Positions 1-64,000 of a stretch of 64,000 nt of DNA are shown here, piece by piece; position 1 is the first letter of the stretch; each line of letters opens with the position of its first letter. Below the pieces are notes generated by a model that was not told where the DNA came from, searched no databases, and was given only the letters and a program-made list of their open reading frames with translations. The translations under genes and the position numbers were made by a program. Origin of the DNA: Gavia stellata (lineage: Eukaryota > Chordata > Aves > Gaviiformes > Gaviidae); NCBI RefSeq assembly GCF_030936135.1, contig NC_082597.1, positions 75,808,495 through 75,872,494 on the forward strand, read 5' to 3'.

Positions 1-2255
1 CCTGAATTTCCAGATACACTACACGTAAGGATATGCACTAACAGAAAGCATCAAGTCCACTTTACGTATTTTACCTATCCTCAGTAACACTCAGTGAGGC
101 TGTGGATGAGTTCAAAATCTTTCTCGCCTTTTTTTTTTTTGGTAGGCTAGGGTTTCACTTTTTCAGGAAAGTTCCTGTTAAATTCAGATCTTCCAAGCTT
201 GTTCTAAACCTAAGGGTGTACTAATCCAGAAGTCCAGGAGAAAAAAAACTCACCTCTGTATTATACAGTTTTGGGGGGAGGAAATAGAGAAATATTTTCT
301 TGCATGCTGAAAGTTAAATATTAATATTCATAGAACTGCTGATCTGAAACTAGAAAACTGAGCATGGGTGTTTTTATAGGCCTTTCAGTAAGGAAGGAAA
401 GAAAATTTTGGTTCACTAGATTTCAAGTGATAAGAACAGGAAAGTGGCATTTTTTTAGTAGCATGTGAGAAATTTCTAGTAATTTATCCTACGTCTTCTC
501 TTTCATTCCTTTGTCTAGCCACCTCAATAACACTACTTTCCAACAATATGAGCCTATGTTCAAGTAAGGATCAGATGCAGCACTCTGCTCTCCCTGTTCC
601 TAGAGAAAGATTTTTTAAATGCAAAAAAAACCCCAAAACAAAAAAACCAAAATCCCACCCTTTTTCAGGTAAAAGATCTCACTAAAGTTTCACAATTAGA
701 TACTAAATTTAAGAGCTTAAACCAGCAGGATTTGGGGTGATACTTAACATTTTTACCTTATTTCCTGTGAAAGTTGAGAAATGTCAAGAGCAGGTTATTT
801 ACGACGTGAGTTCTGCTAACCTGCCTATTTAAGTGATTCAGGTTTTTTAAAGGAACTGAATTCCCTTCAGTGGCAACTTTGTTACAGTTTCATAAAACAT
901 GGAGCTGTAGAATTAACATTGTAGTAAGTAAAGACCATTGCGAATTTCCTGTGTCCCTGTAGAGTCTAATGGGCCTAAAATAAGACAATTCTACAGAAAA
1001 ATTCAGTTTAAAATTTGGAAGCGACCTGGTTTCCATTTCTCAGTCCGGTTTCTCCGAAAGGTCATAGCCAGTGAATGGAAACACAAGTCTAGCACGGGAA
1101 GCTGAGACCAACCACATGGTATGCATTGACTGAACAGGTCAAACAAACACATCAGTGACAAAGCAATTGGCATTTAAAAGGTTCTAATTTAGACATCAGA
1201 TCAGTTGTGTTAATTTTCTTACTAACTGTTGAATTCAGCCTCAACTGTGACCAAGTTTAAAATGAAAGAGGGTTGTGCTGTTGGGGACTGTTCCTAGAAC
1301 AGATCCACAAAACTATTCTCCCCCAATTCTTGTGTGAGTTCATGTATAATTCTGCTTACACAAGATAACTAGGGAAAAGAAGGTTGACCCAACCTCCATG
1401 CCAAAATGAAGACGTAGCAGTATGCACTGCGTGGAAATGCCCACAGACATGCTGCCTGGCATCTGGGTAGCTAGCCCATCCCTTGTGTGTCCAAACAGGT
1501 GAAGCCCATCCTGGCTGTGGAAGGAGTACCCCATGCAACTGTCTGCTAATGAAGCTGAATCTGTGTGTGTGTGTTGGGGGAGTATAATTGTAGTCTAAGA
1601 CTGTTGTAATCTATCAGAGCTGTAGGTTTTGTATACCATGCTAGAATTACAGAGCATTGAGGGAGACCCTAAACGATCATCTTCTGTGCTTGTGAAGGAG
1701 CGGTGAACCAGCCAGGATTTGGCCTCATTGTACAACATGCAGTACGCTTGCAGAGTGAGAGAGTTCTGTCCATAAAAATTTACACTCTAAATAGAAAACG
1801 TTAAGAACAACAAGAGAAGGGAATTATTCTCCTTTTAGGAAAAAAAGAACTAAATGAGCTGTCCAAGTCATGCTGGACGCTTCTGGCAGAGCTAAGATTT
1901 GGTGCCAGACTGATGCTCAGCTGATGTCTTTTTTCAGAGTGCTCACTACTACCTTTATTTGCTCACATCTGTTATGCCAAAATTTTTCTCAGGTGATAGG
2001 AGAAACATCCGGTAGTCATCCAAGAAGCAATATAAACAGACTAGTAGTAACCCCTAAAAAGTAATAGTGAGTGTTGATTCGCTTTCTAAATTATGAGAGT
2101 AAAATACCTTTCAACTTTTCCATTTACAGTTCAATTTAAAAATTGGAGGCTTTCTCATCAAAAGGAGAAGTGTTAGTTGCCCAGCTGCAAATAGAATCTG
2201 AAAGTGCTGCTTTATGCTTGCTGCTGCTCACCAGATGTTTTCTCTTTCCTGGCAG
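1..2255 (+). other. RASSF8: RASSF8 intron (upstream part)
   Basis: Non-coding sequence before the first RASSF8 exon in the window. It ends in a good acceptor: a pyrimidine-rich run followed by CAG at 2253-2255. I see no further RASSF8 exon here; the open frames on either strand lack family resemblance and flanking splice sites. Earlier RASSF8 exons, including the one for the N-terminal RA domain, must lie upstream of the window. Short A/T-rich runs are the only other structure noticed. Confidence 0.8.
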
Positions 2256-3669
2256 GACAGGGAACAAGAACTGGAGCAACTGACAAAGGAGCTGCGACAG
2301 GTCAATCTCCAACAGTTCATCCAGCAAACAGGAACGAAGGTCACGGTGCTGCCAGCAGACCCTGTTGAGGTGGAGGCCCCACATGTGGAGCTCGAGAGAG
2401 GTGCAGTACTCAGAATGCTTTTGGTGGGCGGGAGAAGGGGATGGCAATGCGTTTACCTGCTGTGTTAATGCTAGCACTCATAAATGAAGTGAATGCTTTG
2501 TTAGCGAAGAAGTTAGCAAAGTATTACGAAAGCACAGTGTCAAATATTTCTCTTCATTTCAAGGGTTTAGCAAGCTATAAATAAAGTGCAGTATGTAAAT
2601 AACTTCTCTCCCACTGTGCCTAGGCATGTGTTTGTCCCATCAGTAACCCATTAGACCAGTAGCTTTCACGTGTGGCTGCCATGGCTGCAGGCATGTAAGC
2701 TGGCACGCAACATGATTGCATGTCTTGACGTTGCTGTTCATCTGGGTTCTTCCTCTTCTGGGGGGATGTGTTGTCAAAGTAGAAAAAGGAATGTGTCTGG
2801 ATCTCAAGAAATCCCAGACAGCCGCCACACAGGAATAGGAGCTAATCCAGCTGGGCTGCCAGCCATCCGGAAGTCCTGCACAGATGGCTGTTATGGCATG
2901 TGCAAATTGACTTTGCCCCTAGTGAGATCAGTGCATTCTGCACATGCCCACATCCGAATTCAGAATTTCCTAGACAGAAACATGGGAGCACTTCAAATGT
3001 GTGTCACAACTGTGGCACAAGCAAAAACTCCTTTGCTGTGGCTCAGCCTCTGCTGTGGTGTGCTTTACCCAGTACCCTGCTTGTATTCCTCTTACCTGGT
3101 TTTGTCCCTTCTCTCAGAAAACTTTCTAACCAAAAGGCATTGGGAGGATAGGGAGGTGGGGACAGAAGGAAAGACAGCCAGGCTTTAAATGTCAGCACTT
3201 ACATGAAAATTCTGTTAAGTGGGCAGGAAGCTGAAGCTTTGAGTTACGTATAGGTACAAGCTCTTCCTGCACATTACTGTATAAATGTATTGCATGTATC
3301 CATGTGCATGTTCCTTGTGGGAGGGTAATTATATTGAGACGGTATATCTTTCTGTTCTGAAATGAGTAGGAGGTGTGCACCTTAGATCTCATCACTTCCT
3401 AGTCAGGCATTTGAATTTTTTGTTGTATGTGGTATCAGTTTCTCTATACTTCACTAAGCACACACTGCACTAAGCAGGAAGAAGAGAGGTGTTCTACAGA
3501 CATTACTCTTGATGATGACTTTTCTGACTGCCCTTTTTCTTGTGCAGAGCCAACATTTCAGTCTGGGTCACTGAAGCGCCCTGGCTCGTCGAGGCAACTC
3601 CCCAGTAACCTTCGGATTCTGCAGAATCCCCTGTCGTCTGGTTTTAACCCGGAGGGCATTTATGTATGA
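2256..3669 (+). CDS. RASSF8: RASSF8, last two coding exons (3' partial gene)
   Basis: This is the 3' end of the gene for Ras association domain family member 8, an N-terminal RASSF protein linked to adherens junctions and restraint of NF-kB signalling (family knowledge). Two exons are visible. The first, 2256-2400, starts in phase 0 after a CAG acceptor and encodes the charged coiled-coil end, with [17 protein letters not shown] followed by [11 protein letters not shown]. It ends GAGAGAG|gtgcag and leaves one base of a split codon. The second, 3548-3669, follows tgtgcag, completes that codon as Glu, and encodes [19 protein letters not shown] through NPEGIYV before TGA at 3667-3669. The intron is 2401-3547. 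The C-terminus matches the human protein as I remember it nearly residue for residue. The first exon gives 48 codons plus a base, the second 40 codons plus stop. The RA domain is outside the window. Confidence 0.94.
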
Positions 3670-3975
3670 CAGTACATACCTCTTCTGGAGAGGACCTAGC
3701 AAGGTACCCTGGACGAGATACACTTTTGTTTTATTCTGCCAATGATGAATGGAAGAAGATTTTTTTTTTTAAGTCACCGTTTTTTTTTTCTTCTTCCTGC
3801 AACACACCACTTGGAGCCATACCCTGTGCACTGATGCTAAAGAGACAGAGGAACTGTCTTGATTCATAATTGGCAAGGATGAACTTGCTGTAAACACAGC
3901 TAGAGTGCAAAAACCTTCATTTGTTTTTGCCGCTTCAGAAGTGTTTGGGAAAGTATTGTTTCTTGTATAGGCATA

Positions 3976-3981
3976 AATAAA
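3976..3981 (+). terminator. RASSF8: Proximal polyadenylation signal of RASSF8 (candidate)
   Basis: Canonical AATAAA about 310 bases after the RASSF8 stop codon, on the coding strand. It would give a short 3' UTR isoform. Seen directly; use of the site is not shown. Confidence 0.45.
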
Positions 3982-4714
3982 AGACTGAGGGTGAAGGAAA
4001 CCATGTATGCAACTTATCTGAGGTTTAATTTATTCCCTTTCATCAATGGACGTGTGAATGTTGACCTTTTATATTTTTATTTTTAACTTGTGAATAATCA
4101 CGTATGGCTGTACGGCAGTCTGACAAGGTGACTTTAATTTGCGTGTACAAACATCCACCATTTGATCAAGTACAACAATTTGCAATGCAGAGTCTTGTGG
4201 AGTGCTGAACCATTAAAATGGTTTCTCACCACTGACTTGTTAATTTCTGTTGTGGGTCATAATATCTCATGTTCCATCCATTGCTACCTTTTAAGGCTTG
4301 AAAAGTGAGCTTGTAGGATTTACTTGCTGTTGAATCTGCCTTGAATGAAGCACCTAGTGTTCAAAAGATTTACAGAATTTAAACCTTGGCTTGGTAAAAA
4401 GATTTCCAGCATATGATTGAGGATGCACTAGTTAGATGATATTTTATTATATAAAATGTATATTTGAAATATTTTGCCACATTGTATATGCCTTTTGAGA
4501 AAAGAACAATGTAAGAAGTTGTCTTCATATATCTTACCAAAAGAGAGTAGGAGGCTTTCACTGTGTGTGATTTTATACTTTGTTTTCCACTAGCCATTAC
4601 AGTGTTCTTGTTTTGCAGTAACTCTTGCTGTTGGAGGAGAAAAAAAACACAAGAGAAATTAGTATCCTCTTCCAGCCTTCCAGAATTCACTCAAGTTTTG
4701 TGGAGGGAAGAAAC

Positions 4715-4795
4715 CTGGCAGAGAGTCCCATGAAGTCAATAGCAGAGCTTCTGTTGACTTGAGCGGGGCCAGGATTTCCTTCCAGGTCCCCAGTG
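4715..4795. repeat. Ancient sauropsid interspersed repeat fragment
   Basis: Contains the words CCATGAAGTCAATAGCAG and TTGACTTGAGCGGGGCCAGG. They resemble the recurrent 'gaagtcaatggga ... ttgacttcaatgggg(c)cagg' motif of very old repeats in birds, turtles and crocodilians. The family name is not assigned. It lies inside the RASSF8 3' UTR. Confidence 0.5.
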
Positions 4796-7159
4796 CTAAT
4801 TGGTAGACCTTTAGCCTCTTTGAAAGATGTGTTGCTGCTCAGTCACTTACAGAATATAAAGCCTACAAACAGGAAATTCACACATTTGGTAGTAATTTTT
4901 TATGAAACGTGAAAAGAGAACTTTATCGTATCTTGATGTCTCTCTAATGCAATCAAAGCCAAGCAAGGATTAGACAAAACGGCTTCCATGCAGAAAATAA
5001 GACACTACCAAGGAGCATGTTGGTTACGGGCCTTGAAATTAGATTGCTAAAGCGGACACCAAGTTTGTAGAGAAAGTGACTGGCATCAGTGGGACACTTT
5101 GTATACGTTAGGAGGCTGGCCTCATGGATGAGTTGGAGAAAGGATGGGCCTTACCTAGTTGCATTTGGATTTCCTGTTCTAACAGCAACTCATACCATAA
5201 TCCCCACCTTTGAGATCCCTTTGAGATGAGAGGGGGTCACCGTGCTTTCCCTGCAGTGTTGAATACCTGGACTTCACTCAGTGGCAAGATGACAGAACTC
5301 CTGATGTCTTTGGTAGGGTCAGGATTTTACCACTGGTAGGAAACTCAAAGCTTTTTGCCATAGAAAGTACTTCAGAATTCTTAACTCCTAGCATCCTCTT
5401 GTGTTGATTTACTGATGTGCAGATAAATGTTAATTTAAATTTCCTTTCTTAAAAAAGGAGCTTCCTGACAAATGGAAGTTTTATAAGATAAAGTAGAAGA
5501 TGAAGGACTCTTGAGTGTTTAATGCATTTTTTTCCCCTTTCCACTTACTAATGGCATCATATATTCTAAAAATGCTGCTGTATTTAGACTAACAGCGACA
5601 AATAAGGCTGTGAATATATAAAGGACCTTTCCAAATGGATTCTGAATTTTTACTGTTTAACTTATCAGGTCGTCTTTTTTTTTTTTGTGAGCAAACTGGA
5701 AAATGAGATGTTCCTACCTGAGGAATCTTTGCAGTGCTCACAGAATTTACTGTTAGTTTATCACAATTCTGTGCTCATGTTTACTGTGCCCGTAACTTTG
5801 TATTAAAAAAGTGTATATATATATATAGTAAAAAAAAGTGTAAAATACACATAGTTTGGGGACAATATCTGTCCAAGGTACTTGAGCATATATGCCTTAC
5901 ATTCTGCGTTCAATTTACAGAAATAAAATGGCCCTCTCCAGTGGATATCTTGCATCTTCAGCACCTCTTGATGTTAGAGAACTGAGGCACTTGGCACCTT
6001 GCAAAGTCTGGCCCAAATTATGCTGCATGGGGGTGGGGGGAAACACAAGGAAAAGCCTGTTGCAATTTCAGTCTTGTACTGAGATGAAATATTTTTAAGG
6101 CAGATCAGCACACTTACCCAGTTAATGTTTTTGTCATACTTTGTGACTGGTCCATCTCCCACAGTTGTCAGTTTGAGCTGAATTGGGCTCTTGCTTCATA
6201 AAAACTGCTCTCTTTCTCTGCCAGGATATTCTTTAAGGTGGAGGGAGGAGGAAAAGCATGAAAAGGAAAGAGAAGAGCAGCTTTGGAGGGCTTGAGTTAT
6301 GGCTTTGTAATACAATCAAGGAAGGAATTTGCCATTTAAGTTAAAAAATAGCATCTGCTGATTGCAGCAGCTGTTTGACAGAAGGGCTAGCCTGGAGCTG
6401 GCTCAGGAGCAGCCACTGCATCATCATTGAGTGGACCCTCCTTGTCAGGGCTTTAGCATGTCAAGGTGATCTGAAAAACGTTTACAGCTTCAGCCACTGT
6501 TGTGGCAAAGGAGAGGCTTTGGTATCCAAACCTGTCATTTGCGAGACACTGACAAATCCCCCTGCCCCCACCATACTCCTCTTGCTTATTGAATTTCACC
6601 CAGGTTAAAGTTCTGTAGCATTTTCACCCTCTCTGTAAATAAACCAAAAATGGCATGCCCTTGCATTAAATGTGAATTGAACAACGTATTACAGTTATAA
6701 AAATTCCTCACATTGTGGCGTTAGGAGTTTTGCTTCTGATCAACTGCAGAACCTCAGTCTTTCTTTACAAGTGTAGACAAAATTATTTTCAGAAGTGTTT
6801 CAAACCTACTTAAGGGGCATTAGCAGAAAGGAAGCTACACATACTAATTTTAACAAGTGCCATATTATTTACTGGCCAGCATGATAAAAATGGGGTTTTT
6901 TGCTTGCGTTAAATAGTTGAATACACAAGCACTATTTTCCAGTGTATAGGGAATTTATATGGAGAACTCCTGTAATTTATTACTAAGGGAAATTAACTCT
7001 GTACCTCTCTCATCTGTGAGGATACAGTTTATTTTTGCTGGTGATGCTATGTTGTTAGGGGAAAAGAGGGGGGTTTGACCGTTTGAAAAGCCAGTAGGTT
7101 AAGGCTAAGGTAAACATTCTGAATGCCTGAGCAATGGAGAAACCCAAGTCCCACTCTGA

Positions 7160-7235
7160 AAAGTCAGCTGGGAACCTGCCTCCCATTATCTTTCAGTGGG
7201 ACTTAGGTTCCCAAGTGCCTGAATTGCTTCTGGAA
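7160..7235. repeat. Ancient sauropsid interspersed repeat fragment
   Basis: Includes TTTCAGTGGGACTTAGGTTC followed by AAGTGCCTGAA. This matches the common 'ttcaatgggacttaggtgcctaa' word of old amniote repeats. Short and eroded; near the end of the RASSF8 3' UTR. Family not assigned. Confidence 0.5.
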
Positions 7236-7809
7236 GTGGTATGTTAGCTTTGAGATTACTTGCTTTCCTAAACCCTAGCAAGTTGGAAGGGAGTTCTTGA
7301 AGAACTACCACTAGCCTTAGCAATATGCAAACATACTTTCATTGTGAGGTAAGAGGGAAAAGATCTTTAGTAAAATAAAAATCTCCTCTTGGGGCAATAA
7401 TTGCCTTGGTTTTAGCGTGAAGAGTATTGCATTATTTTAGTGAACTGGGATCATATGAGTATGAGCAAAAAAATTGATCTTGTAATTTTTAGTGAGTTGT
7501 CTTGAAGCATATAAATTTCTGATGTGCATTAACTTGAGTGAATTGGGCCTTAATGATCCATGTAAATAACAAAACTGTATTCAGATATTTTTTCCAGAAA
7601 ATAGTCTCTAATGGTCTGTACTGTATTAAAATAAGTGTCAAAGTGTTACTTTTATATTACACTTTTTTTTTTCTTAGAACATTGAAACATGCATGTTTAT
7701 TCTATTTGCTACAGTATTTTAATGTTTTGGATGAAGGCCATCGGTTGTATGGAGATGACAAAACAATCATTCTGTCTATTTATTCAGTATTGCTGCTTAA
7801 AGTTTTCAA

Positions 7810-7815
7810 AATAAA
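7810..7815 (+). terminator. RASSF8: Distal polyadenylation signal of RASSF8 (candidate)
   Basis: AATAAA in the context CAAAATAAAGCTTTC, followed 30-60 bases later by a GT/T-rich stretch (ggtgttttttt) typical of a downstream element. It lies at the end of the AT-rich block after RASSF8, so it is the best candidate for the main 3' end. Confidence 0.6.
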
Positions 7816-7835
7816 GCTTTCAATGCCAATATAGT

Positions 7836-10800
7836 GACTGATTGAAAGCTGTTCTAGCTCTCTTCAGGTGTTTTTTTCTATGTTTATAGAAAACTTAAAT
7901 AAGTGAAACTTGGTATATAAACTGTTATACCAGCAAAGAATTATTGCAATAATATTGTGGGGAGGGGTTGGGGGTAAGTGTGTGTAGTATATACATAAAT
8001 ATATGCATGCAGCGAATGCATTTAGGTCTCAAGTAAATGGAGTGCTGAAGAATGTTCAAATCCTTTGTGGTCTTGCAAGCAACTTACACATGCGATCAAA
8101 TACTGGTTAGTGCTTCATGCCACTGTGCAGTGCTTGTGAGGGGCAGAACAAGCAGAGGTGATCACAAAGGATCAAATCGGAGCCCTTTGAACCAACTTGG
8201 GATTTAAGCACATTCCTGAGTATTCCATAGATGTGTTCTGAATTGGGCCTAAAAGCATGTTCTGATACAAAAATCTTTCAGTTGCAGCAAGGATGCCTTG
8301 TTTCAAGCATAGCTGGTACGTCTGAAAATTTGAGTAGTTCTGAAATGGATCAAGTATGTCTGCTCTATTTGTAAAGGGTATCAAAATGCAGAGAACGTTC
8401 ACCCTCATGATCACCCCGTGAAACTACTAACCAGGGGTTCTGACTGGAAGGTTTGAATTGCTGACGCTTTAACCTAGAGAAGCAACGCAAACTAACTGTG
8501 AAAACACGAGTGAGCATTCTATTCGTGCTCTGCTTCAATGCAAGATGAAAATCTGTATTATATGTAACTATATTTTTTGTCATTTAAAAAGCTTCTATTT
8601 TTTATTATTCTCATGAATGGTTGACAAGAGATATTGGATATGCTCCCATACAATAAATTCCCCTCTGAAACTTTGGGTCTTTACAGTTCATGGTTTGCTG
8701 GAATTGCAGCGTATGTCTCGCGCGCATCTCGTGATACAGCTACTGGAACTCTGTCTGTCAAAGAACACTTAGCCTGAAAGCAGGTCAAGGTAATGCTCGG
8801 TGTGTCTAGAGCTCAAACGCTTTCAGAAATGGCCGTGTGTCGAGCATTAGGACACAATGAACACTCCTAAATGGCAATTTACTTGGACGTGTGGGACACA
8901 CAGCTGGTTGGTGTGCGGCCTCTATGGCAGACAAAAGAGGTCCTCTATCATGAAGTGTGAACATGCTGTATCTGTTTTAATCAGATACAGCCCAGGAACT
9001 ACAAGAGAATGGAGTAGCTTGTTTTCAGCTGGGGAACTGTTACTAAGATTACTATTAATCCTGAAAAGATAGAATTGGTCAGCGACTCAGAGGAAGTGTA
9101 ACTTAAAGCCAAAAAGGCAGGGGTTTGTTTGGAGATGATCAGGGGGAGGAATTGAATGTACAGAATCTTCACACAACAAATACAAGGTGCACAGATGCTT
9201 CAGAGAGCAGGAAGAAATTAAACTTTGAACAAGGAACTGAAGACCCTATTCAGGCTTCGTGCTTGTGCTGAAGACCGGAGGGCCTGTGAAAGATCACTTG
9301 AGATCATTTGAGTTAATCAAGGCAGGGAACTTGCTACAGCTGGGGACTTGTGATTTAAGCCATCCAAACGCAGTCCTTAGTCTAATATCCCAACAAATGG
9401 CTTTTCCTAAGCCAGCTGGAGCTTAATCTCATTAGATGTGAGGAGAAATGAGCTAACAGTAGTAGCACTGTTGACTGGCAATAAGACAAAGAATGTCATG
9501 AGCTTCACTGAAACCCTAGCATGTGGCATTCATATTGGCAGGACCATGTAAGTTGTACAGGACCTCTGCTCCAGAAAGGTACCCTTTTCTGCTTCTGTGC
9601 AAGTCAGCTGGCTGGGTTTTGTGGTAACTAAGGTTTCCCAGCACATTCAGTAGAGCCAGGGGTACAGCTAATGGTTCTGATCTTTTGCTTTGCCTTTAAA
9701 GAACAGAGTGGTATATTTGTGCGTGACTGCTGCAGCACTAACTAGCTCAGTGTAACTGGACCACTAATGAGTTGCAAAACCAGACCAGATCAATGGTCCA
9801 TTTCATTTCGAATTTACTGAGTTCTTTTGCCTGTCACATCTTTGTCAGCTAGGTGGTATTTCTTTAGAATCCCAATTTTTAATGATTGTTTCCACTAAGT
9901 TGTCTAGTGTCTGAAGTAGGGCACAATGAGCAACGGTCCCCATTATTGACTTTCTTGAAAATTATATATTTGCTACCTTTGGTATTGTAGCTAGTGTTAA
10001 TGAGTGAGTATTTTCTAGGTCAGCCACTGCTTCATCATTAACTTGCTCCAGAAATACTGGATGGAGACAATCTCAGCAGGTCTGTTTTGTTCCATTTTTC
10101 CAGGTGGGTATGCGTTGTACTTTCTTCCACCCTTTGCAGCGAGTTCCCTGTTCCATGTGCTGTCAGGTCAGCAAACTGTGGGGTTGATTTGTTAAGCATG
10201 AGCTACTGTCTGATGGGTGACTTGAAAAGAGCCTTTTTGGCATTTGCTAGTGCAACAAGGAACTTGATGCAAACGGAAATGATAAACTTAATTGAGCAAC
10301 CTCAACACTTGTCTGATCAACTCAGACACTGCCGGTGTCCTCATGCCACTTCTGGTGGGTCTGTCTGTGCCTCCCCCGAGCAAGAAACCTCCTTGCTGTC
10401 ATATAGACAGCCCTGGTGTTTCTTTCCCGTGAATGTGTATTTGCTTTGCACTGACTCCTGACTAAGACATACATCTGTCCCTCGTGCAAACTGAAGTTTG
10501 ATTTCTAGAGAGGCTTTTCTGATCTGAATCCCTGGCTATGGAAAGGCTGCAGGGATCTCTGCAATCTCCTGTGGAGTGAGAGGGTGTTACCACAGTATCA
10601 TCACATTTTTTTTGTTCAGTCATCTGGAAGTTGAAGGAGGTGAAATACAGCTACAGCAGAATGGGTCTTCAGCTGCGAGAGCTGGCAGTTGGGTGTTCAT
10701 CTCCAGAATTTGCTTTGGTCCACATGGGTGAAATATATGATACTTTGATTTCAGTTTCCAGTCCTCTGAGTCAGGGGTATAACAAGGGAAAGCAGAGTTA

Positions 10801-11364
10801 GGAAAACAATGTGAAGTCCAATCAACAGGACAGATCCCTGTACAGTAACACACTGATGAATGGGATTTGGACTGCAACAGTTATAACCTATGTCCTACAC
10901 CCCTATCTCATAATGTAATTACTTTATTAATTACCTATGTATTGGCTTGTTCCCCAACAGCATGCTTTCATATATACTGTTCCTGCAAAATAGAGAATGA
11001 TGCTACTGTTCAAGCTATAGTTTTCCCTTTCTGTGCATCTTCTTTGCATATGCTATTTTGTGCCTGTTTTTTCAGCTGCCCTTTGTCTTGCTTTACCCCT
11101 CTGCAGAAGGAGGAAGGCAGTAAGTAATTGGAAAACTTAGTGAGAAAATGCAATATAAAAGACCTAATATTCAATCCTGGGTCAAGGTGGAGGGAAGAAA
11201 AGTTTTCTATTGTTTCTTTTTAATGAGCAAAAGTTTTGAAGAAAAATATTAAGAGCTCCAGCTGGGCTTATGGGAAGTCCACTTAAAAAAACCTTATCCA
11301 ATGAAACACAGATGAGTGCCAATAATTACCTGCCCAGATATTTTAAAAGGGAGGGCTTCTGGTT
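7836..11364. other. Intergenic stretch, no gene seen
   Basis: No exon, RNA gene or island is supported here. A fragment of ancient repeat is visible near 8185-8265 (GGATTTAAGCACATTCCTGA, then GAATTGGGCCT). Open frames, including one of 124 codons at 10087-10461, have no recognisable motif and biased composition. The rest is ordinary AT-leaning sequence. Confidence 0.6.
8185..8265. repeat. Ancient sauropsid interspersed repeat fragment
   Basis: GGATTTAAGCACATTCCTGA and the following GAATTGGGCCTAAAAGC resemble the 'taagcacattcctgaattggggcc' word of the old repeat group seen elsewhere in the window. Short and diverged. Confidence 0.45.
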
Positions 11365-11392
11365 AAAAAAAAAAAGGGGGGGGGGGGGGGGG
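11365..11392 (+). repeat. Adjacent poly-A and poly-G runs
   Basis: Eleven A bases (11365-11375) run directly into about 17 G bases (11376-11392), then a purine-rich tail. Such a G run can form a quadruplex and is prone to length error in sequencing, so the exact count is uncertain. Confidence 0.85.
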
Positions 11393-12421
11393 AGGAAGGG
11401 GGATGTACACCAGTAAAACACCTTTAATCTGATTCGTATTTGCCCTGAAGTCCCTTTCACTACCCGTGTGATGGAAAGTGGAAGGAATCATCCAGCTTTA
11501 GAGCCAGTGACATGGTATCACAGGGTATCATCAGTAGCTCTTGCTAAAATAAAATTCAGGCCATCCTTTAAGTGGGGAATAACTGGAATTTCTTTGTTGT
11601 TGCCTATGAAGCTTCTCATAAATTACTACCTGTCACAACCTGCAATAGCATATCCCTTTTATCAGGTGTACCAAACTGCTTTTCATTAAATGTTATGTGC
11701 CCAGGAAAGATGATTTGACTTTAGCAGTCACAATCAACCTGAGGTGAACTTTGATCAACGAGGTAGAACTGCCCCTTCTGGAAAGCTGAGGAGAAACCCG
11801 AGAACACCAGCTGACCTTTACTATGCTTTGTTGCTACAAAGTTGTCTTAACTGTTCTCTTGACCTAGCAAATCTGCATCATGGTTACCAAGACTATGACC
11901 TGGATTCTGCATTGTCATGTAGCTGTCTCATGTACAAAACTAGCGTGGATGAGACAGCGACGCGGCTAAATGGGAAAGGTAACAATGTCCATTAGCTGTA
12001 CGGCTGGTGTGAAAGGTTACGCTAGAGGCAGGGCACCAGATAATCTTGTCCCCTTAACTCTGTCACATCCCTGCAATTACAAGGAGGTCTACACGAGAGG
12101 GCAGCAGTACATGCTGACATGCCTGAAGCAGCATAGCCATGCAGCTAGTTGAAAAGCAGATTTTATAGACACATATAACACATGATAGAGAATTATGTAA
12201 AATACACAACATTCCATCTTTAAATATGTTCTTTCAGAAAGGACACAATAATACTTATAAAAAACCACATCCTAGTCACAGTATGTGTGTAGCTGACGCA
12301 TGAATGATGCAATTCCTGTAGTTTCTGCGAGGAGGGCTCAGGCCTGGTGCCTTTCTGAAACCTGTACGGATGCATGTCGAAACATTCCATTTTAGAGACT
12401 ATCCTGTGCCTGGCGTATTTG

Positions 12422-12690
12422 CCTGGGACTGGGAAGCTCTTGTTTCGTTTCCCAGCTCTGCCACAGATTTCCTCTGTGCGACCTTGGGCAAGCTACTATA
12501 ATCCCTCTGGATTGGAGTCCCCCAGCTGTAAGCTTGAGATAACACTGCTTCATCCCCTTTGACTTTGTCTATATATACTGCAAGCCCTGTGGGGAACAGC
12601 ATCTTGTTTCCTATTTGTTTGGCAAATAGAACTTAGCACAACGTGGTCCTGATCGTGGCTGTGCCATCTACATACTATTGCAATGAAGTA
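12422..12690 (+). repeat. MIR-type CORE-SINE copy
   Basis: Reads CCCAGCTCTGCCACAG, then GCGACCTTGGGCAAGC, then GTAAGCTTGAGATAACACT, in the order expected for a tRNA-derived MIR body. It continues into GCAAGCCCTGTGGGGAACAG and TAGCACAACGTGGTCCTGAT, the tail type common in sauropsid copies. Plus orientation. A 62-codon frame across it is spurious. Confidence 0.75.
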
Positions 12691-15600
12691 TATTTTTATA
12701 TCATACCAAGGGGATGACAAGAAGTCACTCTGAGTTAGTTTTACGTTACAGTGAGAGCAAGATGCAGATGTGCTGAGGGAAGCTGACAGTTTCTGAAGGT
12801 GAATTCTTGTTTAGTTTAAATGGATTTCTTTTTCTAAAGGGGTAAAAAGAAAAGACAAGTAAAGGAATAAAACATTCTCATTTCAGCTTTTGCTCAACTC
12901 TATTCTTCTTGCAAAGTGATGCTATTACAAGAGGCAGCCTAAATCCTTTTGCAAGTGCTACATGGGAGTGTGTTGGTACCCAATCGATAGAAACGATTGA
13001 CTGAGCAGGCTGAGATTTCCTTGTGGTCCTAAATGTTACAGTGTTTCCACAAGTCTGATGATGTTCTAACAGTGTGCAAGCAACTAGTAATCCACCATGA
13101 CAGGTTGCTATTTCATGGTAGTCTGTAGATACCTAAGTGCCCTTTGGTATTACGGGCTGAAGAGATAAAGTGCACAAGAGTTAGAATTGTAGGAGGGTGC
13201 CTTTTTTTGGTCATTTCCTGATTCCAAAGTTTTTTTCTACATGCTCCAAATAAATTTAATTAACTAACAAACATCTCAGCTGCACTTACTCTGATGACCT
13301 GCACGGAACGAACACCCTTCAGCATGCCCGAGCACAGAGACTCAACCCTACTGCTCAGTTCTGAGATTAAAGATCATTTTAAGATGTTGCCATCTGAACC
13401 CATTTGGGTAATAATTAGTGCAGCTGCCAGCATTTGACAAGGCAATGAATAATCAGTCCCACAGCATCTTGTCTCATGTCCTGCTCAATAAAATTCTTGC
13501 TGCTGCCTTTGTCCATGCTCATCTCAGGAACTGTACAGCAGGAAGCATCTAGTTCTAGGAACACATCTCTCCTTTGGTAGGGAAAATGGACTTGGGCTGC
13601 CCCAGCCATGCAGTCACACAGGACAAGCACATACTCCAGGTACTGTGAGCAACCACAAAACCAGGCTCAGGAGCCTGAGAAGCTCGAGTACCCAGTGAAA
13701 CTGCTTGTTTGACGTATCTTTGTTCATTGTTGGACCACAGCCTAAAATTCCCAAGAAATAGAAACTATCTTCTTATGTTAGTATCATTGAATAACAACGA
13801 TCCCAAGCATATACATTTTTTTATACGTGCACACACACTTGTGTGTATGTAGTCAAGTCATTATCCCTTTCGTCAGCTTGGAAAACTAAGGCCCAGGGAG
13901 GTGAAGGGCCTTCACGGAAGGAGTACATGCCCTTCATCTCCGTGTACCTACTTTTGTATATGGATCTTTCACTAAAAAGTCTGTTCTGATCGCACAGAAA
14001 TACAGAGTTGTGCAGCAATGCTTCAGTCAGGCTGGAGGGCCGTCTGGCCTAGCATTCAGCCTCTAGCTCTATAGCAAGAGCTGAATGGGCACAGGCAGCT
14101 CAAGAGTAAACAGCACCCTGGTCTGGAGTTACCAAAATAACCTACTTGGAGGGGAAGCTTTCCCTAACCCTTCAGTCAGAGGTTAAACCTCTTCCTGATA
14201 GCAGAGGATTTATCTCCCTTGCAAACTAAACAATCTAAGCACTTCAAAAGAAGTGACTCTTAATCTCTCCTTTTGCCAGTGTTGCGCCAGGTTTGACCAA
14301 TAAAGCTTTTACCTTTGGGGTCTAATTAGTCTGTTTTAAACTTAAAGCTTTACTCTGCAAAATTAGTGTCTTCATCTACCATTGATTTTAGCCCACTGCT
14401 GTCAGCATATGCAAAAGGAGTTCAGCTCCTTGCAGAATTAAGCCCATTTGCTTTAAATTCTTTGGCAGGGACTGCAAAGTGGGGAAGTCGAAATTAACAA
14501 CAATAGTAACAAGCTATTCTATGATAGTGTCAGGTTTGTGTTTTCTCATAGCGCAGATCATCAAGACTCCAGTTACCTCCATCAGTTTTTCACCTTCGAG
14601 ATGTAAAATATTCTTAAGAGCCTGAACTACGAATAAGGGAAATCTTCCTGGCATTGTTCTGCCTCATTTTGGCTATAGAAATGCACACACTCTCTGATTG
14701 ATGCGCAGGAGATGGGCTCACTGCATTTCACTGCCTCCATGTCTGATTAAAGCTGGGAGGTGAAAAGGTAACTGAGGAGTATTAGTAAAAAGGAACTCCA
14801 TCTGAGCGATGCAATTCTGGAGTGGCTGTGTTTGGGGTTACAAATTTGAGTCTGTTCTGATTTCTTCTTCAGGTAACTGTACTTAGTTTATTGCTTCTCT
14901 TGTCAGCCTATGCAAGTTACCTGTTTTGCTAGAAAAGCCATGCAGCAAAACTAGAAAGAGCCAACTGTGATTATATTTAGATTTGGAGCCACCCAAGAAA
15001 CTACAGTGGTTTGAAACCACACATCCAAAAAAGTTGGCATTTCACAGTGGTGTTCCTGCTACGGTTCACTACGGCACAGCTGAATTGCAGCTTCACCTAC
15101 CTCGCGGTACTGATAACAGGGATAGACCAGAAGGAAGAGAAGGTTCTTGGCTGTGCAGCATGCAGTTGTGAGGCATTGGTTCTTAACTGCCTTTCTGCTC
15201 CTCCTGGCCCAGCCAGAAGCTTGAGACTCTCCTGGAACATGGAGGTGCCTTCAGTCAAAGGGGCAGGCATGCATCTTGAAGGCACTTGGACTCATCGGGA
15301 ACATCTGGGGAAAGGGAGGAGATCCTCTCTTTACAGGCTTGTACAAATACAAATGATTTGACTATACCCACTAGGGAAAATGCTAAGGTAGCCCTGAACT
15401 ACCAGCATGCCATTCCAGACCAGGCAGCTTTGTTCCTGGAGAAGGTACAGATGATCTCCGAGTAAAACAAAAGGAAGGGACATGCAGTACCTTCTCACTG
15501 ACTCGACAGGCAACTGAATTGCCCTCTACCCCTTTGAATGTATTGCCCTGGGGTTACTAAACTCAAGCAAACCCATGACATTACTGTGTACTTTTAAAAA

Positions 15601-18039
15601 CAGTTATTGCAGACTCAGCATGTTCCGCAATCACAGCAAACAGCTGGACTCCTGGAAATACCTTCTGGGCCTGGCAGGACACTGATGGGAGCACGCTTCC
15701 CATAGATGGCTCCTGGGGCATGGCACACAGATTACTCTCAAAGGTCATTTTAAATAACTGTACTTACCTTGTAATTTACAACACCGGAATTGGCCCTGTG
15801 ACCAGTTGTGTTAGGCATTTTGCAAAGCTACTTCACGTTTTGCAGACAGACGGATATATCTTTACTTTCTTATTCCTCTGCCCTGTAGAACAAATTGCAA
15901 TCCAAGCACACAACTTCTCTCTGTTGTGCCAAGGAGCAGGAACACGTGCAGCCTGGGTTTACGCAATCACATTTTTCTTTACAGATGGACTAGGAGTGCC
16001 CACAAAGATTGTCTAATGACGGCAGCTTCTTAGGCCACGGTTAGGTCCTTCTCTCTCAGATGTCAGGAGATGTTGAAGGATGCACAGGCAGTCCTAACTC
16101 TGACCCTTGCCCACACACATTCCCATACTCTTCAGTTACCTCGGTAGCACCTGTAATAAGCAGTTCTTGCCTATTCTACGCCACCTTTTCTATTCTTTAA
16201 GCAGTCTGATATTAAACAGTTTTTTCCTACTCATGTTGATACATACTCCCCTACAGATGCCTCCTTCCCGACCTCACTCCAGAAACCGTTGTAGTGCATT
16301 CAGCATGACAGACATAGCAAACTGCCTGTAAGTCAAAACCAGGGCATCTGTAAGAGTTTGCAGTACTGGAAAAAACAAACCAACCTCACATTCATGCTTT
16401 CAGTCCCCTCACTCATAGCAGCTTCTCTCTAGAACAACAGAGGGCACCACTCTTCACGCAAAAAGCTGCAGCTGGAAGAGGAGCAGCCTGTATTTGAATA
16501 ATAGTTTGGTAATTAGAACGTTTCTTTCTCAATAGGTGATTGGGATCAAATATTCTTCCTCCAAGGAGGTTCACCTCTGCATCTCCCGCTCCCTGTGGGA
16601 AGGCCCTGGCCAAAAGCTGTTCTCAGAGACGTGTGTACTGTTTCTCTTGTGGATCTTGTCCTAGTTTGCACAGAATAATTAAGCAGTCACCTATTGCGAG
16701 ATAGCTTTCGCCTATTGATTAGGGTCTTCACTTGGGGGAAGAGGAAACCAGTGCCAGTTCCTATCCCAGCTCATGTGAAGGTCTGTTTTTTTTTCCAGTG
16801 GGTCTGTAACGTAAAATGCGTAAACATACTGCAAAGCAGGGTTTCCCCTCTCAGATGAGCACATTATCTTCTGATCGTTCTGTGCTGTCCAACAGGTGCC
16901 TCCAGCCGCAGCCTCCCCTGCCACCCAGCCAGTGCTGCCACCGCCGGCAGTTTTGAAATAAAGGTAGCGAATCTAGTTCAGCTGTTGAAACACACCGATT
17001 TGCACATCTGCCTCTGTGAAAGGCTTTAGGGCCGAGATCCGAGTAGAAGGCAGTGACAATCATCTGAGGCCCAGAGTGGGCAGTGGGTACAGATATGTCC
17101 TATTAACTAGTTTTTACGGCTCTCTTCTGGTCCCACCAGCTGCAGTGAATTCATGTCCCAGGCAGCTGTCCACAGGGTGGCTGTCGCTCTCATGCAGAAC
17201 CCGCGGCTCTTGTGTCCAGATTGTGTCATGTGAGCGGCAGCAGGATTACGCTGCGTCCGGGACAGATGACTGCTCTGGGCCCCTTAGCTGCGGTAGGAAA
17301 CAAACGCGCAAGAACTGCGGAGGCTGGCATCAATGCCTTTCCCTGGCCCAGGCAGGAGGGTCCCTTGGATGCCATTCACAGTTCTCCAGCCTTGGCCTTT
17401 CTGAGGTATGTTTCAGAAGCACACATATGTGGTAGGATTGGGTACATGGCAGGCAGGGTAAGGGAGGACTGGCAGCTCCTAAATAAATAAAAAGTTCAGG
17501 TATATAATATGCGTAGCAGATTCTGCTAGGGGGTTAAGCACTCCTGGTGAAGCTACGAAAAGGCTGGGGTGCTTGAAAGCTAGTCTGGTTTTCCAGTGGC
17601 ATCAGCTGTGCTAATAAAAGGTCTTGCCTTCCCCTACAGACCACGCTTCCCTTACATGCACAGACCTTCCCAGTAACATTACTGTTTGAGAAGAATCAAA
17701 GTGAAAAAACAGCCTCTACTAAGGAGTTTCCTGATCGTGGTTTATTAACCCTCCAGCTGATGCCCTCAAGGGCTACAAACCTCTTGGTCCTTGTTATTTT
17801 CTGTACAAGAAAGCAGAATTGGTCCATACTTGCATAATATTGCATTCTGTTTGCTCAAAATGCGTTGAGCAAACCTCTTGAACGCCAGGACTCCGGATCC
17901 AACTTGTTTTAAACCTGGAATGCTGCCCCCGGGCAGCGCTAAAACTTATCATCTCCCCTAATCTGCAGTGACACTGCTGGCGTGATTAGCTCTTCAGACA
18001 CAGTCCAAAGGCCACGAGTGCCACTGCACCGCACGTACG
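12691..18039. other. Intergenic stretch, repeats only
   Basis: No exon or RNA gene is supported. It holds a minus-strand MIR piece (about 13845-13945) and a further old repeat trace (about 14395-14465, AATTAAGCCCATTTGCTT). The 3' part becomes richer in CpG as it nears the island at 18 kb. Several frames of 60-139 codons have no motif. Confidence 0.55.
13845..13945 (-). repeat. MIR-type SINE fragment, minus strand
   Basis: Reads GGAAAACTAAGGCCCAGGGA then GGTGAAGGGCCTTCACG. This is the reverse-complement MIR word 'gaggaaactgaggcccagagaggtgaagtgacttgcc'. It is preceded at 13829-13852 by an imperfect CA/TG inverted run. Confidence 0.65.
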
Positions 18040-19030
18040 TGGTACGCTCCGGGGGGGCTTGAAGGGACAAGGGCAAATTCGGTTTCCTCAGGCGGCCGTC
18101 AAGCCCCGAAGCCCACACGGGGCTGCCAACACCCGACTGATCCGCGTAACGGGCTTGCCGCCCGGCCGGGGGTTCCGAGCGAAGCCGTACCCGCCCCGGG
18201 TGGGCCCTCAAGCCGCGGACGTGTCCCGCCCCCCGCCGGCGGTGTGCACCGGCGGCCGCCGCCTCTCGCCCCGGGGCGGGCGGAGGCCGGCGGGGCCCGC
18301 AGCCGCCGTCAGCCGAGGACAGACACCGCCCGGGGGGCAGTCCCTCGCGCGGAGCCGCCTCGCCAGCCAGCCAGCAGCGCGGCGACCGGGGCCCGGCCAG
18401 GCCGGCGGCCGTTTCTCAGGGGAGTCGCCGCCCGCCGCCACGGGGCGGGCGGCCCGTAAGCCTGAGGTAACACCCGCGGTCCCCGCCGGTGCGGGCCGCC
18501 CCCAGCGCCCGGGCGGCGGCTCCGCGAGGAGGGGCGCGACCTGCGCAACGGCCAGGGGCGGCTGCGGGCCGCGGGCGGCGGGAGGGGCGGGCCCGCAGCC
18601 CGGCGCCGTTGCCAGGGGACCGCCGCGGCCCCCCGCACCTCCCCCCCCCTCCCGAGCCGGCGCGTCCCACGCGCACGTGCCGGGCAGCGTGCGCGGGGTC
18701 ACGTGGGGGCGCGCGTGAGGGCCGTGCCGGCGTCGGTGCCGCCGGCGGCCTCAGGGGCGGCCGCGCACTTTGGACTGCGGCGAGCCGGCGCGGCGGCGGA
18801 GGGGGGTCGGGGCAGCTTTATCGGCGGGCAGCCGGCTGAGGCGGCTCTCCGTGCCGTCCCGGCGGTCCCGCGGAGCCCTGCGGGGCTCAGAGCTACCCCC
18901 GGTCGCGGTGGTCTCTGCGGCGGACCCGCCTCCAGGCAGGTCTGGTCCCATTCTTCCGCGGCAAAGCGACTGCCGCCGGCCCTCTGGGTGCCTGCGCAAA
19001 ACCCTGAAGGGAATGCAGGCAGTTCTCTGA
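18040..19030. promoter_or_regulatory. Orphan CpG island
   Basis: About 1 kb of very CpG-dense sequence with sharp edges, far from both neighbours: 10 kb after the RASSF8 3' end and 5 kb beyond the BHLHE41 3' end. It contains GGGGCGGGC-type Sp1 sites and two CACGTG E-boxes. Long frames exist on both strands (up to 219 codons) but consist of Pro/Ala/Arg/Gly runs, as expected from GC-rich DNA, so I do not call them genes. It may be the promoter of an unannotated non-coding transcript or an intergenic enhancer. Confidence 0.75.
18674..18705. promoter_or_regulatory. Paired CACGTG E-boxes in the orphan island
   Basis: CACGTG occurs at 18674-18679 and again at 18700-18705, 26 bases apart start to start. 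This is the class B E-box bound by CLOCK:BMAL1, USF, MYC and BHLHE40/41 proteins. Sites are seen; binding is inferred. Confidence 0.6.
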
Positions 19031-22000
19031 CAGAATGACCTGAATGACCTCTTTTCCCCCTCAGGTTCCGTGCCTGTGTCTCCCAGAATTGCTATCCAGC
19101 CCTAACGCGTGTGTGCGGGCGCTGGCTTTAAAACCAGAGGCAGGTGTGCGGACAGCCACGCGCCCCGAAGTGCCACGGTACTGCTTTACCTCTTCCACCC
19201 ATCTGCAGGAATGCAGATTCGCTAAGTCAGTCTCTTTCCTTCCCGGCATAACATAAAAGAGTTTTCATCTCTAGGAGGGCCGTTCTTTTCAGCCTCTCCG
19301 TCACAGAATAAAAGAGTTCAACTTGCACATTAAAAAAAGACATTCTGTTTCTCTGACTGCTACTCCTGCAAACACGTCTGGAGCTCTTGCTGCCAAGAAA
19401 AGCTTTTTCTCTGCATCTCAGGCTGCCTTATTGTTATAGAGTCTGCCCTCGGTGGCTTATGATCGTTTCCATTTGTTTTGGATGGAGATACTTGTATTCC
19501 AACCAAGGAGGAATGCAGGTCCTGCAGCTGGAACCTAGGGCCCAGTCTTACAACCTTTACTGGAAGCTGTGATCTCTGTACCACGGAAATAGTAATCAGG
19601 GTCACTACTCACAGGATCCAAACCTGAAGTCAATTCAGTGGGCTCTAACCAAGCCTGAAGCCCTTAATGCTGTAACTAGGACCATGCAGATGGACTACTG
19701 CTCCTATGTAGATGGGCTTCTTTGCAAACAACGTTACATGTAAGCAAAGTTGTGTGTCTGCCTGCCACCAACTGCAGGGCTGGAGCCTTAGCAATTTTGT
19801 TGATAAAGTACAGTGAGAATACAATCCACTTCAGTATCTGTCAGCTCAGTTGGCTCTGTAGTGCAGGTTTTACTCCAAACACCCTTGGGGAGGCAATTTT
19901 CTGCTGAGTAAGAAGGTGCGGTATTTACATAGCTCTTTTCCTGGGGTTGTTCTTTAGAAATTGCTCAGTTGTGAGAGTGACTTGGCCACAAGGGTTTCTT
20001 TTTTGGTAACTGTTTCTCCAGGTTTTGGTCTAGATGGAAGTATTTTAGAATGAGAGCTAGACTCACCTTTCAGGTCTGAGAGCAAATCAAGATGAAATTA
20101 GGAGTTGCTTCCATTTTCTGGCTGTGGGGCTGCAAGTCATGCGGACAGCAATACCCAGCAGATGTCTGCACGCTGGGAACTGCTGATATCGGAGGATCGA
20201 GGCGACCAATTCCCAAAGCAATCATCAAAGATTCGCGCTAGTTTGCGTCGCATAGTTTCTGTTAGATCAAGCACCTCACTGTGATAAACTGTGAGGGGGA
20301 AGGGAATGAGGATGTGCTTCTAGTAAGGGACAAATCTGCATTTCTAATTTGATCCCAGAAGATCTAACCTGAGGCCAAAAAATCTGTAAAGAGTAGTGAA
20401 AATCAGTGCACCTGCTTTAAACTAAAACAGGACAAACAGGGACAGGGAATTGGAGCTTTAGAAATATATAAAAGTAAAAAAACCCCAACCAACTGACAGG
20501 CCTCCATGGAGGCAGGAAAAAGAACTCTCCCCAGCCGCCATGGCCCAGTAGAGCTGCCTGGGATCACAGTCCCTGCTTTCTGAAACACGAGGTCACGTCT
20601 TCCCGCCTGTCCCAGGCGTGACCTGCCTCCTCTGGGGCGCAGCGGGAGTGCCAGGCAGGAAGAGGCACGCTTGCACCCCGGGAAAGGGCAGCAGCAGCGG
20701 CAGCAGGTGCAGTGCCACTGGGTGCCCCGTGAGTTCAGTGAGGCAGAACAGCTTCTGCTGCTCGGCCTGGGGCAGGGCAGCTCCGTGCAGCCTGCGGCAC
20801 TGCCGTCATGGAGGCTGCGATGAGTTTAGTGTTTGTGACAGATTGACAACCCTGGAGACTGAAATGCTGTAGCCACAGGAAGGATGCAGAGAGCGAAGTG
20901 ACAGTGGCAGCTCACCCTTGCTCACGTCCAGCCTACACGTGTCTAGGACTTGCATGGCTGCTGCTAGTGGCAGGTGAGCCACTGGCTTTTCTCTGCTGCT
21001 TTGCAGTGAGCTGCTCTGAGACTGCACTACAACCAGAGATAGTAAACAGAGATTCAGACTTTCTTGAGTGAAACTGGCTCTAAATGGTCCAAGTGTTTTT
21101 TTCCAGAGAGGAAATTTGCCATTTTTGTTAGTTGCTTGCTTTGAGTTCATACTGTCATGTTCATTTCTGTAACTAGCAGGCAGGAAACTTCTCAAAGAAG
21201 GCAGCGATCACATGACTCCAGGAGCTGATGTTTGAAGGGAAAAGGAAATATAGGTTGCGAGACCCAGGGTCCAGGACAGACTGTACATTTACTGGTGCTG
21301 AAACACATATTGCACACAGGCTTGCTGGATGTCAAAGACATTCAGTTTACCCTGACTAGAGGTGAAAATTAAAGAAACAAACCCCAAAACATAGACTTAG
21401 GACCTACTCCAAAGCCCATTATGCGTGAGAAAAGGACTCACATTGGCTTAATTGGCAGGTCAGGCCTTTCTTAAACAGGCCTGATAGTCAATTTGAGTTC
21501 TGTAACTGTAATCTTTCTAAACATAAAACTTTCATGACCTTCAGCGGAAGGTATGTGATACTACCTTCCATTGGCTTAACAACCTCAACCGTGTTTATTT
21601 AACGCACTATAATGGACTCTTTCGTGCCACTATAATATACTGGATAAATAAGACCTGTTTTCAAAGTTTATTGCTTAAGAAAATACACTTACCAGCTTAC
21701 ATCCCTTATCTTGTGGTTTATGAGAAAATAGAGCATGTACTCCAGCATATACAATAGACGTAGCACCCAGTCCTGCACTCTTAGTACTTGGGAAGTGCAG
21801 ATGAGGGTCCATATATCATACAGTTATAGGAAGTAGGTAGGGAATAACAACCGTTACTACATATTTGCACATAAGTGAATGTGCATGTAAACCTGTCAGG
21901 CTCTTGTCCAATGTTCGTATGATTTTTTTAACCTCGTGAAAATACGAAGCATACAATTTGATTTAGGCTCCAAAGGTATCTGAGGAAGCCTGGAATTTAA

Positions 22001-23789
22001 TAATTAAAGCTGACACTAGCGTCCCTCCTGTCATTTGGCTTTTGCCTCCAGCAGCAGTGGGTTATCAGCCTCAATTACAAACCTTTTTTTCAAGTGTTTG
22101 CTTTTGTTAGGCATCGGTATTATCTGAGCACACATATTCTGTCTTTATGTTTTATGTAATAAAATTTAATAGACTCCACTGATGCTGCAAGTTGGCGTGA
22201 AGTCATTTGGCACGCTTGATTCAAGGGCTAATAAAAATAAGCCTTCCTGTTATTGTACATGGTAAATACTGAAATTGATAAAACCCTATAAGGATCTAGG
22301 TTTATAGTCCAATGAAATCTATACTGATTTGTATTCCCAAAGGCTGGAAATTTGAAAAAGGCATAAAGCCTGGCCCACGCTCAGGTTTCAGACCACCCAA
22401 GTTGTTCATGAGGGGTACGACTTTTTTGAAAAGTGCTCGTGGCTCCACCCTTTCTGTGCGTATAGTAAAATGGCAGGAAGGGCTTCGTGCTCAGCAAGGC
22501 AGATTCCCGCCCTGGTATGAGGAGTTGGAGTATATGAGCACGTTCGTCCCAGTGTAACTCTGGCCATGTAACAAGCGTTAAGCTGTTTAAGTATGCAGGT
22601 CAAAGTAAAGTGGTTGGCGAGTTACCGAGTTGAAGGGTTGAACCTAGTTCACTTTCATTCCTGTGATAACGGAAGGCGCAGAACAGGATTGAAACCTGAA
22701 CTCGGAGACGGTTTTTTCCCATACCTTTGACAAGCGTTGATTTCAGCCCACAAGTAATGGACTTCATCGGGTGTACTGATGCAGTATAGCGGCCTGTGGT
22801 CCGTTATCATCGCTTCATGGAAAATGCATTTCTATCTGTCCATTGGTATTTGCAGAGATAGCCTTCCTGTAGCTTTTTCTCATAGGAATTAATTTTACTA
22901 TAGCTTCCATGTGAGAAGACGTATGCCTATTTCTTAACAATCCCACTTGAACAGTTTAAAGGGAGCGCTTCTTTTTCACCCGATTTATAATTCCTCCTAT
23001 AGCCTAAAGGACTGCTGGAATCAACATTAGTCTTGGAGTTGTCTGTCACATTCGTGTCCCAACTTCAGCCGCCGGGGCTGCCGCTGGGGGTACGGCCCCG
23101 CGGGCGTTGAAGAGCCGGTGGAGGGCGCATGGAACGATGCCTCCGTGTTCCTCCCTTACATCAACATTGGCTACCGTGTCAGCCTTGTCTCAGTTTTATT
23201 TCCCTGAAACAGGAAGAATTTTTGAAAGAAAAGGTGGTCTGCAGCTCAGATATTAAATCTGTGGAAGTCTGTAGGGGGCTGCATTTCCACACTGTGAATT
23301 ACTTGCCTGTTTCCACCACTCTACTCCCCCTCCTGCTCTCCCCCCCAAAAAACGTTCAGTTTTCTTAGAGGATTTCCAAGCTGGGACATACATCATTCCT
23401 CCGGAGATTACGATACGTCATTGGCTTGTCAGGCAAATCCTAAAGTTTGCTCATTGTGAACAAAGACAGCTCCCATGCATCGCCAGGGCTGTCAAGTGTT
23501 AATTTTAAAGATTCGTATTTTGCAAAAAGAAGAAGAAAAAAGTAGATGTCAGGAAGAAACGTGTATGTTCCACACGCATGCTTTACACTTTGCGCTGTGA
23601 AACATGCGTATCTTAAAAGGGAGTTTGCTAAAGTGAGTTAAAGGAAACCAAGCAAATTCAAACCCAGATTAAAAATGTGAAAAGGCATTAAGTGATTATC
23701 GTCAGTCACACAATCATACATTTTGAAGCTCAATGCACCCATTATTATGTATTATCGTAAGATTTTTAATTAGTAGACAACCCCATTTT
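19031..23789. other. Intergenic stretch between orphan island and BHLHE41
   Basis: No gene supported. Two eroded repeats (about 19525-19620 and 21395-21465) and an AT-rich block at about 21955-22300 with homeodomain-like TAATTA/TTTAAT words stand out. Another TTTATT at 23195-23200 could serve as a minus-strand polyadenylation signal but is farther from BHLHE41 than expected. Open frames are short and unremarkable. Confidence 0.55.
21395..21465. repeat. Ancient near-palindromic interspersed repeat
   Basis: Reads GACCTACTCCAAAGCCCATT, then AAAAGGACTCACATTGGCTTA, ending GGTCAGGCC. It matches the old sauropsid word 'gacctgatccaaagcccattgaagt ... cattgacttcaatggg ... atcaggcc', whose two halves are inverted copies. 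Family not assigned. Confidence 0.55.
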
Positions 23790-23802
23790 GTGTATTAAAG
23801 TT

Positions 23803-23808
23803 TTTATT
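23803..23808 (-). terminator. BHLHE41: BHLHE41 polyadenylation signal (candidate)
   Basis: AATAAA on the minus strand (TTTATT on plus), about 1.7 kb after the stop. A second minus-strand AATAAA lies at 23960-23965. I cannot tell which is used. Confidence 0.45.
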
Positions 23809-23959
23809 CCTTAGTAAGAATTTTTTTAATCACAAAATAGTGTGGAAATATTTAGATAATAGAATTCATGGAGTGCTGGAAAATACTGAATATAAAGATT
23901 GATTTCTAATATATCACATACTAAACTGTTCTAAAACAGCTGGTTTCTTGCAGACGGGA

Positions 23960-23965
23960 TTTATT
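23960..23965 (-). terminator. BHLHE41: BHLHE41 alternative polyadenylation signal (candidate)
   Basis: Minus-strand AATAAA (TTTATT on plus), followed on the minus strand by a G/T-bearing stretch. It would give a 3' UTR about 150 bases shorter than the 23803 signal. Confidence 0.4.
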
Positions 23966-25120
23966 TTTTTAATAATTTAAGACAGCATAAGCTTGTATCA
24001 AGCATAAGCGTTGTAACAAAAGTGCAACTTTTTCAGCAAATCCTCCCAAAAGATATTTAACTCCAAATATCATTAACACATATTTTCTCCCTACAAAAAT
24101 AGCATGTCAGACATCATTAATTGGATGTATTAACAACTATTTACATACAGCCACTCTGTAGGCTAGTAAGATTTTTTTTTTTAACGTTGTTTAAACACAG
24201 CGTTTGAGGCAAACAGTAGCAACAGCAGCAGCAGATGCACCAAACGGACCGACAGACCCCGGATAGGTACTCGCTCCTCGCCAGGCTGTTGTGTCTCACC
24301 TCTTACATAACATTCAAGTGAGATTTCTCACAGTGCTACCTTGGCAACAAACTAAAAATATCTAGGCAAGGTCTTGGTTTAAGCCTTATTATAAAAGCTT
24401 TATCTGTGTGATTATCTGGCGTCTGGTTTGTCTCCAGAAAGGGAAATCGCAGTATTTGAGCATGGGATGAGGGGAGAACCCATACAGGAAACTTACCCCA
24501 ACCGGTCTAATCGTTTCTGATGGCACAGCAAGGTGTTTACCTACGGCCTCCAGTTTGTGTCATTCGGAATTTAGGATAAAAGGAGTTCAGGCTGACAAGT
24601 TGCTCTGTGTTTACTTGGGGGGGGGTGGTTCTTTTTGTAGTTCAGTGCAGAAACATTCATTTTATACAGCAAGGTTCAGGGAAAAATCTCTTGGGAAGAT
24701 ACTTAATTAAATAAAGACAGGGTGAGAACAAATGCACTTGCCACACCTGTATACCTTAGCCAAAAAAAATAAAATAATAAAATAAACACAAGGTTACATA
24801 ATGGGTCTGACCCTCCTTCCCTTGCACACCCAAAACTCGCTGGAGCCAGCGGCATCCCCGGGTGCTCAAGGCACTGCAGGTTTGGGCTCAGGGTCCACCC
24901 CTCCTCCCGCCGGTTCTCAGTAAAGTGCTAGCACAGGTGCTGGGGTCTGCCCTCCTTCCCTCGCCTCCGCCCCCCGCCCTCACCCCGAGCCCACCCCGGT
25001 CTCCCGGAGAACAAGTGCAAGTTCCTAAGTGGGACTTAGGGACACCGTATAAACCCATTCCAAATAAGGTGCAACATTTAAGTTACCTTATAGAGAGGAA
25101 AAAAAAAAGTATCCTTACTA

Positions 25121-25160
25121 TTTTTTTCTTCCTTCTTCTTCTTTTTTTTTTTTTTTTTTC
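25121..25160. repeat. Poly-T / CTT-rich tract
   Basis: A TTC-rich run leading into 19 consecutive T bases (25142-25160). It lies in the BHLHE41 3' UTR, where it is an A-rich run in the sense strand. It could cause internal oligo-dT priming and false 3' ends. Confidence 0.85.
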
Positions 25161-25513
25161 CTTAACATATTTATGCATTTATAAAGCCAAACATTAAAAA
25201 AATACTGAGTAGCAAATTCTATCCTTGACGCTCCTCTGCGGGGGCAGCGCCGGGACCAGCCGCCTTGGCAGCGGGGCTCCCCGCGGGGGCGGCCGCTCCC
25301 CCGGGCCCGGCCCCGGCACCCCGCGGCCGCCAGCTCCCGGCGCCGCCCGGCCCGGCCCCGGCGACCCCTGGCAGACGCCGCCCTGCCCTCCGTAGGAAAC
25401 CGGGGGCGCAGGTGCCGGCCCGACGGCCCCTCCCCGCCCCGCGGCGGGGCGGCCAGTCCGAGGGCGCGGCAGCGGCGGCGGGGAGCGCGTGGGGCCTCCC
25501 GGCCGGCGGCGTC

Positions 25514-27822
25514 TCACGGGCCCTCGGCGCAGGGCTCCTCGGCGGCGGCGGTCTCGGCCTCCTCGCCGGGCTCGGCGGCGGCGGCGGCGGCCAGCCCGGC
25601 GGCGGCAGCGAAGGGGTGCGGGAGGTGGGGCGTCGGGGGCAGCCCGGCGGCGGCGGCGGCGGCGGCGGCCGCCTTCTCGGCGGGGCCGAGCACGGAGGAG
25701 AGGCAGGGGAAGGAGGCGGCGGCGGCGGCCGCGGCGGCGGCTGCCTGGGCCGGGATGCCCGGGTAGAGGAGCGGGATGGGGGCGGCGGGGTAGAGGTACT
25801 TCTCCAGGCTGCCTTTATCCAGGAAGGGCTGCATGTAGGCGGCGGCGGCGGAGGGGGAGATGAAGTAGAAGGGCAGGCAGAACGGGGCCGCGGCCGCCGG
25901 CTGTCCGAAGGGGACCCCGCCGCCGCCCGCCCCCAGGGCCATCAGCGAGCCCAGCAGGGCGGCGTCGGGTCTCACCAGCGCCGCCGCCGCCGCCGCCGCC
26001 TCGGCGCCCCGCGCCGCCAGCCCCGGCGGGCCGGGCAGGGGGCTGCCGCCGCGGTCCAGCTTCAGCCGCTTGGGCGCGGGGGGCACCTCGTCCCCCGACG
26101 GCTCCTGCTTGATGGCCAGGGCGGGCAGCGCTCCCCCGGCCGCCGCCGCGGGGCCGCGCTCGGGGCGCGCCTCGCCCTCCCCGCCGTAGCCGCTGTCCGT
26201 GTCCGTGTCGGTCTCGGCGCTGAGCTCGGCGGCGTGAGTCCGCTGGATGACGGGCACGCAGTTAGCCTGGCCCTCCGGCTTGTGGCCCGGCGCGCAGGAC
26301 GGGGCGGGCGGGGAGGAAGAGGAGGAGGATCCCTTGCTGAGGGGGCCCGGCGGCGGGGAGAGGAGCTGGGGGCCGGGGAGGAACTGCGAGGAGATGGAGT
26401 GCAGGTGGCCGAGGAGCTGGGCGCATCGCTGCTCGCGGGGGGTCCAGCTCTCGAAGCGGGAGAGGTACTGCAGCACTTCCTTGGCGCACGTCTGAAAGCC
26501 CGAGTGGAAGGCGTCCAGGTCGGCCTGCACGGGAGACTTCATGGACCGCTCCCCTGCGGGGGAGACCGAGAGGGGACAGCGTTTGCTCGCGGCTCCGGTG
26601 TGGGGTGCCCCGCTCCGCGCCTCCCCCCGCCCGCCCCCGGTGCGCCCCCGCGCCGGCGCCCCCCGGGGCCCGCTTACCGTTCTGCAAAGCGATGATCTTC
26701 TGGTGCTGCTGCTCCGTTAAGGCTGTTAGCGCTTTCAAGTGTTTCAAAGTCAGTTCCAGCACCACCGCTTTCTCCAGGTGTCCCAGCGTCTGCAAAGGCA
26801 AGGGATGGGGGCGGCCCGGCTACCTCCCGGCAGGCTTTGGCCGCCGCCAAACGCCGCCTCCGTTAACTTCGGGGAAACTGGTCCCCGCGAGGCTTTACGG
26901 GCAGGGCCGCCGCCGCAGCCCGCGGGCGGGCAGGCAGGCAGGCAGGCAGCCCGGTGTCCCGCGCCCCCGCCGCCCCGGGGGCTGCGCGGCGGGCAGGCTG
27001 CCGGCGCCTGCATCTGCATGTACTTATACGCCCCTCTGCACCTTACCGTCAATTTCAGATGCTCGGGCAGTAAATCCTTCAGCTGGGCAATGCATTCGTT
27101 AATCCTGTCTCGCCTCTTCTTTTCTATCAGTCTGTGCGGCAGTTTGTACGTTTCCTGCTCAGCAAAATCCGGGAAAGCCAAGCGTTAGACAGAGTCCCTC
27201 GGCACGGCGATCAAAACCAAAACAAATGTCATGCCGACCACATGCCGCGCAAATTGTCGCCGAGGCACCGCTCTCCCCGCCGGGCCAGCTCGCTCGTAAA
27301 CCCGCTTGCAGTTCGGGGGCAAGTTAAAAGCGCAGCCCCCCGGGGATGCTGTCGGCAGTGAAGCTGCGCTGTAAAATTCAGCGAACCCCAAATAAGCGCT
27401 GAAGCGAGAACAGCCCCAGAAACTCACTCTTACCTTGCTCTCGTCCCTCTTCACGCCTCTTTTGGGTTTGCACATATAGAGGGAAGGGTAGTCCAGCCTG
27501 GAGAGAAACACAAAGCATCGGCGAGAGCGAGAGCTAGCCTAGCACCGCCGGAGCGGGCAAACCGAGCCCCAGCGCCGCGCGGGGAGCCGAGCGCTCTGCC
27601 CGAAGGGCCGCGCACGGGACCGCCCGGGTCCGCCCGCGGAGGGAGGCGAGCCCCGCGCCCCGCCGGGGAGCCGGCTCTGCTCCCTGCGCTTCACGGCACT
27701 TTCTCAAGAAGACGACGCGCCGTGGAGACGCGAGACGGAGACACTGCCCCGGCGCCTTACCCTATAAAATCCCTATGCTCCAGTAGCTGCCTCTCCGGCA
27801 AGCGGGAGATTCCTTCATCCAT
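25514..27822 (-). CDS. BHLHE41: BHLHE41 (DEC2/SHARP1), basic helix-loop-helix repressor, complete
   Basis: Five coding exons on the minus strand: 27822-27761, 27497-27434, 27154-27047, 26789-26678 and 26553-25514. All have GT-AG introns of 124-279 bases and matching phases, giving 461 residues against 482 in human. The start, MDEGISRLPERQLLEHRDF, equals the family N-terminus and has a strong Kozak context (G at -3 and +4). The bHLH region spans about residues 45-100: basic part KLPHRLIEKKRRDRINECI with the family proline, helix 2 from HLEKAVVLEL. The Orange domain is about 131-166 (FHSGFQTCAKEVLQYL). The conserved CVPVIQRTH (about 214-222) and TDTDTDSGYGGE (230-241) follow, then IKQEP, a possible SUMO site, and the basic PKRLKLD. 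Exon 5 carries polyalanine runs (about 301-307, 386-395, 410-418). The protein binds CACGTG and represses CLOCK:BMAL1 output; it has no WRPW tail. The last exon is extremely CpG-rich and carries a 476-codon antisense frame that is only a shadow. Confidence 0.98.
26928..26950. repeat. (GGCA)n short tandem repeat in BHLHE41 intron 3
   Basis: Five to six GGCA units in the intron between the exons at 27154-27047 and 26789-26678. It does not touch a splice site. Confidence 0.8.
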
Positions 27823-28062
27823 GTCTGGCAGCGGCTGACGTTTCGTCGCTGCTTTTGACCGAGCCTGCGGGATGCTGAGACCAGTCTTCGGAGCTCCGCG
27901 AGCGACGCTGCGCACATGCAGCCTCCGTCCCCCTCTCCCGTGCAGTGGCGAAAGTGTGCGGCAGCTCGTCCCCCCTGCCTGCGCCGCTGCCGCTCCCCCT
28001 GCCCGCCTCGCTCCCGCTCCCCGCGCACACTCCCGCAGCACACGCTGCGCCGCGAGTTTGCA

Positions 28063-28063
28063 C

Positions 28064-28094
<31 letters not shown>
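28063..28094. repeat. (CCG)n repeat upstream of BHLHE41
   Basis: About ten CCG/GCC units in the presumed 5' UTR or core promoter. Such tracts vary in length and can stall polymerases. Confidence 0.85.
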
Positions 28095-28161
28095 GCCGCG
28101 CCGTGCCGTGCCGTGCCTGCCCGCGGGGCACGCGCGCCGCCAGCCAGCCCCGCACCCGGCT

Positions 28162-28167
28162 CACGTG
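28162..28167. promoter_or_regulatory. BHLHE41: CACGTG E-box in the BHLHE41 promoter
   Basis: Perfect class B E-box about 340 bases upstream of the start codon, in the context GCTCACGTGCGG. It fits CLOCK:BMAL1 activation and negative autoregulation by BHLHE40/41 (established in mammals; inferred here). Confidence 0.65.
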
Positions 28168-28307
28168 CGGCGCGCGCCGGGCGGGCGCGGGGCGGGGCGG
28201 GGGGGCGGGGCGGGCGGGACCGAGGCGGGGGGGGGCCTCCGCGGGCTGCCGGGGGGGTCCCCGCCGCCGGCCCGGGGGCCGCCCTGCCAGACAGCGGCTT
28301 TCCCCCT

Positions 28308-28445
28308 GTTACTGCTATTGCTGCTATCATAATCATCGTCATTATTATTGCCACAATCGCTGTCACTATCACCGTGGGGCTGATTTTTCCAATTTTACTG
28401 TTATTACTGTCATAATTTTATTTTCATTATTTTATTTGTATTTGG
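28308..28445. repeat. Degenerate trinucleotide (ATT/ATC/GCT) tract
   Basis: A run with a strong three-base period (GCTATTGCTGCTATCATAAT, CATTATTATTGCC, TTTTACTGTTATTACTGTC) set between two CpG-rich blocks. It breaks the island sharply with AT-rich sequence. It looks like an eroded microsatellite, and the frames it opens are artefacts. Confidence 0.6.
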
Positions 28446-28608
28446 GGAGGAGACCCGCCCGTGGAAAACGCGCCCACGGGGGATCGAGCCCCTGTCCCCG
28501 GGGCGCGCCAGCTGCCCGTGAGGCAAAGCGACTGCCACACCGGGGCGGGGGGGGGGGCAGCCGCCAGCCTTTCCCGGGGGGACGGGTAGGGGGTCACGTT
28601 TGGTATAC

Positions 28609-28618
28609 GTTTTATATA
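28609..28618 (-). promoter_or_regulatory. TATA-like element upstream of BHLHE41
   Basis: TATATAAAAC on the minus strand, about 790 bases before the BHLHE41 start codon. If functional it would give a long 5' UTR; it may equally be chance AT-rich sequence. Confidence 0.25.
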
Positions 28619-28639
28619 CATGTATTTACGGAGGCGTGG

Positions 28640-29800
28640 GCACGAAGACGCGCACACGCTTGTTTTCGCGGTGCGGCACCGGCAGCCCGCGGCGCTCCCT
28701 GGCTCGGCGCCGCCGTGCCGCAGCTCTCGCCCCCGCCGCTGCCGCCGCTGCTCCCGGCGGCTCTCCCGCCCGACCTTTGGACGGGAGCCGGATCTGCCTG
28801 CAACGCCAGACCGCCGCAAGATCGTTTCTTATATCCATACGGATATATATATATATCTGCGTGTATAGATACATAAAATATGTATACATACAACATAAAC
28901 ATATCCGTACTTTGACGCTGCGCTCCTTACGGGCAGCCCGCATCCCTGCGGGGCGCAGGGGGTGACATTGGGCGAGGATTTGCACCGGTGCAGCGTGACC
29001 GCCCGCGGCAGCCCCGGGACGGGGCGGGAACCCCCGCGTCCCCCCGCCCTCGTCCCTGCGCGCCGGGCGCGCCCGCGCAGCCCCCGCTCCCCGCCGGCGG
29101 CGGCACCGACAGCCGCCTCCCTAATCCCGTCTCACACTGGTACGAGCACAGGGCCGGCAACGTGACCCGACCTGCTGCCACATCACTGCCGCCGGCAGCA
29201 CCGGGCGGCCTTGCCCCGCCGCCCCCCGCCAGCAGGCGCCGGCAGCCGGCGGCACCGGGCAGCACCGGGCACCCCCCAGCTCGGGGTACCGGGCGCCGTG
29301 CCCCTCCAGCCCCGCACCCCCCCTTGCCGGGCAGCCCGCCAGGACCCCCCTGCCCGCGGAAGAGGGGGGTGCTGCTGCCCCGAGGAAATGGGATGCTCTT
29401 CCCCGTGGCCCGGGCAGAAGCGCTGTGTGTGTGTCCCTGCGTGTGCGCTGTCTCTGCACGCCGGCGCGGCATGTGCGGCCCTGCAACGTGCGGGGTGTGC
29501 GGGGTGTGCAGCGGCCCTGTCCCCACGTGCTGTGCGGGGGGAGAGGAGCTCCCCCCCCGCCCCCGACACAGGGCCGAGCTGGCTGCTTTCTCTCCGGTAT
29601 TCCCGGCGGGAAGCGCAGGCGGGAGGTGTCAGCAGAGGCGATCCATAGAGATGTGTTTATCCCCCCCCCGCCAGCCCCGACCGCTCGCCTTTCCCTTGGT
29701 CCAGCTTTGCTCCCTGCCTCCCGCAGGCTCGCTCCTGGGGGGGCCTGCCCCCCATCCCGGCGCGCAGCGAGGAAAGGGGCCGTTTCGGGCTCCCACAGCA
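28640..29800. promoter_or_regulatory. Distal CpG-rich block upstream of BHLHE41
   Basis: GC- and CpG-rich sequence continuing from the BHLHE41 promoter, interrupted near 28820-28920 by an AT-rich piece with a short TA run. It has frames of up to 278 codons on either strand, all Pro/Ala/Gly/Arg-rich, which I take as composition artefacts. A plus-strand AATAAA sits at 29820-29825. It could host a divergent transcript, but no splice-supported exon is seen. Confidence 0.5.
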
Positions 29801-29879
29801 GCTGGGAGGGAATTACCCCAATAAACAAAGCACCTCCCCGCCAGCCAAAAGAGAGACGAGAGCCTCGCATCATTCCTTT

Positions 29880-30435
29880 CTAGAGATCGTGCTTTACAGG
29901 TAACCTTATCAGGAGGGTAACTCGTGATTTTTACACGCGGGGGGCTGCTGAAACCACGCTGCCCGTACGTAAAGTGCGAATGAGGTTTTAGGAGCAGCTC
30001 TGATGAGGTGTCAGAGGCTCCTGCTCGGCAGGCGAGCGAGTGGCACTGCAGGCTTGTATAGCTCTTTCCCTGTTACCCTGATGACATTTTCACACTGTCA
30101 GTGCAACTAAACTGGGGGCTAAAAATAAACAACATAAATGTATGCCACATGCCTATAGGTTATATTTGGGGATGTCGGAAGGAGAGGCTTGTGGACTGCT
30201 ACAGGGATTGTTGGGAGAATCCGCTGCCAGTCAGAAAAGCCAACTGTTACAGAGGCTGGACTATATAGACCGGCTCCCTTGGGAAAGGGGATTGCAGACT
30301 GCAAGTGAAGTTTGCTGGGTGTCAGCATGTGCCAGCGGTAGTTAACCATGCAGGGTGGCTACTGGTTGCCCCAAGTTGGGCATCCATGTTGGACATCTAA
30401 GAGGGAGCTACACGCTCTTTTGCTAGTCAGTGGAG
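29880..30435. other. Intergenic stretch, nothing recognised
   Basis: Returns to ordinary base composition after the CpG-rich block. No exon, RNA gene or repeat was recognised. Confidence 0.5.
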
Positions 30436-30439
30436 AGAA

Positions 30440-31300
30440 ACAAGGACCTTCAGCATGAAATTCCTCTCCTCCTGGCTGAACTGGTCTTTGAGAAAGCATC
30501 AAGAAAACTGGAGGCACAGCCCAAATAAAAGAAGGAGCTTAACCCTGAGGTAAAGCACATGGAGACCTTTTGGGGGAGTGCTGACTCAAAGGGAGCTTGA
30601 ACTCTGAAAGAAAAGACAGTTTCCTCCAGCCGATTCCTCCCAGGAGCAGGAGAGCAGGGCTTTGCATGGTTTCTATAACTAATATATGGGGTGGGGAGCA
30701 GGGGGTGAGCATTTCTGGAGCATGTCCTTATGGAGCACCTGGAGCATTTCTGGAGCATCTTTGCCAGCTTCATCCTCTCTGGAACAACCTGCAAATCTTC
30801 AAATTGTGGAAACAATGTCCGGAGTGAGACTCGGCTTCTAGGAGGAGAAGTCCTAATGCTGGGTTTCCTCTGGAACAAAGTGGGAATGGAAATCGAAAAT
30901 TACCAAAAGATGCAAAACATGAGCTGAGACAGCTGGAGACTTTGCAAAAAGAGTTCAAGCAACATCTGGAAACTTCTAAGAGAGGTTTATAAGAGGTCAC
31001 CTGCAGACAAGGATAAAAGGCTTCAGTGTCCAGAGAGAGTGCAAAATTCTCCTGGAAGATTCCCAGTTTAAAATGGCAAGATGGATCAAAGCGGTGATCA
31101 GCAGCATGACTATCATGGAAAAGAATGTTTTCCAGAAAATAAGAGGCACAAGAAAAGCTTTGGCAAATTTACAAGCCAAGATGAACCACAGCAAAGAGTT
31201 AAGAAACTGAAGAAATCACTCAGAAAAGGAAATCAAAGGTTTGCAGGTCAGCACAGGAAAAAACAACCTCCTGCTGTAGACAAGGGCTAGCCGTAAGATT
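30440..31300 (+). pseudogene. Broken coiled-coil-like coding remnant (possible gag)
   Basis: Three-frame reading gives protein-like, Lys/Glu/Leu-rich pieces broken by stops, for example ELVFEKASRKLEAQPK (around 30475-30530), HELRQLETLQKEFKQHLE (around 30918-30975) and WIKAVISSMTIMEKNVFQ (around 31080-31140). It lies where gag would be expected relative to the downstream pol motifs. No CCHC knuckle was found, so it could instead be an unrelated pseudogene. Confidence 0.35.
30709..30758 (+). repeat. Two copies of a 15-bp word with 35-bp period
   Basis: GCATTTCTGGAGCAT occurs at 30709-30723 and 30744-30758, with a related TGGAGCACCTGGAGCAT in between. A small degenerate tandem repeat inside the retroelement region. 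Confidence 0.7.
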
Positions 31301-32810
31301 GCCTACTACCAAACACTCGCCACCATTTTCAGTCTGCAGGAGGAAGGAATCAGACTGTCTGTCCCAGCTGAATCAGTGCAAAAGCCACGGTCTTTGAGGA
31401 GAATACATTTGGGAGGTTTATTCAACTCAGTCCATAACCACGGCGTAAGGGAACGGCTCTGAAATAGGGTGTCTAGGAGCCAACTTAATGGGTTCAGCTC
31501 TTATGGCAGCGAGTACTTGCCTTCAGGAAAAAAGATTGAATTATCTAGGCTGGCTGTATGACTAGAATCAACCAGCAAATTAGAGAGAGCTGGTCAGCTG
31601 TGTGCTACAAAGTGGGGGACAAAGAGAATTCAGCTGCAGGATCTGCATCATTTTGGTTGAATAACAAGATAGTACTGAAGACTTCCAGGGTAAATGGACA
31701 TTGACCTATTAATAGGTTTTCAGTTATGGGATGACCAGATTGAGACTGGGGAAAAAAATGAAACAAGAGCACATAAAAACCTGAGCTGGGTGAGAAAAAA
31801 GGTCCATCTGTCCCGGAGCCCAGCAGGAGGTGCCTCGGGAGGAGCAGATGAACAGAGCATGCACGTAATGAAAGCTTCCCAGGCCAGTCTCCCAGGTCCT
31901 GGTGGCTCGTGGTGCACAGACTACCTGAGGCAGAAACGGTGTCTCTGTGTTTAATGGGAAGCCAAAGACGCGTGAGAGGCAGAGGAATTTGCCAAGGTCC
32001 TTAAATCAGGGCTGCAGCAGAGCATTGGGCCAGGAAGCAGACACCGGTGAGAAGTTGGTCGGTCACCGGGGGTCCTGGCAGTGCAGCTCTGTGGCTAACC
32101 CAGAAGAAAAGAGAACTTTCTATTTCAAGAGACTGCAACACATACCTAAGGTATGTAAAACGAGAGAGACAGCGGCCATGCAAAAATGCAGCTGAATTCA
32201 GAAGCAGAAATAAAATAACCTGACTGTGGGAAGGTGGTAGGCCAAGACAAGACACAACATGCAACGAAGCCTTCGCGGTGTTGCAAAATGGGGAAATGGG
32301 GGTAGATCCAGCTTGGAGGGCAGAGTCAGGACCACATTTTTGTGCAGGACTGTTACAAAAACCTTACAAGGAGGAGATTGGTCACAGAGGCACTCCTAGG
32401 CCATGTGAAATGAATGATATTAACAGAGATGCCCCAAAGTCTACCAAACCAGCCAAGCTAGACTGGAACTTGGGCTAATGGTGGCCAAGCTAATCTGCTT
32501 GAAGTGGATAATGGTGACAGGAGAGCGTAGACACTTCCAAACCTGGGAAAGTCAGATTGGTGAAACAGGGGCACTGGAGCAAAAAATGAGGCATGATGTT
32601 GTCCTCAGTGCCCTGTGGTTGTAAATGTGTGATAAACACCAGGAACTGTGCCTTACTTACCCTGTCAGTTTGGAAATTCCCTTTAAAGACATGTTTCAAG
32701 TGAAGCAAACTATTTGCAGGTAGCTGGTCTGCAATGAAAAGCTGTCCTGTCTCCCAGGGCAGTAAAAAATAAAGGTGGCTCCACTCTGAGGTTGCTTCCA
32801 GCCCTGACTG

Positions 32811-33296
32811 ATGGAAGGGTCTGAAACGTGCCTGGAGATCTGGGGCCTCCAGAGACTCTTACCCAACAAGTCAGTCAGATCTTGTGGATATGAAACAGAA
32901 ATGATCCCCATCTGTCTGCTGGATGTTTTCCAGGTGCAGCAATCAGGAACAAGTAAAACAACCTTCCCCCTAAGTCCCCCATCTGAAGTCACTAGAAATG
33001 TGAATGAAGACACCTTGGATGATACCATTGGGTTCAGTTCGATCATTCACAATAGATCTAAAAGCTCTATATTGACAGGCAGAACGGAGCTGAAAGATGG
33101 GGAAAATTGCTGTCTCAGCAAAGCCCAGTCTGGCAATTTAGTGATGGTCAGGAGCTTAAGTAATGCACCAGCTACACTGGAGAGGCTGGTGGGGAAGGCA
33201 TGGCATGCCACGCAAACAGGAGGCCTTGGATGGCCTCAGCCTTTCAAGAAGTCTGTTGTGCTTAGGCTATTTATGGGTGCATGCCGAGACCTTTGA
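32811..33296 (+). pseudogene. Ty3/gypsy reverse transcriptase fragment
   Basis: An open stretch of 161 codons. Near its start ETCLEIWGLQ and VRSCGYETEM correspond to the 'DTL..LGG ... LRSGYWQ.EM' block of Ty3/gypsy RT. SKTTFPLSP resembles 'KTAFSTP'. At 33156-33191 LSNAPATLERLV matches the diagnostic 'FGLSNAPATFQRLM' motif. About 45 extra codons lie before that motif, which looks like an insertion. The catalytic YLDD box is not seen downstream, so the domain is incomplete. RT copies RNA into DNA in retrotransposition; this copy is inactive. Confidence 0.75.
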
Positions 33297-34370
33297 ACAA
33301 GAAGTGGTAGGTGCAGGTACACATGGTTTGTGAGAAGTTCAAGGCTGACAGTCTGTAACTGGTCCCAAAGGAAAGGGAGCTGTTCCAAAAGCAGGTAACT
33401 TAGGTCCGCCACAGAACTGCTGATGGGGAATTTCCACTGATAAAACCAAAACTGAGAGTGCATGGAGCTGGCCCGCTCCCCAGCCACTTGCGGAGGTGCG
33501 GGTCGGTAGGACTCTGCTCCTATTACAGCAGGTTTGTTTGTAGATTTGCTAAGGTTGCACAACCTTGCACAGGCAAGATGACAGAGGGGGAGCATTTCAG
33601 TGCCCAACAGAATGAGATTTAGCAGTTTCAACTAGTGCAATTCTTGCCAGTGGTTAAATTTACTGATAAGTTGTGTTGGTATTTGCACAGGAGGAACACT
33701 ATAGTAAGGGTAGGCCATGCATCCCTGCAATAGCTCATTCTGTGAGCCTAGGAATCCTGAATGCAATTTGTCCGAGTATTAAGGAAAATGTCAATTTTGC
33801 AACTGCACAGTTAACTAGACGCCTGGGCATAAATGGTCTAGTGGCAATGCCTAGTCCAGGCAGCACCTCTGGGGCTCGGTGCAAACAATGTCATGGATCT
33901 GAAATGGAAGAGTTGATTCTTCAAGGGGATGAATGCAGAGAAGGAGATGCTTGTTTCCTCTCTTACAGCCTGTAGATGTGCAAATGCTTCTAGTTCACCC
34001 AGGAGAACCGAGGAAGGGCAATGCCAGGGAGGGAGCGTGGGCTCCTGAACCAGTCCACGCCAGAAGGTGCATCACAGAAAGGATCCCAGTAGGATACAAC
34101 TAGCAAATGAGCTGGGAAACTCAACTGTCCTGGAATTTGGAGCGCAATGAAGTGTATCTTTGGAGTACCAAGGGAAAAGCATTCTGGTCATGGTGAGAAA
34201 GTTTGGAGTTAAAGGTGAAATACTGCATAAAAGTTACAGTGTTTGGAAACAAGCTGTAGAGCACCTTGTTAGGTGATGTCTGGAGCAGGAAGTTCTGAGA
34301 TTATTATTTTAAAACTGCCAAATGTTTTGAACCATACTGGGTTTCTATAGATTTCCAAAAAGCCTTAGTT

Positions 34371-34436
34371 AAGCTAAGGGGAAAATCCTATTGGGTAAGA
34401 TTCAGGAAGGATGTAGAAAATGTGTGCAGGAGATGA
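34371..34436 (+). pseudogene. Integrase zinc-finger region remnant
   Basis: Reads KLRGKSYWVRFRKDVENVCR before a stop, matching the Ty3/gypsy 'L+.+FYW.G.R+DVE..CR' segment at the end of the HHCC finger. The next frame gives NAPIANNGP, like the linker that follows. Frame shifts lie on both sides. Confidence 0.65.
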
Positions 34437-34519
34437 ATGCCCCTATTGCAAATAACGGTCCCACAGAAACACAGAGAGACACCATGAAATAATGTCTGAC
34501 AGAGTCATTTCATTAATGG

Positions 34520-34852
34520 GCTGCGTTGCCTGATATTCTTGGGTTTCTGTCTGAGGCAGATTCTGGGAGCTGCAGACTATTTCACAAAACGCCCTGAAGC
34601 TTGTCTGTTAGGACACTAGTGCCAGATGTCCAAGAGAAAGACATCCTCTCCCTCCAAGTCCTAGGAGGTATGGGAGGATTGCACAAAGCTCAAGGGAGAA
34701 ACACTGAATCCAGAACATTTCAGCAGATCTGTGAGGTGGTTGGGATCCCTAAAACATCTCCATGTGACCACAGCCTGAACGGTTGGTGGGATGTTTTTTT
34801 GCAGACTCTTACAGTCTACTGCTTTGCTCCTCAGAACTGCATGAAGTGGTAA
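34520..34852 (+). pseudogene. Ty3/gypsy integrase core fragment
   Basis: Three adjacent pieces in three frames match the integrase core in order: ALPDILGFLSEADSGS (34523-34570; family 'ALDILGPLPETDSGN'), ADYFTKRPEA (34572-34601; family 'DYFTKWPEA'), and QGRNTESRTFQQICEVVGI followed by PKT (34691-34756; family 'DQGRNFES.LF..CE.LGI.KT'). The expected 'HPQSDG.VERFN' is worn to HSLNGWWDVF. At least two frameshifts are needed to read it, and catalytic Asp/Glu are lost in part (the Asp of DQGRN reads Ala), so it is dead. Confidence 0.8.
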
Positions 34853-34870
34853 GACCCAACATATTCCAGT

Positions 34871-37800
34871 CCTTTTGAAGGCCTCAGGAGTAGCAAAGCA
34901 CTTCTTCACCATTTTGGTGAAAACCTAAGGACTCCAGCGTGCCTCTTTATGGAGTTTTGGGAGAAGAACAAAGACTTTTGCATCATGCATATAAGCACAT
35001 CTTCCCCTTTTTTTTTTTTTAAGTGGAAATCTGGGATATTTTAGTCTTAGAAAAAACAGAGTGAGAATCTTAAAAAGGATAAACCTAGAGCAACACTGTA
35101 GGACTTGCTGTATAAGGGCATACAGTACTGACCTGAATATTTATGGTGGTATACAGAGTACAGTGGGGTCCTGAAACAAAATCCCATGCTGTACCACGTG
35201 GCCCATTAGAAAAGGTACTAGGGCAAACAAAACTTCAGGGTTTTGCTCTCCCCTCCCTGCAAATATAGTTGTGAAAAGCCGAGGCTGGAGAAGTTGAAGC
35301 ACAAATCCCCGTCCTCCCTGCTAGCACCAAACGGGCAGAGATTTGCAGGCAGGCTGCAGGCGCACTGCACGCACCTCGGGAGCACTCTGGGAGTGGCTGC
35401 CTGGAAGGGAATCAAGGAGCAGAAAACTACGAGAAAGGGGAGTACAAATGTTTTGGATTAGTGACAGTAAAATACCTTACTGAAGCATACTGTGTAATTA
35501 CAGGTAAGTAGGAATGTGTCATTCATCGCTTCTTAAATGATTTTCCCTCGTTCTCCGTGTGGTGCGTTTATTAGATCCTTGTCATTTTGAGCTCCTTCAG
35601 GATAAAGGAGGTGGCTGAGAGGGCAGGTGTGGAGCGGGGCTGAGTCCTCCTAAACCCAAGGGTGCAGGACAGGCAGGACAGTTGCCCTCCTCTATAAACA
35701 GTAACCATCCCGTCCCAGACACTTGGCTGCAGACAGGTAAGTGCAAAGAAGCTGAGAGAGAAGGCAGAGAAAAAGCCCAGTGAGCGTTTTTGGGTACAAG
35801 TGCTACTTGGAGCAGGCTGGCTCTGAGCAAAGACCCAGGCTCCTGTCATGCAAATCCTCCTGGGTTCAGGGAAGAAGACCTGGGGTTTTTATGAACAAAG
35901 ACTCTAGGTGAGAGAGCCTCTAAATTCATAATTGGTTTTTCCCCAGAGCTGGGATAATCTTCAAGAACCCACATTTTTGATTGACCTTTAGGGGCAGAAG
36001 ACAGAATAGTGTTTTCTCTGTCTCTTTCATCGTAGACCTTCTGCTTAAAATTGCCCTCAGGCCGTCCTGCCTGTTCTCTTGCTACATGACAAGGGTGCAT
36101 AAGGGCGTACAGGTCTGGAAGCATTGAGCTTTTTAGCTAGAAGGACGGGGAGAAATCAGGGGATCTGTTGGTGCCTGTCTGCTTCTGTCCCTCTGCATTG
36201 TATAAAGAAACAGATAGCACTGGACAGGCAAGCTGAACTATTCCCTGCTGACCTAGGATGGGTACCACCTGCAGTCAAGCCCCAGACCAGAAGCAGGACA
36301 GTACAGAGCTCAGCACAGACGCTCAAGAAAAAGGACAGGCGTGTTTGATGATCACTAAAAACCTGTTGTCCCAGAGAGAAGGATAAGACAGCCCTTAGAC
36401 CCATCCTAGCTTGTCAGGAAGTATGCAGGATACCTCTGCACCTTGTACCAACTGGGAAATACCCCCTCGACCGTTGTGCCTGAATTCCCTGCTCCCTCCG
36501 GGGTGCCCTTTGCTCCCGGACCAGATGGCAGGGATGGTTGCCTGTGCTGGCAGTGCTCCCTGGGGGGTGCAGTGCCACGGGGAGCTACCCCATGGTGCAC
36601 GGGGCTCTGAAGCTTTTGCAAATCCTGCTTGGCAGGGGTCACTTGCCCGCAGTGTTATTCATCTCCCCTTTGTTTTACCAGGCTGCTGCTGCTGCTGCTC
36701 TGCACGGCGCCTGGCTGCATGTGAGCAGTGGCGGTGGCAGGCCTGGCAAGCCTCCCTTCTTCACAGGGAGACTCTCCTCCCCTCGGATGAGCAGGTTTCC
36801 AGACAGCTCCCTTTTATGAGGACGGATTTCAGCAAGGCTCTAAAAACCAGCCTCGTTTAACTGGTCTCCCAGTCTTGTCCTCTGCATCCTGCTGGGGAGG
36901 TATTGCACGACCCCCTTTAAGCTGTCGGCAGGCAGGCTTTCAACGTGGCAAGGGGGCCGGGCTGTGTCTGGGCAAATGTTTTCTTTCTGTGGTCAGAAAG
37001 CAGGGCTGGGCAAAGGCACCATGCCCGAGGCACATCCTGACAATGAGCCCCTGCCCACCCAGGCCACGCTGGGTCCCGATCTCCCACGTCGACGGCTGGG
37101 ACAGTGAGGGTGGCAGCGACCTTGGGTCTTCCCCAGGGGCAGCGCTTTTCCCTTGGGAGCAGCAGAGACCCTCGTGCTGGTGGCGAGGAGCCCTCCTTGG
37201 TGGGGGGGAATGGGGGGGCACCAGAAAGAGAGCCCAGGGTGCGTCGGTGGGATGGGGACACGCCTGTGCCACCCACAGAGCCCACTTCTGAGGCACGCTG
37301 GCACCCGCTGTCTCCGGCGGCTTGGCTCAGCATTGACGCCCTGCTAAAAGGTGGCGGGCAGCCTGTGCATCTCAGCATGATCACTGGAGATTCCTGCTCT
37401 CAGGTAGACGTTGCTGAGGTTGCAGTTGCATCATTCCCTGCCACCCCACATGCACACACCCCACAACCATGAAGGTCCAAAACATCTTTTCATAAAAACT
37501 CCTTGCCTCCATGGCTCTGAGCACAAACCTGCTATGCCTACTGGTGGCCTTGGCAAAGAACAGAGGATGAAATCACCACAGCCAAGGCCACGCTTCAGCG
37601 TGTACCCATTAAAGCATTATGAATTTATGTCAGGGTTGGAAAAGGTCCGTGGTATGGAAAGGTTAGTGTTTTGTTTTATTGTCCTTCACTTCGTTTACTG
37701 TCCTGAACAAGGTGCAAAGAGGAAGCAATAGGTTGGAGGGGTGCAGGTCTCCTGGAAGCGAGCAGGTAAGGCATGATATCCAAGACAGGGAGAGTAGCAG

Positions 37801-39224
37801 GCGATGCTTGTCACAGCTCCTCATGTTCAGAGCTGGGTGAGCAGCAGGTCCCCGTGGGTCTCTTCTGCCGCGATGAGAAGAAGGCACGCAGCCATTTCAC
37901 CACTTTCCTTGAACTTTACTCCGTGACTTTTCTAAAACAGCCACGGCCGAATTTCAGCTCACGAAGCTCTGTACAGTGGTCCAGGCCTTTGTGAGGAGGT
38001 CTGACTTGCGGGCTTTGCTGCACAGCACAAGCCCTTCTTTAAAACACCTGGTGAGTGAAGTCTTGAGCAAGGTAATAAGGCCTTGACCAAAATGGTGTTC
38101 TCTGAAGAGCAGAGGCACTATGAGGTACAAATACTTGTACTGGGCAGGCAGTCAGGCAAGCAGGACCACTACCACATCCCCGTTTCTCAGCCCCACAAGC
38201 CTAATGGTGAAGGAGACAAGAAAGGTTGGATTTTTAAATTACTTTTCCATTTTGCAGATTAATACTGTAACTCGGGGTTTTTTTTGGTTTTGAACACCTT
38301 TTCTTGGTGTAGCGAAAACGATGTAGAGGAGTTTCCTGAAGCATCTGTATGCCAGGGAGCCCTTGGGGGCTTGGCTGTCCTGTAACACTGGCTCTGCAGG
38401 AGGGGGACAGGAGCGGGGCACCAGCACCGGTGTAATGGCAAGTGCCTGCAGCCAGACAGTACCTCTCCTTCGAGTCTCCGGCTTCTGTGGCTGCCGAAAC
38501 AGAGCAAAGGGGCACCCGTCCATCCGCTCCCAGGAACACAACCCCCAATGGCTGTTTTTTTAGCCTCCTTTCTGGGGTTGTCCACTGGAAGAGTCTCCTC
38601 AAAGCACTTGGATGCATCTCAATGTGGCCAAGTCCATGCTGGCAGTCTGAGATCCTACTAGCACCGGCAACAGATGCCAGAATCAGGCAAATTTCAGATC
38701 TGTACCTCTGTGCCTGTGGAGTTCAGGCCAGCTGACAAGCAGAGACTTTCTCAGCAGAGGGAGGAAAATGACCCTAGATGCCGTGTTGACATTAATCACC
38801 CTGCTTATGCCGCTGTCTGGCAGCTGAAACTCTGGCACTGTGAGAGCCAGTGGCAGCTTCCAGCCTGGTCCTGCATGCAACGTGGTGCCTTAGGGATCTA
38901 TAATCAAAGTTTTGATTATTAGGGTAAAATTGGTCATAAAGAGGAAACAGAATGAAATAAAATGAAAGTGCAGCTATCAGCTTCCCTTGAATTTAACTCG
39001 ATCTGTTTTAATTTAAATGAAAAATGTCACATAACTTATCTATAACACTTGGAAGCACTAGTCAGGAACATATTGCCATCGCTAGATAGTGACACGTTTT
39101 AGCGGTAGTCTGATGGATGTAAAGCTCTTTAATATGCACAGAAAACCAAATTTCAAATGCTCAAAAACATTTGGGCCTCATCGAGAAAGTATGGAGCTGG
39201 GTCAGGAAGAAATGCACACTGCCT
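34871..39224. other. Intergenic stretch, no gene seen
   Basis: Ordinary sequence with a GC-richer part at about 36.4-37.5 kb, where several frames of 92-155 codons overlap on both strands. They lack recognisable motifs and conflict with each other, so I do not call them. A (GCT)n run of about six units is at 36682-36699. Confidence 0.5.
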
Positions 39225-39352
39225 AGCGCAGCATCTCATTGTGTACCTTGGCGTCTTTTTATCTGTTTCTGAAAGTTTCAAATGGCAAGAATAGAAAACA
39301 TCCATCGCAAAGGTGCTGTGAGGCAAGTTCGTGCACGTGAAGCATTTCGAAA
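39225..39352 (+). repeat. MIR-type CORE-SINE fragment
   Basis: TGTGTACCTTGGCGTC, a T-rich stretch, then AAAGGTGCTGTGAGGCAAG and CACGTGAAGCATTTCGAAA follow the MIR order (tgtgaccttggg ... ggtgttgtgagg ... tgaagcgctttgaa). Plus orientation, much eroded. The CACGTG at 39336-39341 arises inside it. Confidence 0.6.
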
Positions 39353-42300
39353 CCCCCGGGAGCCTTTCCCAGCCATCCTACGGTGACCTTGGGCAGGGGG
39401 TGAATGAGACGAGCTCCTGATGTCCCTTCATCAAAATGACCAGAGGAGCTTCAGTCGAGTGCAACTTGTACCACAGCTCTCAAGAGCAAAAGCTCTAGAG
39501 CCAATGGGCTTCTCCAAGATTCTTTTTATGTTCATGACAGATTGCAAGTGGAATAAAATTCCCCTCCCCAGGTGAAGGCTTTGGAGAGGTGCCGGGGGTT
39601 CATGCCTCGGGAAATGCCCCCTCACGCGGAGCTGCTGCACAGCTGACGCAGAGCGTCCCCGTGTCCCTGTGCCGTGGCCCTGGGAAGGCAAACCTCTTCC
39701 AGCTCCCAACAGCACACTCGAGTTCCCACTCGACGTGGAGAGTGCTGAGGACGGTGCGGAGAGAGCTGCTTCGATGGCCTGGCATTGATATCAAAGCCAG
39801 GTACGCGGCCTTATTTCCCACTCAAGGCAGCTGCAGGACGGTGCCTCTTTCCTCTGGAGGGGGAAACTCGCACGCGGGGCAGGAAGCCATCATGGAACAG
39901 CCAGCTCAGGAAGGGGCCAGGGCCAAGATTTTGTTTTTAACCTGTTTCTTGTTTATTTAAGCCTTTGAGGAAGACGAATAAAAGCAGCCACGGACAGAGG
40001 CTGGCTGTGTTGCAATCAGAGCTGGGTGTGCTGGCTGGGTCGTGGCGGCGGTGGCAGCGGCAGCCTGTGTGACAGCAGAAACCACCTCTCCGGTCATTTG
40101 TCAGCCTTGCAGACCCACCAGCGTCTTGCACAGGAGCCAGAGTGCTCAAAGCAGGTATCCTGAGCACATCTGCGTCAAGGCGGCAGCAGCCATTCGCTGC
40201 TGCTGCTTTAGCTGGCTGCAGGAGCGTTGTGCTGCTTGCCAGGCAGCGGTTCAAGACCAGGGCTTTGAAGCTGCCCAGTTCTCTGCTGAAGGAGGAATTA
40301 GAGGCGTGGATATTTTTGTCTTGGTTATTTTGTGCAGAACAGGTAAAAGTAACTTGTCCCCCATTGCAGAGAGGCATTGGTCCCGGATGGGTTTGCCCCT
40401 GGGGCTGATGGAGCCCTCACCTCTGCCACCTGCCCGTGCTGCCCGTGCTGCCTCCTGCCCTGAAAGCGGCTGTCTTACGGACTTTCTGGCCCTCTGCACA
40501 GCTCCGAGAGACGTAACACTGACACGTATTTGATGCTGCACGTGGGGTGGCAACAGATTTGCCATGGTCAGCCATTTTTGTGGCTGTTCACATGTCCCCT
40601 GCATCGTTCACGCACCCCACTTCGGGCTCCTGGTTTTGCTAAGGGCACATTCCCGCTCCATCAAAGCAATGCTCGCCAGTGAGACCAGTGGCCCAGATAT
40701 GGGCAGTGGGGGAATGTCTGCCTCCTCTCCCCCGTCTGAACTGGCTGCCACCTCCCCTGGCTGCGATCCCGCAGTGCACCAGTTTGGAGTGCACTGGTTT
40801 GGTCCCACAGTGCACTGGTTTGGGAGCGTACTGGTTTGGGAACCTGCAGCTGCTCCTACTGGGTGCTACAGGAGGTCCCAGCTGCATGGGGCTGGCAGCC
40901 AGACCCAGAACTGGGATCACTGGGCTTGAATTTGAACCAGAATTTGGCTGTAGAGCTGGGAGAAAAACACACAGTTTCCTATTGCAGAAAATGTAGGTTA
41001 GGTAGAGTTATCTTTTCTGGGTTGTTTTTGAAGGGCAGAGGATGAGTGCCTGTTGGAAGTTATCCCACGTTTTAAAAAGGTAAATAAGATGTAAAAATTG
41101 GATTAAGTGAGAACGTGACCATGGGGAGGGTCTGACTGGGGGCTGGGGTCGGAGTACGATGCATGGAATAAAGTGAGAGCATCATGGGTTTGGATCCTCT
41201 AACTTTCATCAGTAGGAGCTACCTTCTCTTGTTAATCTTATTTGAAAAGGACCCGAAGGGACCTTGGTTTAACCCATATGGGCCTGTGCATTTCAAAGAG
41301 CTCTAAGTCAATGTTAGGATGAATTTCTGAAATGCCCTGTCCCCTTAAGAGAATAGATGGACATGCCCTAATCTATTTGTAATTCTCCTTCCAAGTTTGC
41401 TTAAAAAGTAAATGAAGACATTACAAAAATCCAGCTGACCAAAAAAACCTGCTCTGGCCAGTCATTTCAGGCTAAGCTAATGCAATTATCATTCTTATCC
41501 ATATTGTCACGCAGTTAGTCCTGCTGAGCTTAGTGCTCAACTGTCCTGATTTTTCATCATAAATTCTTTGTTCCTCTTCAAGTATTACTCCTGATTAAGG
41601 GTTGCGATTTGAGAAACTTAATGTCAGATTTTAAAGTGACAGTTGATTTTTCTTTTACCAAGTTTGTTTTGTATGGACAAGCTTTTATGTTGCATTGACA
41701 TATTTTTGACTCCTTTTTACTTTTGGTTTCCTTTATAGATACTCCTAATTTCTCTGAAAAGATTGTAGAGCTTGTGCTCTCAGTGAGGGTAATAAACCCT
41801 CTTGCAGGTGTTACTGTGCGTGGGGGAAAGATATGAAATGGAAGCAGGCACCAGGAATGCAAATTCCCACTGCAATTTGGGTCACATGTCCAAAGGGAAT
41901 TATAATTCCTCACATGCTTTCTCACGCAGCAGGACGCAGAGCGGAGGATTGCTGCCTTGGACCAGGCTCGCAGCTCATCTACTCCCCTGTCTTGTCTCTG
42001 AAGGTACCCAATTGCCAAGTGCTGTAAAGCCGGAATGAGAAACGCCAGAATGGCCACTTTATAACTTGCCTATAGGAAAATATTTTCCTAACCCCAGGCA
42101 TTTATCACTTGGCATGTCCCCTGAAGAGCTCTGGTTTATATCCCTTCTGCATGATTATCTAAAATGAGGTAACCCCGGAGATATCCACAACCTTTATAAA
42201 TGCCCGTGCATTTTTTTCAGGCCTCCTGAACTCTTCGTCTCGGCAATCTCCCATGGCAGAGAATCCCAGTCTTGTGATGCACTGCCAAACACATCCCCAT

Positions 42301-44844
42301 TCCTCCTGCCATTCACTGCTCCTTTTTAAAATCAAATCAAACATTCCCATTCCTTTCTACTGAACAATAACCTGGACTTTCTTGTGCCAGCCTCCCTTGG
42401 GCTTTGCTTTCTGCTCTCTGTATCAGTCAGTCAGTACCACCTTTATTAATATTCCCTTCCACCCCTGGACCACCTTTGCACAAGAGCTTTCCCATCATCT
42501 TGAGCAGGAGTCTCTTCGGCCCTTGAGACACAAAACTGCCTGCCCTTCTGCGCACCCCTCTCCCACATTTACTGGTGGCTCACCAGGACTGCGGATGTGG
42601 TATGAATTATTTTGAGGTCCGGGCACGGGGAGTTGCCCTATAGATACAACCGTGCTGAAATCAGGAGCTGCCTCAGCCGAGTTACTAATAAGATTTGCTC
42701 TTGTTACCCTGATCCGGGCCAAGACCTACAGCAGAGACCTCAGCCAGGGTCTGGCAGCTCCTTCCTGCAACTTCTGTTTCACCCTGGCAAGGCCAGACCT
42801 CCCCCCTCACCTTCCCTGTGCCACTGAGGCCATTGACCTGCCCGTGCCAGGACTGCTAACACAGCTGCACGAGGCCTCGCTTGCACCAGAGACCTCATTT
42901 TGCAGTAGAAAAACGTAGCCTGAGAATCCCCGGCAGTGGGCAATCTGCTCTCAATGGCGTTGGCTGATGGAACAGGTGTAAAAAGAGGAGGCAGAGTAGG
43001 AGAGGGATTTTAAGAGCCATTACAGCTATCACAGAGACAAAAGAAAATAATCCAGCACAGGCACGGTATTGTGGCACATCAAGAGCAATGGGAGTGAGGG
43101 TTCGGTAGGAGCATCCCTTTGAAGGTGCCTGTGGGAGCGAGAGCAGATCATTCAAGGGTTGCCCGTTCAGCTTTGGGCTGTAGCTGCCCAGAGGAGATCT
43201 CCTGGGCCCTAGACACCTCGCAAAGCTAGCAGGGAGTGCCAGAAAACACCACTGTCACTGCAGACGAGGCCCTCTTGTTACCCATTTAGGCTGCTTATGG
43301 ATGCATGAGACAAAAGGCTCTTTTTCCTTTTGCCTTGTAGTTTAAGCTCAAGGTTTGATACTCCCGGAGCAGTGGATGTCCAAGGGCACGACTCCCTGTG
43401 ACTGTGCCCGTATAAAGTGGCCTGTGCTGGCAGGAGGCGGATGACAGTCAGAGATACCACTGACATCATTTTAAGGCTGGGTGAACACACCGCAGCTGGA
43501 AAAACACTAAAAAATGGCATTTATACACCTTGTACAGTCAACTGCACTATAGGCAGTGCTGGTAGGGGTGCTTCCTTTTCAAGTTATTCAAGACATCCCA
43601 TTACACAACTCCATTTTCAGTCAACTAAAGCTTTGCCAAACAATTTGAGGTGATTTTTTCCATGCTGCGTGGCTGCCTCTGACTTCTTGGAGGGAAAGAT
43701 CCAGCCAAACTGGCTTGGCCAACGCCTGGCACCAAGCGCAAGAGGCAGGGACAGAAGAAGCTCTTTTGCACCATGCGAAGCACTTCTGGTGACCTTTTTA
43801 TTGAACGGCTCGAGCATGCCCCTGCTTTGGAGCGGGGATTTGGAATTTGGCAAGAGGGCCAGATGTTGTGTCAGGGATTTGCCATGGGTCTTTCCATTGC
43901 CTCCCATCCAGGAAAGCCCCCGTGTCCCCATCACCTCCCGCTTGGCTGCGGCACCTCCCTGCTGCTGCCAGTCCCCGTGTTGTCTGAGGTGTCTGACCTC
44001 TGCCTGGTGCCTCTCGGTTTTACAGCCCCGCTAATGAGCCACGGGGCTGTCAGTACGGTGTGAGACCACGGGATTTCTGTCTTTTTGTGACTTGAAAAAC
44101 TGCATCCAGAAGGTTGTGTTAAAAATTATTACAGCCACACAGTGAAATATTGAGAGGTTTAGAAATGCCAGGATTGAACTGACCTGTGCAAATTCAATTC
44201 ACTTTCCAAAGCTGGTTTAAAAGAGATATCTATTGCTACTTTCTTTATCCCACACAGCTGGCCTTCCCATTTGAAGTTTCATGTAGTTTTAGTTACAGTG
44301 TATTGATAGCCCCCAACCTTTTGTTGCTTTTTTCAATATAGCGTGAACTGGACGTGTTTGAAATCAGTTGAGATTTCACAAATGTTACTGTTGCTGTGTA
44401 TCCTAAAAGCAATACTCTTCCTTGCATCTTGTGCAGCAATGACATGAAAGAGATGTTTAGGACAGATATCCAACTTTTGCCATTAGTCCACCAACTTTTA
44501 TCTGGATGCCCGTGAATCCGCGGGCTGGCGTAGATGGGGCCCAGCTCTGTGATGCCCTGAATCACAGGATGGCACAGGATGGTCAGTGTGGTTTTGGCCA
44601 CATGGACCGACCCCGTCATAATCGTCTCTCTCTGTCGTCTGATCGTTGCCTGTACCAGCATCCTTGTCAACTGGTACTTATAAAAGAAATACGTCCAAGG
44701 GTTTTCATAGTAACAGTGCTACATGAGCAGGCAACTGAAGTTTAAATTTCCTTCAGCATAGTATTTCTAACATACAGCTATTAATTCCTCTACTAGCAGA
44801 GGACATACGCACAAGGGCATGAATTATCTTATTGTAAAGGCACT
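39353..44844. other. Intergenic stretch, no gene seen
   Basis: No supported exon or RNA gene. It contains the small minisatellite at 40773-40839. Open frames up to 163 codons (such as 40042-40533) have overlapping rivals on the other strand and no motif. Confidence 0.5.
40773..40839 (+). repeat. Four-copy minisatellite (GTGCACTGGTTTGG)
   Basis: Copies at 40773-40787, 40789-40802, 40809-40823 and 40826-40839 share GTGCACTGGTTTGG with small changes and uneven spacers. The 5' copy has CACCAGT, so the array is drifting. Confidence 0.85.
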
Positions 44845-44935
44845 TGCCTGTGCTCAGATGGCAGGAGTACAACTCCTAGCTCTGCCACAGACCGCCCATA
44901 TGACCTTGAACATGCCTCGACCCAGCTCACCGGAC
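44845..44935 (+). repeat. MIR-type SINE fragment
   Basis: TACAACTCCTAGCTCTGCCA followed by CATATGACCTTGAACATGCC matches the MIR core (cccagctctgccac ... tgtgaccttgggcaagtc). Plus orientation, only the 5' half remains. Confidence 0.65.
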
Positions 44936-47169
44936 ATATTGAGGGATGCACGTCCCATTGGCATTACTTGAAGGTAAGCACCTGAGTACTCTGGCAGATC
45001 TGCTACACCGAGGGTCCCCAAGAAAGCCTAAGCTTACAGAAGTCAGCTGCTCTGTGCCTCGGTGCCTCATTTTAAAACAATTGAAGCAGCTCTTGGTCTT
45101 TCTAGGGGCACCTTATCAGGCTGTTGAACAACCTTACCTTGATGTCCTGCATCGCAACGTCACAGAGACAGAGGGAAGGCGCTCCCATGACCCACTCTGC
45201 CCCAGCTCCTCTTCCTGTAGGTCCCCGTCCCCAGGATTTCCAAGCGTCAGAGCACCCAGCCTGTTCCTTCAGCCAGTCCGCAGATCCCATGTTGTGCATG
45301 GCTTTGCTTTGAGGTACCTCAGTTCTCCATTACTCTGTGTGGCGAAGACCGCACTGTCCTAGCATGAGCTTTCTCTTTTTCTTTCTCTTCTCTTCTGGGT
45401 GGGCTCTGCCTCTTCCTACATAGCCGGTGCCCTGCACACTCCGTCAGGCCGGGGACTGAGGTCTGTTGCTTTGCTGTTCTCACACCGCAGGAGTTTCTAC
45501 AGAAAGAGAAATGGCCTGGAGAGATGGCGGAGCCTTCCCGGGGGACAGGTCCGCGACTGCCGAATGATATCTTCTGGAATTAAGGACTGTTACCAAATAT
45601 TGGGAAAGCCCATGGATGAGGTGAGCTGGGGTAAGCCAGAATGGGACAGACGAGGGCCCTGTTTTAACACAGGTCCTAAGGAGTGGATAACAAGAAACTA
45701 ATACTAAGAAACACAGAGGAACTCAGGCAGGAGGGAGTGACACAAGACAGTTGCAACAACTGCATCTTTGACTGTACCACGCTTGTTAGAAGATTATGTT
45801 TTCAGTCTTGTTCCGTTAATACAGTTTTCCTTTTATTTAGTGTACAACCCCATGGGTCTCACAGTTATTACCCACGATGCCCAAGGGATTTGTGCAGGTG
45901 AGGAGCTTAATTGTCTTAGGTGTAGGCAATTTCGTGGGTAATACTGATGCAAAGTGAGCAGCGTTTGCAGCTGATTAAAATGCTACACTTTAAAATAATT
46001 TTTGCTAATTACTAATATTTAGCAGCACTATTTTAACTGCAATTGCCATGTTCCATGGGGATTTGAACTCTGTTAATTTCCCACTGACTCTCTTGGCACC
46101 ATTTAGCATATCAAAATGACCATGAAATTAAAAAACTTTAGTCATTTTACTTCTCTAGGAATTAATGCTAGCAGTAACAGGAAAGAATTTTGCTGCAGGA
46201 AAAATACGATAAAATTCAGGCCCTTTCCCCCTTTTTTCCCCCCAAAAGGTAACTATGCTATAGCGCTGACTGACCCAGAGGAGCACAGAAGCTGCTCTGG
46301 GCAGAAGCTGCATTTGCTCTGCCAGGAAGAGGATGCATAGAGCTGCGTTTCCCTTACAAACAACACTATTGTCCTATAAGGCTGGGCAGCGAGCTAGTGC
46401 TAAACAGCATTCTCTTGGCCTCAAAATGAGTCTGTATTTGTATCCCACTCTGGGCTCTGGCCGCTGAAATGAAGCTTCTCCCCCCGTGCAACATCAGACA
46501 CCAAACCACGGGCAGAATGAGAGCTAGACCCCAAGTGTGTTGTTTCCCAGGTTCCTGCTCTGCTTAACAGACTGCACTGCTTGCCCCTGTAAGACAGAAA
46601 TGTCCCTTAAAAAGGATGAAAAAGAGAGGGGGAACGTGAGACTTCTGTTTGGAATAAGGCAGAGTGTGTTTACAGCATCCTCACATCATCACAGCAATCC
46701 AAACACAAAAATAACATCACTATGTGAATTTGCAAGAAAAATTGCCCATTTATTTAGCAATAAAATCTCCAAATCAGCCTCTGACAGTCACTCTGAAAAA
46801 AGACGTAAACATTCAACACAAGAACAATCAAAAATACATCAGTTGTTTTTTTTTAACTGAAAAGGAAGACTCGCATCCTTTCACTGAATGCATGTCTACA
46901 CAGATCAATGTCAGCTCTTATTCATTTGCTGCTTTTAACTATTTGCATTTATTCCTGTTACTTAGGTCTTAGTCACCTAGCCATTGTGATAGCTTTGTTC
47001 TACGTGCTTTGATTAAACTAAATTCTGGGTCTTTCTTGGGAGCACAGGATACATCATTTTCTGGTTCTCTCTTGTACATCCAGCATCCTATAGCTGGCCC
47101 TGGACACAGCCCTCCCTGGCAGCCCCCCTCTCTCTCCCTCTTTGCAACGAGAGGGTGGCCAGAAGAGTT
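44936..47169. other. Intergenic stretch, nothing recognised
   Basis: No exon, RNA gene, island or clear repeat was seen. Open frames are short. Confidence 0.45.
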
Positions 47170-47455
47170 ACCACCCTGGCTCCACCACTGGATCGCTTGT
47201 CGACCCTGTGCACATCATGTAACCTTTCCTCGCCTTTCAGAGCCACGAAGCCGCATCAGTCCTGGTGGGATGAGCCTAGCAGCAAGGATTTGTTCTTCTG
47301 TGTTTGCTTTCCCCACTTGTAAACTGAACGTCGTAATACTTGCCTAGATCAAAGGGGGTACGGGGAGAATTAAATAATTAATGTATGTAAAGCACTTTGA
47401 AAGATGAAAGATGCTATATAAGTACAAAGTATTAACTACAAAAAAAATCAAACCC
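47170..47455 (+). repeat. MIR-type CORE-SINE copy
   Basis: The 3' part is clear: CCCCACTTGTAAACTGAACG, AATACTTGCC, GAGAATTAAATAATTAATGT, GTAAAGCACTTTGAAAGATG and GCTATATAAGTACAAAGTATT follow the MIR/CORE-SINE tail in order. The 5' half (CTCCACCACTGGATCGC, CATGTAACCTTTCCTCGCC) is more worn. Confidence 0.75.
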
Positions 47456-47559
47456 AACAAACCTGGTTACTGATGTAAGTCTCCAGTTTATTCTGTAAGA
47501 AATGCACAAAATCAAAATAATTGCCACTAACAAATTAAGAGGTAGATTATGCCAAGCCC

Positions 47560-48560
47560 TAAAACAGCTATGCAGGGATCCGAGATCCTTGCCTCCCCTC
47601 CTGTGGCTGAGTTAGGGCGCCAGTATGAGCAAGAAGGAGCCAAAAGTGTGCCCACAACGGATATTTGGAAGGGAAGACACTTCCTGCATCACCCAATCAT
47701 CTCAAGCAACCATGTCAAATGGTGCAATTCAAAAATTGATAGCGCAGTGTCTTACAGCAAGCTATGTTTCTTGCTGTTCCCCAGCCTCACTGCTCCCATG
47801 GTTAGAAACCTTCCTCTGGTTTCCAGGCTAAATGTACTCATGGCCATTTGTATCCATTTGTCCTTGTGCCAACATTGTTTTAAGTTTAACACAAGATATT
47901 TATAGACCAATCGTGTCCTCTCTAACCTTTAATGTTGTTGGGCTGAACAAGGCAATTCCTTTCAGTTTCCTGCTGTTAAGTAGGGTCTCCACCAGCCCCC
48001 CACCAAGCACCCTACCAGCACTTGCTCCAGTCACGATTAGTCTTTCTCGAATAGAGACGAATAAAGCTGTATGCAGCCTCCTCACAGGGTCCACCAGTAC
48101 TTGTTCTCCATCATTAATTCTTTTCAGGCCCATGTCGGAAATACTAGATACAGCCTTGATCACAGTTACCTTACTCCATGGCTGTTCTATGCTGCCATTT
48201 CATAGTAATCCTGTGACCAGCCAAGGCGCTGGAGACTTTTTATTTTCCCACAGAAACTCTGACACTTCAGCCTTACGTGCCAAGCCTTACATTTGGCACA
48301 ACTGAATTTCATCCTATTCCCATTGTTCCCATCCTCAAGGTCACGCAGTTCTTCCTGTTTGATAGGCTGGGTCCTCTTTTGTATTGACGAGCACTCACAT
48401 GTCTGTGTCATCAGGAAATTTCACGATGCACTCCTCCCTCTTTTGTGCGACAGGCAAATATTAACTAAAAGCAGTCCCCAAGCAGCCCTCAGACAATTCC
48501 ACTAGCAACTGCCTTCCAGATCTGCTATTAGCACATCTTGCGTTCATCTCCCATCCTGCT
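47560..48560 (-). mobile_element. CR1 LINE, 3' part of ORF2, degenerate
   Basis: On the minus strand the translated pieces follow CR1 reverse transcriptase. KFPDDTD at about 48425-48402 corresponds to the 'KFADDTK' active-site box. LEDGNNGNRMKFSCAKCKAWH matches 'LE.WA..N.M+FN..KCK.LH'. Farther on, CWHKDKWIQMAMSTFSLETR matches the 'WHKDKW..AM..FSLETR' tail near the CR1 3' end. Stops and frameshifts break it. CR1 is the dominant LINE of birds, turtles and crocodilians. Confidence 0.8.
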
Positions 48561-49953
48561 GTATCTCACCTATCTGGCAGGGATTGTTGAGGTTCTTCCA
48601 GAAGGAAAGATGATACAAGTCCATAGGGCTTGCCGGGCCCAACCAGTGCTTTAAAAGTAGTTGTGTTCCCTTGGGGACATTGCAAAAGAGTCAGAGAAGT
48701 TGTGAAGCACTGTCATTTCATAACAATGCTAAGCCAAGAAAATATAATACTCAGAGTAACTTTGGATGGGAGGGAATATTCTTCAACATCTGGTGGAGCA
48801 GATGCAGTAATTCTGGCAGCGCAGAAAGCTCCGTGTCCTCAAGAACCCTTTCACATAAAAGGTCACTGGTCTGAGAAAACGGAGGACACGAAGCCAGGTT
48901 GTTATTGCTGATCAGAGGGAAAACAAGTCCAAGGAGAGGTGGAGTGCAGAGACAAGGGCCAGGTGGCTGTTTCAAGAGAGAGGTGGGCAGACATCAAGAG
49001 TCCAGAATCTGCTGTCATGCAGCTCTGGCCTGAGCCTCAGGCCACTGTTTTGCCTCACGTAAAGAGCAGGCAGCTTTGGTCTTTTATGGAGATGATTTAT
49101 AGATGGCTTACATCAATGCAGGAAGAAAAGGGATACTGATTTCTGGGAGTAACCAGCTCTTTGTGAGGCAGAAGATTATGGCCCAGCATCTAGCCAACCC
49201 TGTAGCTGCTAAGACAATCTCAGGAGGACACTGGAAGAAATGAACCCCGATACACTCAGGTCTCCTGTCTCCAGGGAAGGACATGGGCTCCATTTCTGAA
49301 CCAGCCGAGAGGTAGGGGCAAATCTTGGCCACACTGAGGTCAGCAACAAACTTCAATTGGGCTGAAGACGTCAGCTCCAGCGCTCGGGTGCTTCAGCGCT
49401 CCAGAGGTGACTCTGAGAAAAGCCACTGCTTACGGTGGGGTCTGGTTGGAGGAAAGTCGCAACCACTTGCTTTTGAAAGAGTGAGAGCTCTTCAGCAAAT
49501 TCCAGCTGGTGCCTTCCAGAGGGCCCAAACGTGTATTTCAGGCAACTGCAGCGCCTGTGAGTACATCAGACCTTGAAGTACGGCTGGAGCAGTGAGTAAC
49601 GCAGTGAGACTACCCAAGTGCCAGCGTGAGACCTTGAGCCAGCTGCAGAAACAAAGCCCCGAGTGTCTGTAAATGCCAGAAAGTCTGAAAAATGAGATAC
49701 ATATGCATATGCGCCACAAAGTTTGTTCTGGATCTTTGGAGAGAGCACCTTATTAGAGCTGCCGGTAGCGTTACACCAACTCAGAAGCACTTTTTTTCAT
49801 GTGCCTCTTGAAAAAAAGGCCTTTCTAGTTTCATTACAAAGCATCGACTGCATGGGGCAAGCAGAGCGTGTTTGGCACCTGCTGCTATGAAGTAAAGCTG
49901 TGGGCAGGTTTTCTGGCGCTTCTGCATACTGTCTAAGGCAGCAGCTTGAGCCC

Positions 49954-49994
49954 CGCGTGTGCATGCGCGCACGCACGTATGTGTACGTATGCAT
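49954..49994. repeat. 41-bp perfect alternating purine-pyrimidine tract
   Basis: Every step from 49954 to 49994 alternates pyrimidine and purine, mixing CG, TG, CA and TA dinucleotides (for example TGCATGCGCGCACGCACGTA). Such sequence favours left-handed Z-DNA. It is not a simple CA repeat. Confidence 0.85.
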
Positions 49995-50867
49995 TCCCGT
50001 GAGCACATACACGGAACAGGCCATAGCATCTCATTAACGTATTTTGACAGGCGATAGCCTCTTCAAATATACTTTGAAGAAAGAGGACCAGCTTTGGAAA
50101 GGACACAGAGTGTTTGTAAACTAGTCATCCCTCTTTTTCAAGCTCCTTAACCCTGCTCAGAGAGATGCAAAGGACTCCAGGCTCGTATAAAATACTTGCC
50201 AGAGCATGGTAATGTGTACACCAAGCCGCAGCAGTTAGCTTTACTTTCTTGTAGCATTGCAGCTTCTCACCTCTTACTGCTCCATCCCAATTTTGAGGGA
50301 CTGTCAGTTGTAGCACCTAATGACCCTCTCCAGGCCGCAGGCAGAAACATAATAAAATACGACTTTCACCCCAAAGAACCTGCCATAAGAGTAGAAGGCA
50401 AGACAGAAACAGTCAGGTCATTATGGACAGCTTAACTATTGATAAGTTTTCTATAGGAGACCCCCATAAATGCCTGGGCCAGCATCCGGATTCAGGGAAC
50501 CACAGCTGGACGGGAGGAGCTCCAGGCACAGGGCATCTAAGGGAGCTTTAGCAAAAGCAAAGATTTAGGAATTTAAATTGGTGTAGCACAGTCATTGTGG
50601 AGGCTGCAAGACACAATTTCTTTCTAATCTCAAAGAAGACCTGATTTCTTTCATATGCACAGATTTAGCTCATGGTCAGATGTGATGGCTGGAGGGAGTA
50701 CGGCGCGTTGTTAAACACACAGCCTCCGAGTGCGGATTAACCTAACATGAAACAACTCCTGTTCTACTTCTGTCCACGTCTGCCACCCCATCCAGCTAAA
50801 CTGAAGTGCTTCACACCTTGGTCTTATCCCTAGTAATGCCAAAAGGGCACATGGAGCACACAGAAAG

Positions 50868-50945
50868 AATAATGTGGGTTGGACAGTTCCTCTGGAGGTC
50901 ATCTGGCCCAACCCAGCGCTCACAGCAGAGCCTACAGACACACAA
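50868..50945 (-). mobile_element. CR1 LINE 3'-end fragment
   Basis: GGGTTGGACAGTTCCTCTGG followed by AGGTCATCTGGCCCAACCCA matches the reverse complement of the CR1 3' region (gggttggaagggacctctggagatcatctagtccaaccc). Minus orientation, about 75 bases. Confidence 0.75.
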
Positions 50946-52084
50946 AATGACATGAACTGGCCTCAAAAGAGCGTGTCAAAAACAAGCCTCACCTCCAGAT
51001 GACCTGAACTTTAAAAATGGCCATGTCAGAAGCCACCCTGAATTGCATGTGTCCAATCCATTTCTAATTGGCCTTGTCTTTTATGTAATTGCGCTTTCAA
51101 GAGCTAGATATTATTATTATCCCCTGTCAATGGGAATCAGTCTTCAGAAATCACAGCAGCTGACTTCAAACCTCTGCTTTCAGGGAGAATCTTTCATCAT
51201 TTATTTTAATGGGGAGCCCTCTGTTATTTAGCAGATCGCTGGTGTGCTGAACTTTGGCTGCTTGATGGTGCGTTGGCGCTGCTTGGTCCGGCTCTGCAGT
51301 CCATGGCTTGCTACAGGGGAGCAGGGGAAAGAGGAGCAAGGATGAGGCAGGTTCTCGGCTTCTCCATAGCCCAGACTGACTTGGTGGGTGGGTGAGCCTT
51401 CGGCTGGCTGCAGCACATTCGGCTCCCTCCCGGCCTCAGCTGTTGTGCTGGGGGTGGCACCTCCAAGGGGGTCCTTGGGTCAGCAGCCTTTTGTGGAGCT
51501 GCTTTTGGGGCAAAGGGAGACAAACGCCCCGTGGTCCTTGGGGCGATGCGGTGAGCCCCGTCCAAGCCTTTGTTCCTTGCTAATTCTGCTGCTCCGGATT
51601 TGTGTGCTGCAACCCTGCAATTGGCACTTGGCTGGACTGCAGATGCCTTGAAGAAATATCTGTATAAATGCGATTATGTGGGAGTGTGCATCTATGTGTC
51701 TGTGTGGGTTCAACCACGCCAAACCCACTTTATTTCCAGTGTAAAAATCGCAGTGGAGAAAAATCCAAGGTTTCTGGAGTCCCATGCAATGCTGTGTGTC
51801 CTCGTGCGTAGGAGAAGAAATAGGAAAGACTGTGTCATCGCAAAGCTGCAGCCCAGATCTTGCCATTTCTATGTCTGACGTTGTGTGTGCTGTTTGACTT
51901 GTTGTCATCGTCACCCAGTTTATGCTGCCTTTTGGCAAAGGGAGAAACAAGAGCAGGCAATGTTTTACAGAGGACAGTATCTGGCTATGGAAAAGCTGTG
52001 CAACATGACTCATTTTGTGTAAAGGACACGAAATTACAACTGCGTGCCACATGAGAGATGGCAGCTAGGCTCAAATCAAAAAAC

Positions 52085-52160
52085 ATCCTCATCCAGGAAG
52101 GGTATTCAAGCATGTGCTTAATTTAAGAACATATTTAATCAGGGCCTTTGGGCATAAAAG
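52085..52160. repeat. Ancient sauropsid interspersed repeat fragment
   Basis: CAAGCATGTGCTTAATTTAA followed by ATTTAATCAGGGCCTTTGGG resembles the 'aagcatgtgcttaactttaagcatgtg ... ggggcc' word of old amniote repeats. Family not assigned. Confidence 0.5.
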
Positions 52161-55100
52161 GGTAATGATTATTCTTGTGTTGCTGAGAAAATCCAAGTGT
52201 CATCCAGAAGATGTATTACTCGAGAAAATTTAGTGTTATTTCAGTGTCCTCATTTAATCTTTCAATTTCTAAAAAAGTAATTCTTTTAATTTCTCATTGC
52301 TCACCAGTGCTGTGAATTCTTTCACAGCTGTTTTACCCTCGATTGTTAATGCCAAGTGGAATCAGCAAATACAATCTGGTTCAGATAATAATTATGGAAG
52401 ATCAGTCCTGCATCCGCCTCTTTTCTCTGTCTCCATTAAACTTCCCAGCATGTAAGATATGCATGTTTGACTTTGCAGCGAAAGCTAGCCACAGTGAAAG
52501 AACCTTTTTCCCTCTTGTACACACTGTTTAATCATTTCAAAACAACATCCCCGTCCCCATTTTTTCAATGTATTTGACCCCTAATTTTTTCTCTATATAA
52601 CTGTGTATTGCTGCAGAGATTAGATATGGCACATATGATTTTAAGTATGCAATATGTATTGCTTTTTTTTTTTTAAATTACAAGTGACTGTCTTTACTAG
52701 CAACTGATTAGCATCCATCAAAGTCCTGAAGTTGTCCAGGAAAAAGTAGGTGAGCTGTCATCCGATTGCTATGTTACTCAAATAACCATGCAAACAGCAG
52801 GAGCACAAAGCAGTAGGTGGCTGAAAGCTGCTCCTGCAGGACCAGGTCCTGCTGCCTTTAACCTTGGGATAAGTGCCTCCCTGTGTACGGACATTGTACT
52901 CGGCCTAGGAGAGGCTCTCTGTCTCAGCATGACCATGGCAGATGGCAACTAACGTCTTTGGTTTCCTTGGAAAAACCAAGTGCTCCAAGTGGTGCATCTA
53001 CTCCAGACCCAACAGCTGTGAGAAGGCGAACTCCAGTCTACGTTGACCATGTTTCATAGTTTCATACCCAAACCTTTGGGTTGCTGTACAGAAGACATCC
53101 CCTGAACTGGCCTAGACTTCTCCTGCCTTAAGGACTCTGGACACCAGCCATACAACTGGGATTGTCAAAGGGGCTGCAGGACCACCTATACCCTGCAGGA
53201 GATATTCAGCCTGCTGCCCAGGGAGTGTGGCCTCATTTTTGAGATACTTGCTGTGCAGAAAGATATTTAGGCACCTGTTTTAAGAGACATTCTTGGGCCA
53301 GGAGATAAGCAAGTGCTGTTATTGGCTGTAAGGTTAGTGCTTGTTCACTTTATTGACTTTGGGTTAAATCCTCTTCATCCTCCTCAGGCAATTACTACCC
53401 CTGAAACCAATATGACTGTAGGCACGAATAAAGTAGTTGGATTTTAGCCCCTTTTAGAATATAACGATCATAAATCTAGCTGCCAGCACAAATCCAGGTG
53501 CTAAACCCAGGGATTTTCCTGGGGGAAAACCCACAGTAAAGATATGTGGCATAGAACTAGGGAAATGGACGGGCAGAAAGGAAAAGAAAATTTGACTTCA
53601 TTTAACTTTAATTTAACTTTAATACTTATTATTAGGGTAGATGTTCAACTAGGCACCAGTAAAACATGTGTTCTCTGCTTCCCTGTCTGACCTTGATGAT
53701 GATCCTTGAACACCCCATCCCTCTCAAAGCTGTGGTTAAATATAATCGTATGTGGCTTTGAGATCGAGAGACAAGGTACACCAGTGAGTGTAAGCTATTG
53801 TAAGGATGTTTAAAAAAGTGGGTGATGGTAACAAAACGCCTTGGTGAGAAGCTATGAAAACACAGTACAGTAAGCAACATGATTAGGGAAGAGGGTTTTT
53901 TCAGATTTTTTCACCTCTAGTTTCTTTTCCTTTTCCTTTTTTGAACGATACATCTTAATCTTGTTCTATGGGTGTAGCACGAGAGTTATGTGTGCAGAAA
54001 GTGTCTGAAATCACTTTGTTTCTAGTTTTCTTTCATACGTTCAGTAATATAAATAACCAAAGAGGATATTGCTTAACCCATAAAACAAAGTGACATCATA
54101 ATTTATTAATACAGAAGACACAGTTCATTGCTGTTAAATGCCATAAAGAGCTGGAAATAGAGTAGTTTCTCAGAAGGCATTGCCAATAAGTCAAAGGAAA
54201 GATTTTCTTGATGCTATTTCAGCATGCATAAGATCCTCTCCGAGTACTTCAACATTTTGGTTATTCCCCCCTGAACCGCTCTGCAGCATTCAAAGGCAGC
54301 TTTGCTGGTGATTTCCCCAACATCTGACGTCTTCTTCCTGCCTGCCCCGCTCCTCCCAATGCTTTGCTCTTGTTATCTGCTCGAATTGACTCCTCTATGG
54401 GAAGGAAAATAAAAAAATACATCACCAAATGATGGGGACAGAGCTGGCTGGCCCATTTTGGCTGCTCCCGTTGATGGTGGTGGTGTGGCAGCGCAAGCTC
54501 AGATGTCCTCATGGTGTCCCTGTGACAGCGGGGACATGGAGCTGCACGCACGGAGGAGGGGTTTCAGTGCTCCACTGGTCCCGATGCAGCTCCTGGCTCG
54601 TAGGAGGGCAATACATGAGGCCATACACACTCGGGTCCCAGGCCAGCAAAGCTTTTAAGCACCTGCTTACCCCCAAGCTTTTGAGTAATTCCTCTGGCGT
54701 GAGCTAAGCACAGGCACGCAGCAGCCTCCCGCTTCCCACGGTCTTCCCTTGTGAGGACGCGTGCACCGCGGCCCGGCTGAATGCACGGCTGCCAGCATCG
54801 CCTCTGGCGCGGGACAGCTCACCACTCACCTCTTCTTCCTCCCTCCTATTCACAGATCTAGTGTTCGGTGTTCAACGCTGCAGACCCCAGTCCTGCTGGC
54901 ATCTCTGTGGGCTAGCCCCCGGGGAGCCCCACCAGCGTCCCAGAGGCTCTGCCGGGGCTCCCAGCGCTGGATTCAGCTGCAGAACAACTTCAGAGTATTC
55001 CAGGAAAAAATCCCCACTTCTGTTGGTGTGCTGTCCCCAAGCACCAGCGTGAGCCAACATACGGATGAAGTGCAGTGACCACAGGTCCACAATAAGACAT

Positions 55101-55934
55101 CCCTCTCTCTTTTAGGTTACATAAACAATCTTCCTAGTATGGATAACCTGCAGCCCTGGAAACTCGCTCAGCAGATGTTCAGCTCCATGCGCTACCAGTA
55201 CCTGCATGGAAGCGCCAGTCCTCATCGCTGGTCCCTGTCTGCCTCATCATAAAACATGCCTAGCTGTGCTTTTGCAACTTTGGGGAAGAGACAGGATTCT
55301 TTTGGGCTCCCCAGGATCTTAATTTGAATTTTTATTTGTGTTAATTTTATACTTTCCATACACGTAGTCAACTCACTCCCACTGAAATGCACCTATTTAA
55401 TCTGATTCAGCCGGTGTACGAAAGGTGCCCGTTGTATGCCTGGTGCTGCGTGGGTTCAGCGAGTTACGCTCTGCGTGCCAGTAATCCCCTGGGGAGCCAC
55501 GGCATGATGAGCTCCTACCTGCCCGCTCGGTGCGCACACAGACACAGGCACTTGATCGCTCCCGGCTCCCTGGCGAGACAGATTTCCCTCCTGTTCATCA
55601 GCTGGCAATGCAGAGTTTCTGCAGGCTGATTGCCTGTCCAGCTCCTCCAGATACACGCACACACGTGTGTGCTCACCTGTGTAGCCGTGGCAGCACGCAT
55701 GCTCAGCCGTGTGTGCACAGCCAGCCCCCGTGCAGAGCTGGTGCCTGCATGTTGGCAGTTCGCTACCCCCCTTGAATCCCCCTCTTCTCTGGGCTATATG
55801 TGGCATTTCGAAGCTCTGACAATCTGCTCCAAATGTTTTCCATATTTGTTCAGCCTCTTTGATTCAAATACCAGGAACAACTCAGCCAGCACAAAGCGAA
55901 GCTTTGGGGGGCAAAAAACCTCACACCCCCATCA

Positions 55935-55961
55935 GTGCGCGCACACACACACACGCACGTG
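55935..55961. repeat. Alternating GC/AC tract just before the SSPN start
   Basis: 27 bases of unbroken alternation (GTGCGCGCACACACACACAC then GCACGTG) ending 20 bases before the SSPN ATG. It is a candidate Z-DNA tract and a variable microsatellite in the 5' UTR or leader. Confidence 0.8.
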
Positions 55962-55981
55962 AAAACCTAAAGTTCATCGGC

Positions 55982-56320
55982 ATGGGAAAGGAGGAGGAGA
56001 AGAAACCCCAGCACAGCACGTCCCTGAATAACCAGAGCCAGGCAGGGAAGGCACCCGAAGGGGAGAAAAGCACCGACTCGAGCAAGACGAGCAAGACACA
56101 GGAGTCCGTGATGAAGAAGAAGAAGCAGAAGAAAACCAAGGGGGATCCCAAAACTGTCCAGGAGGAGGAATCCCACACTTGTTGCGGCTGCCGTTTCCCG
56201 CTGCTGTTTGCTTTGTTGCAGCTGGCATTAGGCATCTCTGTAACAGTGCTGGGCTTCCTTATGGCAGGCATCAGTTCTTCTCTGCTAGTCAGAGACACTC
56301 CATATTGGGCTGGGATAATT
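55982..56320 (+). CDS. SSPN: SSPN (sarcospan), first coding exon
   Basis: Encodes the first 113 residues of sarcospan, a four-helix, tetraspanin-like membrane protein of the sarcoglycan part of the dystrophin-glycoprotein complex in muscle. The Met at 55982 has a strong context (G at -3 and +4) and starts with the family's MGK. A lysine-rich cytosolic part with KKKKQKKTKG at about 45-54 comes next, then HTCCGCRFPLLFALLQLALG, first membrane segment about 72-96, and SSSLLVRDTPYWAGII, matching the human protein closely. The exon ends ATT|gtaagc at 56320 in phase 0, the known junction before the human Val-Cys-Leu-Val. The frame is open upstream to 55859 but without homology. The remaining exons are not in the window. 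Confidence 0.93.
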
Positions 56321-58844
56321 GTAAGCATAAAGTCTGTTTCTCCGTAAAGTGCCTTTGCCAACATTAATGCAAGCTGCATGATGCTCCACTTTAGACTAAC
56401 CAACTGCATGCACAACACCATTTGAGTTATGCTAACTATAAATATTCCTGGGATTAAATGTCTGGGTATACTTTTCCAAGGAAACTGCTCCTGCAGAATA
56501 ACATGATCTTTCGTATTCTTCCCTGAAGTACCCAACAGACCTTAATAAAATACAGGGTTGCTGTTCACTAGATGTATGTATTAGCTTGCGCTTTGCAGTG
56601 AACTCCTGTCTGGTGATGCTGAAAAAAAAAGTTGAATTCTTATGCTGCCTTCCCTCTTTCCCCACCAAACCATAACAATCAGGTTTTAGAAGCGAGAGCA
56701 TAACTCCCGACTTTTAGCCGGGCGCGTGGGTAATAGCGAGAGGAGAGAAATGGCTGTCTTTTGAGCTTCCTTGCTGTGCTGTGTTGAAGAACCGCTGCGA
56801 TTTAACCCCTTTCCTGCCTGCTGCTCCCCAACTTCTCGCCAACGGGAGGGAGAGACCGCACATGGCCGTGGGGAGGGGGATGGCACTGGTGGATGGGTAA
56901 TGTGGGAGGGAAAGGGAGCCCGTCCCAGGGCCCGCTGGTGGCTCCCGCCAAGTCACGCGCAGTTTCGAGTGACACGCCAGCCTCGCTGCACAGGCTGGTG
57001 GGGATGGGGTAAAGGGCAGGGTCCTGCCGGGCGTAAATAGGAGGCATCCCCGGGGGGGAAGCCTGGGCTGGTCCCCCGCACCGGCTGCCCCTGCACAGGT
57101 GGGGAGGAGGTGCGGGGGTCTCGGTGCCGTGCGCGGTGTGGCCCCACTTGGCCGTGTGCTCGGGGACGTGCGGTTTGCCTGTGGAGAGGCAGGGTCAGTG
57201 ATTACGAGCCTGGGATGTGCCATGGATGTGATTTAGCATGCAGTCTTTTTCCCTAGGCAGCAGGCTTCAGGAAAATATGTATTGATGTGTTAGCACTGTT
57301 TTGGGTATTGTTAGACTGTAAGAACTCCCAGCAAATAAACAAAACAGCTATGGGAGCATCTTCCATAAATGTAATTCCTTGCCAGTTGGAGAATTACCTG
57401 AACACCTGAACTCTTTGGGGTTTGCTGTGTTAATCCTGCTGGGCGACCCTCCAAAGAGGGGAAGGAGCAGGACCTGAGCTCCCAAAGGAGGAGCTCCTCT
57501 TACTCATCTCGCCCTTCTTGCTTCTCTTCCGACTGAAGAGGTATCAAAGATTTTAGCGATGTTTCACGGGGCGAGAGCCTGCCCTTGCTCGGGAGGAGAA
57601 CTTCCTCCTGGGGTTTTTGCTGTTACAAGCGAGGGGGGAGTCTGGATGATAAAGTAGCAGCATGTGACATTTTCACTCCTCTTGTTTATTTTGGGTATTC
57701 TGGAGGTCCGATTATGTCTTTTCCAGACAGCACTAGTAGCATCCGAGGTTTGAAATAGCTTTTTCACTAGAAAAAGCTGGGGAAAGAGTGAGCTGGACTG
57801 AACCAGTGTATGGCCAGGGATATGAGAAAAGCCATGGAAGCGGCCCCTGGCCCATGTGAATGTCATCACTGTCCAAACAGCAGCATCTGAGACATCCACA
57901 TACACCTGATCTCCCTTGGGGAGGCCTGAAACCCCACAAAAATCACTACTTTCTGAAGTCTGAGCTATAACCCCTCTCGTTTTTAGCAGCAGCCGCTGGC
58001 AGTGGTGACGTTTGGATGACCAGACGAGGCAAAGCTCAGTCGCTTTCAGAGTTCCCCCCTGAAAAACAGGCAAAACTCGCCGTGTGCCTTCCTGAGCTGA
58101 TGCCCAATTCCAAGCAAAACTCAGCTCTCAGCCGTGGTGGTCGTTGTTTTGCACTCACCAGCGGGCCAGGATAACCCCTGGGGAACACATCTCCCAGGGC
58201 TATGCTGGCTGTGGGGGGTCAGGGCGTTGGTTTGCTTCATGTTACGGGGTGCCCCGGCTGCCGGGAAGAGCAGTTCACCCTGGGGGCTGCAGGTGGGGAC
58301 CCGTGGGGAGGGTTACTGTACCCGCAGTTTGAGTCAGAGAGTGACTCTCACCCTGGGGACTCCGGTGCGATGTTGAGCCCCCGGCACGTTCAAGTGCGGT
58401 TTGATTTCTGGGTGTGTGGGTCACAGGGTGCTGCTGGTGAGCTGTGGCGGGGAGCGTGCTGAGGACCAGCCTCTGGAGAGCTGGGGGGAAACTGGTCCAT
58501 GAAGGAGGACCCTTGGCTAGGAGGTGTGGCTGGGCGTCCTATGGGCTGGCTCTTGGGCTGCTGTGGGAGGCTGCATGGAGGGCGTATAGGTAGGGGATGG
58601 ATGACCCGGGTGCTGCTCCAGAACAAACCTTGTGGCAGAAGGTGACTTCCTGAAACTCATTTATTTGCACAGAAATGAGCACCAGAACAGAAAGATGTGG
58701 TGTAAAATATCAGAGCATATTTGTTTTAGTAGCATCCCACTCAAGTGCTCTTTTTAAAGGACTTGATTAGTATTCAGAATCAAGAACTTAAAAAATCTAT
58801 TATCGAGACCTTTTTAGCAACATTAGAGATAATGGGTGAAGCTC

Positions 58845-58910
58845 ATTCCTAGTGTTACTCCTTTGGAATTACACCAGGGCTGGATTTGACCCCACGGCTG
58901 TTAATGCAGA
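58845..58910. repeat. Ancient sauropsid interspersed repeat fragment
   Basis: GTTACTCCTTTGGAATTACA followed by CCAGGGCTGGATTTGACCCC matches the recurrent word 'ggagttacaccagggctgaatttggccc' of old amniote repeats. Family not assigned. Confidence 0.55.
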
Positions 58911-59759
58911 ATGACAGAAAAATGAAGGAAAATTGCTAATGTGTTAAATAGACCCTGATTGATTGAAAGATTTTTTTTTTCTTCTTCTTTATTAGTGGCA
59001 AAATGGTGACGCTGTTCCTTACTGAAAATCAAGTTCTTTAGTGCATTACCATGAATGAAAAGGAACTTACTCAGAGAAGTAGGTACAGAAAAATGCTACC
59101 GAGGAAAACCATGCAAGGCAGTCTCAATTAAACCGGTTCAAAACCTGACCGCCTAGGTTTGTGAGGATAGCACAGGCCAGGGATTGGGTTCACCATCCTG
59201 TGAAAAAACTGTGGCCAGCGATCCGCTGACAGGGAGCAGAGGCAGCCCCCGACACCGAAGGGGTCCCCCCCGAGGGGTGCCTTGCACCAGCCCTTCCCTC
59301 CTGCAGCTCCTGCAGAAGGAAACGATACAGCTTGCATTGCATCAGAGCGTTTCACCATGAAACCTGGTTAAAACCTACTAGTTCAAAATGCATTTCATCC
59401 GAAATCCGTGGGGCATTAGTCAGAAACCAAAGGAAAGGTTTATGGACAGAAGCCACAGAGCCTATGTGATTTACCACTTCTGCTTGAGCTTCAACAACCT
59501 ATTCCCTGTAAAATGCCTCTACCACATTGCTAGGGACAGGCAAATAAATGCAATTAAAAACAGTGAGGGTGGCATTTGTTTCACCTACCTGTAGCCATGA
59601 AGGCATCCAGGTCTGAAGCAGTTGCCCGGCCCCTCCGTGAGACCTGTCCTGAGCACCCGAAAGAGCAGGCTGGACCACCCCGGCAGTATCTTCTTTCTTG
59701 CTGTTTTGAAGGAGCTTGGACAAACTCTTCGCAAATCCAGCCAGGAGTGCAGAGCTTTA

Positions 59760-59935
59760 TTTTTTCTGTCTTGCCACTGACTTGCTGCGTAGCTTTGGGC
59801 AAGTTACTTAACCTTGCTAAGACTTTGTTATTTCCCCTGTAAAGTGGGGTTAATAATGGCTATCCGTCACCCCTGGCTTTGAGATCCTTGGATGAAAAGT
59901 GTTGCAGAAGCAGTAGATATTAATGGTATCCTTTT
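59760..59935 (+). repeat. MIR-type CORE-SINE copy
   Basis: The best preserved copy in the window: CCACTGACTTGCTGCGTAGC, TTTGGGCAAGTTACTTAACC, TTTCCCCTGTAAAGTGGGGT, TAATAATGGC, then GGCTTTGAGATCCTTGGATG and AAAAGTGTTGCAGAAGC. Order and spacing follow the MIR/CORE-SINE consensus. Plus orientation, in SSPN intron 1. Confidence 0.85.
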
Positions 59936-61412
59936 CATTCTTTTTCATTAGCTTGTGGCCTTTTGACACCCAGAAGAAGAAACGATGTATTTCTCCTTGA
60001 AAAATCTGCTCTTAGATTATTTCCACTGTGATCAAAAGTAGAGAGTACCAGAGTTTTCACAGGCAAGCTCCCTTTCAGCCCCGTTTTGCAGACTCAGGCA
60101 GTTAAGAAAGTTACAGAAATGCTCATCAGAAATTATTAACCAGGGTGTTTTTATTTCTGTCGGAAAGTTATTTTAAAATCATATATATATATCTGGATGT
60201 ACATAAAATTGTAATTTTTAAAAACATTTAAAAAAATCTGTTTCTCAAGCAGCTCGAGGTGGCAACCATGGCTCCGTCTGTCATTTATTTTATTGCAAAA
60301 ATTGTCTCAAAAGATCTGCCATGGGCCGAGCCCCCACCCAGGAGCTCTGATGCTCCTCCCTGCTCAGGCCCTTCAGGGCCACATCTCCCCGGGTGTTTCG
60401 CCAAGCCAGAGGGCCCCTGAGCTTTACCCAAGGGGTAGCCATGCCTTGTTGCCTTTTGGCCGCACCATTCAAGCATTGGCTTCTCTGACATGGGGCTTTG
60501 TGGTGAAAAGGCAGGCAGACTTTTAACTGAAAAAGCCATTTAATTATTCTTCATTTACCTGGGGTCAGAAATATTTATGTCTCTCTAAGTTTTCATGCCT
60601 TTTTTTAAAGAAACTTTAAAAAACTTAAGCCAACGCCTTCACGAAAGGAAACAAATCTTTTGCTTTGAGCAGTTCACAGACAAGGATAGGTGAGACGAAG
60701 ATCCCACGATGGCTGGAAAACCCAGCTGTGAGGGACAGTTTGCAGGAGATGAGAGGCAAGAGCGAGCGTGTTGTGTGGCAGCATGAGGGAACAGTGAAAG
60801 ACAACCTGTCCGTACAACAGGGCTGGCAGAGGAGTTTAACTGGTTTTCATGCTTCAGAGAGCTTTTGATGCTTGGTACAACGTGGGTAGCAAACAGCGAG
60901 GACTGTCTCCTGACACCATGTATCCCTATCAGATGCTGATAATTGAGATGTTTGTTTAATTGATGTATTTCTGCATGAGAGTCTGACTCAGACGGTGGGT
61001 CCTGCCACTGACTCAGCACGTGCTTGTGAGCTGGTAAATCTGAGTGCCAAAATCAATAGGCTGCCTGTAACAGGCAGTGCTGACCCAGCCTCTGCCTCTT
61101 TAGCTTGTCAGGGTCTGTGTTGCTTTGGGGCTGGAAGGGCAGGAAGGCGGTGTGACAAGCTCCCTGCACCCAGCACCCTCTTTGCCTTGTGCAGCTCTCG
61201 GCAAAGTCGCTCCGGCATCCCCAGTTCCCAGGGAAGCAGCAGGGCCCCTAAAATTAAGCTGGACTTTTGCAATGGTAGAAGATGGCAACAGGGAGAGGCC
61301 AGGGGTTGGGATTTTTATCCTGAAAACGGGTACAGTGGTGGTGGTGTGTATAACTGTTAAGGAGAATCTTTGAGAACATTGTTGTGAGATGCAAGCTGAA
61401 AGGCTGAAGCAT

Positions 61413-61508
61413 TGTATACAGGTATCTGGGGACAAAAGGACAGTGCCATGAGATATAAACTGTATACAGGTATCTGGGGACAAAAGGACAGTGCCGTGAG
61501 ATATAAAT
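61413..61508 (+). repeat. 48-bp tandem duplication
   Basis: Two adjacent 48-base units, 61413-61460 and 61461-61508, both starting TGTATACAGGTATCTGGGGA. They differ only at one internal base (CCATGAG versus CCGTGAG) and at the last base. High identity suggests a recent duplication. It lies in SSPN intron 1. Confidence 0.92.
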
Positions 61509-64000
61509 TAGAAATTGGCATTAAGTGTGCCCTGACGATTAGCTGAAGCTGGCTAGACCCATGCTCCTCTGGACCAGAAGGGATTTACTGTACCTGAGGC
61601 TGTTCCTATAATGTAGATGGTTTCCCTGGCTCAGTGTAACGAAGCAATTCAAGGGCCACATTGTCTCTGACGATTTCTGCACAGGTGAGGCTCTGTAGAC
61701 GTTTCCATCTACGAGACTTTCTGCAGATGGTCTCTCACATGATAAAATGAGACAAACCTGTATGGGTAAGCCCCTGTCAGCATCCCTTGCCTTCCTCTTT
61801 CCGGATGCCCCCAGCTGCTGGATGTAACGTTTTTCCACGCGGCCAGACGCTCCGGCTGCACAGTGGTGGCCCTGCCAAACATCAGACAACCGCTTTATGC
61901 ATGAGGCAACCTTTTTATCTTCCTAGAGAGGGTCAATAATTGGGAAGCATCCCCAGCTAGAGCAAGAGGCAACTGATCCCCTTCCATATTGATATGGAGC
62001 ATGACTGAGTATTTAAAAACCCCTGAAATGTGTTCTCTTTTAAAGCCTGAAAGGAGAGAGACACTTTCTTGTTAGCCCTGGCCCCTCGCTGTTTTTTTCT
62101 GTTGTTGCTTTTGACACCTTTTCCTGCAGCAATTGTGGAGGTGGCTTTCAGTCAGGCTTTACCTCCTATACAGCCTTGCTGGGTTTTTAACTTTCACTTG
62201 TTATTAGGGAAACCGATTTCAATTTTTAATAAAAGGTGACACTTAAAAACTAGTGCCATCAAAGCAGCTAATGGAAATTATAGTCATGCAGGCATCCATT
62301 TTTTATACAAGCTAGCTTCAATTAGCCACGGGCAAACATCAAAAGGTTTGAGGGAGGACTGCTTTCAAGAAGAGCCTCCAAGTTTAGGTATTTAATTGAA
62401 CCTTCTCCAAAGTATGTGAAACTCTGGATGGTATGCAACGAGGTACGCTGCATGAAATATGCTCTGGTGAGGTTTCCAGGGCTTGTTTATAGACGTATAT
62501 GTATGTAGCACCAGAGCTGTATTTTTCAGAGCCCTCTGCCATTAAATCTCATAATTTTCTAAGAGCAAATATACATTGATGCCTGATTAACTGAAATCCA
62601 TACTTTTATTTTGATCAGGTATAGAGTGGAAAATTTTTAGGGGGAAAAAATGTTGAAATGTCACCTTTCAGAATGGTTTGAGAAGGTAGCTGCACACCAG
62701 AGGTCTGTGTGATACCTGGTCAAGTGCTGATCTAATTCCGGACACCTTTGTGGTTTAGCTCCCTGGTCTAGCTACAGCCTCAAAGGGAAAGAGGGAGGAA
62801 GTCAGAGTTTCTGGCTGGATTATGTTTGCGCAAAAAGCCTAGGTAAGATTTGGAGAGGGAGATTGTTCAAACACGTTTCCTCAGCCTAGATAACCTTTTG
62901 ACTATTTAGAGATGATGGCTTTCCGTAGCTTCATAATCATGGACACAACTCCAACCGCAAGTTGTGTTCACGTAGCACTCTTGGCCATGCTACGCTACTC
63001 ACGTTGCAAATCACTGCTGGCTCTGGGAACTTTTAATTTTTTTTTTTGTTCCCTCAGGCGTTTGATCACCCGGCACTGTATTTCTAACTTAACAGCAGTA
63101 ATGGACTGCTGCTGCAGCTGCTGGCTTTGTAAGTGATGGTAGCCTTTGCAGTGCTTTGCTGTGGGAATTAAATCTTGCCGTAGCATAAGTGACCATTTTC
63201 ACTGCTGAGCAACTGACCTAAACAGCAAAGATCATTACATAAAAATATGAGTTAATTTGATTATGAATGTTCTTGCAGGGGTTTGATGACTTTACAGAGT
63301 TTAAAAGAAAGTTGTGCATCTGCCACGATGTGCTGTTGCATGGCTTGAAGGGACCTGTAGTAAAGACATCATTATTTTATTCTGTAGGTGGAGCAGGGGT
63401 GGTCAGTTATTATGCGTTTTATGGCTGTTAAGAGAATTATTTCCTAGATGATGATGGCCTTTGGCTGCAACCACAATATACATGTTTATCATTATTATTA
63501 CAGCTATTATTTCTGGAAGTAATTTATATGCAACTAGACTGTCAAATCTAACGAGAAATCTATGAGGAGAAAAAAACATTAAGGTGCCAATACCTCTGTG
63601 TGGCAGACTGGCTTCTTTTACATGTGGTAGTGAGACCCAGGCTGACCCGAGGCTGATGAAAGCTAGCAGTGAAAGCTGCCTGTAGCACCCACTTTCATTG
63701 CAGTTTCCTCAAACCTCATAAAGCAAATAAACATCAGCGTCGCTGTCTGCCACAGCCTGTGCAGATGTCTGGCATCAGAGATGATCCTGGTTCATAATGG
63801 CAAAGCCAACAGGAATGTGTTCTTTCTTGCATTAAAGTCTGTGTCCAGTGGGAGTGTTAAATTCAGTGGATAACGTGGCTTCTCCAAAAGTGCGGACAGG
63901 CGCTAAGCCTTGCCATATCTGACAAGGTGGGTGAGCTGTGAAGCCAAGTATCACCTCTGAGGGTAAGCCAGAGACTTTAGAAATAGCTACAAGAGACAAT

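Follow-up and report, generated by a model that had tools for sequence, protein, structure and literature searches.

A very probable Ty3/gypsy retrotransposon fossil between a predicted BHLHE40/41-type gene and an SSPN-like exon in Gavia stellata

The window, that is, the whole 64-kb stretch of Gavia stellata DNA analysed here, carries on its minus strand two domains recognised by Pfam, a bHLH domain (PF00010, E 1.5e-9, within 27035-27172) and a Hairy_orange domain (PF07527, E 1.6e-10, within 25517-26716), and the gene predicted from this pair is of the BHLHE40/41 type. On the plus strand, 55820-56344 gave a Pfam match to the CD20-like family (E 3.4e-6, 27.7 bits; cut-off 27.9). We take this piece to resemble sarcospan (SSPN), and it is this SSPN-like neighbour that decided the choice of BHLHE41, a clock gene, over BHLHE40. 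The fossil described below is located between the bHLH gene and the SSPN-like piece, ~6 kb upstream of the bHLH exon. A sequence-only reading of this DNA had placed a Ty3/gypsy element between BHLHE41 and SSPN, and the flanking BHLHE40/41-type gene and SSPN-like exon agree with that location.

The same reading had named four motifs on the plus strand, and all of them were found where it had put them by direct translation and in the block list: LSNAPATLERLV at 33156-33191, KLRGKSYWVRFRKDVENVCR from 34371, ADYFTKRPEA at 34572-34601, and QGRNTESRTFQQICEVVGI from 34691. A DYFTKxPE pattern derived from the window peptide was then used to obtain a live reference element. It matched 34 IMG/VR stretches and at least 119 GTDB contig stretches (at least 153 loci), from part of which L085 was picked by eye as the sole Ty3/gypsy element among the contexts inspected, namely those with the motif ending in PE, not PD. 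L085 encodes a Ty3/gypsy gag-pol with Pfam RVT_1, RNase H, Integrase_H2C2, rve, and zinc knuckle. Searching plasmid records with part of the L085 protein retrieved three records, L167, L168, and L169. L167, whose record is that of plasmid NZ_CP087956.1 from a Wolbachia of the moth Corcyra cephalonica, is a Ty3/gypsy element with frames that match the Pfam RVT_1, RNase H, Integrase_H2C2, rve, protease, and gag models; L168 and L169 are distant elements from Bacillus licheniformis plasmid records and were used for residue invariance only. Because L167 was reached through the L085 search, it was not selected for likeness to the window, L085 itself having come from the window-peptide pattern. An FGLxNAPxxF pattern found 13 IMG/VR stretches, none of which matched L085 at E 1e-3, and two protein scans of IMG/VR for further relatives yielded nothing; the reference elements are few and distant. 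Separately, a tblastn search of phage records with L085 pol returned one weak Listeria phage match (E 3e-4).

The three L167 pol frames, pol being in three pieces, were searched by tblastn against all six frames of the window, where the four L167 matches listed here were their best, and 300 shuffled windows with dinucleotides preserved in 2-kb blocks served as the control. The features thus delineated, together with those read directly or from other evidence, are as follows.

30101 to 33005, plus strand: purine-rich upstream tract, possibly decayed gag, protease, and 5′ part, unproven; purine content, no homology found.
33006 to 33191, plus strand: possible RT palm remnant ending in LSNAPATLERLV; tblastn to the RVT_1-bearing L167 piece, 25.0 bits, E 0.09; not significant alone, collinear.
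33380 to 33565, plus strand: RT thumb remnant with VGLCSYYSRFV and one in-frame stop; tblastn to L167, 33.9 bits, E 5e-4, 0/300 shuffles.
33566 to 34000, plus strand: expected place of RNase H, homology not recognisable; seven 24-residue L167 segments on the expected diagonal.
34356 to 34466, plus strand: integrase zinc-binding (H2C2) remnant with one in-frame stop; tblastn to L167, 35.0 bits, E 2e-4, 0/300 shuffles; Pfam E 0.01, below cut-off.
34463 to 34552, plus strand: putative integrase core start (DILGFLS stretch) in a different frame, with two in-frame stops; within the L085 match 34406-34627, linked-pair E 0.077, weaker than the other blocks.
34572 to 34601, plus strand: putative integrase core stretch ADYFTKRPEA; direct reading, signature also in L085, without a statistic of its own.
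34679 to 34810, plus strand: integrase core remnant with QGRNTESRTFQQICEVVGI; tblastn to L167, 36.2 bits, E 3e-5, 0/300 shuffles.

The shuffled windows reached at most 30.0 bits with the integrase-core query, 30.4 bits with the thumb/RNase H/zinc query, and 27.3 bits with the RT-palm query (n = 300 each), and reversed L167 queries gave no more than 24.3 bits. The integrase-core, zinc, and thumb matches thus exceeded all 300 shuffles. The RT-palm match was within chance, as at least 5 of the 300 shuffles scored higher, and it is therefore counted only through its collinearity with the other three. The four blocks follow one another on the plus strand as RT palm, RT thumb, integrase zinc domain, and integrase core, the same order as in L167, with near-equal spacing: nucleotides 1839-3597 of L167 (1758 nt) correspond to 33006-34679 of the window (1673 nt), and the offsets of the four blocks relative to L167 differ by no more than 104 nt. 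In the aligned parts, 75 of 212 residues are identical between L167 and the window. RT at 33006-33565 ahead of integrase at 34356-34810 is the order that had been read from the motifs and the reverse of that in Ty1/copia, and the four collinear matches, three of them significant, bear out the claim of Ty3/gypsy pol signatures at fitting spacing.

L085, the first live element tried, gave a lowest E of 0.077, from two matches linked by BLAST (34359-34430 and 34406-34627); taken singly, these scored 22.7 and 23.1 bits and were outscored by matches at 25305-25415 (24.6 bits) and 35016-35138 (23.5 bits). The four L167 matches define a diagonal, along which we also placed 52 L167 segments of 24 residues, each tested against 40 shuffles. 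Eight of the 52, every one in pol, scored above all 40; six of these overlap the matches that set the diagonal, and two are new (expected at 34029 and 34496), with about one expected by chance among 52. Might the motifs be chance look-alikes within a purine-rich tract? They are individually short, single profiles stay below cut-off (see below), the RT-palm match is within the shuffle range, and the DYFTKxPE pattern by itself is also present in many bacterial and phage contigs that are unrelated. Against this stand three matches above all 300 composition-preserving shuffles and four collinear blocks at the right spacing, and, provided that the shuffling was adequate, we reject a chance origin as scarcely credible.

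Matches to curated profiles were weak and count against this reading. Ten plus-strand pieces of 30980-34849, a set that left out the ADYFTKRPEA piece, were submitted to Pfam; one gave Integrase_H2C2 (E 0.01, 16.4 bits; cut-off 25.5), none gave an RT profile, and the integrase-core piece gave phosphofructokinase only (E 0.096). No retroelement Pfam profile was reported for nine plus-strand pieces of 30585-32621 and one downstream plus-strand piece, nor for five minus-strand pieces (30450-33631) and two plus-strand pieces (35222-35508). NCBIfam on four window pieces gave nothing relevant. The weak Pfam matches to PFK, EB1, ARTD15, and DUF families were taken as chance, as were three influenza hemagglutinin rows (E 0.81-1.1) from a PDB search.

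The copy is damaged. Its readable blocks lie successively in frames 0, 2, 0, 2, 0, and 2, that is, five frame changes over six blocks, and contain four stops; two of the six blocks (DILG and DYFTK) are on weaker evidence than the rest. With these frame changes and stops no pol protein can be made, which disposes of the suggestion that the piece had been kept, as far as a pol protein is concerned. RNase H is well conserved in L167 and L085; of the seven L167 segments covering its expected place (~33565-33963), none stood better than 14/40 shuffles, and the length of the gap is right. Among the 17 L167 segments from gag and protease, none outscored its full set of 40 shuffles, the best standing at 1/40. 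A pair of LTRs, for which self-alignment had been proposed, was found neither as ungapped repeats nor by gapped alignment of the flanks 29800-32300 and 34810-38500, where the best score was 211 and 56 of 100 pairs of shuffled flanks did as well; LTRs may be missing from a copy that is old or truncated. As to further copies in the window, self-blastn (E 1e-3, dust) returned the trivial match only, and the 29.8- to 36.5-kb query gave four matches with E 0.36; this within-window test sees only similar pairs, single-copy repeats being recognisable with a repeat library.

The extent of the element had been given as 30436-34870. Recognisable homology covers 33006-34810 of this interval; for 30436-33000 none was found in the tests made, and the extension back to 30436 rests on the purine-rich plus strand. 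Purines make up 56.8% of the plus strand in 30101-35100 and 49.8% elsewhere in the window, and no 5-kb stretch clear of 30101-35100 departs as far from 50%. Since L167 has 56.4% purine and L085 52.3%, the tract is compatible with a longer element, which is no proof of one.

The ~1.8 kb of 33006-34810 is very probably the decayed remnant of one copy of a Ty3/gypsy LTR retrotransposon. It is a real Ty3/gypsy fossil of an already known type of element. The frames of L167 are open and match models of gag, protease, RT, RNase H, and integrase, whereas those of the window copy are broken, and RNase H, gag, and protease cannot be recognised in it. That the remnant is instead a decayed endogenous retrovirus we regard as improbable. 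The integrases of retroviruses and of Ty3/gypsy elements share homology (the L085 integrase matches foamy virus integrase with E 5.8e-13), and a W...KDV zinc-domain motif is common to both. The DYFTKxPE stretch, however, matches that of the Ty3/gypsy element L085 but not the foamy virus stretch aligned with it, and the RT-to-integrase distance fits L167 within ~100 nt, whereas retroviruses have a longer stretch between the two. PDB searches with three window pieces yielded no relative at all: none of the pieces matched a retroviral chain, and a Ty3 chain was not matched either, the search being insensitive to a fossil.

That the two top scores belong to the zinc and core blocks of integrase would suit a domesticated gene such as GIN1 or GIN2, that is, an intact integrase-like frame without RT. 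The window copy has an RT thumb block as well, however, and its frames are broken, so this candidate was rejected as barely worth entertaining. A passage of PMC3424704 places GIN2 between OGFOD2 and ABCB9.

How old the Ty3/gypsy remnant is cannot be read from residue retention. Of the 70 block residues common to L167 and L085, 32 are retained in the window (46%), as are 19 of the 43 that are common also to L168 or L169; in a simulation, 46% corresponded to ~0.4 substitutions per site. In the same blocks, however, the residues common to L167 and L085 are retained at 30 of 65 positions in live L168 and at 36 of 83 in live L169. As distant live elements retain equally little, the 46% of the window needs no decay if its ancestor was equally distant, and the estimate was dropped as a clock; 0.4 substitutions per site is at most an upper bound, to which the choice of readable blocks adds bias. 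The frame changes and stops within 1.8 kb and the lack of a recognisable LTR pair indicate that the insertion is likely old, and we leave it undated.

These numbers also bear on whether part of the remnant took on a conserved regulatory, or structural, role in the BHLHE41-SSPN interval, with co-option before living birds diverged in the case of a regulatory role. Its place ~6 kb upstream of the bHLH exon, its continued readability, and a block retention matching that of distant live elements would suit such a role. The frame changes and stops mean, on the other hand, that no pol protein was kept, and because the blocks were selected for readability, their retention is no sign of selection; we consider either form of co-option unlikely. 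Were the regulatory form true, it would explain a readable pol in a line from which Gypsy elements are said to have disappeared.

The remnant is most likely without function. To judge by its family, the RNA of the live ancestor would have been copied by its own reverse transcriptase/RNase H and the resulting DNA inserted by its own integrase. After insertion, upkeep of the copy would have ceased, and the stops and frameshifts seen here piled up; gag, protease, RNase H, and the LTRs, of which only the absent signal is seen, would have been lost or have decayed past recognition.

Comparable remnants are described in the literature. An entry in PMC5753468 lists MamGyp-int and MamGypLTR, fossil mammalian Gypsy elements of Repbase, which by description alone resemble the window copy as old Gypsy remnants in an amniote genome, mammalian in one case and avian in the other. 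A statement in PMC7397244 has Gypsy absent from avian and mammalian genomes and making up ~3% of crocodilian ones. For the spotted owl, a table in PMC5629816 gives 111 Gypsy/DIRS1 copies totalling 14,921 bases, which by division is a mean of ~134 bases per copy; these fragments are also Gypsy-class bird remnants, at ~134 bases each, whereas the window copy has pol blocks traceable over 1.8 kb. For the gyrfalcon, in contrast, the figures in PMC9997569 are 15,529 Gypsy copies and 8.7 Mb, a count that conflicts with the other papers and may reflect differences in classification. Among the titles and abstract openings listed, no report of a fossil at this locus was found, which carries little weight as coverage of subscription papers was thin.

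Apart from its value for dating, the remnant is ordinary genomic debris. A bird Gypsy fossil with a traceable RT-to-integrase order is a marker for the last insertions of such elements on the bird line, and its presence or absence at the same site in crocodilians and turtles would date the insertion.

No homology to RNase H was found at the site expected for it in the decayed Ty3/gypsy pol remnant (window 33566-34000), between the RT thumb and the integrase zinc blocks, and this segment was of the right length. Its purine content was lower than that of the directly adjoining stretches, and it contained an inverted repeat:

33607-33625 / 33725-33743, inverted repeat pair with 19-nt arms, 84%

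Either rapid decay or DNA replacement could have produced this segment. Elsewhere in the window, the cleanest of the listed tandem repeats was the following:

61413-61507, tandem repeat, two copies of a 48-bp unit, 97% match

The live comparison element occupied NZ_CP087956.1 (1-5332), a record named as a Wolbachia plasmid. By content this record was a retrotransposon of the Ty3/gypsy kind, matching models for gag, protease, RT, RNase H, and integrase; its sequence is probably DNA of the host moth. Ty3/gypsy gag-pol is an element type of eukaryotes. It was also present on JABXGY010000355.1 (1-4384), a contig assigned to an archaeal MAG, where contamination is the probable source. Furthermore, Ty3/gypsy-like pol frames occurred in two Bacillus licheniformis plasmid records (NZ_CP065944.1 and NZ_CP065945.1), which carried no annotation and originated from chicken ileum; these frames probably represent eukaryotic DNA within the assembly.
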